Assembly (NCBI GenBank): GCA_016867335.1 | Contig: VGJU01000015.1 | Coordinates: forward strand, 1 to 33,498 | Length of the DNA stretch: 33,498 bases | Reading direction: 5' to 3' | From: Candidatus Zixiibacteriota bacterium | GTDB lineage: Bacteria; JAAXHH01 | In this document: positions 1-33,498 of the stretch, one piece after another | Layout: every line of letters begins with the position of its first letter | Position numbering within the stretch: the stretch's first letter is position 1 | The notes under the pieces: model-generated | Told to the model about the DNA's origin: nothing | Database searches by the model: none | Seen by the model: the letters and a program-made list of their open reading frames with translations, nothing else | Program-made: the position numbers and the translations under genes

Positions 1-1181
1 GCGCGTTTGTAGATGCAGTCAACAACGTGCCGCATGTCGGGCATTCGCATCCGGCGGTCGTACGCGCCGGTCAGCGGCAGATGGCGACGCTCAACACCAA
101 TACGCGGTATCTGCATGACCATCTGGTAGACTATGCGGAACGACTTTGCGCCTTCCTGCCGGAGCCGCTTTGCGTATGTTTTTTTGTCAACTCCGGCAGC
201 GAAGCCAATGACCTCGCCCTTCGTCTGGCGCAGGCGTATACGGGACATCGAGACATGCTCATCCTCGACGGAGCCTATCACGGCAACCTGACCTCACTGA
301 TCGACATCAGTCCGTACAAATTTGACGGTCCTGGGGGGCGAGGTGCCCCTTCCCACGTCCACAAACTGCTTATGCCTGATCCGTATCGGGGGGTCTACAA
401 AGGCTATGGGCGCGAGACGGGCACGGCCTATGCCCGTCATGTTCGGGAAAAAATCGACAGCCTGCATGCGGAAAACAGAGGAGTATGCGCCTTTATCGCC
501 GAATCGCTGTTGGGGTGCGGAGGTCAAATCGTGTTGCCGGACGGCTATCTGGCCGAAGCGTACGCGCATGTGCGAAACGCCGGCGGGGTTTGTATCGCCG
601 ACGAGGTGCAGGTAGGATTTGGGCGAGTAGGCACGCATTTCTGGGGGTTTGAGACACAGGGCGTCATTCCCGACATCCTGACGCTCGGAAAACCCATCGG
701 AAACGGGCATCCGCTGGGAGCCGTAATCACCACACCGGAAATCGCCGACGCTTTTGCCAACGGCATGGAATATTTTAACACCTTCGGGGGCAATCCGGTG
801 TCGTGCGCGATCGGCATGGCGGTGCTTGATGTGATGCGTGACGAGGGGCTTCAGGAGAACGCGCATCGGGTAGGCCAGGGGCTGATGGACGGTCTAAGGG
901 GGTTGATGGACCGGCACGCGCTTATCGGTGATGTGCGTGGGTTGGGTTTTTATATTGGCGCGGAGTTGGTGCTCGACCGAGATACCCTTGCGCCTGCCGG
1001 GGATCAGGCGTCATACATTGCCAATCGGATGCGGGATCACGGAGGGCTCATCAGCACGGACGGGCCTCTACACAACGTCCTCAAGATCAAACCACCGATG
1101 GTGTTTGACAGGTCCAATGCCGAATATCTGATAGGGTGTCTGGACCGGATTTTGCGGGAGGATTTTGTACGGATCGACTAA
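1..1181 (+). CDS. Class III PLP aminotransferase, AGXT2L/ethanolamine-phosphate phospho-lyase-like (5' partial)
   Basis: The frame is open to the left window edge. The first visible residues ([17 protein letters not shown]) are an internal class III aminotransferase motif, so the true start lies outside and the GTG at 27 is not the start. The cofactor-binding block [14 protein letters not shown] and the block [12 protein letters not shown] followed by [12 protein letters not shown] are visible; the Schiff-base lysine is codon 690-692. The spacing and wording of these blocks (for example [13 protein letters not shown] and [11 protein letters not shown]) resemble the AGXT2L group, which includes ethanolamine-phosphate and phosphohydroxylysine phospho-lyases, more than ornithine or GABA transaminases. 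In that group the enzyme releases ammonia, phosphate and an aldehyde. Some bacterial relatives carry an N-terminal aminoglycoside-phosphotransferase-like domain; whether this one does cannot be seen. It converges on the next gene with a 4-base gap. The exact substrate is inferred. Confidence 0.88.
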
Positions 1182-1185
1182 CCGG

Positions 1186-2175
1186 CTATCTCGCTCCGCC
1201 GGGACCTTTGTATACCCGATTGAAAGGCAGACCGGAGGGTTCCTCAAACGGACGAAAAGGTACCATAGCCGCTATTGCCTGAATTCGGTCCAGTATCTCC
1301 CGCGAAAGCGGTCCCGCCGCCGCAAACCGGAGATTTTCTTCGATCTCCGCGACCGAGCGAACCCCGGACAACACCGTAGAGATGGCCGGATTCGAGAGGA
1401 CAAAACGCATGGCCAACTCCGGCAGGGACATGCCCAGGTCGTCCAGCAGCGTGTACAACCGTTTGTATTGCCCCCTTCGCGGCGGTGACAGCCACGCCGC
1501 GCCCTGCTCGATTTCGTCGTCGTAGCGGCGTGCCAGCGCACCCTGCTGAAGCGGCGACCCAATCACGATACCAACTCCCTGTCGTATGGCTTCAGGCAAC
1601 ACCGCATAAACGGCCTCCTGCCATAGCAGACTGTAGTTAAACGCCGTCAGCACCACGTCGTAGCGCCCCGTGGCGATAATCGGAGGCAACGTATAGGCCG
1701 TCGTGCCGCCCAAACCCGTAAACCGGATGATCCCCTCCGTTTTGAGTGCTTCCAACACGTCGCAAACAGGTCCGTGAAACGATTCCCAATCGGTAAACCA
1801 GTCGTACTGACCGGGCCGGTCGGGTTCGTGGATCATCAAGATGTCGATCGTATCGCGTTTTAGGAGTTTTAGGCTGGTTTTAACCGATTCGCGCAGATGT
1901 GCCTTGTTCTGCGGCTCAAAAGGTTGAGGGCGTCCACCCAGCTTGGTCGAAAGGATATACGGCTGCGGAACCCCCTGCAGTGCCTCTCCCAGCACCTCCT
2001 CGCTGTCGCGGTAGGTCGGAGCCGTATCGACATAGTTGACTCCGAGTTCCAGCGCCCGGCGCACCGCCCGGCATCCCTCCTCGCGCGACGCCCCGGCGGA
2101 AGAGACAAACAATCCACCCAGCCCCACCTCGCTTACCTTAAGACCGGTTTTGCCAAGCACGCGATAGTTCACCAC
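1186..2175 (-). CDS. Aldo/keto reductase
   Basis: This 329-residue TIM-barrel oxidoreductase of the AKR superfamily would reduce an aldehyde or ketone with NADPH in the cytoplasm. The catalytic tetrad is visible: D50, Y55 (in VDTAPTYRDSEE), K78 (LSTKLGG) and H116 (MIHEPDR). The N-terminus (YRVLGKTGLKVSEVGLG) is typical of the L-galactose dehydrogenase/YghZ-like branch. The start is GTG, and two adjacent GTG codons exist. The ribosome site AAGGAGG lies 3 bases before the first and 6 before the second, so the real start may be 2172. That ribosome site overlaps the end of the upstream PhyH gene (stop at 2188-2190), so the two genes form a tight operon and are probably coupled in translation. The substrate is unknown. 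Pairing with a PhyH-family oxygenase suggests a shared catabolic step. Confidence 0.92.
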   Translation of the reverse strand: MVNYRVLGKTGLKVSEVGLGGLFVSSAGASREEGCRAVRRALELGVNYVDTAPTYRDSEEVLGEALQGVPQPYILSTKLGGRPQPFEPQNKAHLRESVKTSLKLLKRDTIDILMIHEPDRPGQYDWFTDWESFHGPVCDVLEALKTEGIIRFTGLGGTTAYTLPPIIATGRYDVVLTAFNYSLLWQEAVYAVLPEAIRQGVGIVIGSPLQQGALARRYDDEIEQGAAWLSPPRRGQYKRLYTLLDDLGMSLPELAMRFVLSNPAISTVLSGVRSVAEIEENLRFAAAGPLSREILDRIQAIAAMVPFRPFEEPSGLPFNRVYKGPGGAR

Positions 2176-2187
2176 GGTCCTCCTTGC

Positions 2188-3063
2188 TCAATGTCTGTAC
2201 TCTGACCCGATCAGGTTGTTGGCTGCACGGACAGGACGATACAACGTCTGGCGTTTGGTCGGCATGGATGCCAACAGATCGGGATGCGGATCCCACTCGT
2301 GCCATTTGCTGTTGACGGTATTGTAACAACTAAAGATGGCGATGCGAGGACGGTCGGGATTTGTCCATGGCTGGCCGCTGTGGGTAAGCGCCTCCGTAAA
2401 CACGATCAGCGATCCTGCCGGGCACGAGTAAGTGTCCCAGATCGGCGAATCCGGACGTTGTATAGACTCCGGCGCAGGATACACCGCCTTGTGGCTTCCC
2501 GTAACAAAAAGCGTTCCCCCGTCGCCCTGCCCGACCGGATTGAGTTCCCACACGATGCGGGTAAGCCCGCTATGCGCCTTCCCGGGGATACAACGATACA
2601 GGTGCGAGTCGCCCGGAAAACGAAGCAGACCGTTGCCGTTGTGAGGACCGAAATTTCCGTCTCCTTTCGTACGATAAAACAAATTGCACGATTCCTGACG
2701 AAAACCATAACACGCCTGACTCGACAGTTCGGGATGCGCCAGAAATTCGTTAAGAAACCCCACCACCACCGGATGGTCGACAAGTTTTTGCAACGGCCCG
2801 CCGAGCGCGGAACGCTGTGCCTCCGGAATGGACTCCGGGTGGTGTTTCAGTTGCGTGCAAAAGGCCGTCATTTCGGCGACCTCGCCCGCGGAAAGCACGC
2901 CCGGAAACATCAGCCAGCCTCGCATATCAAACAAATACTTCTGTTCGTCCGTCGGTGCTATGACAGGTAGACCGTCCGCATTTTCATGCGGCAGGTCGGC
3001 GGCGGCTATGTCAAACCGTTTGCCCAGATTCTTGCCTATGATAAACGGATCGTCGAACCCCAT
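2188..3063 (-). CDS. Phytanoyl-CoA dioxygenase (PhyH) family protein with HNG in place of HxD
   Basis: This 291-residue double-stranded beta-helix protein of the PhyH family belongs to the non-heme Fe(II)/2-oxoglutarate oxygenases. The family signature GGTLFVTGSHK (182-192) and the distal histidine H228 followed by R238/R240 (LTHSGQPWTNPDRPR) are visible. The usual facial-triad motif His-x-Asp/Glu appears as H141-N142-G143. If this is the correct alignment, the carboxylate ligand is missing, as in Fe/2OG halogenases, or it is supplied elsewhere. The paralogue at 11792 keeps a normal HQD. The ATG has an AAGGAGG ribosome site 5 bases upstream. It is the first gene of an operon with the aldo/keto reductase and is divergent from the glycosidase-like gene. 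The substrate cannot be inferred; members of this family in environmental bacteria are mostly uncharacterised. Confidence 0.88.
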   Translation of the reverse strand: MGFDDPFIIGKNLGKRFDIAAADLPHENADGLPVIAPTDEQKYLFDMRGWLMFPGVLSAGEVAEMTAFCTQLKHHPESIPEAQRSALGGPLQKLVDHPVVVGFLNEFLAHPELSSQACYGFRQESCNLFYRTKGDGNFGPHNGNGLLRFPGDSHLYRCIPGKAHSGLTRIVWELNPVGQGDGGTLFVTGSHKAVYPAPESIQRPDSPIWDTYSCPAGSLIVFTEALTHSGQPWTNPDRPRIAIFSCYNTVNSKWHEWDPHPDLLASMPTKRQTLYRPVRAANNLIGSEYRH

Positions 3064-3138
3064 GAAAACCTCCTTGCAGAAGAGAGAAAAGAAAACTCGA
3101 CATCACAAAAGCTTCGCCGAACAAAAACTGGATTGATC

Positions 3139-3167
3139 TTGCTGTTTGTCGGTCGGGAAGCTATTTT
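3139..3167 (+). promoter_or_regulatory. Candidate sigma-70 promoter for the propeller/thioesterase genes
   Basis: TTGCTG (3139-3144), a 17-base spacer, then TATTTT (3162-3167). It sits about 100 bases before the start codon at 3269 and just upstream of the palindrome at 3184-3205. The spacing is ideal and the hexamers moderate; this is read by eye only. Confidence 0.4.
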
Positions 3168-3183
3168 CAACCCATCGACCGAT

Positions 3184-3205
3184 CGTATTTTCCCATGAAA
3201 ATACG
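3184..3205. promoter_or_regulatory. 22-bp inverted repeat between divergent genes, possible operator
   Basis: CGTATTTTC and GAAAATACG are perfect 9-bp arms separated by CCAT. It lies in the 205-base gap between the divergent PhyH and propeller genes, downstream of a rightward promoter candidate. One arm contains a possible leftward -10 (TATTTT, with TTGCGC 16 bases upstream). AT-rich dyads in such positions are typical repressor sites, but no regulator gene is in view. Confidence 0.4.
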
Positions 3206-3268
3206 GATACGACGGCTCAGCGCAAGACGGCATTTGCCACAACCGCATTCCTTTTTTGGAGACAACGT

Positions 3269-4645
3269 ATGTCTGCCCCTCTTTCCATCGGAAACAGAAT
3301 CGAACTTTTTGTGGATCGGTATCTGGTCGAAGCGCTCAGAGACGCGCGGATGCATCTCCACGAACCCGTTCGCCGCGAAGTGGTCTTTCAGGTCGAAGCT
3401 CCGATGGAAAACGCCTGCACCGGGTGTTACAACGTCACACAGGAAGGCAATCGGGTGCTTGTTTACTATCGAGGGTTTTATCCGATCGGTCCACGCTTCG
3501 AAGGATGGGAGGCCACACAGACGGCGAACTTGATCGTTAGCGAAGACGGTGTTTGGTTCGAGCGTCCCCATCTCGGTCTGGTAGAAACAAACAGATCGAA
3601 GGACAACCATGTCATCTACCAAGGATACGAAGGACACAATTTTACCGTTTTTCTCGACCGGAATCCGGCCAGCCCCCCCGAACGGCGTTTCAAAGCCGTA
3701 GGGGGATCGTCGCACAACAATCTACACGGTTTCGTATCGCCCGACGGTCTGCATTGGAGCCGCATACAAGACGGCCCGCTCGATATTGTCGGTGCATTCG
3801 ACTCGGTCAATGTCCCGTTGTGGGACGCCCATGCGAAAAAGTACCGCCTTTTCAGTCGCTATTTCGAGCCGTCGCAAGGCGGACACGGTATTCGGGCCAT
3901 CCAGAGTTGCATGTCCGACGATTTTATCCATTGGACACCACCCGTCGCGCACGTATACGATCCGGGGGTTCCAATGGAACATTTCTATACCAATGCAACA
4001 ATGACCTGTCCGGGCGCCGAGCATATCTTGCTTTCCTTTCCTATGCGTTTTCTGCCGGATCGTACCAAAATAAACGACGGAGCAGAATACGACTACCAAG
4101 GCGAAGGAGTGTCGGACGCCGTGTTCATGTCAAGTCGTGACGGAATCCACTGGGACCGTACTTTTCTCGAAGCATGGCTTCGACCGGGGCCGGACCGCTG
4201 TAATTGGACACACCGCAATCAAGTTCCGGCAGCAGGTATCGTGACGACCGCTCCGGACGAGTGGTCGATGTACGTGACGGAGCATTACGGGTGGTCTACC
4301 AATCGGTTACGTCGGGTGACGGTGCGCCCTTACGGTTTTGCATCCATCAATGCCGGGTATCGAGGCGGAGAGGTGATTACTCGTCCGATTTCATTTTCCG
4401 GACAGATGTTGTATCTCAATTACGCCACCTCCGCCGCCGGCTCGATCAAGGTCGAGATTCAGGACGCGCATGCCAACCCGATTCCCGGGTTTTCGATAGA
4501 CGACTGTGTGCCGATCTTTGGCGATGCGACAGACGAAGCGGTTTTGTGGCGGAACGGCGGCGATATCGCCGCGCTGGCGGGAAGCCCCGTGCGTCTGCGT
4601 TTCGTGCTACAGGACGCGGACCTTTTTGCGATGCGTACCGGATAA
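3269..4645 (+). CDS. Five-bladed beta-propeller glycosidase-like protein
   Basis: This is a 458-residue protein. Repeated blade-like segments (VSEDGVWFERP, VSPDGLHWSRI, MSDDFIHWTPP, SSRDGIHWDRT) each combine S-x-DG-x-x-W with an acidic start. This is the hallmark of GH32/GH43/GH130-superfamily propellers found in many polysaccharide-degrading environmental bacteria. A C-terminal beta-sandwich-like part (about 370-458) follows. No signal peptide is visible, so it is probably cytoplasmic or exported by another route. The start ATG at 3269 is chosen because GGAGA lies 8 bases upstream. The frame is open further upstream to 3146, but that stretch crosses the promoter and palindrome and lacks a ribosome site. 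The thioesterase gene follows after 8 bases, so the two are co-transcribed. The catalytic carboxylates and substrate could not be assigned. Confidence 0.75.
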   Translation: MSAPLSIGNRIELFVDRYLVEALRDARMHLHEPVRREVVFQVEAPMENACTGCYNVTQEGNRVLVYYRGFYPIGPRFEGWEATQTANLIVSEDGVWFERPHLGLVETNRSKDNHVIYQGYEGHNFTVFLDRNPASPPERRFKAVGGSSHNNLHGFVSPDGLHWSRIQDGPLDIVGAFDSVNVPLWDAHAKKYRLFSRYFEPSQGGHGIRAIQSCMSDDFIHWTPPVAHVYDPGVPMEHFYTNATMTCPGAEHILLSFPMRFLPDRTKINDGAEYDYQGEGVSDAVFMSSRDGIHWDRTFLEAWLRPGPDRCNWTHRNQVPAAGIVTTAPDEWSMYVTEHYGWSTNRLRRVTVRPYGFASINAGYRGGEVITRPISFSGQMLYLNYATSAAGSIKVEIQDAHANPIPGFSIDDCVPIFGDATDEAVLWRNGGDIAALAGSPVRLRFVLQDADLFAMRTG

Positions 4646-4653
4646 AAAAACCG

Positions 4654-5055
4654 ATGAGAACTTTTCGATTTACCGAAACGATGTCGGTCCGAGACTACGA
4701 GTGCGACTTTCAAGGGATCGTCAACCACGCGGTGTATCTACACTATTTGGAGCATACCCGGCATGAGTTTGCCAAAACGCTGGGGCTGGACGTGGTCGCA
4801 TTGGCAAAACGCCATGTAAACATCGTGGTGGTACGTGCGGAAATCGACTACAAAGCTTCGCTGAGAAGCGGTGACGGATTTATCGTAGGACTCGACGTAG
4901 CGCCGCTTTCGCGTGTCCGGATCGTCTTCGATCAGGAAATTCACCGAGTCGAAGACGGCAAAACCGATCTTATCCTCAAAGCGCGTATGACCGCCACTGC
5001 CGTAAACGAAAACGGGCGGCCTTTTCTGCCGCCCGAACTGGATCGATTCCGCTAA
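4654..5055 (+). CDS. Acyl-CoA thioesterase, YbgC/4-hydroxybenzoyl-CoA thioesterase family
   Basis: This 133-residue single hotdog-fold protein has the normal length for the family. The catalytic-loop motif YECDFQGIVNHAVYLHYLE carries the expected aspartate (D18), and the long helix with H-x-x-Y-L-x-x-L-E-x-x-R follows. It would hydrolyse a short- or medium-chain or aromatic acyl-CoA in the cytoplasm. The chosen ATG (4654) lies 8 bases after the stop of the propeller gene. The ribosome site is weak (AT-rich, no clear GGAGG), which suggests coupling to the upstream gene. Nothing in the context fixes the acyl group. Confidence 0.88.
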   Translation: MRTFRFTETMSVRDYECDFQGIVNHAVYLHYLEHTRHEFAKTLGLDVVALAKRHVNIVVVRAEIDYKASLRSGDGFIVGLDVAPLSRVRIVFDQEIHRVEDGKTDLILKARMTATAVNENGRPFLPPELDRFR

Positions 5056-5063
5056 GCACCCCG

Positions 5064-5270
5064 CTACCCGTTGCATACCGTATCCACCGAAATGGAAACC
5101 CCTTTGAGAATCCCCCGACGTTCTCTCCGGCTCCGTATGCACCCTGCACCGCATAGAGACCGTTTTCAAGCGCGAATACCGTGACAAGCGGTTGCCGTAT
5201 ATCGATCACCCAGTATTCGCGTCGTACACCGGCGATCTGGTACGCTTCGTATTTGGCCCGGCGGTCATGA
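5064..5270 (-). pseudogene. Remnant of a Uma2-family (DUF820) endonuclease, N-truncated and frameshifted
   Basis: Reading leftward from about 5270, one frame gives a Uma2-like C-terminal core: RRAKYEAYQIAGVRREYWVI, then D and VTVFALENGLYAVQGAYGAG. At a run of five G (plus-strand C at 5112-5116) the homology jumps frame and continues as ILKGVSISVDTV to a TAG at 5064-5066. This matches the usual Uma2 ending (GILKG-x-x-V-x-VD). The roughly 110-residue N-terminal half with its catalytic core is absent because the MerA-like gene ends at 5265. It is therefore a dead fragment regardless of whether the one-base shift is genuine. Uma2 genes are often multicopy and mobile, especially in cyanobacteria and planctomycete-like bacteria. 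Confidence 0.7.
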
Positions 5271-6710
5271 TCGCCGCAAATAGGCGTATATCCAGGTTAA
5301 CCGGTCCTTCATGGATGGTTTGAGTTTGGTCCGGCGATAGGCGTCTCCCAACGCCCGGTTGACATCGGACAGCGTCGGATACGCATGGATGACCCCCGAC
5401 AGTTTGTCGAGGGTCAGACCATTCTTTTTGGCCAGCGTCAGTTCGGCGATTAACTCTCCCGCATGAGGATGAACGATCGCCGCGCCAAGGATTTTTCCGG
5501 TTCCCTTTGCCGTCAGAACTTTGGCAAATCCCTCCGTCTCGCCTTCGGATACCGCCCGGTCGATGTGTTCGAAATCCACGCGATACACGTCGTAAGAAAT
5601 TCCTTTCTGCCGCGCTTCGTCTTCCGAAAGCCCGACACGACCGATTTCCGGGTCGGTAAACGTGACCCACGGGGTGTTTTCGTAATCGCACTTGGCCGTA
5701 ACGGGAAAAAGCGTGTTCTGGATGACCACCCGCGCCTGATACCCGGCCCAGTGGGTAAACTGATACGGTCCGGCTACATCGCCTATCGCCCATATCGAGG
5801 ATATGTTGGTCCGACAGGCCGCGTTTACCTTGATCCCCGGACGGTCGTACACGACACCCGTCTCGTCCAGCCCCAGGCCTTCGATATTGGGACGCCGCCC
5901 CGTAGCCAGCAGAATTTCGTCCACTACATGCGTCTCAGATCCGGTTTCGGTCGTGACGGTCACGTGTTTTTCGCCGTCTTTTCGCTCCACTCCGGCCACC
6001 TTGATCAGATCGACGATACGTATGCCTTCGCTCCGGAACCTACGTGCCAGTGCTTCGGCCACGTCCTCGTCTTCTTTGGGTACGATATGCGCCAGATCGT
6101 GTACCACCGTCACCTCGGAGCCGAGTCTTCGAAACGACTGACCTATTTCGATGCCGATCGGCCCTCCACCGATCACCATAAGCCGCCGAGGAAGTTCGGT
6201 GGCCTGAAACACCGTCTCGTTGGTCAGATACCCCGCGTCCTGAAGACCCGGTATCGGGGGGACGAACGCGCGCGACCCGGTCGAAATGACGATATGTCGG
6301 CCCCAGATCGTCTCTCCGGTCCCTTCGATTTCGACTTCGTGCGCCGAACGGAGCCTGCCACTGCCCAGCTTTACCTCGACACCAAGCCCAGTAAACCGTT
6401 CCACCGAATCGTGCGGGGCGAGGTGGGCCTGTGTCTTGCGCACATAGTCCATCGCGGCTTTCAAATCCTGAGGTGGAAGCGTATCCAGCCCGGTATGTAT
6501 GGCAAAACGATCGGCCGTGCGTACGGCGTGGGCGGTCTTGCCTACCTTGATAAACGCTTTGGAAGGTACACAACCGTAGTTGAGACAGTCGCCGCCCATT
6601 TTGTGTTTTTCGATCAGCGCAACCCGTGCACCCAACCCCGCCGCGCCCGCCGCCACGACCAGACCGCCCGACCCCGCGCCGATCACTATGATATTGTATC
6701 GCTCCATCAT
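5265..6710 (-). CDS. MerA-like FAD/NAD(P) pyridine nucleotide-disulfide oxidoreductase
   Basis: This 481-residue two-dinucleotide-fold flavoprotein has an FAD-binding GAGSGG (11-16), the redox disulfide C42-x4-C47 (GGDCLNYGCVPSK), a second Rossmann motif IGGGPIGIE, the FAD motif WAIGDVAG and a C-terminal dimerisation domain. In true dihydrolipoyl dehydrogenase the C-terminal active site reads HAHPT with the second His catalytic. Here it reads IHAYPTLSD with Tyr, as in the MerA-like branch, so lipoamide dehydrogenase activity is unlikely. Members of this branch occur next to, or fused with, VTT (TVP38/TMEM64) membrane proteins, and the VTT gene lies just upstream on the same strand. The physiological substrate is unknown. 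The two first ATG codons are adjacent, with AAGGA upstream. The gene ends against the Uma2 remnant. Confidence 0.88.
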   Translation of the reverse strand: MMERYNIIVIGAGSGGLVVAAGAAGLGARVALIEKHKMGGDCLNYGCVPSKAFIKVGKTAHAVRTADRFAIHTGLDTLPPQDLKAAMDYVRKTQAHLAPHDSVERFTGLGVEVKLGSGRLRSAHEVEIEGTGETIWGRHIVISTGSRAFVPPIPGLQDAGYLTNETVFQATELPRRLMVIGGGPIGIEIGQSFRRLGSEVTVVHDLAHIVPKEDEDVAEALARRFRSEGIRIVDLIKVAGVERKDGEKHVTVTTETGSETHVVDEILLATGRRPNIEGLGLDETGVVYDRPGIKVNAACRTNISSIWAIGDVAGPYQFTHWAGYQARVVIQNTLFPVTAKCDYENTPWVTFTDPEIGRVGLSEDEARQKGISYDVYRVDFEHIDRAVSEGETEGFAKVLTAKGTGKILGAAIVHPHAGELIAELTLAKKNGLTLDKLSGVIHAYPTLSDVNRALGDAYRRTKLKPSMKDRLTWIYAYLRRS

Positions 6711-6815
6711 GCATCCTTTCGTCTTCGGACTATGTCAACCGTCCGTGTCTTGTGGCTTTGCGGCTTCTCCTCACTCGTTTCGGTCTGTCTTCACCCTCCG
6801 GCCGGGGTTTTCGTG

Positions 6816-7556
6816 TTACGCTTTTTTACCGGCGATTTTTCGATAGACGTATGGGATCATGGAAACGGCTACGAGCAGGGCAATGGCGATACCAAAGTTA
6901 AACAGGGCGGTCTGCCGAGCCGCCGCCAGCGACGCTTCGTCCTGCCCCTCTGCCCCGGAAAAATAAATCTGCGCAAGCGCCGAGGCACTGTTTACATATA
7001 CGAAAATACCCGGAATCATGCCGAGCAACGTGCCAAGCATATAATGGATATGACGTACTCCCGAAAGCCCGGAAACAAAGTTGAGCAAATTAAACGGTAC
7101 GACCGGCACGAGCCGAAGCTGGAGGATGCGCATAAAACCCTGATCCCGTAGTTGCCGGTCGATCAGGTCGATCGGACCTTTGACAAAACGGGCGACAAAA
7201 TCGCGTCCGAGCAGCCGCGCCAGTCCAAAGGCGAGATTGGCACCGATATTGGCGCCAATCAGAACGTATAGCGAGCCTTTGAGCGTTCCAAATGTCAACC
7301 CGCCAAGAATCGTCAACACCGATCCCGGCAGTCCCAACGGCGTACCGCCCGCATAAATGGCGATATAAGCCAGCGGCGCCCACCATGCCCCGGAAATGGA
7401 ATCAAAAAAAGCCTTCATACGCGTAGGTTCCACATACTCGCTGAGCGGCGTAAACCGAAAAGCGATAAATCCACCCGCAACGACGGCAAGCAAAATTCCT
7501 AACTTGGCATATACTCCCGACTTGGCAGGCTTCGGGGTAGCGGCACCATCGGACAT
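6816..7556 (-). CDS. TVP38/TMEM64 (VTT-domain) integral membrane protein
   Basis: This 246-residue membrane protein has an N-terminal helix (LGILLAVVAGGFIAF), re-entrant and transmembrane segments, and the VTT core GGTPLGLPGSVLTILGGLTF with R-L-x-P-x-x-P-F-N-L-L-N. A C-terminal helix precedes a short basic tail (RKIAGKKA). VTT (DedA-related) proteins act in lipid scrambling or transport at the inner membrane; the bacterial substrate is unknown. The start at 7556 (MSDGAATPK) is chosen for its AGGAGG site 5 bases upstream. The frame is open to 7658 but would run through the palindrome at 7597. The MerA-like gene follows 105 bases downstream on the same strand, a conserved partnership. Confidence 0.87.
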   Translation of the reverse strand: MSDGAATPKPAKSGVYAKLGILLAVVAGGFIAFRFTPLSEYVEPTRMKAFFDSISGAWWAPLAYIAIYAGGTPLGLPGSVLTILGGLTFGTLKGSLYVLIGANIGANLAFGLARLLGRDFVARFVKGPIDLIDRQLRDQGFMRILQLRLVPVVPFNLLNFVSGLSGVRHIHYMLGTLLGMIPGIFVYVNSASALAQIYFSGAEGQDEASLAAARQTALFNFGIAIALLVAVSMIPYVYRKIAGKKA

Positions 7557-7596
7557 GACAACCTCCTGGGTAGGGGACGACATCGTGGCATAAACT

Positions 7597-7620
7597 CCTA
7601 CACCCTCTTGAGGGTGTAGG
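7597..7620. promoter_or_regulatory. Perfect 24-bp palindrome in the leader of the VTT gene
   Basis: CCTACACCCTC and GAGGGTGTAGG form 11-bp arms around TT. The right half recurs as GGGTGTAGGG at 7797-7806, directly before the ribosome site of the divergent lipoprotein gene. One full and one half copy flanking a divergent intergenic region suggest a shared operator. A hairpin in the VTT mRNA leader is the alternative. Confidence 0.4.
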
Positions 7621-7725
7621 GGAAGTTTCTCCTGGCGCCATGATAGCGGTTTTTTCACGTGTTCTTTGGCCGACAGAGCTGCTTTTCGTACACCCGCTTA
7701 GCTTCTGTAATGACCGTAGGTCTCG

Positions 7726-7758
7726 AACGGTTCCCTCAAAAAATCGGAACCGTTTTTT
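7726..7758 (+). terminator. Rho-independent terminator-like hairpin upstream of the lipoprotein gene
   Basis: AACGGTTCC (7726-7734) and GGAACCGTT (7746-7754) form a 9-bp stem with an 11-base loop, followed directly by further T residues (7755-7758). It terminates rightward transcription, yet no rightward gene precedes it within this gap. It may be a leader attenuator for the gene at 7818 or the end of a small RNA starting near 7560-7700. Confidence 0.55.
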
Positions 7759-7817
7759 AATGCCGCGTGTTATATTGACAGAAGAAAGAAACGCACGGGT
7801 GTAGGGAAAGGTATTCC

Positions 7818-8435
7818 ATGAACCTGTCAATAGGCTTGTCGGTGGTCATCCTGCTTGTGCTCGGAGCCTGTGCCAACCCGTCTATCTCTCCGACAGCCAC
7901 AGGGCGGATGCAGGGTCGGGTAGCGACACGAGGACAAGACGTTAGAGTCGAGGCGCGTCTTGACGATGTTTCAAGCCGGGTTGTCGCCGTAGGCACGGAC
8001 GGACGGTACACACTCTACGATCTGACACCCGGCGCGTACCGTGTCTATGCGTCCGCTCCCGGATATCAACGCTCCGCTGTGTCGGGAATCGTTACCGTAC
8101 AGGCCGGAGCGACCACCACCGCGCCCGATATCGTATTGACATGGACCGGAGAGGGGGTCGCTTCCGCCATGCTGACCGGAACCGTACGTGATGCCGCTAC
8201 CGGACATCCCGTAGAAGGCGTATACCTCGTCGTAGCGTGCGATCCATCCGAAATCGTCTGTCTGGGGCGGTCTGCCTTTACGAACACCGAAGGGAAATAC
8301 GTCATCGTTTCCATTCCTCCCGGCTATCGGTTTGATCTGATCGTCGGCAAAACCGGTTATTCCAATCGCTCTGTGCGGGGTAATGTACTTGGCGTCGACG
8401 GAACCATTCCGCTGGATCTGGCGTTGTTCCGATAG
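7818..8435 (+). CDS. Lipoprotein with two carboxypeptidase-regulatory-like beta-sandwich domains
   Basis: This 205-residue protein opens with a lipoprotein signal: hydrophobic SVVILLVLGAC with lipobox L15-G16-A17-C18, so it should be lipidated at C18 and membrane-anchored. Two similar beta-sandwich repeats follow (about 30-110 and 115-205), each with the CarboxypepD_reg pattern G-x-V, then DG/EG-x-Y-x-(L/V)-x-x-(L/I)-x-PG-x-Y/R (TDGRYTLYDLTPGAYRV and TEGKYVIVSIPPGYRFD). These domains usually bind or space out other extracytoplasmic modules and have no enzymatic activity themselves. An AAAGG ribosome site precedes the ATG by 6 bases. It is probably co-transcribed with the thioredoxin-like gene 35 bases downstream. 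The specific role is unknown. Confidence 0.82.
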   Translation: MNLSIGLSVVILLVLGACANPSISPTATGRMQGRVATRGQDVRVEARLDDVSSRVVAVGTDGRYTLYDLTPGAYRVYASAPGYQRSAVSGIVTVQAGATTTAPDIVLTWTGEGVASAMLTGTVRDAATGHPVEGVYLVVACDPSEIVCLGRSAFTNTEGKYVIVSIPPGYRFDLIVGKTGYSNRSVRGNVLGVDGTIPLDLALFR

Positions 8436-8470
8436 CACCCCGGCGTTTTACTTTAACCATAGGAGAAAAT

Positions 8471-9034
8471 ATGTCTACATCCAAGAAGGGATTTGGATTT
8501 CAGATGCTGGCGCTCGTGCTGATTGCCGGTGGCGTGGTGGCCGCGTGGATAAACGTGTCAAAGGCGCCGGCAGAAGCAGGTGACAGCCAAATACAGACCT
8601 CCGGCGGCAACGTAGAAGGTGTGGCGGCGAATTTCTCGTTGCCCGATCTATCCGGATCTACGGTACGGTTGTCCGATTTTGACGGTCAGGTAAAAATCGT
8701 GGACTTCTGGGCAACGTGGTGTCCACCGTGCCGCAAAGAAATCCCCCATTTTCAAGCGCTCCATGAAAAATATGGGACGCAAGGGCTAACAGTCATCGGT
8801 GTGGCACTGGACGACGAAGGGGGGTCTATCGTAAAACCTTTTGCCGAACAACAAGGTATGACATACACATCGGTTATCGGCAACGCCGACGTGGCACGGC
8901 AATACGGCGGTATCGAGGCGATCCCCACGACGTTCGTACTGGACAGACAAAACCGCATTTACCGGAAATATGTAGGATACCGGGATTATGCTACGTTCGA
9001 GGAAGACGTAAAGACGTTGCTGGCCCGTCAATAA
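8471..9034 (+). CDS. TlpA/ResA-like membrane-anchored thioredoxin-fold protein
   Basis: This 187-residue protein has an N-terminal membrane anchor (LALVLIAGGVVAAWI, about 13-27) and an extracytoplasmic AhpC/TSA-TlpA domain (about 50-187). The redox site is W83-C84-P-P-C87 in FWATWCPPCRKE, and the conserved cis-proline region is IEAIPTTFVLD. It resembles ResA/TlpA thiol-disulfide oxidoreductases that keep cysteines reduced outside the membrane, for example during cytochrome c maturation. No cytochrome c assembly genes are present here, so the client is unknown. AGGAG lies 6 bases before the ATG. It follows the lipoprotein and is closed by the bidirectional terminator at 9055-9098. Confidence 0.9.
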   Translation: MSTSKKGFGFQMLALVLIAGGVVAAWINVSKAPAEAGDSQIQTSGGNVEGVAANFSLPDLSGSTVRLSDFDGQVKIVDFWATWCPPCRKEIPHFQALHEKYGTQGLTVIGVALDDEGGSIVKPFAEQQGMTYTSVIGNADVARQYGGIEAIPTTFVLDRQNRIYRKYVGYRDYATFEEDVKTLLARQ

Positions 9035-9054
9035 ACCACTTCGGGTTGTCTTCG

Positions 9055-9098
9055 AAAAGAAAAACCCGTCTCCTTTTCCGGAGGCGGGTTTTTCTTTT
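9055..9098. terminator. Bidirectional rho-independent terminator
   Basis: Two 19-base arms (9055-9073 and 9080-9098) pair completely except for one G-U wobble, around a TTTTCC loop. The stem has a GC core (CCCGTCTCC/GGAGGCGGG) flanked by A and T tracts on both sides, so it can stop the thioredoxin gene from the left and the YceI gene from the right. Confidence 0.9.
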
Positions 9099-9137
9099 AC
9101 AGCTATACCGATGTTCTGTCACAGCAAAGGCCGTCGG

Positions 9138-9190
9138 TTACTGTTTGGCTTCCATGGCTTCGATATGGAGTTCGATTTTTACCTCATCGC
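9138..9190 (-). other. Out-of-frame C-terminal tail of the YceI gene
   Basis: In the frame shifted by one base from the YceI gene, this stretch encodes GDEVKIELHIEAMEAKQ and then TAA (9138-9140). That is the normal last strand of the YceI barrel. A CC at 9190-9191 where CCC is expected would restore one continuous frame of 196 residues. Confidence 0.75.
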
Positions 9191-9727
9191 CACGGCCACA
9201 CCGCCCGCATCCAAAATACGGCTCCACTTGACACCATAGTCCTGCCGGTTGATCGTCGTGGACGATTCGATACCGATCAATTTACCGCGTCCGTCCATGA
9301 TTGGTCCGGTAAGTGTAAACGGCAACGCGATCTCTTTGGTAACCCCGTGCATGGTAAACGAGCCGTGCGCTACCCAACCGGTGTTTTTCTTTTCGATACG
9401 CGTGCTCTTGAATGTGATTTCCGGATAGGTCGGAGCGTCGAAAAAGTCCGGACTGCGCAGATGGTTGTCGCGCCCCTTGTTGGCGGTGTTGATGCTGGCG
9501 GTTTTGATGGTGACCGTCACGGACGACTTGGTGATGTCCGACGGATCGAGCATGATTTCGCCCATATAGTCGGTAAAACTGCCTTTTACCATGCTGACCA
9601 TGTTATGACGAACGGCAAAACCGACCGACGAGTGTACCTTGTCAATGTTGTATTTTTCGGCGGCTACGGCATTGCCGGTCAGAAAAGCCACAACACCCAA
9701 CGTCAGCACAAAACGAAAACGGTTCAT
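9179..9727 (-). CDS. YceI-family periplasmic lipid-binding protein, 3' end frameshifted
   Basis: As written, this is a 182-residue protein with a signal peptide (MNRFRFVLTLGVVAFLTGNAVAA, cleavage near AVA-AE) and the YceI beta-barrel. Family motifs visible are YNIDKVHSSVGFAVRHNM, NTANKGRDNHLRSPDFFD and GVKWSRILDAGGVAV. YceI proteins bind long amphiphiles such as polyprenoids in the periplasm. The ATG at 9727 was chosen because it starts the signal peptide. The last 3 residues (AMR) before the stop at 9179 are not family-like. The genuine tail follows in another frame (see 9138-9190), so there is a one-base deletion, real or from sequencing. It is a single-gene unit between a promoter candidate and the shared terminator. 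Confidence 0.88.
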   Translation of the reverse strand: MNRFRFVLTLGVVAFLTGNAVAAEKYNIDKVHSSVGFAVRHNMVSMVKGSFTDYMGEIMLDPSDITKSSVTVTIKTASINTANKGRDNHLRSPDFFDAPTYPEITFKSTRIEKKNTGWVAHGSFTMHGVTKEIALPFTLTGPIMDGRGKLIGIESSTTINRQDYGVKWSRILDAGGVAVAMR

Positions 9728-9826
9728 GGTATCTCTTTGGGATAAAAGGGAATAAAAAGGAAGGTGTCTCACAGCAACACCACATCATCTCATAAAGACG
9801 CTAAAGCAAAGCAATCGGTTCCCGGA

Positions 9827-9856
9827 TATATACATCCATATTCGGAATTTTTTCAA
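9827..9856 (-). promoter_or_regulatory. Candidate sigma-70 promoter for the YceI gene
   Basis: On the minus strand, TTGAAA (plus 9851-9856), 18 bases, then TATATA (plus 9827-9832), about 100 bases upstream of the YceI start. The hexamers are good and the spacer slightly long. Confidence 0.45.
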
Positions 9857-9861
9857 ACGAA

Positions 9862-11325
9862 CTACACGCGCTGTCGTCTTTGGCCGACGTAATCGGTGAT
9901 ATGGGCGCCGTACCGCTCGACAAACGGTTCAAACAGGTCGGTCCCCCGAACGATCTTGCGACAGTCGGACGCACCGCAGGCACAGGAAAAGGCGGGCATG
10001 GATTCGTGACAGAATGTGGCAAAATCGAGCGTAATTTCCTCTCCGGACTTTATCGGGTGGCGCGTGACTACGCTTAGCCCTTCCCACCAAGCGTTCGGGG
10101 CGCACGAGTGCCGGACGGGACGCCAATCATTTGGATCGTCGGTCCACAGACTCCAGATATCGTCGGTAATCGGAAACCCGTTGCGGTCGAGCCATGTCCC
10201 ATGCTGTGCCCCCGGAAGATGGGTAGTGCCGGTCCTGTGGGTGAGGGTATGTGGATGGTCTTCGAAAGAAAAGACAACCCCGCCTTGCGGTATGTCGTTC
10301 GTAGCAAAAAGACCGTAGTGGCCGTCGCGGTGCAAACGCACTTCGTATTTTTTCCGGCGTTTGGCATGACGCGAAAGCGCTGCGCGGAGGATGGTGTCTA
10401 CAAAACCCGCGTGCCCCCCGGGATCGTTCATCAGGATAAAATCGGCACTGCCTGCGTCTTCAGGGGGATAGAACACCCCGCAGTTGGGATTGATCTCCAG
10501 CATGTACAACTCGCCCGCCGTGTTCATCCGGATGTCACAGCGACCGTAGCTAGCCCCGTTTAGCCCGGTAAACATCCGACGCGACATGGATGTAAGCCGC
10601 TCAATCAAATCGGGATCGTCACACCGACGACAGCCCATACGCGCAAAATCCACCCATTTGAGGTTGAAATGCTTGAATGTCTCCCCTTCAGGAAACATAA
10701 ACTCGACAGGGCGATAGACGATGGGGGTCTGCGGATCGTCGGGATTTTCGGCGACAAGCACGGTAAACTCTTTGCCGTCGATAAACTCTTCGATCAGCGC
10801 GCCACCATAGACCTCCATCATGAAACGCGCCTGTTCACGGAGCGCGTCGGGCGTGGTTACACGCGAGGCGGCAGTAAGACCGATGCTGCTGTAGCTGTTG
10901 GGATGTTTGACGATCATGGGAAAACGAAGCGACACGGCAGCAGCATCCACATCTTCGGCGTTTAGCACAAAACGGCAGGGAGGAGTGGGGATGTCGAAGA
11001 ATGCGCACACCATCTTCATCTGCTGTCTTGTTGGTTCATAGAAGGCCGACGTCGCACCGGTAAACGGCACGTCGAGCCGTTCCAGCGTTTCCACAATCTC
11101 GATGCCCGGAGATTCGCCACCCCACGAACCGTCGCAGAGATTGACAACTACGTCGAACCCTTTGCGGGTCAGTTCCATCACCTGGCGGACACCGTTGGTG
11201 CGTGTCAGAAAATACCGTTCCCACGCATACCGGGCAAAATAGGCTTCCGGTGACGAGGGGGGGTTGTATTCCCCATAGGGGGCCTGAGACAAACCATAGT
11301 CTTCTTCGAGAATACATACTTTCAT
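9862..11325 (-). CDS. ATP-grasp (D-Ala-D-Ala ligase-like) and SET-domain fusion protein
   Basis: This 487-residue protein has two enzymatic parts. Residues 1 to about 320 are a D-Ala-D-Ala-ligase-like ATP-grasp fold. It has K140 in PMIVKHPNSYSSIGL, the ATP-pocket stretch EEFIDGKEFTVLV (179-191), and the metal-binding GRCDIRMNTAGELYMLEINP (261-280) with D264, E277 and N279. Residues about 325-440 are a SET domain: GHYGLFATNDIPQGGVV, then RHSCAPNA (405-412, the NHSCxPN core with R for N) and SGEEITLDFATF. A post-SET zinc-type CxCx4C follows (C448, C450, C455). SET domains methylate lysine with SAM; ATP-grasp enzymes form amide or peptide bonds. One polypeptide may therefore ligate and methylate the same peptide or amino-acid product. 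AAGGA lies 7 bases before the ATG. No obvious peptide substrate is adjacent, apart from a doubtful 54-residue frame just upstream. Confidence 0.87.
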   Translation of the reverse strand: MKVCILEEDYGLSQAPYGEYNPPSSPEAYFARYAWERYFLTRTNGVRQVMELTRKGFDVVVNLCDGSWGGESPGIEIVETLERLDVPFTGATSAFYEPTRQQMKMVCAFFDIPTPPCRFVLNAEDVDAAAVSLRFPMIVKHPNSYSSIGLTAASRVTTPDALREQARFMMEVYGGALIEEFIDGKEFTVLVAENPDDPQTPIVYRPVEFMFPEGETFKHFNLKWVDFARMGCRRCDDPDLIERLTSMSRRMFTGLNGASYGRCDIRMNTAGELYMLEINPNCGVFYPPEDAGSADFILMNDPGGHAGFVDTILRAALSRHAKRRKKYEVRLHRDGHYGLFATNDIPQGGVVFSFEDHPHTLTHRTGTTHLPGAQHGTWLDRNGFPITDDIWSLWTDDPNDWRPVRHSCAPNAWWEGLSVVTRHPIKSGEEITLDFATFCHESMPAFSCACGASDCRKIVRGTDLFEPFVERYGAHITDYVGQRRQRV

Positions 11326-11421
11326 GAGAGTCCTTTTTCACTTCCGATACCGTAGGTTTTGTCTTCCCGTTACCACACTTTGACGGTTGTAGCTCGATAC
11401 GACTTACTATAACGTCGGTCT

Positions 11422-11586
11422 TCAGTTCCCTGCGTCGGCTTTCGATTCGCTCGATCCAAGTATTGCCGGATGACCGGCCATCCATCGGTCGTGGTCATCC
11501 CCTTTATATACCCCACGGGTATTCGACCGGGCCAGCGTTTTCTTTAACGCCCGCAGTTTTTCCTTGTTGCGGATAAAACCCAGCAA
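11422..11586 (-). CDS. Possible small basic protein, unrecognised
   Basis: A TTG-initiated 54-codon frame encodes a charged, protein-like sequence (beginning MLGFIRNKEKLRALKKTLAR, including a D-D-H-D-R-W segment, and ending KADAGN). It lies upstream of and parallel to the ATP-grasp/SET gene, with 96 bases between them. There is no strong ribosome site and I recognise no family. The amphipathic lysine-rich N-terminus is the only reason to list it. It could be a small partner or substrate of the downstream enzyme, or simply chance. Confidence 0.22.
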   Translation of the reverse strand: MLGFIRNKEKLRALKKTLARSNTRGVYKGDDHDRWMAGHPAILGSSESKADAGN

Positions 11587-11703
11587 AACAGACTCTGTAG
11601 GTGTGGATCAAGGCCATTTTTTTACTCTTTATACCCGTCATAACCGCCTGTTCGCTCTTTATCTCGATATTTTTGTCATCCTCGCCTGATTTGAAGAACC
11701 CTG

Positions 11704-11731
11704 TTGACAATTCCTTAATCCATTCTACTCT
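11704..11731 (+). promoter_or_regulatory. Candidate sigma-70 promoter for the second PhyH gene
   Basis: TTGACA (11704-11709), 16 bases, then TACTCT (11726-11731). It lies 60 bases before the ATG at 11792 in an AT-rich stretch. The consensus -35 makes it credible. Confidence 0.5.
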
Positions 11732-11791
11732 TTACACACACAGAATCAACTATGTTTTCCCACGTAGGCAACCCATCAGGAGAAACTTGAC

Positions 11792-12721
11792 ATGAACCTT
11801 ACCCTTGAGCCGCCGGGACCGGCTATCGAAGTCCCCAAACCCATCCGCGACGACCAAGTACATTTTTTTATCGAACAAGGCTATTTGGTTGTTCCGGATT
11901 TGATCCCCGAAGCGGAACAAGCCGAACTCAAAACCGATCTGATCGACATTGCGCGAGGAAAGTATCCGTGCGAGGGCATTACGCCTGCCTCGTCGGACGC
12001 GACCGACGAGGCAGTGCTTCGCCAGATTCTGTGTATCCATCAACCACATTTTATTAGCCCGGTCATCGAGAAATACGTCCGGCATCCGTTGATCTGCGGT
12101 ATTCTGAGCCAGATCACCGCCGCCCATCTGCCGTTCTGGGACGGCAGTGTCAAGTGCATGCAGTCGATGTATTTTGTCAAACCACCGGGTTTCCAAGGGC
12201 AGGCATGGCATCAGGACGAAATCTACATCCCCTCCCGCGATCGTTCGCTGATCGGTGCGTGGATCGCCCTTGACGATGCTACCATAGAAAACGGCTGTCT
12301 GTGGGTAATTCCCGGATCGCACCGCATGGGCTATCTATATAGGCAACGTGAACACGGCAACCCCGACGAGTTCGATTTTGCTCCGGAAAGCTACGGGTTT
12401 GACGAAAGTCTCGAAGTGCCGGTAGAGGTAAAGGCGGGGACTTTGGTATTTTTTAACGGGTATTTGCTCCACCGTTCACGCAAAAACCGGGGAAACATAT
12501 ATCGCCGCGTGCTGGTAAACCACTACTGCAATGCGTGGAGTCTTTTGCCCTGGAGCATCAAAGAGGGAGAACGGGTCGCCAACGCGGACCGGCGTTGTGT
12601 GATTCCGGTCTCCGGCGCGGATCCGTACGCATGGAAAGGTTATGATACGCCCCCGCGTTCGGTGTGGCTGCGTAACTGCAAAGCAGGCGACGAACTCAAA
12701 ACGACAACACAAAAAGTCTGA
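11792..12721 (+). CDS. Phytanoyl-CoA dioxygenase (PhyH) family protein
   Basis: This 309-residue Fe(II)/2-oxoglutarate oxygenase has a complete active site: H140-Q-D142 (AWHQDEIYI), distal H227 (GYLLHRSRKN) and the 2-oxoglutarate arginine R238 or R239. ENGCLWVIPGSH (166-177) is the strongest family signature. It would hydroxylate an unknown substrate in the cytoplasm using O2 and 2-oxoglutarate. AGGAGA lies 8 bases before the ATG. It stands alone between a promoter candidate and the convergent nuclease-like gene (15 bases apart). It is only distantly similar to the PhyH protein at 2188-3063, which lacks the aspartate ligand. Confidence 0.92.
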   Translation: MNLTLEPPGPAIEVPKPIRDDQVHFFIEQGYLVVPDLIPEAEQAELKTDLIDIARGKYPCEGITPASSDATDEAVLRQILCIHQPHFISPVIEKYVRHPLICGILSQITAAHLPFWDGSVKCMQSMYFVKPPGFQGQAWHQDEIYIPSRDRSLIGAWIALDDATIENGCLWVIPGSHRMGYLYRQREHGNPDEFDFAPESYGFDESLEVPVEVKAGTLVFFNGYLLHRSRKNRGNIYRRVLVNHYCNAWSLLPWSIKEGERVANADRRCVIPVSGADPYAWKGYDTPPRSVWLRNCKAGDELKTTTQKV

Positions 12722-12736
12722 TAAGATCCGGTTTTT

Positions 12737-13303
12737 TCAAAAACACTGGAAAGACCGGGGTGAAGTCGTCTCGGCGACATGCCACAAGGATTCGGGCAAC
12801 ACCCGTGCCAGCCCGTACTCCGCCACGCGCATCCTAAGCGACCGAGCCACCGCATCGCCTGTCGGTCGCGGAAGTCCCTGCAACTCTCGGATAAACCGTT
12901 TTAGCCCCGCCTCGCAGAAAGCCGCAGGAAATACCGCATTGGGCGAAAAACCGTGCGGTATCTCCTGCGTCACCGTTGCCGTCAGTTCGAAAAAACGACG
13001 AAACGTCTGCGTATCCAGTTGGAGCCAATAAGGAAAACGGATGATCCGATGCCCGTGTTTTTCGGCGATGCGGTCCTGCTCCCGGTCGATCCGAATACGA
13101 AACGGATCCGTATAGTGTATCGCGTCATCGTATTCGATAAAAACGATGCCTTCCGTCGTGTACAGTGCCATGTCCCGGCTGCGTGTCGGGCCTTTGATCT
13201 GCACGGTTTCCCCGCACCAGCGTTCCCCCGCCGCCGCGCGCAAGGCGCAGGCCAGCCGTTCCCGTGTAAGAGAACCGTCGATGAGTACGGTCGGTGCGTT
13301 CAT
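12737..13303 (-). CDS. DUF559/Vsr-like restriction-endonuclease-fold protein
   Basis: This is a 188-residue protein. Its centre (IVFIEYDDAIHYTDPFRIRI, then DREQDRIAEKHGHRIIRFPYW) matches the DUF559/very-short-patch-repair-like endonuclease fold. An acidic strand E-Y-D is followed by H-Y, a D-x-x-D/R helix and a final hydrophobic strand R-I-I-R-F. These residues would form a PD-(D/E)xK-type metal site, but the exact catalytic set is inferred. The ATG overlaps the hemH stop as ATGA (13300-13303), with GGAG inside the hemH end, so the two genes are translationally coupled. It converges on the second PhyH gene. A nuclease-like protein behind ferrochelatase is unexpected; a housekeeping role is unknown. 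Confidence 0.65.
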   Translation of the reverse strand: MNAPTVLIDGSLTRERLACALRAAAGERWCGETVQIKGPTRSRDMALYTTEGIVFIEYDDAIHYTDPFRIRIDREQDRIAEKHGHRIIRFPYWLQLDTQTFRRFFELTATVTQEIPHGFSPNAVFPAAFCEAGLKRFIRELQGLPRPTGDAVARSLRMRVAEYGLARVLPESLWHVAETTSPRSFQCF

Positions 13304-14325
13304 GCGGGACGCATCTCCGGACGCCCCGAAAGACAACACCCAACCACACACCGATCGGGCAATGGCAAAAGATCGCCGAGACAGACCCGCTCCGGCATGT
13401 CGTAAAGCCGCTCTTCGATCAGTTCGCGTATCATGGAGACAACCCGAGGATGCGTACCCACCGTCTCCGCGCGCACCATACGGTGCCCAAGCCGGTCGCA
13501 GACGGCCCGCGCCGCTACGTCGATGTCGTAGACCACCTCTATATGGTCCGAGACAAAGCCGATGGGCACGACGATCACATCGCGCGATCCTTTCCGGTTA
13601 TATAATTCCTGTAGATAATCACCGATATCCGGCTCCAGCCAAGGCTGCGAAGATGGTCCGCTTCGGCTTTGATACACAAGCGTCCACTCCGGATGCTCAA
13701 CCGATGCGGCAATAAGCCGAGCGGTTTCACGCAACTGCGTTTCGTACCGACAGCCGGCGGCCATCGCAAGCGGTATCGAGTGCGCAGTAAACACCCATTC
13801 GCAAGAGGCTCTTCGCTCCGACGGTATCTGGTTCAACGCTGCCGCAACTCGATCGGTCTGTGCCGCGAGAAAACCCGGATGATGAAAAAACGCCCGCAGT
13901 TTGTCTATGACAGGCGCACCTTCCCCGACCGCCCGACGCGCCTCCTCGATATTTTCCAGATACTGACGACAATTCGAATACGAAGAGTAGGCCGAAGTGA
14001 CAAAAGCGAGCGCCCGCCGTACGCCGTCCCGTTTCATCGTCTCGACCGTATCCGGCAACATGGGGTGCCAGTTCCGGTTGCCCCAGTACACAGGCAGGTC
14101 CATCCCCTGTGTTTTCAATTCGGTTTCGAGTGCCGCGATCAACCGACGATTTTGCCCGTTGATCGGGCTGACACCGCCAAAACGCCGATAGTGCTTGGCA
14201 ACCTCCTCCATGCGTTCCGGCGGGACGTTGCGCCCGCGCAGCACGTTGTGCAAAAACGGCATGATGTCTTCCGGTCCTTCGGGACCGCCAAACGAAACGA
14301 CCAATATCGCCTGATAATCCGCCAT
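13300..14325 (-). CDS. hemH: Ferrochelatase, coproporphyrin (CpfC) type likely
   Basis: This 341-residue type II chelatase inserts Fe(II) into a porphyrin. Catalytic H182 (FTAHSIP) and E263 (SDHIEVVYD) are in place. The N-terminus (LVVSFGGPEGPEDIMPFL) and VYWGNRNWHPMLPDTV closely resemble actinobacterial CpfC enzymes. Those enzymes act on coproporphyrin III and carry a [2Fe-2S] cluster held by one central and several C-terminal cysteines. Here C119 (YSNCRQY) and C315, C326, C330 and C331 could serve, though the C-terminal spacing differs. The start at 14325 is chosen for the adjacent purine-rich GAGGGGGG site. The divergent neighbour is hemQ, the next enzyme in the coproporphyrin route, so the assignment is supported by context. 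Confidence 0.93.
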   Translation of the reverse strand: MADYQAILVVSFGGPEGPEDIMPFLHNVLRGRNVPPERMEEVAKHYRRFGGVSPINGQNRRLIAALETELKTQGMDLPVYWGNRNWHPMLPDTVETMKRDGVRRALAFVTSAYSSYSNCRQYLENIEEARRAVGEGAPVIDKLRAFFHHPGFLAAQTDRVAAALNQIPSERRASCEWVFTAHSIPLAMAAGCRYETQLRETARLIAASVEHPEWTLVYQSRSGPSSQPWLEPDIGDYLQELYNRKGSRDVIVVPIGFVSDHIEVVYDIDVAARAVCDRLGHRMVRAETVGTHPRVVSMIRELIEERLYDMPERVCLGDLLPLPDRCVVGCCLSGRPEMRPA

Positions 14326-14354
14326 TTCCCCCCTCTTTGGTTTTGACAAAATGC

Positions 14355-14383
14355 TTGATCGGGCCCTCTGTTGCGTATATTGT
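14355..14383 (+). promoter_or_regulatory. Candidate promoter for hemQ
   Basis: TTGATC (14355-14360), 17 bases, then TATTGT (14378-14383), 45 bases before the hemQ ATG. The same AT-rich block, read leftward as TACAAT, may also serve hemH. The -10 is imperfect. Confidence 0.35.
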
Positions 14384-14427
14384 ACCTTACTGTCACACAG
14401 GACAAGAACGAAACCTAAGGAGCGCTC

Positions 14428-15147
14428 ATGTCATCCGAATCCCATTCATCCCCCGATATGCGGGAATACGGCGCGCCGGTAGACGGAAAACCGCAGACCA
14501 GCGACCGCCGTCTCTATATGCAACTCCAAGCGTATACCGGCGTGACCGATATGGGGACGATCCGGAACGCGCTGTCGGCGTCCGGGCTTGCAGCGGCGCT
14601 GTATGCGGATGCCGCAGATCCGATGGGTGCGGGGATCGTTTTCCTTTCGGAAAATCCCGACGACTTTGTAGCCGATATCCGAAGCCTCCTCGCTACCACC
14701 CCTTTCGACGGTCTGAAACGTCGTCCGGAAATGACGATGTTCGGAAGAAGCTACGCCACAGGATATGAGCCGGACCTCGAAGATGCGCTTGTCGGTCGTC
14801 CGCGTAGGACAGTGCTCAATCCGGACTGGCTCTGGGCGATCTGGTATCCCTTGCGACGCAACGGCGCGTTTGCGCGACTGGACGGCAAGACACAGCGTGA
14901 AATCCTCATGGAACATGCCGCCATTGGCCGAGCCTATGGACGCGCCGATGTTGCGCACGATATCCGGTTGGCCTGCTACGGCATGGACGAACACGACAAC
15001 GATTTTGTCATCGGACTGGTGGGAAAAGCCCTGCATCCGCTGTCCAAAGTCGTTCAAGATATGCGCAAGACACAACAGACTTCGTTGTACATAGATTCGC
15101 TGGGGCCGTTTTTTATCGGCAAAAAGACATGGGCAAGCGAGCGGTAG
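14428..15147 (+). CDS. hemQ: Coproheme decarboxylase HemQ (chlorite dismutase family)
   Basis: This 239-residue protein catalyses peroxide-dependent decarboxylation of coproheme III to heme b, the last step of the coproporphyrin-dependent pathway. The proximal heme histidine H163 sits in MEHAAIGRAYG, and the reactive tyrosine is probably Y140 in AIWYPLRRNG. Further family blocks are IRLACYGMDEHDNDFVIGLV and R-K-T-Q-x(7)-D-S-L-G-P-F-F-I-G. It lacks the distal arginine-centred motif expected of true chlorite dismutases, as far as can be seen. AAGGAG lies 6 bases before the ATG. Placement divergent from ferrochelatase strongly supports heme synthesis rather than chlorite detoxification. It converges on mutY with a 9-base gap. 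Confidence 0.92.
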   Translation: MSSESHSSPDMREYGAPVDGKPQTSDRRLYMQLQAYTGVTDMGTIRNALSASGLAAALYADAADPMGAGIVFLSENPDDFVADIRSLLATTPFDGLKRRPEMTMFGRSYATGYEPDLEDALVGRPRRTVLNPDWLWAIWYPLRRNGAFARLDGKTQREILMEHAAIGRAYGRADVAHDIRLACYGMDEHDNDFVIGLVGKALHPLSKVVQDMRKTQQTSLYIDSLGPFFIGKKTWASER

Positions 15148-15156
15148 ACGATACGG

Positions 15157-16272
15157 TCAGAGTAGCCGCAGTTGGGCCGATGTAGCGTTTTCCCGCCATG
15201 CAGTCATCAGGCGGTTGTGCGCACTCGAAAACGCAAACCCGGCCAGTTCGGTTTCGGTCACCCATACCGCAGACGGGTACGCTCTCTCGCCTGATATCCA
15301 TTCGCACAGAAAACCGTGCAGCGTAATCTCGAAATGCGTAAAGGCGTGACGAATCGCCGCCAGATATCGAAGACCGCCGACTTCGAGACCAAACGTCGAG
15401 CGTATTTCCCGGACAAACCCTTCTTCGGGGAGTTCCCCGTCCTGAAGCCTGCCACCCGGAAACTCCCAAAGACCGCCCAGCAATCCGTCCATCGGTCGCT
15501 GCACGATGAGAACGCGGTCGTTGTGCAGGATTATGCCTGCGGTCATCGCATGATGAGGACGGGCACGTCGAGGACGTCGACAGGGCAATGTCTCCGGATT
15601 GCGCATCCGAGCTACGGTCCCGCAGAGATGCCGAACGGGGCAAACCGCACACCGGGGCGACCGGGGTGTGCATATTGTAGCGCCCAGCTCCATCATGGCT
15701 TGGTTAAAGTCGGCGGCACGTCCCGGCCACAGCAAAAAAGCGGCCATCTCGCCGGCACGACGACGGAATGCGGGCGTATCCGATGGTTCCGTCATCAAAA
15801 ACAGACGCACAAGCACCCGGATGACATTGCCGTCTACGACAGCCTCGTCTTTTCCGTAGGCGATGCTCAGAATCGCCGCCGCCGAATAGGGACCGATACC
15901 CGGCAACTGCGCGATGACGTCCCGCTCATCGGGGATGCGCCCGCCATGCTCGTCCAAGATCCGACGCGCCGCCCGATGCAGATTCCGGGCGCGCGCGTAA
16001 TAGCCGAGTCCTTCCCATAGCTTGAGCACTTCGTCGATATCGGCGTCCGCAAGCACGCGCACCGTGGGAAACCGGGTCATGAACCGCTCGAAATACGGTT
16101 GCGCCTGCGCCACACGAGTCTGCTGAAGCATCATTTCGGAAATCCAAACCGCATACGGATCGCATGTGTTCCGCCAAGGCAAGTCTCTTTTATGGGTTTG
16201 ATACCATTCCATCAGCGCGACGCGAAAAGCCGTCAGGTCCGCGTCGTTCATAACCGTCTTTTTATGGACCAT
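15157..16272 (-). CDS. mutY: A/G-specific adenine glycosylase MutY
   Basis: This 371-residue base-excision repair glycosylase removes adenine mispaired with 8-oxoguanine. Visible features are catalytic E46 (WISEMMLQQTRV), the helix-hairpin-helix LPGIGPYSAAAILS with D147 (VVDGNVIRV), and the [4Fe-4S] ligands C201, C208, C211 and C217 in the exact C-x6-C-x2-C-x5-C spacing. A C-terminal NUDIX-like recognition domain follows (WEFPGGRLQDGE, then EEGFVREIRSTFGLE). The start is uncertain. ATG at 16272 gives MVHKKTV with only a weak GAAAG site, and a second ATG at 16251 is possible. The divergent HpcH gene begins 23 bases away, so promoters for the two must overlap coding sequence. Confidence 0.95.
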   Translation of the reverse strand: MVHKKTVMNDADLTAFRVALMEWYQTHKRDLPWRNTCDPYAVWISEMMLQQTRVAQAQPYFERFMTRFPTVRVLADADIDEVLKLWEGLGYYARARNLHRAARRILDEHGGRIPDERDVIAQLPGIGPYSAAAILSIAYGKDEAVVDGNVIRVLVRLFLMTEPSDTPAFRRRAGEMAAFLLWPGRAADFNQAMMELGATICTPRSPRCAVCPVRHLCGTVARMRNPETLPCRRPRRARPHHAMTAGIILHNDRVLIVQRPMDGLLGGLWEFPGGRLQDGELPEEGFVREIRSTFGLEVGGLRYLAAIRHAFTHFEITLHGFLCEWISGERAYPSAVWVTETELAGFAFSSAHNRLMTAWRENATSAQLRLL

Positions 16273-16295
16273 CGTTTTCTTTCGGAGTTTGCAAA

Positions 16296-17057
16296 ATGGA
16301 TACAGCAAAACGTTTGAAGCAACGGATCAATGCCGAACAGATGACCGCTGGGGTGCTGGTCACCGATCATCTGTGGACGGGACTCGTGTCTCTCGTAAAA
16401 AACGCCGGGCTGGACTATCTCATCGTTGATCAGGAGCATGGAGCATTTGACGACGAGCGCGTATCGGAAACATGTGTCTTGGGTCGGCAATTAGACTTTC
16501 CCGTGCTGATCCGCCCCATCGATTTCCGCTACGCCACCCTGCGCCGGGTAGTGGATCGGGGGCCGTGCGGGGTGCTTCTGCCGGGGGTAGAGTCGCCCTC
16601 CGATTTGGACGAGGTCCGCGAGGCGGTATACCTGCCGCCAAGGGGAAGACGGCGGCCCGGCGGGGCAGGGTGTCACTGGGTAAACGGCTTCCATTATGAG
16701 AACTGGAAACAGGAGTTCGAAGACGACTTTATCGTTCTGCCACAGATCGAGTCCCGCAAGGGACTGGCGCAGGTGGATGCCATCGCAGGCCATGAGATGA
16801 CAACGGCCATCGCCGTAGGACCGTACGACCTGTCCGCCGAGCTTGGCGTCTGCTGGCATCCCGACCATCCCGTGCTCCAGGAGGCCGTAACCCGCATCCG
16901 AGAGGCGGGACGATGCGTCGGCAAAAACATGTGGCACATGGGCGACGGGCCTCAGCTTGTCCGTGAAGGATTTACTTTTCTGTGCGTGGGCGAACCGTCC
17001 GCCATCCTTGCGGACGCGATGGGCGCGATTACCCGGTCGCTTGAAAACGAGGCATGA
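16296..17057 (+). CDS. HpcH/HpaI-family class II aldolase
   Basis: This 253-residue TIM-barrel aldolase is related to 4-hydroxy-2-oxoheptanedioate and 2-dehydro-3-deoxyglucarate aldolases, which cleave 2-oxo-hydroxy acids to pyruvate and an aldehyde. Residues seen are the base H48 (VDQEHGAFD), R73 (LIRPIDFR), GVLLPGVESP, metal ligand E152 (PQIESRKGL) and metal ligand D178 (VGPYDLSAELG). CGGAG lies 8 bases before the ATG. Its last 29 bases overlap the end of the convergent LLM oxidoreductase gene. Together with the RraA-family protein nearby, it suggests breakdown of sugar acids or aromatic ring-cleavage products. The specific substrate is not determined by the sequence. Confidence 0.9.
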   Translation: MDTAKRLKQRINAEQMTAGVLVTDHLWTGLVSLVKNAGLDYLIVDQEHGAFDDERVSETCVLGRQLDFPVLIRPIDFRYATLRRVVDRGPCGVLLPGVESPSDLDEVREAVYLPPRGRRRPGGAGCHWVNGFHYENWKQEFEDDFIVLPQIESRKGLAQVDAIAGHEMTTAIAVGPYDLSAELGVCWHPDHPVLQEAVTRIREAGRCVGKNMWHMGDGPQLVREGFTFLCVGEPSAILADAMGAITRSLENEA

Positions 17058-18063
17058 CCGTCTCCGCAAAAAAACGCATCCCGGTTTCGTCCGGCGCATC
17101 CAAAAACCACAACATGAAATGCGAAATGCCGGAGTCGCTATATGCCCGGATGCGTGTCTCCACCTGATCCGGGGTTCCTACGATCCACGATTCGGCCATC
17201 TCCGAAGGAAACGTATCGGTATCGCCGCTCAGAAACCCTTGCCACTCGTCGCTTACCGGTCTCAGTTCAGGGTCTATGCGGACCATGTCGAGCAGGCGTG
17301 CGCGGATGCCGTTTAGATCGGGGGCGATCAGGATCTGGATTTCCAACGTCTTTTCGATCTCGCCGAAAGGTCGCCCTACTTCGACGCAGGCGGTCTCCAG
17401 ATCGGCCAAAGTGCGTCTCAGTCCCTCTATGGAAGCCGGTGTCGTGTTCCAGCCTTGCGCATAACGCGCGCACAACCGGTGCATGACCGGATTTGTCGAG
17501 CCGATCCAGATCGGCGGATGCGGCGACTGATGGGGCGACGGCGTGCAGACAGCCTGATCCACGGTATAGTGTTTTCCTGAAAAACATACCGGACGATCCG
17601 CTTTCCACAAATCGAGCGTCAGCCGTAGCGCCTCTTCAAACCGTTCTGCCCGCTCTTCCGTCGAGTCCGACCAGGGTAGACCATACGCGACATGCTCATG
17701 TTTTGCCGCGCCAGGATCGGCAAACCAGATAAAACGCCCTTCGGAGAGCCGGTCCAACGTTGCGGCCATTTTGGCAGCAAGCGCCGGATGTCGAAACAGG
17801 TTGGCCTGATGGATGATACCCAGCCGTGTCTGCGAGGTCGCCCCGGCAAGAACGCTGAGCGTCGTCCATCCTTCCAAGATGGCCTGATCGCGTCCCAACA
17901 TAAGGTGATCGGCGACCCATAGCGAATGGTAGCCAAGCCGGTCGGCCAGTACGCCAAGCGAAAGCGCTTTTGCCGGATCGAGCCGCTCGAACGCGGGTGT
18001 CCGGAAAAAGCGGCTTCCCGGAAACGCAAAAATCGGTACACAGTACCCAAACGCTAAGGACAT
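17029..18063 (-). CDS. LLM-class (luciferase-like) flavin-dependent oxidoreductase
   Basis: This 344-residue bacterial-luciferase-like TIM barrel uses FMN or F420. Characteristic pieces are ADRLGYHSLWVADHLMLGRD near the N-terminus, the LGIIHQANLFRHPALAAKMAATLDRLSEGRF segment split around residues 81-111, P-H-P-P-I-W-I-G-S, and the C-terminal SWIVGTPDQVETRIRAY. Nothing visible decides between FMN and F420. AAGGA lies 8 bases before the ATG. It is the last gene of a leftward run: YkgJ, RibD-type reductase, RraA-like, then this gene after 11 bases. Its 3' end overlaps the convergent HpcH gene by 29 bases. Confidence 0.88.
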   Translation of the reverse strand: MSLAFGYCVPIFAFPGSRFFRTPAFERLDPAKALSLGVLADRLGYHSLWVADHLMLGRDQAILEGWTTLSVLAGATSQTRLGIIHQANLFRHPALAAKMAATLDRLSEGRFIWFADPGAAKHEHVAYGLPWSDSTEERAERFEEALRLTLDLWKADRPVCFSGKHYTVDQAVCTPSPHQSPHPPIWIGSTNPVMHRLCARYAQGWNTTPASIEGLRRTLADLETACVEVGRPFGEIEKTLEIQILIAPDLNGIRARLLDMVRIDPELRPVSDEWQGFLSGDTDTFPSEMAESWIVGTPDQVETRIRAYSDSGISHFMLWFLDAPDETGMRFFAETVMPRFQATG

Positions 18064-18074
18064 GCCGATTCCTT

Positions 18075-18803
18075 TCAGTGGCCCTGACGTTTATACTCCT
18101 CGTACTCCTTGAGCACTTCTTCGTTGGGCGGATACACTTCGTGGATGGGACGGACACCTCTTTCGAGCACTTGACGGAGAAAGGTCTCCCGGTGTTCAGT
18201 TGCCAGTCCACGGTCGGCTACCTGATCGGCAAGATGTGTCGGAATGACGACCACGCCCTCGTCGTCGCCCAGCAAAATATCACCCGGCAACACCGATACA
18301 CCCCCGCACACGACGGGCATCTCGTATCCGATGCCGATCAGCCGTCGCTGGCTTACCGCGGCATGGACACCTTTGGTATAGATGGGAAGCCCCATGTGCC
18401 GGAGTATCGAATAGTCTCGGATAGCGCCGTCGCATACGATGCCGGCGCCGCCTCTTACGATAAACCGGGATACGATCACATCGCCGATAAATCCCGATTC
18501 CGTACACCCCCCGGAATCCACGACCAGAATGTCGCCGGGATGGGAGTCTTCCACGGCGCGGTGTGTCAGCCCGCAGGGATATTTGTGTTTGGCCTGTTCC
18601 GACAGATCAGGTCGAATCGGAAGATAGCGCAAGGTGCGGGCGCGTCCCACCATTTTCATGTCGAGCGTGATCGGCGGAATACCGGCGATATACTGGTCCG
18701 GAAACCCCAATCCCATGAGAATACCCGATACCGTGTCTATGCACAGACCGGACAATTTTTTGAATAACTCCGCATCACCGGGTGTAACACGAGGTGTAGC
18801 CAT
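18075..18803 (-). CDS. RraA-family protein (4-hydroxy-4-methyl-2-oxoglutarate aldolase-like)
   Basis: This 242-residue member of the RraA/HMG-CHA aldolase family was formerly annotated as dimethylmenaquinone methyltransferase. The metal and substrate motif G-x-x-x-x-DGAIRD (GIVCDGAIRDYSIL) and the closing GDILLGDDEGVVVIP are intact, which favours the aldolase branch over the RNase E regulator RraA. Such enzymes cleave 4-hydroxy-2-oxo acids to pyruvate and a second oxo acid. GGGAG lies 5 bases before the ATG. It sits 13 bases after the RibD-type gene and 11 bases before the LLM gene. The nearby HpcH aldolase supports a catabolic role, though the compound is unknown. Confidence 0.88.
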   Translation of the reverse strand: MATPRVTPGDAELFKKLSGLCIDTVSGILMGLGFPDQYIAGIPPITLDMKMVGRARTLRYLPIRPDLSEQAKHKYPCGLTHRAVEDSHPGDILVVDSGGCTESGFIGDVIVSRFIVRGGAGIVCDGAIRDYSILRHMGLPIYTKGVHAAVSQRRLIGIGYEMPVVCGGVSVLPGDILLGDDEGVVVIPTHLADQVADRGLATEHRETFLRQVLERGVRPIHEVYPPNEEVLKEYEEYKRQGH

Positions 18804-18816
18804 TTTTTCTCCCAGT

Positions 18817-19527
18817 TTATCTTTTTACAAGAAAATGCTGAAACAGTTCTCCGCCTATGCGGCGGGATTCGACAAGATCCAGCGTAACCGTTTCGGTGAT
18901 CTTGAACCCGGCACCGTCCACCGGGGTGGGGGCGTTGCGTCCACCGATGATCACGGGGCAGAGCGTCATATAGATTTCGTCTACGAGCGCACGGGAAAAA
19001 AACCCCATATTGATTGCTCCGCCGCCTTCCACGAGCAAACGGCGCACGCCGGTGCGGGCAAGATGGGAACAAAGCGCCGTCAGATCGACCTCACCCTTTC
19101 CAAATCGGACGATCTCGGCGGTCTGAGGCAATGTTTCGATACGTTCCTGCGAGGCATCTTCGGGGATGGCAATAAGCCGCGCTCCGTCGCTGGGCCGGAA
19201 AAAACGCCCGTGAACGGGAAGGTCGAGACTGCGGGATACGACGATGGCCATAGGATGGGCCGGTTTTCCTTCCGCCTCGCGCTGCATACGCCGGCTACCG
19301 CTGCGGATACGGACCGGTGGATCTTCGGCTCTTACGGTTTCCGCACCGTAGAGGATGGCATCGGTCTTGGCACGGAGTACGTCCATCAAATCCCGGTCCG
19401 CTCGGCTGGAAAAACGAAACGGGTGACGCGCGGTAGTGGAGATTTTTCCATCCACGCTCATGGCAAAATTTAACGTGACGTAAGGCCGGCCCAGCGGCGC
19501 GCCGTCCGTTTCGATCGGTCTTGACAT
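18817..19527 (-). CDS. RibD C-terminal-type pyrimidine reductase (stand-alone)
   Basis: This is a 236-residue dihydrofolate-reductase-like protein of the RibD_C family. Motifs are VTLNFAMSVDGKISTTARH near the start, DAILYGAETVRAEDPPV (NADPH binding), LLVEGGGAINMGFF and VDEIYMTLCPVIIGG. In riboflavin synthesis this domain reduces the ribosyl side chain of the diaminopyrimidine phosphate intermediate with NADPH. Here it lacks the deaminase domain of bacterial RibD, like archaeal and yeast RIB7. It is either a separate riboflavin enzyme or a paralogue with another role. No other rib gene is in view. GGAG is 5 bases before the ATG. It lies in the leftward run between YkgJ and RraA. Confidence 0.87.
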   Translation of the reverse strand: MSRPIETDGAPLGRPYVTLNFAMSVDGKISTTARHPFRFSSRADRDLMDVLRAKTDAILYGAETVRAEDPPVRIRSGSRRMQREAEGKPAHPMAIVVSRSLDLPVHGRFFRPSDGARLIAIPEDASQERIETLPQTAEIVRFGKGEVDLTALCSHLARTGVRRLLVEGGGAINMGFFSRALVDEIYMTLCPVIIGGRNAPTPVDGAGFKITETVTLDLVESRRIGGELFQHFLVKR

Positions 19528-19553
19528 CGGTCTCCGGTATCCGTACTATAGCA

Positions 19554-20165
19554 TCACGACTCGTACAGCGAAGGGGGAGGGGCGGCAGACGGCTCGTCTT
19601 GCAGGGCTTCGAGCAGACTGCGTGTTTCCTCCGAATTTGTCGGCGTATCGCAACACCGCAGGTATTCGAGATTGGCGGCTATAAGCGTCATTCCCAGTTT
19701 ATCCATATCGATCAAATCCTGGTCGCCAAACGTGGGGCCGTCGGTAAAATTCAGCACGCACACGCTTACAGCCGTGCCCGTTTCATGACGCACGCCCGAA
19801 TACAGTGGAAACCCATGTGTCCGGCAAATCGACGGGCGATATTCGTACAGGCTGCACGCATCGTCGAGCAGAAGCGGACAGATACCTTCCGCCCATCGGT
19901 GGGCGGCGTCCCGGCATATCGCGTCTTGACGCGATATGGGAAGTCTCCGGAAGGCGGCGGAAATCCGGTCGAATTCTACGGGAAACAACTCGATGCGCGT
20001 GTGACAACAACTTGAACAGCCTTTCCAAAAATGGATGTCCTGAGGGTTTCTTTCACGGATGTCGTGGGTGATGTCGGTGACATGATCGTACATTTCATCG
20101 AGAAGCGTAGGTTTTTTTTGACTGTGTGTATCATGGCTTTCGCAAATCCGCGTGTTGCGTCGCAC
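19554..20165 (-). CDS. YkgJ-family CxxCxxCC metal-binding protein
   Basis: This is a 203-residue protein of the zinc/iron-chelating YkgJ family. The cysteine-rich core reads KGCSSCCH (C50, C53, C54), followed by ICPLL, ACSLYEYRPSICRTHGFP and a further conserved Cys (SVCVLNF). Family members bind iron-sulfur or zinc through these cysteines; their biochemical role is poorly known, though some relate to protein or lipid modification. The start is GTG (20165) with a weak site; the next in-frame ATG is codon 25. A strong leftward promoter lies 57 bases upstream (20222-20250), so the GTG is preferred. It heads the four-gene leftward run ending with the LLM oxidoreductase. Confidence 0.85.
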   Translation of the reverse strand: MRRNTRICESHDTHSQKKPTLLDEMYDHVTDITHDIRERNPQDIHFWKGCSSCCHTRIELFPVEFDRISAAFRRLPISRQDAICRDAAHRWAEGICPLLLDDACSLYEYRPSICRTHGFPLYSGVRHETGTAVSVCVLNFTDGPTFGDQDLIDMDKLGMTLIAANLEYLRCCDTPTNSEETRSLLEALQDEPSAAPPPSLYES

Positions 20166-20197
20166 ATCCGGTTTTTAGGCCGTGCGGCCCGTGTCGC

Positions 20198-20226
20198 TTG
20201 AGACACCCGCCCTGTGCGGTTATAAT
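20198..20226 (+). promoter_or_regulatory. Strong sigma-70 promoter for the first STAS gene
   Basis: TTGAGA (20198-20203), exactly 17 bases, then a consensus TATAAT (20221-20226). The STAS start codon is 63 bases downstream of the -10. Its -10 overlaps the -10 of the leftward promoter at 20222-20250. Confidence 0.75.
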
Positions 20227-20250
20227 ATCGAACGGTCCGTCGGTTGTCAA
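20222..20250 (-). promoter_or_regulatory. Strong sigma-70 promoter for the YkgJ operon
   Basis: On the minus strand, consensus TTGACA (plus 20245-20250), 17 bases, then TATTAT (plus 20222-20227). It drives the YkgJ/RibD-type/RraA/LLM run. The -10 box occupies the same bases as the -10 of the rightward STAS promoter. Confidence 0.72.
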
Positions 20251-20288
20251 TACGACTGGTAGGACAGGCTCTTCATGAGGGGGAAAAG

Positions 20289-20624
20289 GTGAAAGTACGT
20301 GAGATTCGGCAGAACGAGGTGATAGTTTTCGAGCTAAGCGGCAGGCTGACCGAGGGGCGAGAAATGGACGAGCTGGCCGACCGGGTTAACAAACTGATCG
20401 ACGAGGGACTTAAAAAACTCGTTTTCGACTTGAACAAGGTCTATTGGATCGACAGTTCGGGGTTGGGGCTGCTGATCCGTGCCTATACCCGCATCCAGAA
20501 GGTGGAAGGCGAACTCAAACTGGCGCGGGTTACCCATAGTGTGGAAAGCCTGCTCCACATGACCAAACTATCCACTGTTTTTGGCGTATACGAAACCGTA
20601 GAAGAAGCCGTCGCCAGTTTTTGA
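20289..20624 (+). CDS. STAS-domain anti-anti-sigma factor-like protein 1
   Basis: This is a 111-residue single STAS domain like SpoIIAA/RsbV. The phosphorylatable segment is D55-S56-S57-G58-L-G, with S57 in the position phosphorylated by the partner kinase in SpoIIAA. Such proteins release sigma factors or other targets from anti-sigma kinases when unphosphorylated. The start is GTG at 20289, with GAGGGGG 5 bases upstream. The frame is open 45 bases further, but that part has no ribosome site. It is transcribed from a strong promoter. A second STAS protein lies at 23324; no RsbW-type kinase or PP2C phosphatase is visible in the window. Confidence 0.92.
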   Translation: MKVREIRQNEVIVFELSGRLTEGREMDELADRVNKLIDEGLKKLVFDLNKVYWIDSSGLGLLIRAYTRIQKVEGELKLARVTHSVESLLHMTKLSTVFGVYETVEEAVASF

Positions 20625-20704
20625 GGTACTCCTCCCCTGTATAGAACACTCGTTGCCATAGACCCCCGACTGCCGGTCATACAAACAGAGGCTCCGGTGC
20701 AGAC

Positions 20705-20771
20705 GGCTTTCCGTAGAGGGGCTAATCGACCACTCTACCGAAGCCTATCGGGAGAGCGACGAGCGTCCCGA
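20705..20771. other. Two consecutive imperfect hairpins between convergent genes
   Basis: 20705-20745 forms GGCTT/AAGCC plus GTAGAG/CTCTAC arms with one bulge and one mismatch. 20748-20771 forms TCGGGA/TCCCGA. They lie between the convergent STAS and CehA-like genes. There is no T tract, so they are not classic terminators, but they may stop or stabilise 3' ends. Confidence 0.35.
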
Positions 20772-20800
20772 ATGTCCATGAAACTTGGCGTGGTGTATAG

Positions 20801-23299
20801 TTAGTGTGGTATGCCAAGGTCGTGCATCCGCCGATGGATCGCCGCAACGGCCTCCCGGTAGGGTTTTTCGAGAAACGCTAAATGATCTTCCTCGCCATGA
20901 TGATGCGTGACGTTGCCATGCGGATGTTGAGCGCTCCGGTGTCGGATATACGATAACCCGCCTTCTACCAGACTCAGCATGTAGTGCGCATTTTCGAGGT
21001 CGAACAGCCGATAGTCTTTCCCACAGGCTATGTATATCGGCGAGGTATGGGCCATGATGCCGCGTCGCCAGCCATCGTGGTGCGGTATGGCAGCGTAGTT
21101 GGGGCCTGCGCACCGCGCCGCCAGCCATGTGTCGCCGTCGATTCGAAGCGATGTCTTGAGCATCAGACGCCGCGTCCCTTGGCGTTCTTCCGTAGACGCC
21201 GCTACCTTTCCCTTGTTTACGATTTCCAGCGAATGCACCGGAAGCGTCGATTCCACCTGTGCTTCGATCTCCACCGTGCCGCCGTTTCCGGTTAGATGCA
21301 CCGTGCTTCCGATGGGATGACCGTTTACCGAAAAACGGATCAGCGGACCGCCGCTGAGAAAAGTATGCCCGCTGCGTAACCCTTTAAGCCAGCTTTCATA
21401 GGTAAACGGCTCGTCCGGCGGGATATATACATAGGTTCGGTACAGCCCCACCGGCACATCGCTCGTCATTTTGTCGGTTCCGCCGGTCAACGGCAACCGG
21501 TAGCCGCAATTCAGATACCGATAGTATTCCAGGTGATTGTACTCGCTGTGAATCAGCATTTCCACCGCATCGGCGCGCCCCGTGGCGATAAGCGCCGCCG
21601 GTTCGCAGTTCGGGTTCGGGATATGAGGAATCACCACGGTTCCGCCCTGACGGTGACACTCGTCCGCCCAATAACTCAGCGTGGTTTCGAGATTGCCACC
21701 CGGTTCGCCTTCCGACGGTCCGTCGGAGCACCAAGGCATGACGGGCGTTTTAAGCCCCAAGAGCGTCAGATGGCCCAGCATATGCTGTCGGTTTTCCTGC
21801 GTGGCGTAGACGATGGTCTCGCCACCCGTCGAAACGCTGGGCCGGCCCGTAAACTCTTCCGTGTTGGTAAACAGACTTCCCCATTGCGAAAGCAACAGGT
21901 TGACAACATTCAACCCTTCGCCCTCGGCTTCGAGGTGGGCACCTTGGGTAGACAGAAAATGGACATGCGTATCCCCGCTGAAATACCGCTGTGCGCTCAT
22001 GTCGATCCAGCGGTTTAGCCGGAGTGTCAGTTCGCGCTGACCGGGCTGTATATACAAGACGGTGCGTAGCGGTTCGTATTCAAAACCACGCGCCACATCC
22101 ACGACGACGTCTCCCCGTGGCAGCCAGCCTTGGCATTTGCCGTCTATATAGGCATACGTGGCCTGGCCTAACCGCACATCACCCCCGATGTCGATGTGCC
22201 AAGTACCCATGTCGGAGTTGACATGGGCATGGTGTCCGTGCGGGGCGTAGGCAATGCCATGCGCGGACCGAAAATGGATACGACAGGGAAGCGGTTTTCC
22301 CGTGGCTCCGTCCAGTACGGTCGTATGCACCCAGTTTCGTCCGGAATCGACGATTTCGAAACGCACTTTCGGAGTATCTACCACCCGGCTTTTATCCAGT
22401 TCACCCCAGTTGACCGTGCCGAGGGTTTCGCCTGACTGTGTTACCGAGACCGTGGCAGACGGTGTTCCGGCGATGCCGACGCAGGCGGGACTGCTGGAAG
22501 TGGCCGACGGTTCTCCCCATCCTTTATGTGTATCGTTGACAAACGCTTCGGTCGACGCGGAAGGTAGCGGATACGGATAGGTAGCAAAACCTCGGTCTAC
22601 CTCTACGGCAAGATCGAAGGGTTTTTGCGCCGCATCCGTCGGATGAAGATCGATGCGCACGTCCTGTACCGCCCAGCGGCAAAAGGGATCTTCGGCAAGA
22701 TGCCCCAGCGTGATGCCCGCGATGAGAAAAGGTTGATCTTCCGGTGTCACTTCGATGCGGCCCAACTCCACATCGGGTTCCGGGTTTTCCCATGCCCATA
22801 GATAATAGGCGCCGGGCCATGCCTGACTGGCCTCGGTCTGACGGCGCCCCGCCTCCTGCCATGCGCCTCTGTGGCGTTCGATCAAGGTATCGGGCTGGTC
22901 GGGCACGCAGAGAAAGGGCAACTGTCCCCACATTGGCGGGAAATATCCTATTTCGAATCGTTCGCGGATGGGGATTGGGTATACGTGACCGTTCGACAGA
23001 TAAAAACGGTATATGGCTATCGTTTTGCCGACCGTTCCGCCCGAAGGGATTTTCGACTCGACCACCGTATGGGCGAACAGCACGCGTTTGGCGCGGGAAG
23101 CGATGGGTATGGAGAGGGGGTGTCCGATAGAAGCGGTGTCGAAACCTATGAAAAGGGGCGAGCCGGACACGCCGCTGCCTATCTGAAAGGGGATACCGCG
23201 AAAGGTCTGGCGGCCTGCCGGGGGATTGACGACTGCCGTGAAAAACGCGGCGTCGGTCTGACACATGGAAGAGATATCCAACGGTTCGTAATCCGGCAT
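20801..23299 (-). CDS. CehA/McbA-family metallohydrolase, large form
   Basis: This is an 832-residue protein. The catalytic PHP-like region starts with H445-x-H447 (SGDTHVHFLS) and continues through a His-rich LGHLTLLGL, VVIPHIPNPN and LTGGTDKM. This is the metal-binding layout of CehA/McbA hydrolases (carbaryl hydrolase relatives and many unassigned enzymes). The N-terminal 400 residues are beta-rich and include an NPCBM-like start (DISSMCQTDAAFF, RGIPFQIG). A C-terminal beta part and a His-rich tail (HPHGNVTHHHGEEDH) follow. No signal peptide is seen. It lies 24 bases after the second STAS gene, so it is likely in the same operon. The substrate is unknown; ester or phosphodiester cleavage is possible. 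Confidence 0.82.
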   Translation of the reverse strand: MPDYEPLDISSMCQTDAAFFTAVVNPPAGRQTFRGIPFQIGSGVSGSPLFIGFDTASIGHPLSIPIASRAKRVLFAHTVVESKIPSGGTVGKTIAIYRFYLSNGHVYPIPIRERFEIGYFPPMWGQLPFLCVPDQPDTLIERHRGAWQEAGRRQTEASQAWPGAYYLWAWENPEPDVELGRIEVTPEDQPFLIAGITLGHLAEDPFCRWAVQDVRIDLHPTDAAQKPFDLAVEVDRGFATYPYPLPSASTEAFVNDTHKGWGEPSATSSSPACVGIAGTPSATVSVTQSGETLGTVNWGELDKSRVVDTPKVRFEIVDSGRNWVHTTVLDGATGKPLPCRIHFRSAHGIAYAPHGHHAHVNSDMGTWHIDIGGDVRLGQATYAYIDGKCQGWLPRGDVVVDVARGFEYEPLRTVLYIQPGQRELTLRLNRWIDMSAQRYFSGDTHVHFLSTQGAHLEAEGEGLNVVNLLLSQWGSLFTNTEEFTGRPSVSTGGETIVYATQENRQHMLGHLTLLGLKTPVMPWCSDGPSEGEPGGNLETTLSYWADECHRQGGTVVIPHIPNPNCEPAALIATGRADAVEMLIHSEYNHLEYYRYLNCGYRLPLTGGTDKMTSDVPVGLYRTYVYIPPDEPFTYESWLKGLRSGHTFLSGGPLIRFSVNGHPIGSTVHLTGNGGTVEIEAQVESTLPVHSLEIVNKGKVAASTEERQGTRRLMLKTSLRIDGDTWLAARCAGPNYAAIPHHDGWRRGIMAHTSPIYIACGKDYRLFDLENAHYMLSLVEGGLSYIRHRSAQHPHGNVTHHHGEEDHLAFLEKPYREAVAAIHRRMHDLGIPH

Positions 23300-23323
23300 G
23301 GTCGTTCCCCTGTGCGATGAAGA

Positions 23324-23665
23324 CTATGTTTTCAAGAAGTTGACCGCCAAATCGAGCGTAGCAAAATTTTTCAACAAGGAGTGTAGTTTGGTTACTTGAA
23401 GCAAATGTTGGATACGTGGAGTCGTATGGATAAGCACCAGTTGTCCGCCTGCCTTCCGAACGGACTTGAAGGCGGCGATCAACGCTCCAAGTCCGGAACT
23501 GTTGAGCAAGGGGACGTCCGCGAGATCGAGGATGATATGATGACGGCCGTTTTCCGAGAGCCGGGTAACGGCGGTATACAGTTTGGCGGTGTCGGTCTCC
23601 CCCCATAATCGTCCGCTTAGCCGCAACACGGCCACATCGCCCGTTAAGGTATCCTCGATTTCCAT
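23324..23665 (-). CDS. STAS-domain anti-anti-sigma factor-like protein 2
   Basis: This is a 113-residue single STAS domain with the phospho-site segment N55-S56-S57-G58-L-G and flanking strands (AVLRLSGRLWGETD, HHIILDLADVPLLN). It is a paralogue of the protein at 20289, but the residue before the serines is Asn instead of Asp. GGGAGAAG lies directly upstream of the ATG. It is followed after 24 bases by the CehA-like gene and preceded by the selenoprotein gene on the same strand (149-base gap). Its partner kinase or phosphatase is not in the window. Confidence 0.9.
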   Translation of the reverse strand: MEIEDTLTGDVAVLRLSGRLWGETDTAKLYTAVTRLSENGRHHIILDLADVPLLNSSGLGALIAAFKSVRKAGGQLVLIHTTPRIQHLLQVTKLHSLLKNFATLDLAVNFLKT

Positions 23666-23741
23666 TTACTTCTCCCGCATTTCGATAACCGAAACCATCG
23701 AGCCGATAACCGCTTGTGAAGTCTACAAATCCAACAAATCC

Positions 23742-23781
23742 TTGACATGCGACCGGAAGCGTAATATCTTTCAAAAGATAG
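23742..23781 (+). promoter_or_regulatory. Orphan rightward promoter overlapped by a palindrome
   Basis: Consensus TTGACA (23742-23747), 17 bases, then TATCTT (23765-23770). A palindrome TATCTTT-CA-AAAGATA (23765-23780) covers the -10. Rightward transcription from here would run antisense through the selenoprotein gene toward the response regulator. No gene starts within the first 380 bases. Confidence 0.45.
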
Positions 23782-23814
23782 AACGTCTGAATTCCCCTGG
23801 ATATACAAGAACGG

Positions 23815-24045
23815 TCACCGTGCCGTCAGGAGCTTTTTGATCTCCTGATAGGTAGGAAATCGGTCCTCGGCCAGTTTCGAGAAGATCGGGTGTTCGTCAA
23901 CTGAAACTTCGAAACAGCCACCGTCGGATGGAATCAGTTCGAGTTTTTCGATATCGTGTTTGAAGTACTCCAGCAGACGAACCGCCAGACCGGCGGCATT
24001 TTCTTCATAGCCTCAGTCTGCGCAGTACCTTATCCGTACGATCAC
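23815..24045 (-). CDS. SelW/Rdx-family selenoprotein with in-frame TGA (Sec)
   Basis: This 76-residue protein is read through TGA codon 11 (24013-24015). It begins MIVRIRYCAD, then Sec, then GYEENAAGLAVRLLEYF, and continues with GGCFEVSVDEHPIFSKL, EDRFPTYQEI and KKLLTAR to a TGA stop (23815-23817). This is the complete Rdx (SelT/SelW/SelH) pattern: CxxC or CxxU after the first strand, an amphipathic helix, then GG-x-FEV-x-VD, IFSK and RFP. C8-x-x-U11 is the redox site, with Sec replacing the second Cys. The GTG start has GGAGG 6 bases upstream and a TTGCCT-17-TACTAT promoter. A SECIS-like hairpin follows the TGA. Family members are thioredoxin-like redox proteins of uncertain client. selA, selB, selC and selD are not in the window. 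A plain nonsense mutation is the alternative. Confidence 0.8.
23981..24015 (-). promoter_or_regulatory. Candidate bacterial SECIS element
   Basis: Starting 16 bases after the UGA, GCCGCC pairs with GGCGGU (five GC pairs and one G-U) around a five-base loop GGUCU. The loop begins 22 bases after the UGA, within the usual window for bacterial SECIS elements. The loop sequence is the one I recall for the E. coli fdhF SECIS, where the loop G and U are needed for SelB binding. It lies inside the coding sequence, as bacterial SECIS elements do. Confidence 0.7.
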
Positions 24046-24087
24046 TCCCGTCCTCCGGTCCAGGGTTCCTTTGAAACTCCCTTTGAC

Positions 24088-24116
24088 ATAGTAACGGACG
24101 CCCGGAATGGAGGCAA
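24088..24116 (-). promoter_or_regulatory. Candidate promoter for the selenoprotein gene
   Basis: On the minus strand, TTGCCT (plus 24111-24116), 17 bases, then TACTAT (plus 24088-24093). This places the transcript start roughly 36 bases before the GTG, with GGAGG inside the leader. Confidence 0.5.
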
Positions 24117-24126
24117 GGACTTTCTC

Positions 24127-24156
24127 TTGCGTTTTCCCTTGCTTTGTTGCTAGATT
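24127..24156 (+). promoter_or_regulatory. Candidate promoter of the response regulator, leaderless transcript
   Basis: TTGCGT (24127-24132), 18 bases, then TAGATT (24151-24156). The expected start of transcription falls on or next to the ATG at 24162, and no ribosome site precedes that ATG. Confidence 0.45.
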
Positions 24157-24161
24157 GTGTT

Positions 24162-24551
24162 ATGAAAAAAATCCTGATCACGGACGATGATCCGAACATG
24201 CTGGAAATCATCTCCATGGCATTTGAGACCACCGGCGGCTCGTATGAAATCCTGACGGCTTCGGACGGTCGCAAGGCTATGGAAATGGTCAAATCCCACC
24301 ATCCGGATCTGTTGATTCTGGACCTTATGATGCCCAATGGACACGGCTATTGGGTTTGTCGGGAAATCCGCTCCGACAAGTCTTTTGACACTATGCCGAT
24401 ACTTGTTCTTTCGGCAAAATACTATCCCAAAGACCGGGAAGAAGTGCTAGCCATGGGGGCCAATGCATTTATGACCAAACCCTTTGCGCTTCGGCAAATC
24501 GTAGAGCGATCCCGGACTCTTATGAACGAACCTTCGGATATATCCGGATAA
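24162..24551 (+). CDS. Single-domain response regulator (CheY-like receiver)
   Basis: This 129-residue receiver domain has no output domain. Acidic pocket D8-D9-D10 (ITDDDPN), phospho-acceptor D54 (LLILDLMMP), S84 (LVLSAK) and K106 (FMTKPF) are all present, so it should be phosphorylated by a histidine kinase encoded elsewhere. It would act by protein contact. ATG 24162 was chosen because the TTG codons further upstream lie in the promoter -10 region. No Shine-Dalgarno site is seen. The MBL-fold gene begins 4 bases after its stop, so the two are co-transcribed and probably functionally linked. The two STAS proteins upstream make a local signalling cluster. Confidence 0.92.
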   Translation: MKKILITDDDPNMLEIISMAFETTGGSYEILTASDGRKAMEMVKSHHPDLLILDLMMPNGHGYWVCREIRSDKSFDTMPILVLSAKYYPKDREEVLAMGANAFMTKPFALRQIVERSRTLMNEPSDISG

Positions 24552-24555
24552 CATC

Positions 24556-25485
24556 ATGGTGGTGACTTTCTGGGGGGTGCGGGGTTCCATTCCCACGCCC
24601 GGCCCCGCAACGTGCCGATACGGCGGCAACACGCCCTGCGTCACCGTAGAAGACGGAAACACGCTGATCGTCATCGACTGCGGCTCCGGTATCCGGGTAC
24701 TCGGCAACAGCCTGCTCCAGCGTTTTAACGGCAACCCGGTCCATGCCCATATCCTCATCAGCCATACCCATTGGGATCATATACAGGGATTTCCGTTTTT
24801 CATCCCCGCTTTTATTCCTTCCAACACGTTTACGATATATGGCGGGGAAGGTGTCAACCACCAGATCGAAGATACGCTCGCCGGTCAGATGGAAAGCCCC
24901 TATTTTCCCGTAACGCTCAAGGAAATGGCCGCCACCCTGCAATTCCGGCACATCGACCAACCCGATTTTTCCATCGATCATCTCAAGGTGAAAACCTGTT
25001 TTCTGAACCATCCGGGGGTGTCGTTGGGGTATAAGATATCTTCCCCCGACGGCAGCGTGGTGTATTTCTCGGACCATGAGCCGTATTCTCGACTGATGGC
25101 CACCCCATCTCGGTTCAAAATCGCCGTAGAAAACGGGCTTTCCGAAGAAGAAAATCTACGTTTCGCTCAAGAGCGCGACGCCGAATACACCCGGTTTTGT
25201 GAGGGGGTCGATCTGCTCATCGAAGACTCGCCCTATACGCCGGAGGAATACAAAAATCGAGCCGGATGGGGACACGCCTGTATCGACGACGTCGTCGCCA
25301 TGGCCGTTGCAGCGCGTGTAAAACAACTGGCGCTGTTTCATCACGACCCGTCTAATTCCGACGAACAAATGGACGGAATCGTAGCGCTTTGCCAGACCCG
25401 TCTTATTCCCGACGATTCGAACTTGACCTGTTTTGCGGCGCAGGAAGGACAACGCGTCGTGGTCCCGGCTGAGACGGAGAAATAG
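24556..25485 (+). CDS. MBL-fold (RNase Z/phosphodiesterase-like) metallohydrolase
   Basis: This 309-residue beta-lactamase-fold hydrolase has the zinc motif H70-x-H72-x-D74-H75 (LISHTHWDHIQGF). Later ligands are plausible in LNHPGVS, YFSDHEP and LFHHDPSN. The N-terminus (FWGVRGSIPTPGPATCRYGGNT) is typical of the group related to RNase Z and cyclic-nucleotide phosphodiesterases. It probably cleaves a phosphodiester, perhaps a signalling nucleotide. It starts 4 bases after the receiver gene and has no strong ribosome site, implying translational coupling to it. MBL hydrolases of this type are recurrent neighbours or fusion partners of receiver domains. Confidence 0.88.
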   Translation: MVVTFWGVRGSIPTPGPATCRYGGNTPCVTVEDGNTLIVIDCGSGIRVLGNSLLQRFNGNPVHAHILISHTHWDHIQGFPFFIPAFIPSNTFTIYGGEGVNHQIEDTLAGQMESPYFPVTLKEMAATLQFRHIDQPDFSIDHLKVKTCFLNHPGVSLGYKISSPDGSVVYFSDHEPYSRLMATPSRFKIAVENGLSEEENLRFAQERDAEYTRFCEGVDLLIEDSPYTPEEYKNRAGWGHACIDDVVAMAVAARVKQLALFHHDPSNSDEQMDGIVALCQTRLIPDDSNLTCFAAQEGQRVVVPAETEK

Positions 25486-25518
25486 ACGCGAAATTTTTTA
25501 CCGCACCCATATTCCCGC

Positions 25519-25547
25519 TTGACACGGGTATCCCCGGCAGGTATTCT
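25519..25547 (+). promoter_or_regulatory. Sigma-70 promoter for tatA
   Basis: Consensus TTGACA (25519-25524), 17 bases, then TATTCT (25542-25547), 23 bases before the tatA start. AAGGAGG lies 9 bases before the ATG. Confidence 0.65.
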
Positions 25548-25570
25548 GAAGGGGAAGGAGGGCCCATCCC

Positions 25571-25771
25571 ATGTTGGGTTCATTTGGTGTTACCGAACTA
25601 CTCATCATCCTCTTTATCATTATCATTCTCTTCGGCGCAAAAAGGCTGCCCGATCTGGCTAGAGGACTGGGGCAAGGTCTTACCGAATTTAAAAAGGCCG
25701 CCCGTTCCGAACCGCACGAAGAGGTTGGCCCGGCAGCCAAACCCGGCTCTACCACAGACGATACCAAGTAA
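25571..25771 (+). CDS. tatA: Twin-arginine translocase subunit TatA/E
   Basis: This is a 66-residue protein with one transmembrane helix (LLIILFIIIILFG, about 9-22) ending in the conserved F21-G22. It continues into the amphipathic helix KRLPDLARGLGQGLTEFKKA and a polar tail. TatA oligomers form the pore of the Sec-independent exporter of folded proteins. tatB and tatC are not adjacent, so they must lie elsewhere. The promoter is strong and the ribosome site good. An unrecognised gene follows 26 bases downstream. Confidence 0.93.
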   Translation: MLGSFGVTELLIILFIIIILFGAKRLPDLARGLGQGLTEFKKAARSEPHEEVGPAAKPGSTTDDTK

Positions 25772-25797
25772 CCGCCATTTTCAGGAAGGGTTTGGAT

Positions 25798-26226
25798 ATG
25801 GTTTTGCCGGATCGGCATATCCAGGAGGCCGTCCGCCATGCCTTTCCCAACCCTTTGGATTGCCCTCCGCAGCGGTCTCTCGCACTTCTGCCCTGTCTTG
25901 CCGAATCCGTCGGTTTTTTTCAGGTATGCTGTCTGGCCTCCGCCGCCCGCATGGTGACCAGCCATCAGTTTCGCATGGTATACCAAGAAGAGTTTGGGCT
26001 TTGGTTTGAAAACGCCGGTGCGTTTCTCTTGGCCCGCGAAGTGCCGCGTGAAATCCGCTCTTTTTTTCTGGATACATGGTGGGACGACCGCGCACCGGGC
26101 ATCGACCGGTTTACGTTCCACAGCATGCAAGAACTTATCCTGCTTACCTTTATTGCCGAAGAACGCGGCTATTCGGTATGGAATCGGGAGCGCTGCGAGG
26201 CTTTCTATTATAGGTTCGACCGATGA
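25798..26226 (+). CDS. Hypothetical protein, unrecognised
   Basis: This is a 142-residue soluble protein that I do not recognise. It has a hydrophobic, Cys-containing segment (VCCLASAARM), several Trp and Phe residues (FGLWFENAGAFLL, TWWDD) and a basic end (NRERCEAFYYRFDR). No catalytic motif or signal peptide is apparent. ATG 25798 was chosen because AGGAAGGG lies 8 bases upstream. The frame extends two codons further to a TTG. It follows tatA by 26 bases on the same strand and is probably co-transcribed with it. It converges on hflX, with 88 bases in between. Confidence 0.65.
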   Translation: MVLPDRHIQEAVRHAFPNPLDCPPQRSLALLPCLAESVGFFQVCCLASAARMVTSHQFRMVYQEEFGLWFENAGAFLLAREVPREIRSFFLDTWWDDRAPGIDRFTFHSMQELILLTFIAEERGYSVWNRERCEAFYYRFDR

Positions 26227-26314
26227 AAATGGCGTACCGAGACCAAAGCGGGATACGACGCCGAAGCCCCTTATTCCTTTCAGATCGCGTTCAAATCGCC
26301 TAAGCCTTCCACCC

Positions 26315-27604
26315 TTACGCCACAAAACGATCCAACAGCCTGTTTAGCTTCCCCGCCGCTGCGGGCATCACCCTGACCACCAGCCTCACCCCGTTTGGCT
26401 CGTCCGCCCGGAAAATCACGTCGCCCGATTCGTAGACCGTCGCAAGATATCGCGCCTCGGTGTACGGAATCACAAGCCCCAATTCCAGACGTGACCGGTC
26501 GATGTATTCGAACACCTTGTTTCGCAGCCGTTCCATATCCGCCGGGTCGAGCGCCGAAACAGCCACCCCGTCGGGATACAGACGCTGCATCCGCTGAAAT
26601 ACGGCGAAATCCTCTACCGCGTCTCGCTTGTTGAATACCGGAATCATCGGGATGTCGTGCACGCCAAGTTCGTCAAGCACGCGTCCTACCGTCTCCATGT
26701 GGGCCTCCCACTGCGGATGACTTGCATCGACCACATGAAGAAGCAGGTCGGCGTGAAACACCTCCATCAGCGTACTTTTGAACGATGCGACCAGATGGTG
26801 TGGAAGCTTGCGTATAAACCCTACCGTATCCGACAGGAGAATATCCTGACCGCCCGACACGGGGACGATGCGTGTCGTGGCGTCCAGCGTTGCAAAAAGC
26901 CGGTCCTCGATCAGCGTACCCGCCTGTGTCAGCGCGTTGAAAACAGTGGATTTTCCCGCGTTGGTATAACCGACAAGGGTGACGCAAAACTTGTCGATAC
27001 GCCCCTTGCGTTGGTTTTGATAGGCTTCTTCGACGTGCTCCAGCGCGCGCGACAACTGCTCGATACGGCCACGAACCAGTCGACGGTCCACTTCGAGTTG
27101 CGTTTCCCCCGGACCCCGGACCCCGATCGCTCCGCCGGAGCCTACGCCACCCGCCTGTCGCGAAAGATGAGACCATTGCCGTGTCAACCGGGGTAGCATG
27201 TATTTCAACTGGGCGAGTTCCACCTGTATCCGCGCCTGTTTCGAACGCGCCCGGCTCGCAAATATGTCGAGGATCAGACCGCTTCGATCCAGAATGCGGC
27301 GTTCGATCGACCGATCCAGATTTTTAACTTGTGCGGGCGATAGATCGTTGTCGAAGATAACCAGATCGACCTCTTGTTCCTTGCAGATTTCGGCGATTTC
27401 GGCGGCTTTTCCCGAACCGATGTAATACGCCGGATTGGGCGAATGCCGATACTGGATCACTTGATCCACCACATAAGCACCGGCCGTATCGGCCAACCGT
27501 GCCAATTCACGCATGGACTCTTCCACTTCGTCCGACAAATCGGTATCCGGGCATACGCCTACAAGCAGGGCGCGTTCCTGTGTTTTCGATTGGGTGTCGT
27601 GCAA
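26315..27604 (-). CDS. hflX: Ribosome-associated GTPase HflX
   Basis: This 429-residue GTPase rescues stalled or splits hibernating ribosomes. The N-terminal HflX domain includes YYIGSGKAAEIAEI and DNDLSPAQVKNLD. It is followed by GGIGxRGPGE-type GAIGVRGPGETQLEVDRR. The G domain has P-loop GYTNAGKST (212-220), switch II DTVGFIRKLPHHLV and NKRD for guanine. The TTG start at 27604 is chosen because AAAGGA lies 7 bases upstream and the product matches normal HflX length. An ATG at 27670 would overlap the end of the BatA-like gene and lacks a ribosome site. It is downstream of the BatA/VWA gene on the same strand. Confidence 0.93.
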   Translation of the reverse strand: MHDTQSKTQERALLVGVCPDTDLSDEVEESMRELARLADTAGAYVVDQVIQYRHSPNPAYYIGSGKAAEIAEICKEQEVDLVIFDNDLSPAQVKNLDRSIERRILDRSGLILDIFASRARSKQARIQVELAQLKYMLPRLTRQWSHLSRQAGGVGSGGAIGVRGPGETQLEVDRRLVRGRIEQLSRALEHVEEAYQNQRKGRIDKFCVTLVGYTNAGKSTVFNALTQAGTLIEDRLFATLDATTRIVPVSGGQDILLSDTVGFIRKLPHHLVASFKSTLMEVFHADLLLHVVDASHPQWEAHMETVGRVLDELGVHDIPMIPVFNKRDAVEDFAVFQRMQRLYPDGVAVSALDPADMERLRNKVFEYIDRSRLELGLVIPYTEARYLATVYESGDVIFRADEPNGVRLVVRVMPAAAGKLNRLLDRFVA

Positions 27605-27641
27605 GATGTTTTCCTTTCCGGATGCCACACAACGGCACGGG

Positions 27642-29729
27642 TCAGGTCGTTTTGCGTGGCATCCCGGCATACCACGCTTCGACGATCAACAGCATGACCA
27701 CAAGCCAGATCAACGTTTTCCAGATTTCGTATTCGTCGGACTCAGGTGTTTTGCTCGCCGCGGTTAAGACGGATCCCGTGTTGCCGATCCGTGCCTCCGG
27801 AACCAGCCGGACGACTTCCTCCGGGGTCAGATTTGCGATATCCGACTCTTGCGTATCGACGTTTACAGCAATGTCCTTTATCGTGCGCGTTCCCGTCAGC
27901 AGTCGGTAAACGCCCGGATTCCGGGGATTGGCTATGGTCGCCGTCATGCCGAGATGTGTCGTCTGCACAGCGACCGCCGTCTCCTCTCCCGACGGAGATC
28001 GGAGCACGATACCGTCGGAAGGCAAGCCGGGCAGTGCCGTTTCGATCGGCCTGCCTATTTTCCCGTATGCCCGGTCGGCGAGATTGGCAGGGTGTAGATA
28101 ACGGACGGCGCGGTGCATAAAAGGAACGAAAAAGCCCTTTAGAGCAAGATCGGTCCATCGGGTATCCGTTCCGGCAGTGAGCAAAAGCACGCGCCCGCGT
28201 CCGAGACGACCCTCGAGAATCGCCGGAGCGCCGTCGCTATAGTGGGCCAACGCAGTTGCGCCGGAACCTTCGACCAGCCGGTGGTGTGCATAAAATTTGG
28301 GCGCGTCTTCGTTTTTTTTCCATGCCCCTTCCAGTCCGGCAAATACGGGATGGCCAGCATCCATGTCCGACAGCCGGACATGCGCCTGACGCTGGCCCGG
28401 CGCACCCGACATCCCTTGCACCGCTACGTCGAACACGGGGCGGAGCCATAGCGTTTCGATCTTTTTCAGGTCGCCATCGCCGAGAAACATCAACAAGCCG
28501 CCGCCTCGCTCCACAAACCTTTTCAGCGTCTCCGCGTGAACGGCGGACAACCCCGCTCCGGTGTCCACAAGAAGCACTTCGGTTTGCTCGCGGACATCCC
28601 CGTTTAACTCGGCGACGGATGCACGCCGCACGTCGATGGCTGTGGTGGCCATTTCGCCGGGGCGGAGCACTTGCTGGACGAAATAGGCCGCGTCATCGCC
28701 GGCGATGATATCCACCCAAATGCGTTCGGGAACCTGAAAGGAAAAATAGCCTCGGTTGTCGGCCATCAGGTCATCCGTCTCCGTTTCGACATAGCCCTCG
28801 AACCAACCGGATCCTTCCGGGGCAAGCGAGAATTTTACCGATCCGGACTGGCCGGGTTGCGCTGAAAAGGACTGGATGCCGCGTTTTACGCCGTTCAGAT
28901 AAAGATGGATACGCCGACCGGAAACCGGGGCATCGCTCCGGTTTGTGTAGTTTGCGGTAATGTCCACCGTTCCGCCGCCGACGGAGACGAATTCCCCGAC
29001 ACGGATATCGTCGAGACTTATGTTGGAGAGGTTTTGGGTGGGAAAGGGTACGATCGAAAGCGTTATGGGAGGTTTGACGATCTCGCGTATAGTGGAGTCC
29101 GTAAAGGCGTGCCAGTCGTTTCGTCTAAGATCGGTCATAAGATAGACGGTTTTTTGCACGGCGTCGATTTCGGCGAGGAGCGAGCCGGCAAGACCGAGCG
29201 CGGCGGCCATGTCACCGGTTCCATAAGAGGGGGTAGCTTTTTTGAGGAGAGAGCTGACATCGGTCAGTGATTGGGTGGGGTGTTCGGGTTCGGCGTGTGC
29301 GGGCGTGGCGGTAAAGACGACGACGGCGTAATCTCCGTCACCAAGATCGTCCATCAAGGCAAGGGCCGCCTCCTGAGCCGCGGAGAACGGGGTAGAGACG
29401 CCACCTGCGCCCATGCTGTACGAATTGTCGAGTACGATGGCGACCGCCGTTTTCTGCGAGGCCGAAGAACCCAGCCATGCGCCGACAAATCCGCTCAACA
29501 CGGGGCGGGCAAAAGCAAAAGCGGCCAAGGCGATGATGAGGGTGCGCAGGACGAGCAAGACGATATGACGGAGTTTTACCGCGCTTGCCTGACTGACGGG
29601 GAGGCGTTTTATAAACAGGATCGAGCTGAAATCTACCGTAGAGACCTGCTGGCGCTGAAACAGATGGATCAAAAAGGGAATGGCCGCCGTCGCCAGGCCG
29701 GCCAGCATTACGATGTTCAAAAACGACAT
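27642..29729 (-). CDS. BatA-type membrane protein with von Willebrand factor A domain
   Basis: This is a 695-residue membrane protein. The BatA N-terminal region has two transmembrane helices (about 4-24 and 57-77, with PFLIHLF and LRTLIIALAAFAFARPVL). A VWA domain follows with the metal site D101-N-S103-Y-S105 (VLDNSYSMG). The long periplasmic part (about 250-650) includes a Gln-amidotransferase-like GGGLLMFLGDGD segment. A C-terminal helix near 675-690 and a short basic tail end the protein. Such proteins are usually near MoxR ATPase and DUF58 genes, which are absent here. AAGGAG lies 6 bases before the ATG. The hflX start codon follows 37 bases downstream. Function in envelope stress or complex assembly is inferred only. 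Confidence 0.87.
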   Translation of the reverse strand: MSFLNIVMLAGLATAAIPFLIHLFQRQQVSTVDFSSILFIKRLPVSQASAVKLRHIVLLVLRTLIIALAAFAFARPVLSGFVGAWLGSSASQKTAVAIVLDNSYSMGAGGVSTPFSAAQEAALALMDDLGDGDYAVVVFTATPAHAEPEHPTQSLTDVSSLLKKATPSYGTGDMAAALGLAGSLLAEIDAVQKTVYLMTDLRRNDWHAFTDSTIREIVKPPITLSIVPFPTQNLSNISLDDIRVGEFVSVGGGTVDITANYTNRSDAPVSGRRIHLYLNGVKRGIQSFSAQPGQSGSVKFSLAPEGSGWFEGYVETETDDLMADNRGYFSFQVPERIWVDIIAGDDAAYFVQQVLRPGEMATTAIDVRRASVAELNGDVREQTEVLLVDTGAGLSAVHAETLKRFVERGGGLLMFLGDGDLKKIETLWLRPVFDVAVQGMSGAPGQRQAHVRLSDMDAGHPVFAGLEGAWKKNEDAPKFYAHHRLVEGSGATALAHYSDGAPAILEGRLGRGRVLLLTAGTDTRWTDLALKGFFVPFMHRAVRYLHPANLADRAYGKIGRPIETALPGLPSDGIVLRSPSGEETAVAVQTTHLGMTATIANPRNPGVYRLLTGTRTIKDIAVNVDTQESDIANLTPEEVVRLVPEARIGNTGSVLTAASKTPESDEYEIWKTLIWLVVMLLIVEAWYAGMPRKTT

Positions 29730-29752
29730 GCGCGCTCCTTCGCTGTTTCTAC

Positions 29753-29782
29753 AATATACCGGTGGATTTGCGGTTCATGCAA
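29753..29782 (-). promoter_or_regulatory. Candidate promoter for the BatA/VWA-hflX genes
   Basis: On the minus strand, TTGCAT (plus 29777-29782), 18 bases, then TATATT (plus 29753-29758), 24 bases before the start codon. It lies back-to-back with the carA promoter. Confidence 0.5.
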
Positions 29783-29793
29783 ACTTATTTCGC

Positions 29794-29822
29794 TTGACAG
29801 AGCCTATAGTGGCAGGTATTTT
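29794..29822 (+). promoter_or_regulatory. Sigma-70 promoter for carA
   Basis: Consensus TTGACA (29794-29799), 17 bases, then TATTTT (29817-29822), about 56 bases before the carA ATG. Confidence 0.65.
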
Positions 29823-29877
29823 GGGCATTCGACGACTCTTTTTTCGCTTTCGATCCACTTTTTCGACAGGAGATTCC

Positions 29878-31023
29878 ATGAAGGCGCGTCTGGCGCTCGA
29901 AGACGGAACCGTATTCGAGGGCAACGCCTTTGGCGCAAGTGGCGAGAAAAGCGGCGAAGTCGTTTTCAATACCGGCATGGTCGGCTATCAAGAGATTCTG
30001 ACCGATCCTTCCTACAAAGGTCAGATCGTCACCATGACCTATCCCCTGATCGGCAACTACGGAACCAACCCCGAAGATCTGGAATCGCTTCACCCTCACG
30101 TGGAAGGTTTTGTGGTCCGTGAGTATCAGCCCCACGTGAGCAACTGGAGAGCGTCCGAGTCGCTGGATCAATTTTTGGCCCGTCACGGCGTGATCGGTAT
30201 TTCGGGCATCGACACACGCGCGCTGACCCGTCGGCTCCGTGTAGACGGGGTCATGAAAGGCGTCATTTCTACCGGCACGTCGGACAACGACCGGTTGATC
30301 GAAAGCGCCAGAAATTCGCCCGGATTGGTGGGGCGAGATTTGGTAAAGGAAGTGACGACCCGTACCCCGTACCGCTGGATGGATGATCGCCGACATCCTG
30401 TGCAAAACGAGCGGATCGACCCGTCGGCTCTATGGGCTTCTTTTCCCGATACCTTGCCTTATCGTGTGGTGGTTCTCGATTACGGTGCCAAACACAACAT
30501 TCTGCGCAGTCTGGCGCACCGAGGCTGTCGGGTGGTGGTCGTACCGGCCGATTGTTCGGCGGACGAAATCCTGCGGCTCGATCCGGACGGCATCATGCTT
30601 TCCAACGGACCGGGCGACCCCGGCGCCGTGGAATACGCCATCGCCGAACTTAAACGGCTGATCGGCAAAAAACCGGTCTTTGGCATCTGTCTGGGGCATC
30701 AACTTTTAGGGCTGGCGCTCGGCGCGCGTAGTTTCAAACTCAAGTTCGGACACCGGGGCGCCAACCAACCGGTCAAACATCTGCCGCGCAACAAAGTCGA
30801 AATCACGTCCCAAAACCACGGCTTTGCCATAGATACGGCATCGCTCGATACTACCGTCGTCGAACCGACGCATATCAATCTCAACGACGGAACGCTGGAA
30901 GGAATGCGTCACCGCCAGCATCCCGTATTCTGCGTCCAGTATCATCCGGAGGCTTCTCCCGGACCGCACGACGCCGATTATCTTTTTGACGAATTCGTAG
31001 ATCTTATCCGGACACACCGATAG
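29878..31023 (+). CDS. carA: Carbamoyl-phosphate synthase small (glutaminase) subunit
   Basis: This 381-residue protein is the normal length for CarA. The N-terminal half has the family signature GEVVFNTGMVGYQEILTDPS. The C-terminal class I glutaminase has the catalytic cysteine in FGICLGHQLLGLAL and the His-Glu pair in VQYHPEASPGP. It hydrolyses glutamine and passes ammonia to CarB for carbamoyl phosphate, feeding pyrimidine and arginine synthesis. GGAG is 6 bases before the ATG. The frame is open upstream to 29680, but that crosses the promoter. carB is not adjacent: a radical SAM gene follows instead, so carA is separated from its partner. Confidence 0.97.
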   Translation: MKARLALEDGTVFEGNAFGASGEKSGEVVFNTGMVGYQEILTDPSYKGQIVTMTYPLIGNYGTNPEDLESLHPHVEGFVVREYQPHVSNWRASESLDQFLARHGVIGISGIDTRALTRRLRVDGVMKGVISTGTSDNDRLIESARNSPGLVGRDLVKEVTTRTPYRWMDDRRHPVQNERIDPSALWASFPDTLPYRVVVLDYGAKHNILRSLAHRGCRVVVVPADCSADEILRLDPDGIMLSNGPGDPGAVEYAIAELKRLIGKKPVFGICLGHQLLGLALGARSFKLKFGHRGANQPVKHLPRNKVEITSQNHGFAIDTASLDTTVVEPTHINLNDGTLEGMRHRQHPVFCVQYHPEASPGPHDADYLFDEFVDLIRTHR

Positions 31024-31107
31024 TTTGCCGGCTCGGCCGTCTATCGTCGCGTTTCCCCGATCCGGCTCGCCACCTACAAAGACTTACAACCGCGGAGGAA
31101 TGCAAGC

Positions 31108-32895
31108 ATGCGTCGCTCGATCAAACACGTTTTGTTTCTGGAACCCAAATCTTCCCATCTGCACGTATACTCCGACGCTTATATACCTCGCATCGGAAGC
31201 CTGATGCTTGCTACCATCCTGCGTAACAAAGGGTACGGCATTCGGGTCATGCTCGAAGAAGTGGAACGGGTCGATACCGCGGCTTTTGCCGAGTCCGACG
31301 TGATCTGTATTTCCAGTCTGACTTCCACCGCGCCGGGCTCGTATCAGTACGCCGATTTTATTCGCAACGTCTACCCCGACAAGATCGTGCTCATGGGCGG
31401 GACGCATCCGACCTTTATGCCGGAAGAAGCCCTCGAACATTGCGATTTTGTCGTATGTGGCGAAGGCGAGGAGACGCTTGTGGAGTTGCTCGAATGTATC
31501 CAAGCAGGGGCCGATTTTCGCAATATCCCCAACCTTTCGTGGAAGGAAAACGGTCGCGTTTTTAGCAACCCGCAACGCCCCAAGACCGAAGACCTCGACG
31601 TTTTGCCTGTCCCGGACTTCAACCTGATTCCGCGCGGCAAGATGGACATCATGTCGATCCAGACGCAACGCGGGTGTCCATGGGATTGCAGTTTCTGCAC
31701 CGTGACCAAACTTAACGGTCACAAACTGCGCGGTCATTCCGTGGAACGGGTGCTCGACATGATGGAAACGTATCTCAAGCATCCCGACCTTGTGTATCTG
31801 TTTTTTGCCGACGACATTTTCAACGTGCCGGTCGAGCGAACCATGGCCATCATGCAAGGTATGATCGACCGAAAACTGCGAATACCTTGGGCGGCTCAGA
31901 TGCGTCACGAAGTATCCAAACAACCTGCGCTGTTGAAAAAAATGCGCGAAGCCGGCTGTGACCGGATCATGGTAGGGTTCGAGTCGATAGACGAGACGGC
32001 GCTCGAACTGTACGGGAAAAAGGAAACCGCGCGCGATGTGGAACGCGCCATCGACTCGATACACGAACACGGAATCGATATTCACGCCATGTTTATCGCC
32101 GGCGCGAATTCGGATCGACGTGAGACCATCGAATACCAGTTCGATTTTGCTCGTCGCAAAGGTCTCGCCACCTCGCAGTGCATGATTCTTACCTATCTGC
32201 CCGGTGCGGACGATACGGTTCGCTACAATCTGCAAGGCGGTGATTATCTGAGCCGCGACTGGAGCCATTACGACGGGCACCATGCCAATCATCTGCATCC
32301 CAACATGACCCGCTTTGAGTTGGTCAACACCGTGATGAAGGGCATGCAAAGCATGTACTCGCCCGGACGCATTACAAGCAAGTTTATCAAGGCTGGCGTG
32401 AGTCTTTTGAAATTCGACAAACGCGAAGCCGCCCGACAATTGCGCAACGGCCTGCTTCGGCTTAACGGACACTCCATCCTCAATCGGTGGTTCAAGGAAC
32501 ACGTCGAATATATGCACGAGTTGCGGGCCGAAAACATTTCGCTCAACCCGGATCGATACAAACGTGTCCTGCTGGCCGTATCCAACGTGGATGTAAGAGG
32601 TGTGCTGCACGGCTTTCTGACGGAAATGGGTGTGCGGGTCGAGGTGTTTAGCGAGGAGCATCTGGCCGGAATACGGGATTCCGATCTGGTGGTTATGGCC
32701 AACGAAACCGTCGAGGAAATGCGCAAACGGGTTCAAAATCTCCATATCTTTCCCGTCTACGACAAAAATACACGGATGGACCGTACGCTGACCCAACTTG
32801 GTATTCTGTTTACGGAGAATATCGACAAGGTGCGGGAGGCCATTTCGACGGTGCGTATTCAGCAGGCTGCTCTGACTCCGGCGTCCGAAGGATAG
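31108..32895 (+). CDS. B12-binding-domain radical SAM protein
   Basis: This is a 595-residue protein. An N-terminal Rossmann-like cobalamin-binding-type domain (about 1-150) includes LMGGTHPTFMPEEAL and CGEGEETLVELL, the usual wording of the B12-binding/radical SAM group (BchE/P-methylase-like). It is followed by a radical SAM core with C190-x3-C194-x2-C197 (RGCPWDCSFCTVTK). A large C-terminal extension (about 400-595) follows, including a second small Rossmann-like part (VLLAVSNVDVRGVL). The classical DxHxxG cobalamin motif is not seen, so B12 may bind without the lower His ligand or not at all. GGAGG lies upstream of the ATG. The reaction is unknown; methylation or ring formation on a lipid or cofactor is possible. 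A bidirectional terminator follows. Confidence 0.88.
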   Translation: MRRSIKHVLFLEPKSSHLHVYSDAYIPRIGSLMLATILRNKGYGIRVMLEEVERVDTAAFAESDVICISSLTSTAPGSYQYADFIRNVYPDKIVLMGGTHPTFMPEEALEHCDFVVCGEGEETLVELLECIQAGADFRNIPNLSWKENGRVFSNPQRPKTEDLDVLPVPDFNLIPRGKMDIMSIQTQRGCPWDCSFCTVTKLNGHKLRGHSVERVLDMMETYLKHPDLVYLFFADDIFNVPVERTMAIMQGMIDRKLRIPWAAQMRHEVSKQPALLKKMREAGCDRIMVGFESIDETALELYGKKETARDVERAIDSIHEHGIDIHAMFIAGANSDRRETIEYQFDFARRKGLATSQCMILTYLPGADDTVRYNLQGGDYLSRDWSHYDGHHANHLHPNMTRFELVNTVMKGMQSMYSPGRITSKFIKAGVSLLKFDKREAARQLRNGLLRLNGHSILNRWFKEHVEYMHELRAENISLNPDRYKRVLLAVSNVDVRGVLHGFLTEMGVRVEVFSEEHLAGIRDSDLVVMANETVEEMRKRVQNLHIFPVYDKNTRMDRTLTQLGILFTENIDKVREAISTVRIQQAALTPASEG

Positions 32896-32921
32896 GCATG
32901 TTTCGGTGACGATAGGAAAAT

Positions 32922-32959
32922 AAAAAAAGCGTCCGTTTTGTTTAGGACGCCTTTTTTAT
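32922..32959. terminator. Bidirectional rho-independent terminator
   Basis: GCGTCC (32929-32934) and GGACGC (32945-32950) form the stem, with seven A on the left and CTTTTTT on the right. It lies between the convergent radical SAM and phosphatase genes and can serve both. Confidence 0.85.
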
Positions 32960-32990
32960 TTCAAGTTATGCCGGATACAAGCGGATAGAC

Positions 32991-33498
32991 TTATCGTCCG
33001 AATATGCCACACAGCGGCGTCAGATCGGCACATCCGCCTGTAGCTACAAAGGGGAGAAACGTTTTTTCGTAATGGGACAAGTCGTGGGCAAGCGGAAACA
33101 GGGGGTCTAGCGAGAAGTCCATGATTTGCCCGCCGGCTTCTTGGAGGATCAGCCCGCCGGCTGCGATGTCCCACAGCTTGGTGGAATCGGCAAACGCCCC
33201 GTCGAGCCATCCGCAGGCGGTATAGCACAGATGGAGCACCGCCGATCCGAAATTGCGGTATTCGTCAAAACGCTCTAACATGGCAAGGATATGAGGGGGA
33301 GCGGCTCCGATAAACCGGGAAGAGTAGCCGAAAAGCGAATATTCGGTAAGCGGCACGGTTCGGACATAAATCCGGACGTCGTCTCGAAAAGCGCCGTGAC
33401 CGCACACCGCGTGAAAGAGTTCGTCTCGGGTCGGGTCGTACGCCACACCGACATGGGGACGACCGTCTTCAAGCACGCCGATGGATACGCAGTAGGCC
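32991..33498 (-). CDS. Inositol monophosphatase-family phosphatase (5' partial)
   Basis: This is the C-terminal part of a lithium-sensitive phosphatase family protein. It is open through the right window edge, and codons before the GTG at 33476 already read AYCVSIG, an internal IMPase strand. Visible blocks are LEDGRPHVGVAYDPTRDELF and the metal/substrate motif TKLWDIAAGGLILQEAGG (the WD-x-AAG-x-x-(I/L)-x-x-EAGG signature). The N-terminal metal motifs fall outside the window. Family members remove phosphate from inositol, histidinol, fructose bisphosphate or PAP; the substrate cannot be told here. It ends 32 bases from the terminator shared with the radical SAM gene. Confidence 0.9.
   Translation of the reverse strand, partial: AYCVSIGVLEDGRPHVGVAYDPTRDELFHAVCGHGAFRDDVRIYVRTVPLTEYSLFGYSSRFIGAAPPHILAMLERFDEYRNFGSAVLHLCYTACGWLDGAFADSTKLWDIAAGGLILQEAGGQIMDFSLDPLFPLAHDLSHYEKTFLPFVATGGCADLTPLCGIFGR

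Follow-up and report, generated by a model that had tools for sequence, protein, structure and literature searches.

A bacterial protein family joining a Ddl-like ATP-grasp ligase to a SET domain, with a putative role in a small-molecule pathway

The window, i.e., the whole stretch of 33,498 nucleotides analyzed here (contig VGJU01000015.1 of assembly GCA_016867335.1, Candidatus Zixiibacteriota bacterium), contains on its minus strand a single open reading frame in which an ATP-grasp domain is followed by a SET domain. The following features could be assigned:

9862..11325, minus strand: ATP-grasp-SET fusion gene, 487 amino acids plus stop (ATG at 11325, stop codon at 9862-9864)
10383..11325, minus strand: predicted N-terminal Ddl-like ATP-grasp amide ligase domain, residues 1-314 (Pfam PF07478, conservation, Ddl as nearest solved family)
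9862..10340, minus strand: predicted C-terminal SET domain with post-SET zinc motif, residues 329-487 (Pfam PF00856, conservation, BurB as best PDB match)
11331..11335, minus strand: Shine-Dalgarno-like AAGGA, 5 nt 5′ of the ATG (read from the sequence)

A preliminary description of this DNA had given the coordinates and the 487 residues exactly, without naming the strand, and its account of the two domains agrees with the profile searches. The ligase half matches Dala_Dala_lig_C (PF07478) at residues 126-283 with 56.9 bits (cut-off 24), and the lysine and metal ligands described as intact are present (K140, E179, E186, K223, D264, E277 and N279). The C-terminal part, for which that description had considered that it might not be SET after all, matches SET (PF00856) at residues 337-435 with 33.0 bits and thus above the curated cut-off of 22.4. 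Both of its reported motifs were found, the HSCxPN core as H406-S-C-A-P-N and the post-SET CxCx4C motif as C448-x-C450-x4-C455 with C408 as fourth zinc ligand. All four zinc ligands are kept in the window protein and in 42-43 of 43 family members. In contrast, the window protein lacks the DY tyrosine and the NHSC asparagine of SET lysine methyltransferases: it has F435 at the SET Tyr position, where 39 of 43 members have Tyr, and R405 at the position of the Asn, which is kept in 33 of 43.

In the window, the fusion gene stands alone without an operon partner. Next downstream on the same strand, after a gap of about 90 bp, lies a YceI-like gene (9179-9772), and the upstream neighbor on the opposite strand encodes a PhyH dioxygenase. 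The genome is a draft of 431 contigs with 5% contamination; however, a ferrochelatase encoded 2 kb from the fusion is 62-66% identical to single orthologs in genomes of the same family, and the contig therefore belongs to the lineage. A genome-wide search identified the window SET (36.3 bits) as the only SET domain in the 4.4 Mb. In the 15 other genomes of the phylum searched, the fusion was absent at a threshold of 1e-20; in the window genome it is an accessory gene. A canonical Ddl is encoded on contig C78 (308 bits, TIGR01205), while all other ATP-grasp matches in this genome show weak or no similarity and lie outside the fusion family. As a side observation, the ferrochelatase gene sits beside a gene of the chlorite dismutase family (possibly a coproheme decarboxylase) on the opposite strand (13300-15147), and in several genomes of the same family what looks like an in-frame insertion divides the match to ferrochelatase around residue 250.

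To look for the same domain pair in other genomes had been proposed in the preliminary description, and at least 42 loci from nine named phyla contain it. A search of one genome per species yielded 287 candidate stretches, 280 of which are relatives; the analysis covers the best 80 of these. Among these best 80 of 280, ATP-grasp and SET occur in one open reading frame at 42 loci and ATP-grasp alone at 38; as the ranking favors full-length matches, 42 of 80 does not reflect prevalence. The fusion homologs, again among the best 80 of 280, are 36-52% identical to the window protein and stem, with taxa as recorded, from Actinomycetota, Pseudomonadota, Chloroflexota, Chlorobiota, Rhodothermota, Gemmatimonadota, Myxococcota, Planctomycetota and Acidobacteriota. 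Among them are the isolate Chlorobium ferrooxidans DSM 13031 (L060; NZ_AASE01000012.1) and a chromosome assembled as one contig (CP070670.1). Three of the 42 loci have flaws, namely a break within the SET domain (L073), a start at the edge of a contig (L081) and an upstream frame break (L082). One deep-branching fusion (L076) comes from a metagenome-assembled genome labeled 'Klebsiella pneumoniae', a label that is probably wrong.

Gene neighborhoods, likewise named as a check, revealed a second SET domain, an ABC exporter or extra ATP-grasp genes near many fusions. The second SET domain (SET2, with the motif FFYPSTEWxM; the fused type of the window is called SET1) is linked to the fusion at 22 of the 42 fusion loci, compared to none of the 38 stand-alone ligase loci (best 80 of 280). 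At 12 of the 22 it is encoded directly before the fusion (all 8 of 8 Chlorobiaceae loci, one of Methylococcales, one of Beijerinckiaceae and two of Caldilineaceae type), mostly with a spacing of -6 to 13 bp; in C. ferrooxidans it ends at 5985 according to tblastn. At nine loci from Myxococcota, Acidobacteriota, Planctomycetota and unclassified bacteria (L067, L068, L070, L072, L075, L077, L081, L082 and L096), SET2 is fused in frame as C-terminal third domain of ATP-grasp-SET1-SET2 proteins of about 650 amino acids, and at L100 it is encoded some 4 kb upstream of the fusion. An ABC exporter (ABC_membrane plus ABC_tran) is encoded directly beside the fusion or SET2 at 10 loci from three phyla within the same 80 of 280 relatives, either after the fusion (L050, L053-L058, L060 and L067) or before SET2 (L089); these calls derive from Pfam for L050, L054, L067 and L089 and from the BLAST cluster for the remaining loci. 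In Chlorobiaceae, C. ferrooxidans included, these genes form a four-gene operon of SET2, fusion, ABC exporter and a small third SET (SET3; L054 5386-9695). SET3 closes the Chlorobi operons and was not seen in L079, whose contig ends there. In a tree, SET1, SET2 and SET3 form three separate clades.

The more divergent fusions at L094, L100, L105 and L107, which share 36-38% identity with the window protein, are directly preceded by one or two additional ATP-grasp genes; this suggests a stepwise assembly of a product longer than a dipeptide. Other metabolic neighbors are varied (cysteine synthase, acetolactate-synthase-like, cupin, radical SAM), and apart from SET2 and the ABC exporter no neighbor is common to different lineages. 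The possibility of a graspetide-type ribosomal peptide was also considered, but no precursor peptide gene lies beside the ATP-grasp gene at the Chlorobi loci: the intergenic gaps of this operon are mostly 9 and 38 bp and hold no small open reading frame common to the loci. Large proteins are encoded just upstream of two of the fusions, one with a spermine-synthase-like domain (L072, 3712-5952) and one with a Rossmann-type methyltransferase domain (L073, 3625-5958).

All solved relatives of the ligase half are Ddl enzymes, and the ATP-grasp fold as well as the catalytic residues are common to both. The Ddl residue numbering and the roles in binding of ATP and magnesium, in acyl phosphate formation and in D-Ala selection are general background on that enzyme, while the correspondences were derived from alignments. 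Within the family K140, E179, E186, K223, R262, D264 and N279 are invariant and E277 is nearly so; the equivalents of Ddl K97, K144, S151, E180, E187, K215, R255, D257, E270 and N272 are all invariant or nearly so. However, Ddl E148, S150, Y210 and Y216 correspond to S144, to the variable position 146 (S/A/G/D), to K218 and to W224, and the N-terminal 46 residues, at the segment carrying Ddl Glu15, could not be aligned to Ddl. The D-Ala-binding set of Glu15, Ser150 and Tyr216 is thus not conserved in the family. The family furthermore has invariant residues of its own (C64, G66, R266, C282 and a GSAD motif), and the window protein scores only 70.4 bits against TIGR01205, far below the cut-off of 245.65. 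As the D-Ala-selecting residues are not conserved and the genome has its own Ddl, the ligase half is probably an amide-type ligase with a substrate other than D-Ala.

As to the kind of METHYLTRANSFERASE, the closest solved relative of the SET half might be BurB (PDB 9l4t/9l4v), a SET-domain methionine S-methyltransferase from Burkholderia thailandensis with a Streptomyces homolog, MSMT. For SET2 this relationship is clear: its profile matches BurB over nearly the whole chain with 8.7e-24, compared to 1e-8 for the best histone enzyme. The SET1 profile matches BurB only over the C-terminal half and with a small margin (1.9e-16, compared to 1.5e-14 for KMT2A); a PDB search with the window SET alone gave 4.2e-6 for BurB and 1.1e-4 for KMT2D as next hit. 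In the SET tree BurB falls outside the SET1 clade, although on a long branch. For SET1, the relationship to BurB is thus a lead rather than a proof. Common to BurB and the window SET are the HSCxPN motif, a spacing of 13 residues from the SET Tyr position to CxCx4C, and the SAM-binding His (H93, corresponding to H406). BurB is, however, a free-standing enzyme of 172 amino acids which acts alongside a decarboxylase in the DMSP/malleicyprol pathway, whereas the window SET is fused to a ligase, and BurB Y124 aligns with F435.

BurB methylates free methionine to S-methylmethionine, relying on proximity and desolvation, and binds the methionine through main-chain contacts (PMC12542666). As these contacts are main-chain, sequence cannot decide whether methionine is the substrate of the SET domains described here. 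The Y124F variant of BurB retains over 60% of its activity (PMC12542666), and BurB has Leu at the position of R405. By the standard of BurB, F435 and R405 would therefore not be fatal, while both would be damaging by the standard of lysine methyltransferases. The assignment as lysine methyltransferase made in the preliminary description is weakened by this free-amino-acid enzyme being the nearest solved relative, bearing in mind the small margin of SET1 over histone enzymes.

Stand-alone ligases form, apart from a few separate cases, one large clade nested inside the fusions (support 98/89) in ligase trees whose root was set with the upstream ATP-grasp proteins, alone or together with the Ddl of the window genome. 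Members of this clade belong to Krumholzibacteriota, Planctomycetota and Verrucomicrobiota, among others. Most simply, this would mean that the fusion is ancestral and that SET was lost later, although the long outgroup branches and the weak support at several inner nodes leave the number of losses unsure. Nine of 14 Krumholzibacteriota genomes with a stand-alone ligase contain no SET domain at all. Since the ligase persists in such genomes, its product must be of use without methylation, and the large SET-less clade together with these nine genomes implies that methylation is not essential to the role of the ligase. In Verrucomicrobia and Planctomycetes, the genes around stand-alone ligases did not point to a function.

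Taken together, it is about an even call whether the fusion family represents a bifunctional enzyme of a small-molecule pathway that is independent of non-ribosomal peptide synthetases (NRPS). The ATP-grasp domain would, judging by its fold and its conserved residues, activate an amino-acid-like carboxylate as acyl phosphate and join it to an amine, yielding an amide. The fused SET domain would then, by analogy to BurB, transfer the methyl group of SAM to a sulfur or nitrogen of a building block or of the product. A second SET of BurB-like type, which many lineages have as the next gene or as third domain, may methylate another position, and an ABC exporter would carry the product out of the cell. 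Because the fusion often stands in an operon with SET enzymes and an exporter, a small exported product appears more plausible than the marking of a protein. Besides the 42 fusion loci, the linkage of SET2 (22/42 against 0/38) and the 10 loci with an exporter, this reading is favored by ATP and Mg residues that are invariant where the D-Ala-selecting ones are not, by the separate canonical Ddl, by the extra upstream ATP-grasp genes and varied metabolic neighbors, and by the lack of a precursor-peptide reading frame in the Chlorobi operon. Against it count the small margin of SET1 for BurB, the other neighbors that are not common to lineages, the window genome, which has no SET2 in a genome search and no exporter adjoining the fusion gene, and the SET-less ligase clade. 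The earlier suggestion of a small peptide that is made and then methylated fits the evidence from the operons, i.e., second SET, ABC exporter and extra ATP-grasp genes. A more specific and rather tentative proposal, to which we give somewhat less than even chances, is that the ATP-grasp-SET and ATP-grasp-SET-SET proteins make small methylated peptides, possibly with a sulfonium or betaine group, that are exported by ABC transporters, and that the family has spread laterally through ten or so phyla.

In the window organism itself the ligase half of the lone gene looks sound, while its SET half may be altered in its chemistry or decaying. For 36 members the mean identity to the others was compared between the SET half and the ligase half. 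This comparison, which was chosen after the residues had been seen, showed that the three members with an altered SET Tyr, namely the window protein (F), L066 (H) and L074 (H), rank lowest in SET identity relative to the identity of their ligase half (window: z = -2.3, post hoc). This is only suggestive, but the window SET may have diverged beyond what its ligase half would predict and be altered or failing. It is accordingly a serious possibility, if one we would hold at roughly one in three, that in the window copy only the ATP-grasp half works and that the SET domain is drifting, or is a structural or regulatory appendage, en route to loss. The replacements F435 and R405 at catalytic and cofactor positions would fit with this, as would the post hoc ranking of the three altered-Tyr members as the most SET-diverged of the 36, the earlier SET loss seen in the nested stand-alone clade (98/89) and a genome without other SET or pathway neighbors. 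Nevertheless, the reading frame is intact, the four zinc cysteines, H406 and P410 are all kept, the matching Y124F variant of BurB retains most of its activity (PMC12542666), and BurB has Leu before HSC where the window protein has Arg.

It is rather unlikely that the family instead modifies proteins, as the preliminary description had also suggested, with the ligase adding an amino acid or peptide tag and the SET domain methylating this tag or a protein lysine in a manner similar to TTLL12. Protein lysine methylation is the best-known activity of SET domains, and the DY Tyr used for it is kept in 39 of 43 members. TTL enzymes are moreover ATP-grasp ligases, and TTLL12 pairs a TTL-like with a SET-like domain (PMC3520985). 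However, the best solved match of both SET1 and SET2 acts on a free amino acid, an exporter and additional ligases encoded in the operons would suit a product that diffuses, and the closest family to the ligase is Ddl, whose substrates are free amino acids, rather than TTL or RimK-type enzymes.

A D-Ala-D-X-type ligase that modifies the precursors of peptidoglycan, with the SET domain methylating their peptide, appears very improbable. The best NCBIfam and PDB matches are, admittedly, all D-alanine--D-alanine ligases, but the low TIGR01205 score next to the 308 bits of the Ddl on contig C78, the replaced Ddl residues E148, S150, Y210 and Y216 and the unalignable Glu15 region speak against it, and no van-like or mur genes were present among the neighbors examined. 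The cell-wall role considered in the preliminary description thus finds no support, as the D-Ala-selecting residues are not conserved and the genome has its own Ddl. That a sequencing or assembly error joined two genes, as one might suspect in a contaminated 431-contig draft, is already refuted for the family by the same junction at 42 loci including NZ_AASE01000012.1 and CP070670.1, and for the window it is next to inconceivable given neighboring genes that belong to the lineage.

Ligases and methyltransferases had been described as not normally combined, and without a well-known pathway to explain the pair. Indeed, no described pathway was found in the literature searched; the first part of the statement needs amendment, as the eukaryotic TTLL12, the sole ATP-grasp/SET pair in one protein found in that literature, combines a SET-like with an ATP-grasp-type TTL domain in reverse order and no activity was found for it (PMC3520985). 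Its N-terminal SET-like domain is most similar to SETD3/4/6, both of its domains are without critical residues, and its ATP-grasp part belongs to another family, whereas the bacterial fusion is Ddl-like with a C-terminal SET. The two are almost certainly independent. ATP-grasp pathways such as that of E-64 (PMC12568646) yield small peptide-like products without ribosome or NRPS; they use other ligases, and a SET methyltransferase is not known to be described in them. A review of bacterial SET proteins makes no mention of ligases, and no example with SET is found in papers of the Aravind group on ATP-grasp peptide ligases (CDC123/R2K). The parts are thus of known kinds, while their combination, the operon and the three-domain form were not found in the open-licence literature searched and may be described elsewhere.

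Discussion of bacterial SET proteins usually centers on histone-like lysine methyltransferases or host-directed effectors. The operons of fusion, BurB-like SET and exporter offer a direct test for a second, metabolic branch of SET enzymes and, if the proposed pathway is true, small-molecule SET methyltransferases would extend beyond BurB. Green sulfur bacteria and other little-studied phyla would then make small exported compounds of a class that is unexplored, and genes of this kind cannot safely be annotated as 'SET domain-containing lysine methyltransferase'.

No relatives of the fusion were present in the viral contigs scanned, and the plasmids scanned contained no fusion and only distant ATP-grasp proteins of about 25-28% identity. 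One of these, on plasmid pTHIMO01 of Thioflavicoccus mobilis (L131), is encoded in a run with a diaminobutyrate transaminase, SbnA and an ornithine-cyclodeaminase-like gene, with KamA on the opposite strand, which resembles a cluster for a small diamino-acid product. Another one adjoins a CapA family gene on the symbiotic plasmid pNGR234a of Sinorhizobium fredii (L130), and proteins similar to it occur on several rhizobial plasmids.

Follow-up and report, generated by a model that had tools for sequence, protein, structure and literature searches.

Bacterial SelW-like proteins of the Rdx family (PF10262/TIGR02174) are a group whose function is poorly known. Their selenocysteine (Sec) form, which carries a CxxU motif, contributed 427 sequences to the Global Ocean Sampling set, more than any other prokaryotic selenoprotein family (PMC2398784), and such selenoproteins, with bacterial SECIS elements, are frequent in the marine environment (PMC2398784, PMC1088965). 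Published bacterial SECIS elements directly follow the TGA, and their apical loop is small and contains a G (PMC1088965). The locus described here shares with the bacterial SelW-like selenoproteins the place of the CxxU motif, the size, the Rdx landmarks and a hairpin, here a putative SECIS, right after the TGA, and differs from them only in its lineage and in the local C-A-D-U residues, with nothing structural to set it apart. It also resembles the Cys-form Rdx proteins, such as Atu0228 (2fa8) and Chloroflexi proteins with the motif YCADCGYE, in belonging to the same family by sequence and in the position of the motif, but these have a Cys where this gene most probably has Sec. This kind of gene is already well known; what is new is this member and its lineage, which widens the range of lineages known to have SelW in the Sec form. 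A literature search, which missed most subscription journals, returned passing mentions of Latescibacterota selenoproteins and no dedicated paper.

The window, i.e. the whole stretch of 33,498 nucleotides that was analysed, contains on its minus strand an Rdx/SelW-like gene (23815-24045), which we interpret, with a probability of about 95%, as a bacterial SelW-like (Rdx) selenoprotein gene whose UGA at residue 11 is decoded as Sec. The frame starts with a GTG (24045-24043), preceded at a spacing of 6 nt by a Shine-Dalgarno-like GGAGG (24052-24056, minus strand), ends with a TGA (23817-23815) and contains a single in-frame TGA (24015-24013). The read-through product comprises 76 residues including Sec (VIVRIRYCADUGYEENAAGLAVRLLEYFKHDIEKLELIPSDGGCFEVSVDEHPIFSKLAEDRFPTYQEIKKLLTAR), of which the first is Met in practice, although its codon is GTG. 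Near the N-terminus lies the CxxU motif, C8-A-D-U11, and the landmarks of the family are found on both sides of the TGA: RYCADU-GYE, GGCFEVSVDE, IFSKL and RFP. A preliminary description of this DNA had proposed such a 76-residue Rdx frame with these landmarks, without giving the strand, and both proposals are confirmed. Its suggestion to compare the read-through translation with the Rdx/SelW families was also borne out. The Pfam profile Rdx (PF10262) matched the product with an E-value of 8.1e-21 and 74.5 bits (cut-off 22.6 bits), in an alignment which is unbroken over residues 3-73 and so spans the TGA position, and the NCBIfam profile TIGR02174 (CXXU_selWTH) gave 62.8 bits (cut-off 34.2). 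These matches far exceed chance. This is a real gene which is easily missed, as gene finding based on stop codons would truncate or skip it. A 110-residue open reading frame (24005-24337), also on the minus strand but in a different frame, extends over the beginning of the Rdx gene; it is probably spurious and could mislead gene callers.

A search for Rdx genes across the phylum, covering 16 genomes including this one, yielded one gene each in 13 genomes, and each of these genes has a single in-frame TGA. The 12 Rdx-bearing relatives belong to the same family and another genus, the Rdx nucleotide identity between genera being 65-69%, and the TGA codon was identical in all 13 family homologues, i.e. 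this gene and the 12 relatives. The start codon is also conserved among the relatives, and 11 of the 12 share the GGAGG ahead of it, in the same position, while the remaining one has GGGGG there. Distant homologues titled Chloroflexi (L074-L076) have TGC or TGT at the Sec codon, and solved Rdx proteins, e.g. 2fa8, have a Cys at the Sec position. The exchange of Sec and Cys at one codon is characteristic of selenoprotein families. The TGA thus occupies the position of the second Cys or Sec of the family, as had been claimed, and homologues with TGC at this codon, which were to be sought, do exist. Rdx matches in a second collection were titled Candidatus Latescibacterota or Gemmatimonadetes MAGs, to which the lineage of this gene is therefore probably close. 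As several of them encode proteins identical to ones among the 12 relatives, these MAGs probably belong to the same species as the relatives and do not constitute independent evidence. In one genome of the same family (G001), where selA, selB and selC are present (L045, L049, L088), no Rdx gene was found by search; this genome should therefore encode other selenoproteins.

Between genera, pS was about 0.6-0.7 and pN about 0.27 in the part of the gene that lies 3' of the TGA. Since synonymous change is well above non-synonymous change, this part is under selection as protein. Synonymous change was low in codons 14-21, at 0.16 compared with 0.40-0.51 elsewhere, calculated over all pairs, which are mostly within one genus. 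A putative SECIS hairpin (23981-23997, minus strand) has the stem GCCGCC/GGCGGT and a five-base loop, GGTCT, which begins 21 nt 3' of the TGA. The GC stem and the five-base loop starting with G are present in all 13 sequences, at this same distance of 21 nt from the TGA, with an invariant stem core and with GGGTT or GGGCT as the loop of the relatives. The hairpin energy of this gene was unexceptional compared with shuffled sequences, and compared with synonymous recodings it gave a p of about 0.25-0.30, the values for the relatives being 0.02-0.12. Judging from its position and conservation, the hairpin is likely a SECIS, its stability alone not being significant.

With regard to the Sec machinery, the genome contains SelB (381 bits) and an Ndh-SelD fusion (289 bits). 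In the latter (L019), an Ndh-like oxidoreductase domain is joined to SelD, which has a Cys (CAGCGAK) rather than Sec; such fusions are already known from marine metagenomes (PMC2398784). The search for selA, selB, selC and selD that the preliminary description had called for was successful for selB and selD but detected neither selA nor selC in the assembly. The tRNA-Sec model gave no match over the cut-off in this assembly of 431 contigs, the matches that were checked being Ser, Leu, Trp and Tyr tRNAs, and direct searches of the assembly with the selC and the SelA of a relative returned nothing convincing. A C-terminal SelA fragment (C185:56-244) was considered as the missing selA and rejected, as it is a SelA-like paralogue adjoining a class II aldolase, an arrangement also seen for the paralogues in L062 and L063. 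This fragment (L018, 1-256) is the end of what would be a second SelA-type protein beside the true SelA. The gene flanking selA in relatives was likewise not found in this assembly by search, as would be the case if a stretch had been deleted or left out of the assembly. In the relatives, the SelB match is followed by selC at a distance of about 40-160 bp; in this genome selB runs off the end of its contig (C27), so that selC would lie just off this contig. Of the 15 phylum genomes searched, 13 had a selC match over the cut-off and 14 had SelA, with this genome among the exceptions in both cases, and a tRNA-Sec(tca) was called in all four relatives checked. We infer that the organism itself carries selA and selC, on sequence which the assembly does not include.

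The reading of the TGA as Sec rests on an Rdx match that spans the TGA, on the conservation of this TGA in 13 of 13 homologues, on the Cys in distant homologues, on the constraint past the TGA and on the presence of selB and selD, and it is further backed by the conserved hairpin and by tRNA-Sec and SelA in nearly all relatives. These data support the Sec reading of the preliminary description at the level of sequence. The points counted against it are selA, selC and the gene flanking selA, none of which was found in the assembly, and the unexceptional stability of the hairpin. The first three could be explained if the lineage had lost selA and selC, in which case the TGA would now terminate translation and the frame would be the recent remnant of a selenoprotein gene. 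The assembly from which all three are absent is rated 99.98% complete, and the absence of selA/selB/selD and tRNA-Sec from a complete genome was what the preliminary description regarded as evidence against Sec. For selA and tRNA-Sec, this absence is literally what was observed, but in a genome split into 431 contigs. Moreover, selD and, up to the contig cut, selB are intact, selB stops at the contig edge exactly where selC would come next, and the Rdx frame, its start, its ribosome site and the family motifs are all intact, making decay very unlikely. A sequencing error could also be considered, as a one-base change of the TGA gives TGC, and the Cys form is known in homologues; alternatively, the true codon could be TGG (Trp), or the frame could be no gene at all. 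However, the same TGA occurs in twelve other genomes, which for practical purposes refutes error and chance, and the Rdx match has an E-value of 8e-21. Equally negligible is a reassignment of TGA throughout the genome, to Trp or to some other amino acid, for which no evidence was found. In the window, 10 of the 27 genes checked end in TGA, which is thus used as a normal stop; this already refutes such a reassignment, in agreement with the preliminary description, and the tRNA-Trp seen has the anticodon CCA.

If the TGA is read as Sec, as we prefer, SelB and Sec-tRNA(Sec) would decode the UGA at residue 11, and the hairpin directly 3' of it may help this decoding. The product is predicted to be a small thioredoxin-fold protein, in which the C-x-x-U pair would perform thiol/selenol redox chemistry.

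Downstream of the Rdx gene lie two conserved neighbours, both on the minus strand: a gene for a STAS-domain protein (23324-23665), followed by one for a large protein (20801-23299) for which no Pfam match was found and which we tentatively call CehA-like. These conserved neighbours offer a clue to a possible partner of bacterial SelW. The stretch that comprises the three genes (20801-24045) is possibly an operon. The conserved order could reflect a functional link, with this SelW serving a STAS-domain regulatory pathway as redox partner or sensor; we consider such a role unlikely, and to our knowledge it has not been described for bacterial SelW. The order Rdx, STAS, CehA-like is the same as in the window in eight close named loci.

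Follow-up and report, generated by a model that had tools for sequence, protein, structure and literature searches.

A predicted bacterial SECIS hairpin follows the conserved in-frame UGA of a SelW-like gene in Candidatus Zixiibacteriota

A short gene on the minus strand of a Candidatus Zixiibacteriota contig carries an in-frame UGA near its start, with a compact GC-rich hairpin soon after it. The locus raises the question of whether the UGA is read as selenocysteine, and whether the hairpin is the bacterial SECIS (bSECIS) element serving that reading or a by-product of the peptide encoded there. We analyzed the window, by which we mean the whole stretch of 33,498 nucleotides, together with homologous genes from other genomes. 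The following features of the window are considered here.

23815..24045, minus strand: predicted selW-like (Rdx family) selenoprotein gene, from its read-through translation and matches to Pfam Rdx and NCBIfam CXXU_selWTH
24013..24015, minus strand: in-frame UGA, probably read as selenocysteine, from the UGA at the equivalent codon in homologues
23981..23997, minus strand: predicted bacterial SECIS hairpin, from its fold, covariation, excess over synonymous resampling, absence from Cys homologues and a covariance model
24051..24056, minus strand: Shine-Dalgarno-like GGAGGA, separated by 5 bases from the GTG downstream of it, from the sequence and its conservation in the sister genus

Plain open reading frame calling splits the selW-like gene at the UGA. 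Read through that codon, the gene extends from a GTG start at 24045 to a UGA stop at 23817-23815 and encodes 76 residues, beginning MIVRIRYCADUGYEENAAGLAV; the selenocysteine would be residue 11, in a CADU motif (CXXU; C-A-D-UGA at codons 8-11) near the N terminus. The Pfam Rdx model PF10262 matched through the UGA (E 7.7e-21, 74.5 bits against a cut-off of 22.6), and NCBIfam TIGR02174 (CXXU_selWTH) was passed with 62.8 bits at a cut-off of 34.2. The SelTWH_Campy equivalog NF041051 scored 75.9 bits, below its cut-off of 88, which places the protein as a relative outside that narrower group. Rdx is the SelW/SelT/SelH-like family, whose members carry a CXXU or CXXC redox motif, and the solved relatives found by sequence were bacterial Rdx proteins, for example 2fa8 and 2obk. 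The GTG start was kept in 12 of 12 sister-genus copies, with a GGAGG(A)-type site at nearly the same place. A longer N terminus was considered, as no stop interrupts the frame between the GTG and an upstream TAA near 24162, and was rejected because the sister copies have stops in that region and share the conserved GGAGG-GTG start.

In order to place the UGA in its family, we sampled 16 species genomes, an identical set for the order and for the phylum, which is itself sparsely sampled. Thirteen of the 16 had one Rdx gene each, and every one of the 13 had exactly one in-frame TGA within the match, at the codon corresponding to that in the window. The same was true of all 24 distant loci, from Planctomycetota and Chloroflexi genomes. 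Two more Sec-type Rdx copies were found on plasmids of Thermomicrobium and Cytobacillus. On the Thermomicrobium roseum plasmid NC_011961 (L084:101-337), the deposited Rdx gene leaves out an in-frame TGA, in a CTSU context, that lies ahead of its annotated start; its true start is probably upstream, and the gene probably encodes a selenoprotein. The similar TGA copy on the Cytobacillus spongiae plasmid (L086) is unannotated.

On the minus strand, the 5' arm of the hairpin, GCCGCC (23997-23992), has its first base at +16 from the UGA; the loop, GGUCU (23991-23987), starts at +22, a UGA-to-loop spacing of 21 nt, and is followed by the 3' arm, GGCGGU (23986-23981). The stem thus has six pairs, five of them G-C or C-G and one a closing G-U. 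The positions, stem, loop and spacing (+16 and +22) given in the initial annotation all agree with this sequence. Folding of the isolated hairpin gave -10.2 to -10.7 kcal/mol with a z of about -2.8, and the 47-nt context from just before the UGA folded unexceptionally compared with shuffled sequence (z -0.79).

It had also been argued that the position of the hairpin within constrained coding sequence made chance less likely. The opposite is the case: coding constraint raises the likelihood of such a hairpin arising by chance, since GC-rich codons for the peptide AAGLAV yield a nearly self-complementary sequence. When the same peptide was recoded synonymously with the window's codon usage, 17% of recodings put a 6-bp stem precisely here, and 29% produced some stem of 6 or more base pairs whose loop begins with G. 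Across the window, a hairpin of at least 6 bp follows 9.5% of all TGA triplets. A SECIS-like hairpin in one sequence is therefore weak evidence, and from this sequence by itself the element could hardly be said to exceed chance; what decides is the comparison of Sec with Cys homologues.

We therefore examined the corresponding place in homologues. Sec homologues of the phylum, of Planctomycetota and of Chloroflexi have the stem and the second loop G in the same position, so that the conservation on which the initial annotation had made its proposal depend was found, compensatory changes included. At least five of the six pairs were present in 32 of 33 homologues, where synonymous resampling led us to expect about 17, and all six pairs at the identical distance in 24 of 33, where about 4 were expected; this excess does not amount to a formal probability, because the homologues are related and the expectation was computed with the window's codon usage or with uniform usage. 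The stem is missing from this position in a single Sec homologue, L029. The covariance comparison that had been proposed as a check was made on an alignment of 29 distinct sequences, in which 93.7% of cells pair and three pairs have changed on both sides, in 18 cells. The covariation score was 0.384; shuffled alignments gave 0.248, none of 500 scoring as high as the real one, and slid partners gave at most 0.202. Some of the both-sided changes are non-synonymous: GCCGTC/GACGGC in Planctomycetota corresponds to GCCATC/GATGGC in Chloroflexi, which alters amino acids on both sides, so codon bias does not explain it. RNAalifold arrived unprompted at the same helix, lacking the two outermost pairs and gaining one further pair on the inner side, which closes the loop. 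Two loop bases, the second (G) and the last (U), were invariant in the alignment. The third loop base varies within this one family: the loop is GGUCU in the window, as in Planctomycetota, and GGGUU or GGGCU in all 12 sister-genus copies (L043-L055).

Of the six pairs, between 1 and 4 are present at the corresponding place in eight Cys-type Rdx genes from plasmids; these genes are more distant relatives, which makes them a helpful but imperfect control. A covariance model trained on hairpins from Planctomycetota and Chloroflexi alone found the hairpin as its best match in the window (E 0.0039) and had no match at the corresponding place in the Cys genes. Over the whole genome, the same model placed the hairpin second of 18 matches (E 0.5), not separated from background, because a model of 21 nt lacks the length to distinguish it; among the ten best of these matches, the hairpin alone has an in-frame UGA ahead of it in a long open frame. 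No Rfam family matched at the gathering threshold, and at a lax threshold only chance-level archaeal snoRNA matches were returned, so this library neither supports nor opposes the element.

The genome was then searched for the Sec-decoding machinery. A selB gene was found with 381 bits against a cut-off of 242; it includes the SelB winged-helix domains and runs off the left end of its contig, C27. A selD gene scored 289 bits against a cut-off of 125. It is the second part of a fusion whose first part is a pyridine nucleotide-disulfide oxidoreductase domain (L060:292-2418, contig C197), and the whole fusion protein matches the NCBIfam model "oxidoreductase/SelD-related fusion", below that model's cut-off. 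For selA, the left edge of contig C185 carries only a C-terminal fragment, the last 60-odd residues, which resembles the full-length selA-type genes of relatives. Most relatives (G001-G014) have two selA-type genes, one scoring about 490 bits without the first 60-70 model positions and the other full-length and weaker, at about 155-250 bits. No tRNA-Sec (selC) exceeded the threshold in this genome's assembly; the best candidates are tRNA-Ser, -Leu, -Trp or -Tyr genes according to ARAGORN. In relatives, selB is followed at a distance of about 40 bases by a tRNA-Sec gene, whose anticodon is TCA; in G006, for example, selB ends at 1849290 and the tRNA-Sec starts at 1849331. Here that spot lies beyond the contig end, so the missing tRNA-Sec, which would have been lost in an assembly gap, and likewise the partial selA, would be most simply explained by contig ends.

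These data can be weighed against two other readings of the locus. If the UGA were a genuine stop codon, or resulted from an error of sequencing or assembly, in a decayed Rdx gene with a chance hairpin behind it, then an assembly with neither a complete selA nor a tRNA-Sec is what might be expected; however, the UGA recurs in all 13 phylum copies and in 24 distant ones, which in practice refutes this reading, the downstream frame is intact and conserved, and selB and selD are present. We give this reading next to no probability. Alternatively, the gene may encode a selenoprotein that uses another or a longer structure, the hairpin being a by-product of the conserved peptide and its GC-rich codons. 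The frequency with which recoded AAGLAV forms a 6-bp stem and the stemless Sec homologue L029 both fit that account. Against it stand the excess over synonymous expectation (which, as noted, is not a formal probability), the compensatory changes, some of them non-synonymous, and the absence of the stem from Cys homologues, and we regard it as very improbable. Our observations establish the gene family, the conserved UGA, the stem, which is conserved and covaries, together with the loop G, and the genomic selB and selD. Judged from the homologous sequences, the hairpin clearly exceeds chance, and it is very probably the bSECIS for decoding UGA as selenocysteine in this SelW-like gene; that interpretation holds on the comparative evidence, despite the failure of the chance argument.

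The genes around selW were also compared. Downstream, the minus-strand interval 20801-23665 of the window holds a STAS gene and a gene for an 832-aa CehA/McbA-type metallohydrolase, the nearer of which is the following feature.

23324..23665, minus strand: STAS-domain protein of the anti-sigma antagonist type, encoded by the gene that follows selW downstream, from Pfam STAS (E 3.6e-17)

The order selW-STAS-CehA/McbA-type is kept in 12 sister genomes; the divergent upstream response-regulator and MBL-fold genes were absent from the 1.5-kb flanks examined in those genomes. The conserved order could mean that the SelW-like selenoprotein works with the anti-sigma-antagonist regulator in phylum-specific redox signaling, a suggestion based on synteny that we consider unlikely.

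In Escherichia coli, SelB-GTP with Sec-tRNA binds the mRNA SECIS beside the UGA and delivers selenocysteine (PMC1794560, PMC1088965). By the same scheme, the bSECIS would form in the selW-like mRNA 15 nt after the in-frame UGA, the GGUCU loop would be bound by the C-terminal winged-helix domains of SelB, the ribosome would receive Sec-tRNA(Sec) from SelB, and selenocysteine would be inserted at the UGA, within the CADU redox motif of a thioredoxin-like protein of 76 residues. A redox role may be predicted for this Rdx-family product.

The published bSECIS model specifies a loop of 3-9 nt, an upper stem of 4-16 bp, a spacing of 16-37 nt, an energy of -7.5 kcal/mol or lower, and a G in the first two loop positions followed by G or U (PMC13188914). 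With its 6 bp, 5-nt loop, GG, 21-nt spacing and -10.2 to -10.7 kcal/mol, the hairpin fits throughout, and nothing in it lies outside the model. The likeness to the fdhF loop, which the initial annotation had proposed, was confirmed in E. coli K-12: the fdhF SECIS has the identical GGUCU apical loop at a nearly equal place after the UGA, starting at +19 (18 bases after the UGA) rather than at +22. The window's hairpin differs in having no bulged U, its stem being what we term perfect GC, and the exact fdhF loop is not conserved, as the sister-genus loops indicate. SelW-like proteins were the most abundant family in the Sargasso Sea selenoproteome (PMC1088965), their Cys forms are rare in Sec-using bacteria (PMC1794560), and SelW genes are known to escape annotation, as in epsilonproteobacteria (PMC4607533). 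The hairpin is thus very probably a bSECIS of typical form within an already known selenoprotein family, an expected and ordinary part of a well-known system, and the locus adds a well-supported selenoprotein gene for a sparsely sampled phylum. Like the bacterial SelW-like selenoproteins already described (PMC1088965, PMC4607533), it is a small Rdx gene with a CXXU motif and a predicted bSECIS right after the UGA, of a kind often left unannotated; it differs from them in its sparsely sampled host phylum, its GTG start and its conserved STAS neighbor.
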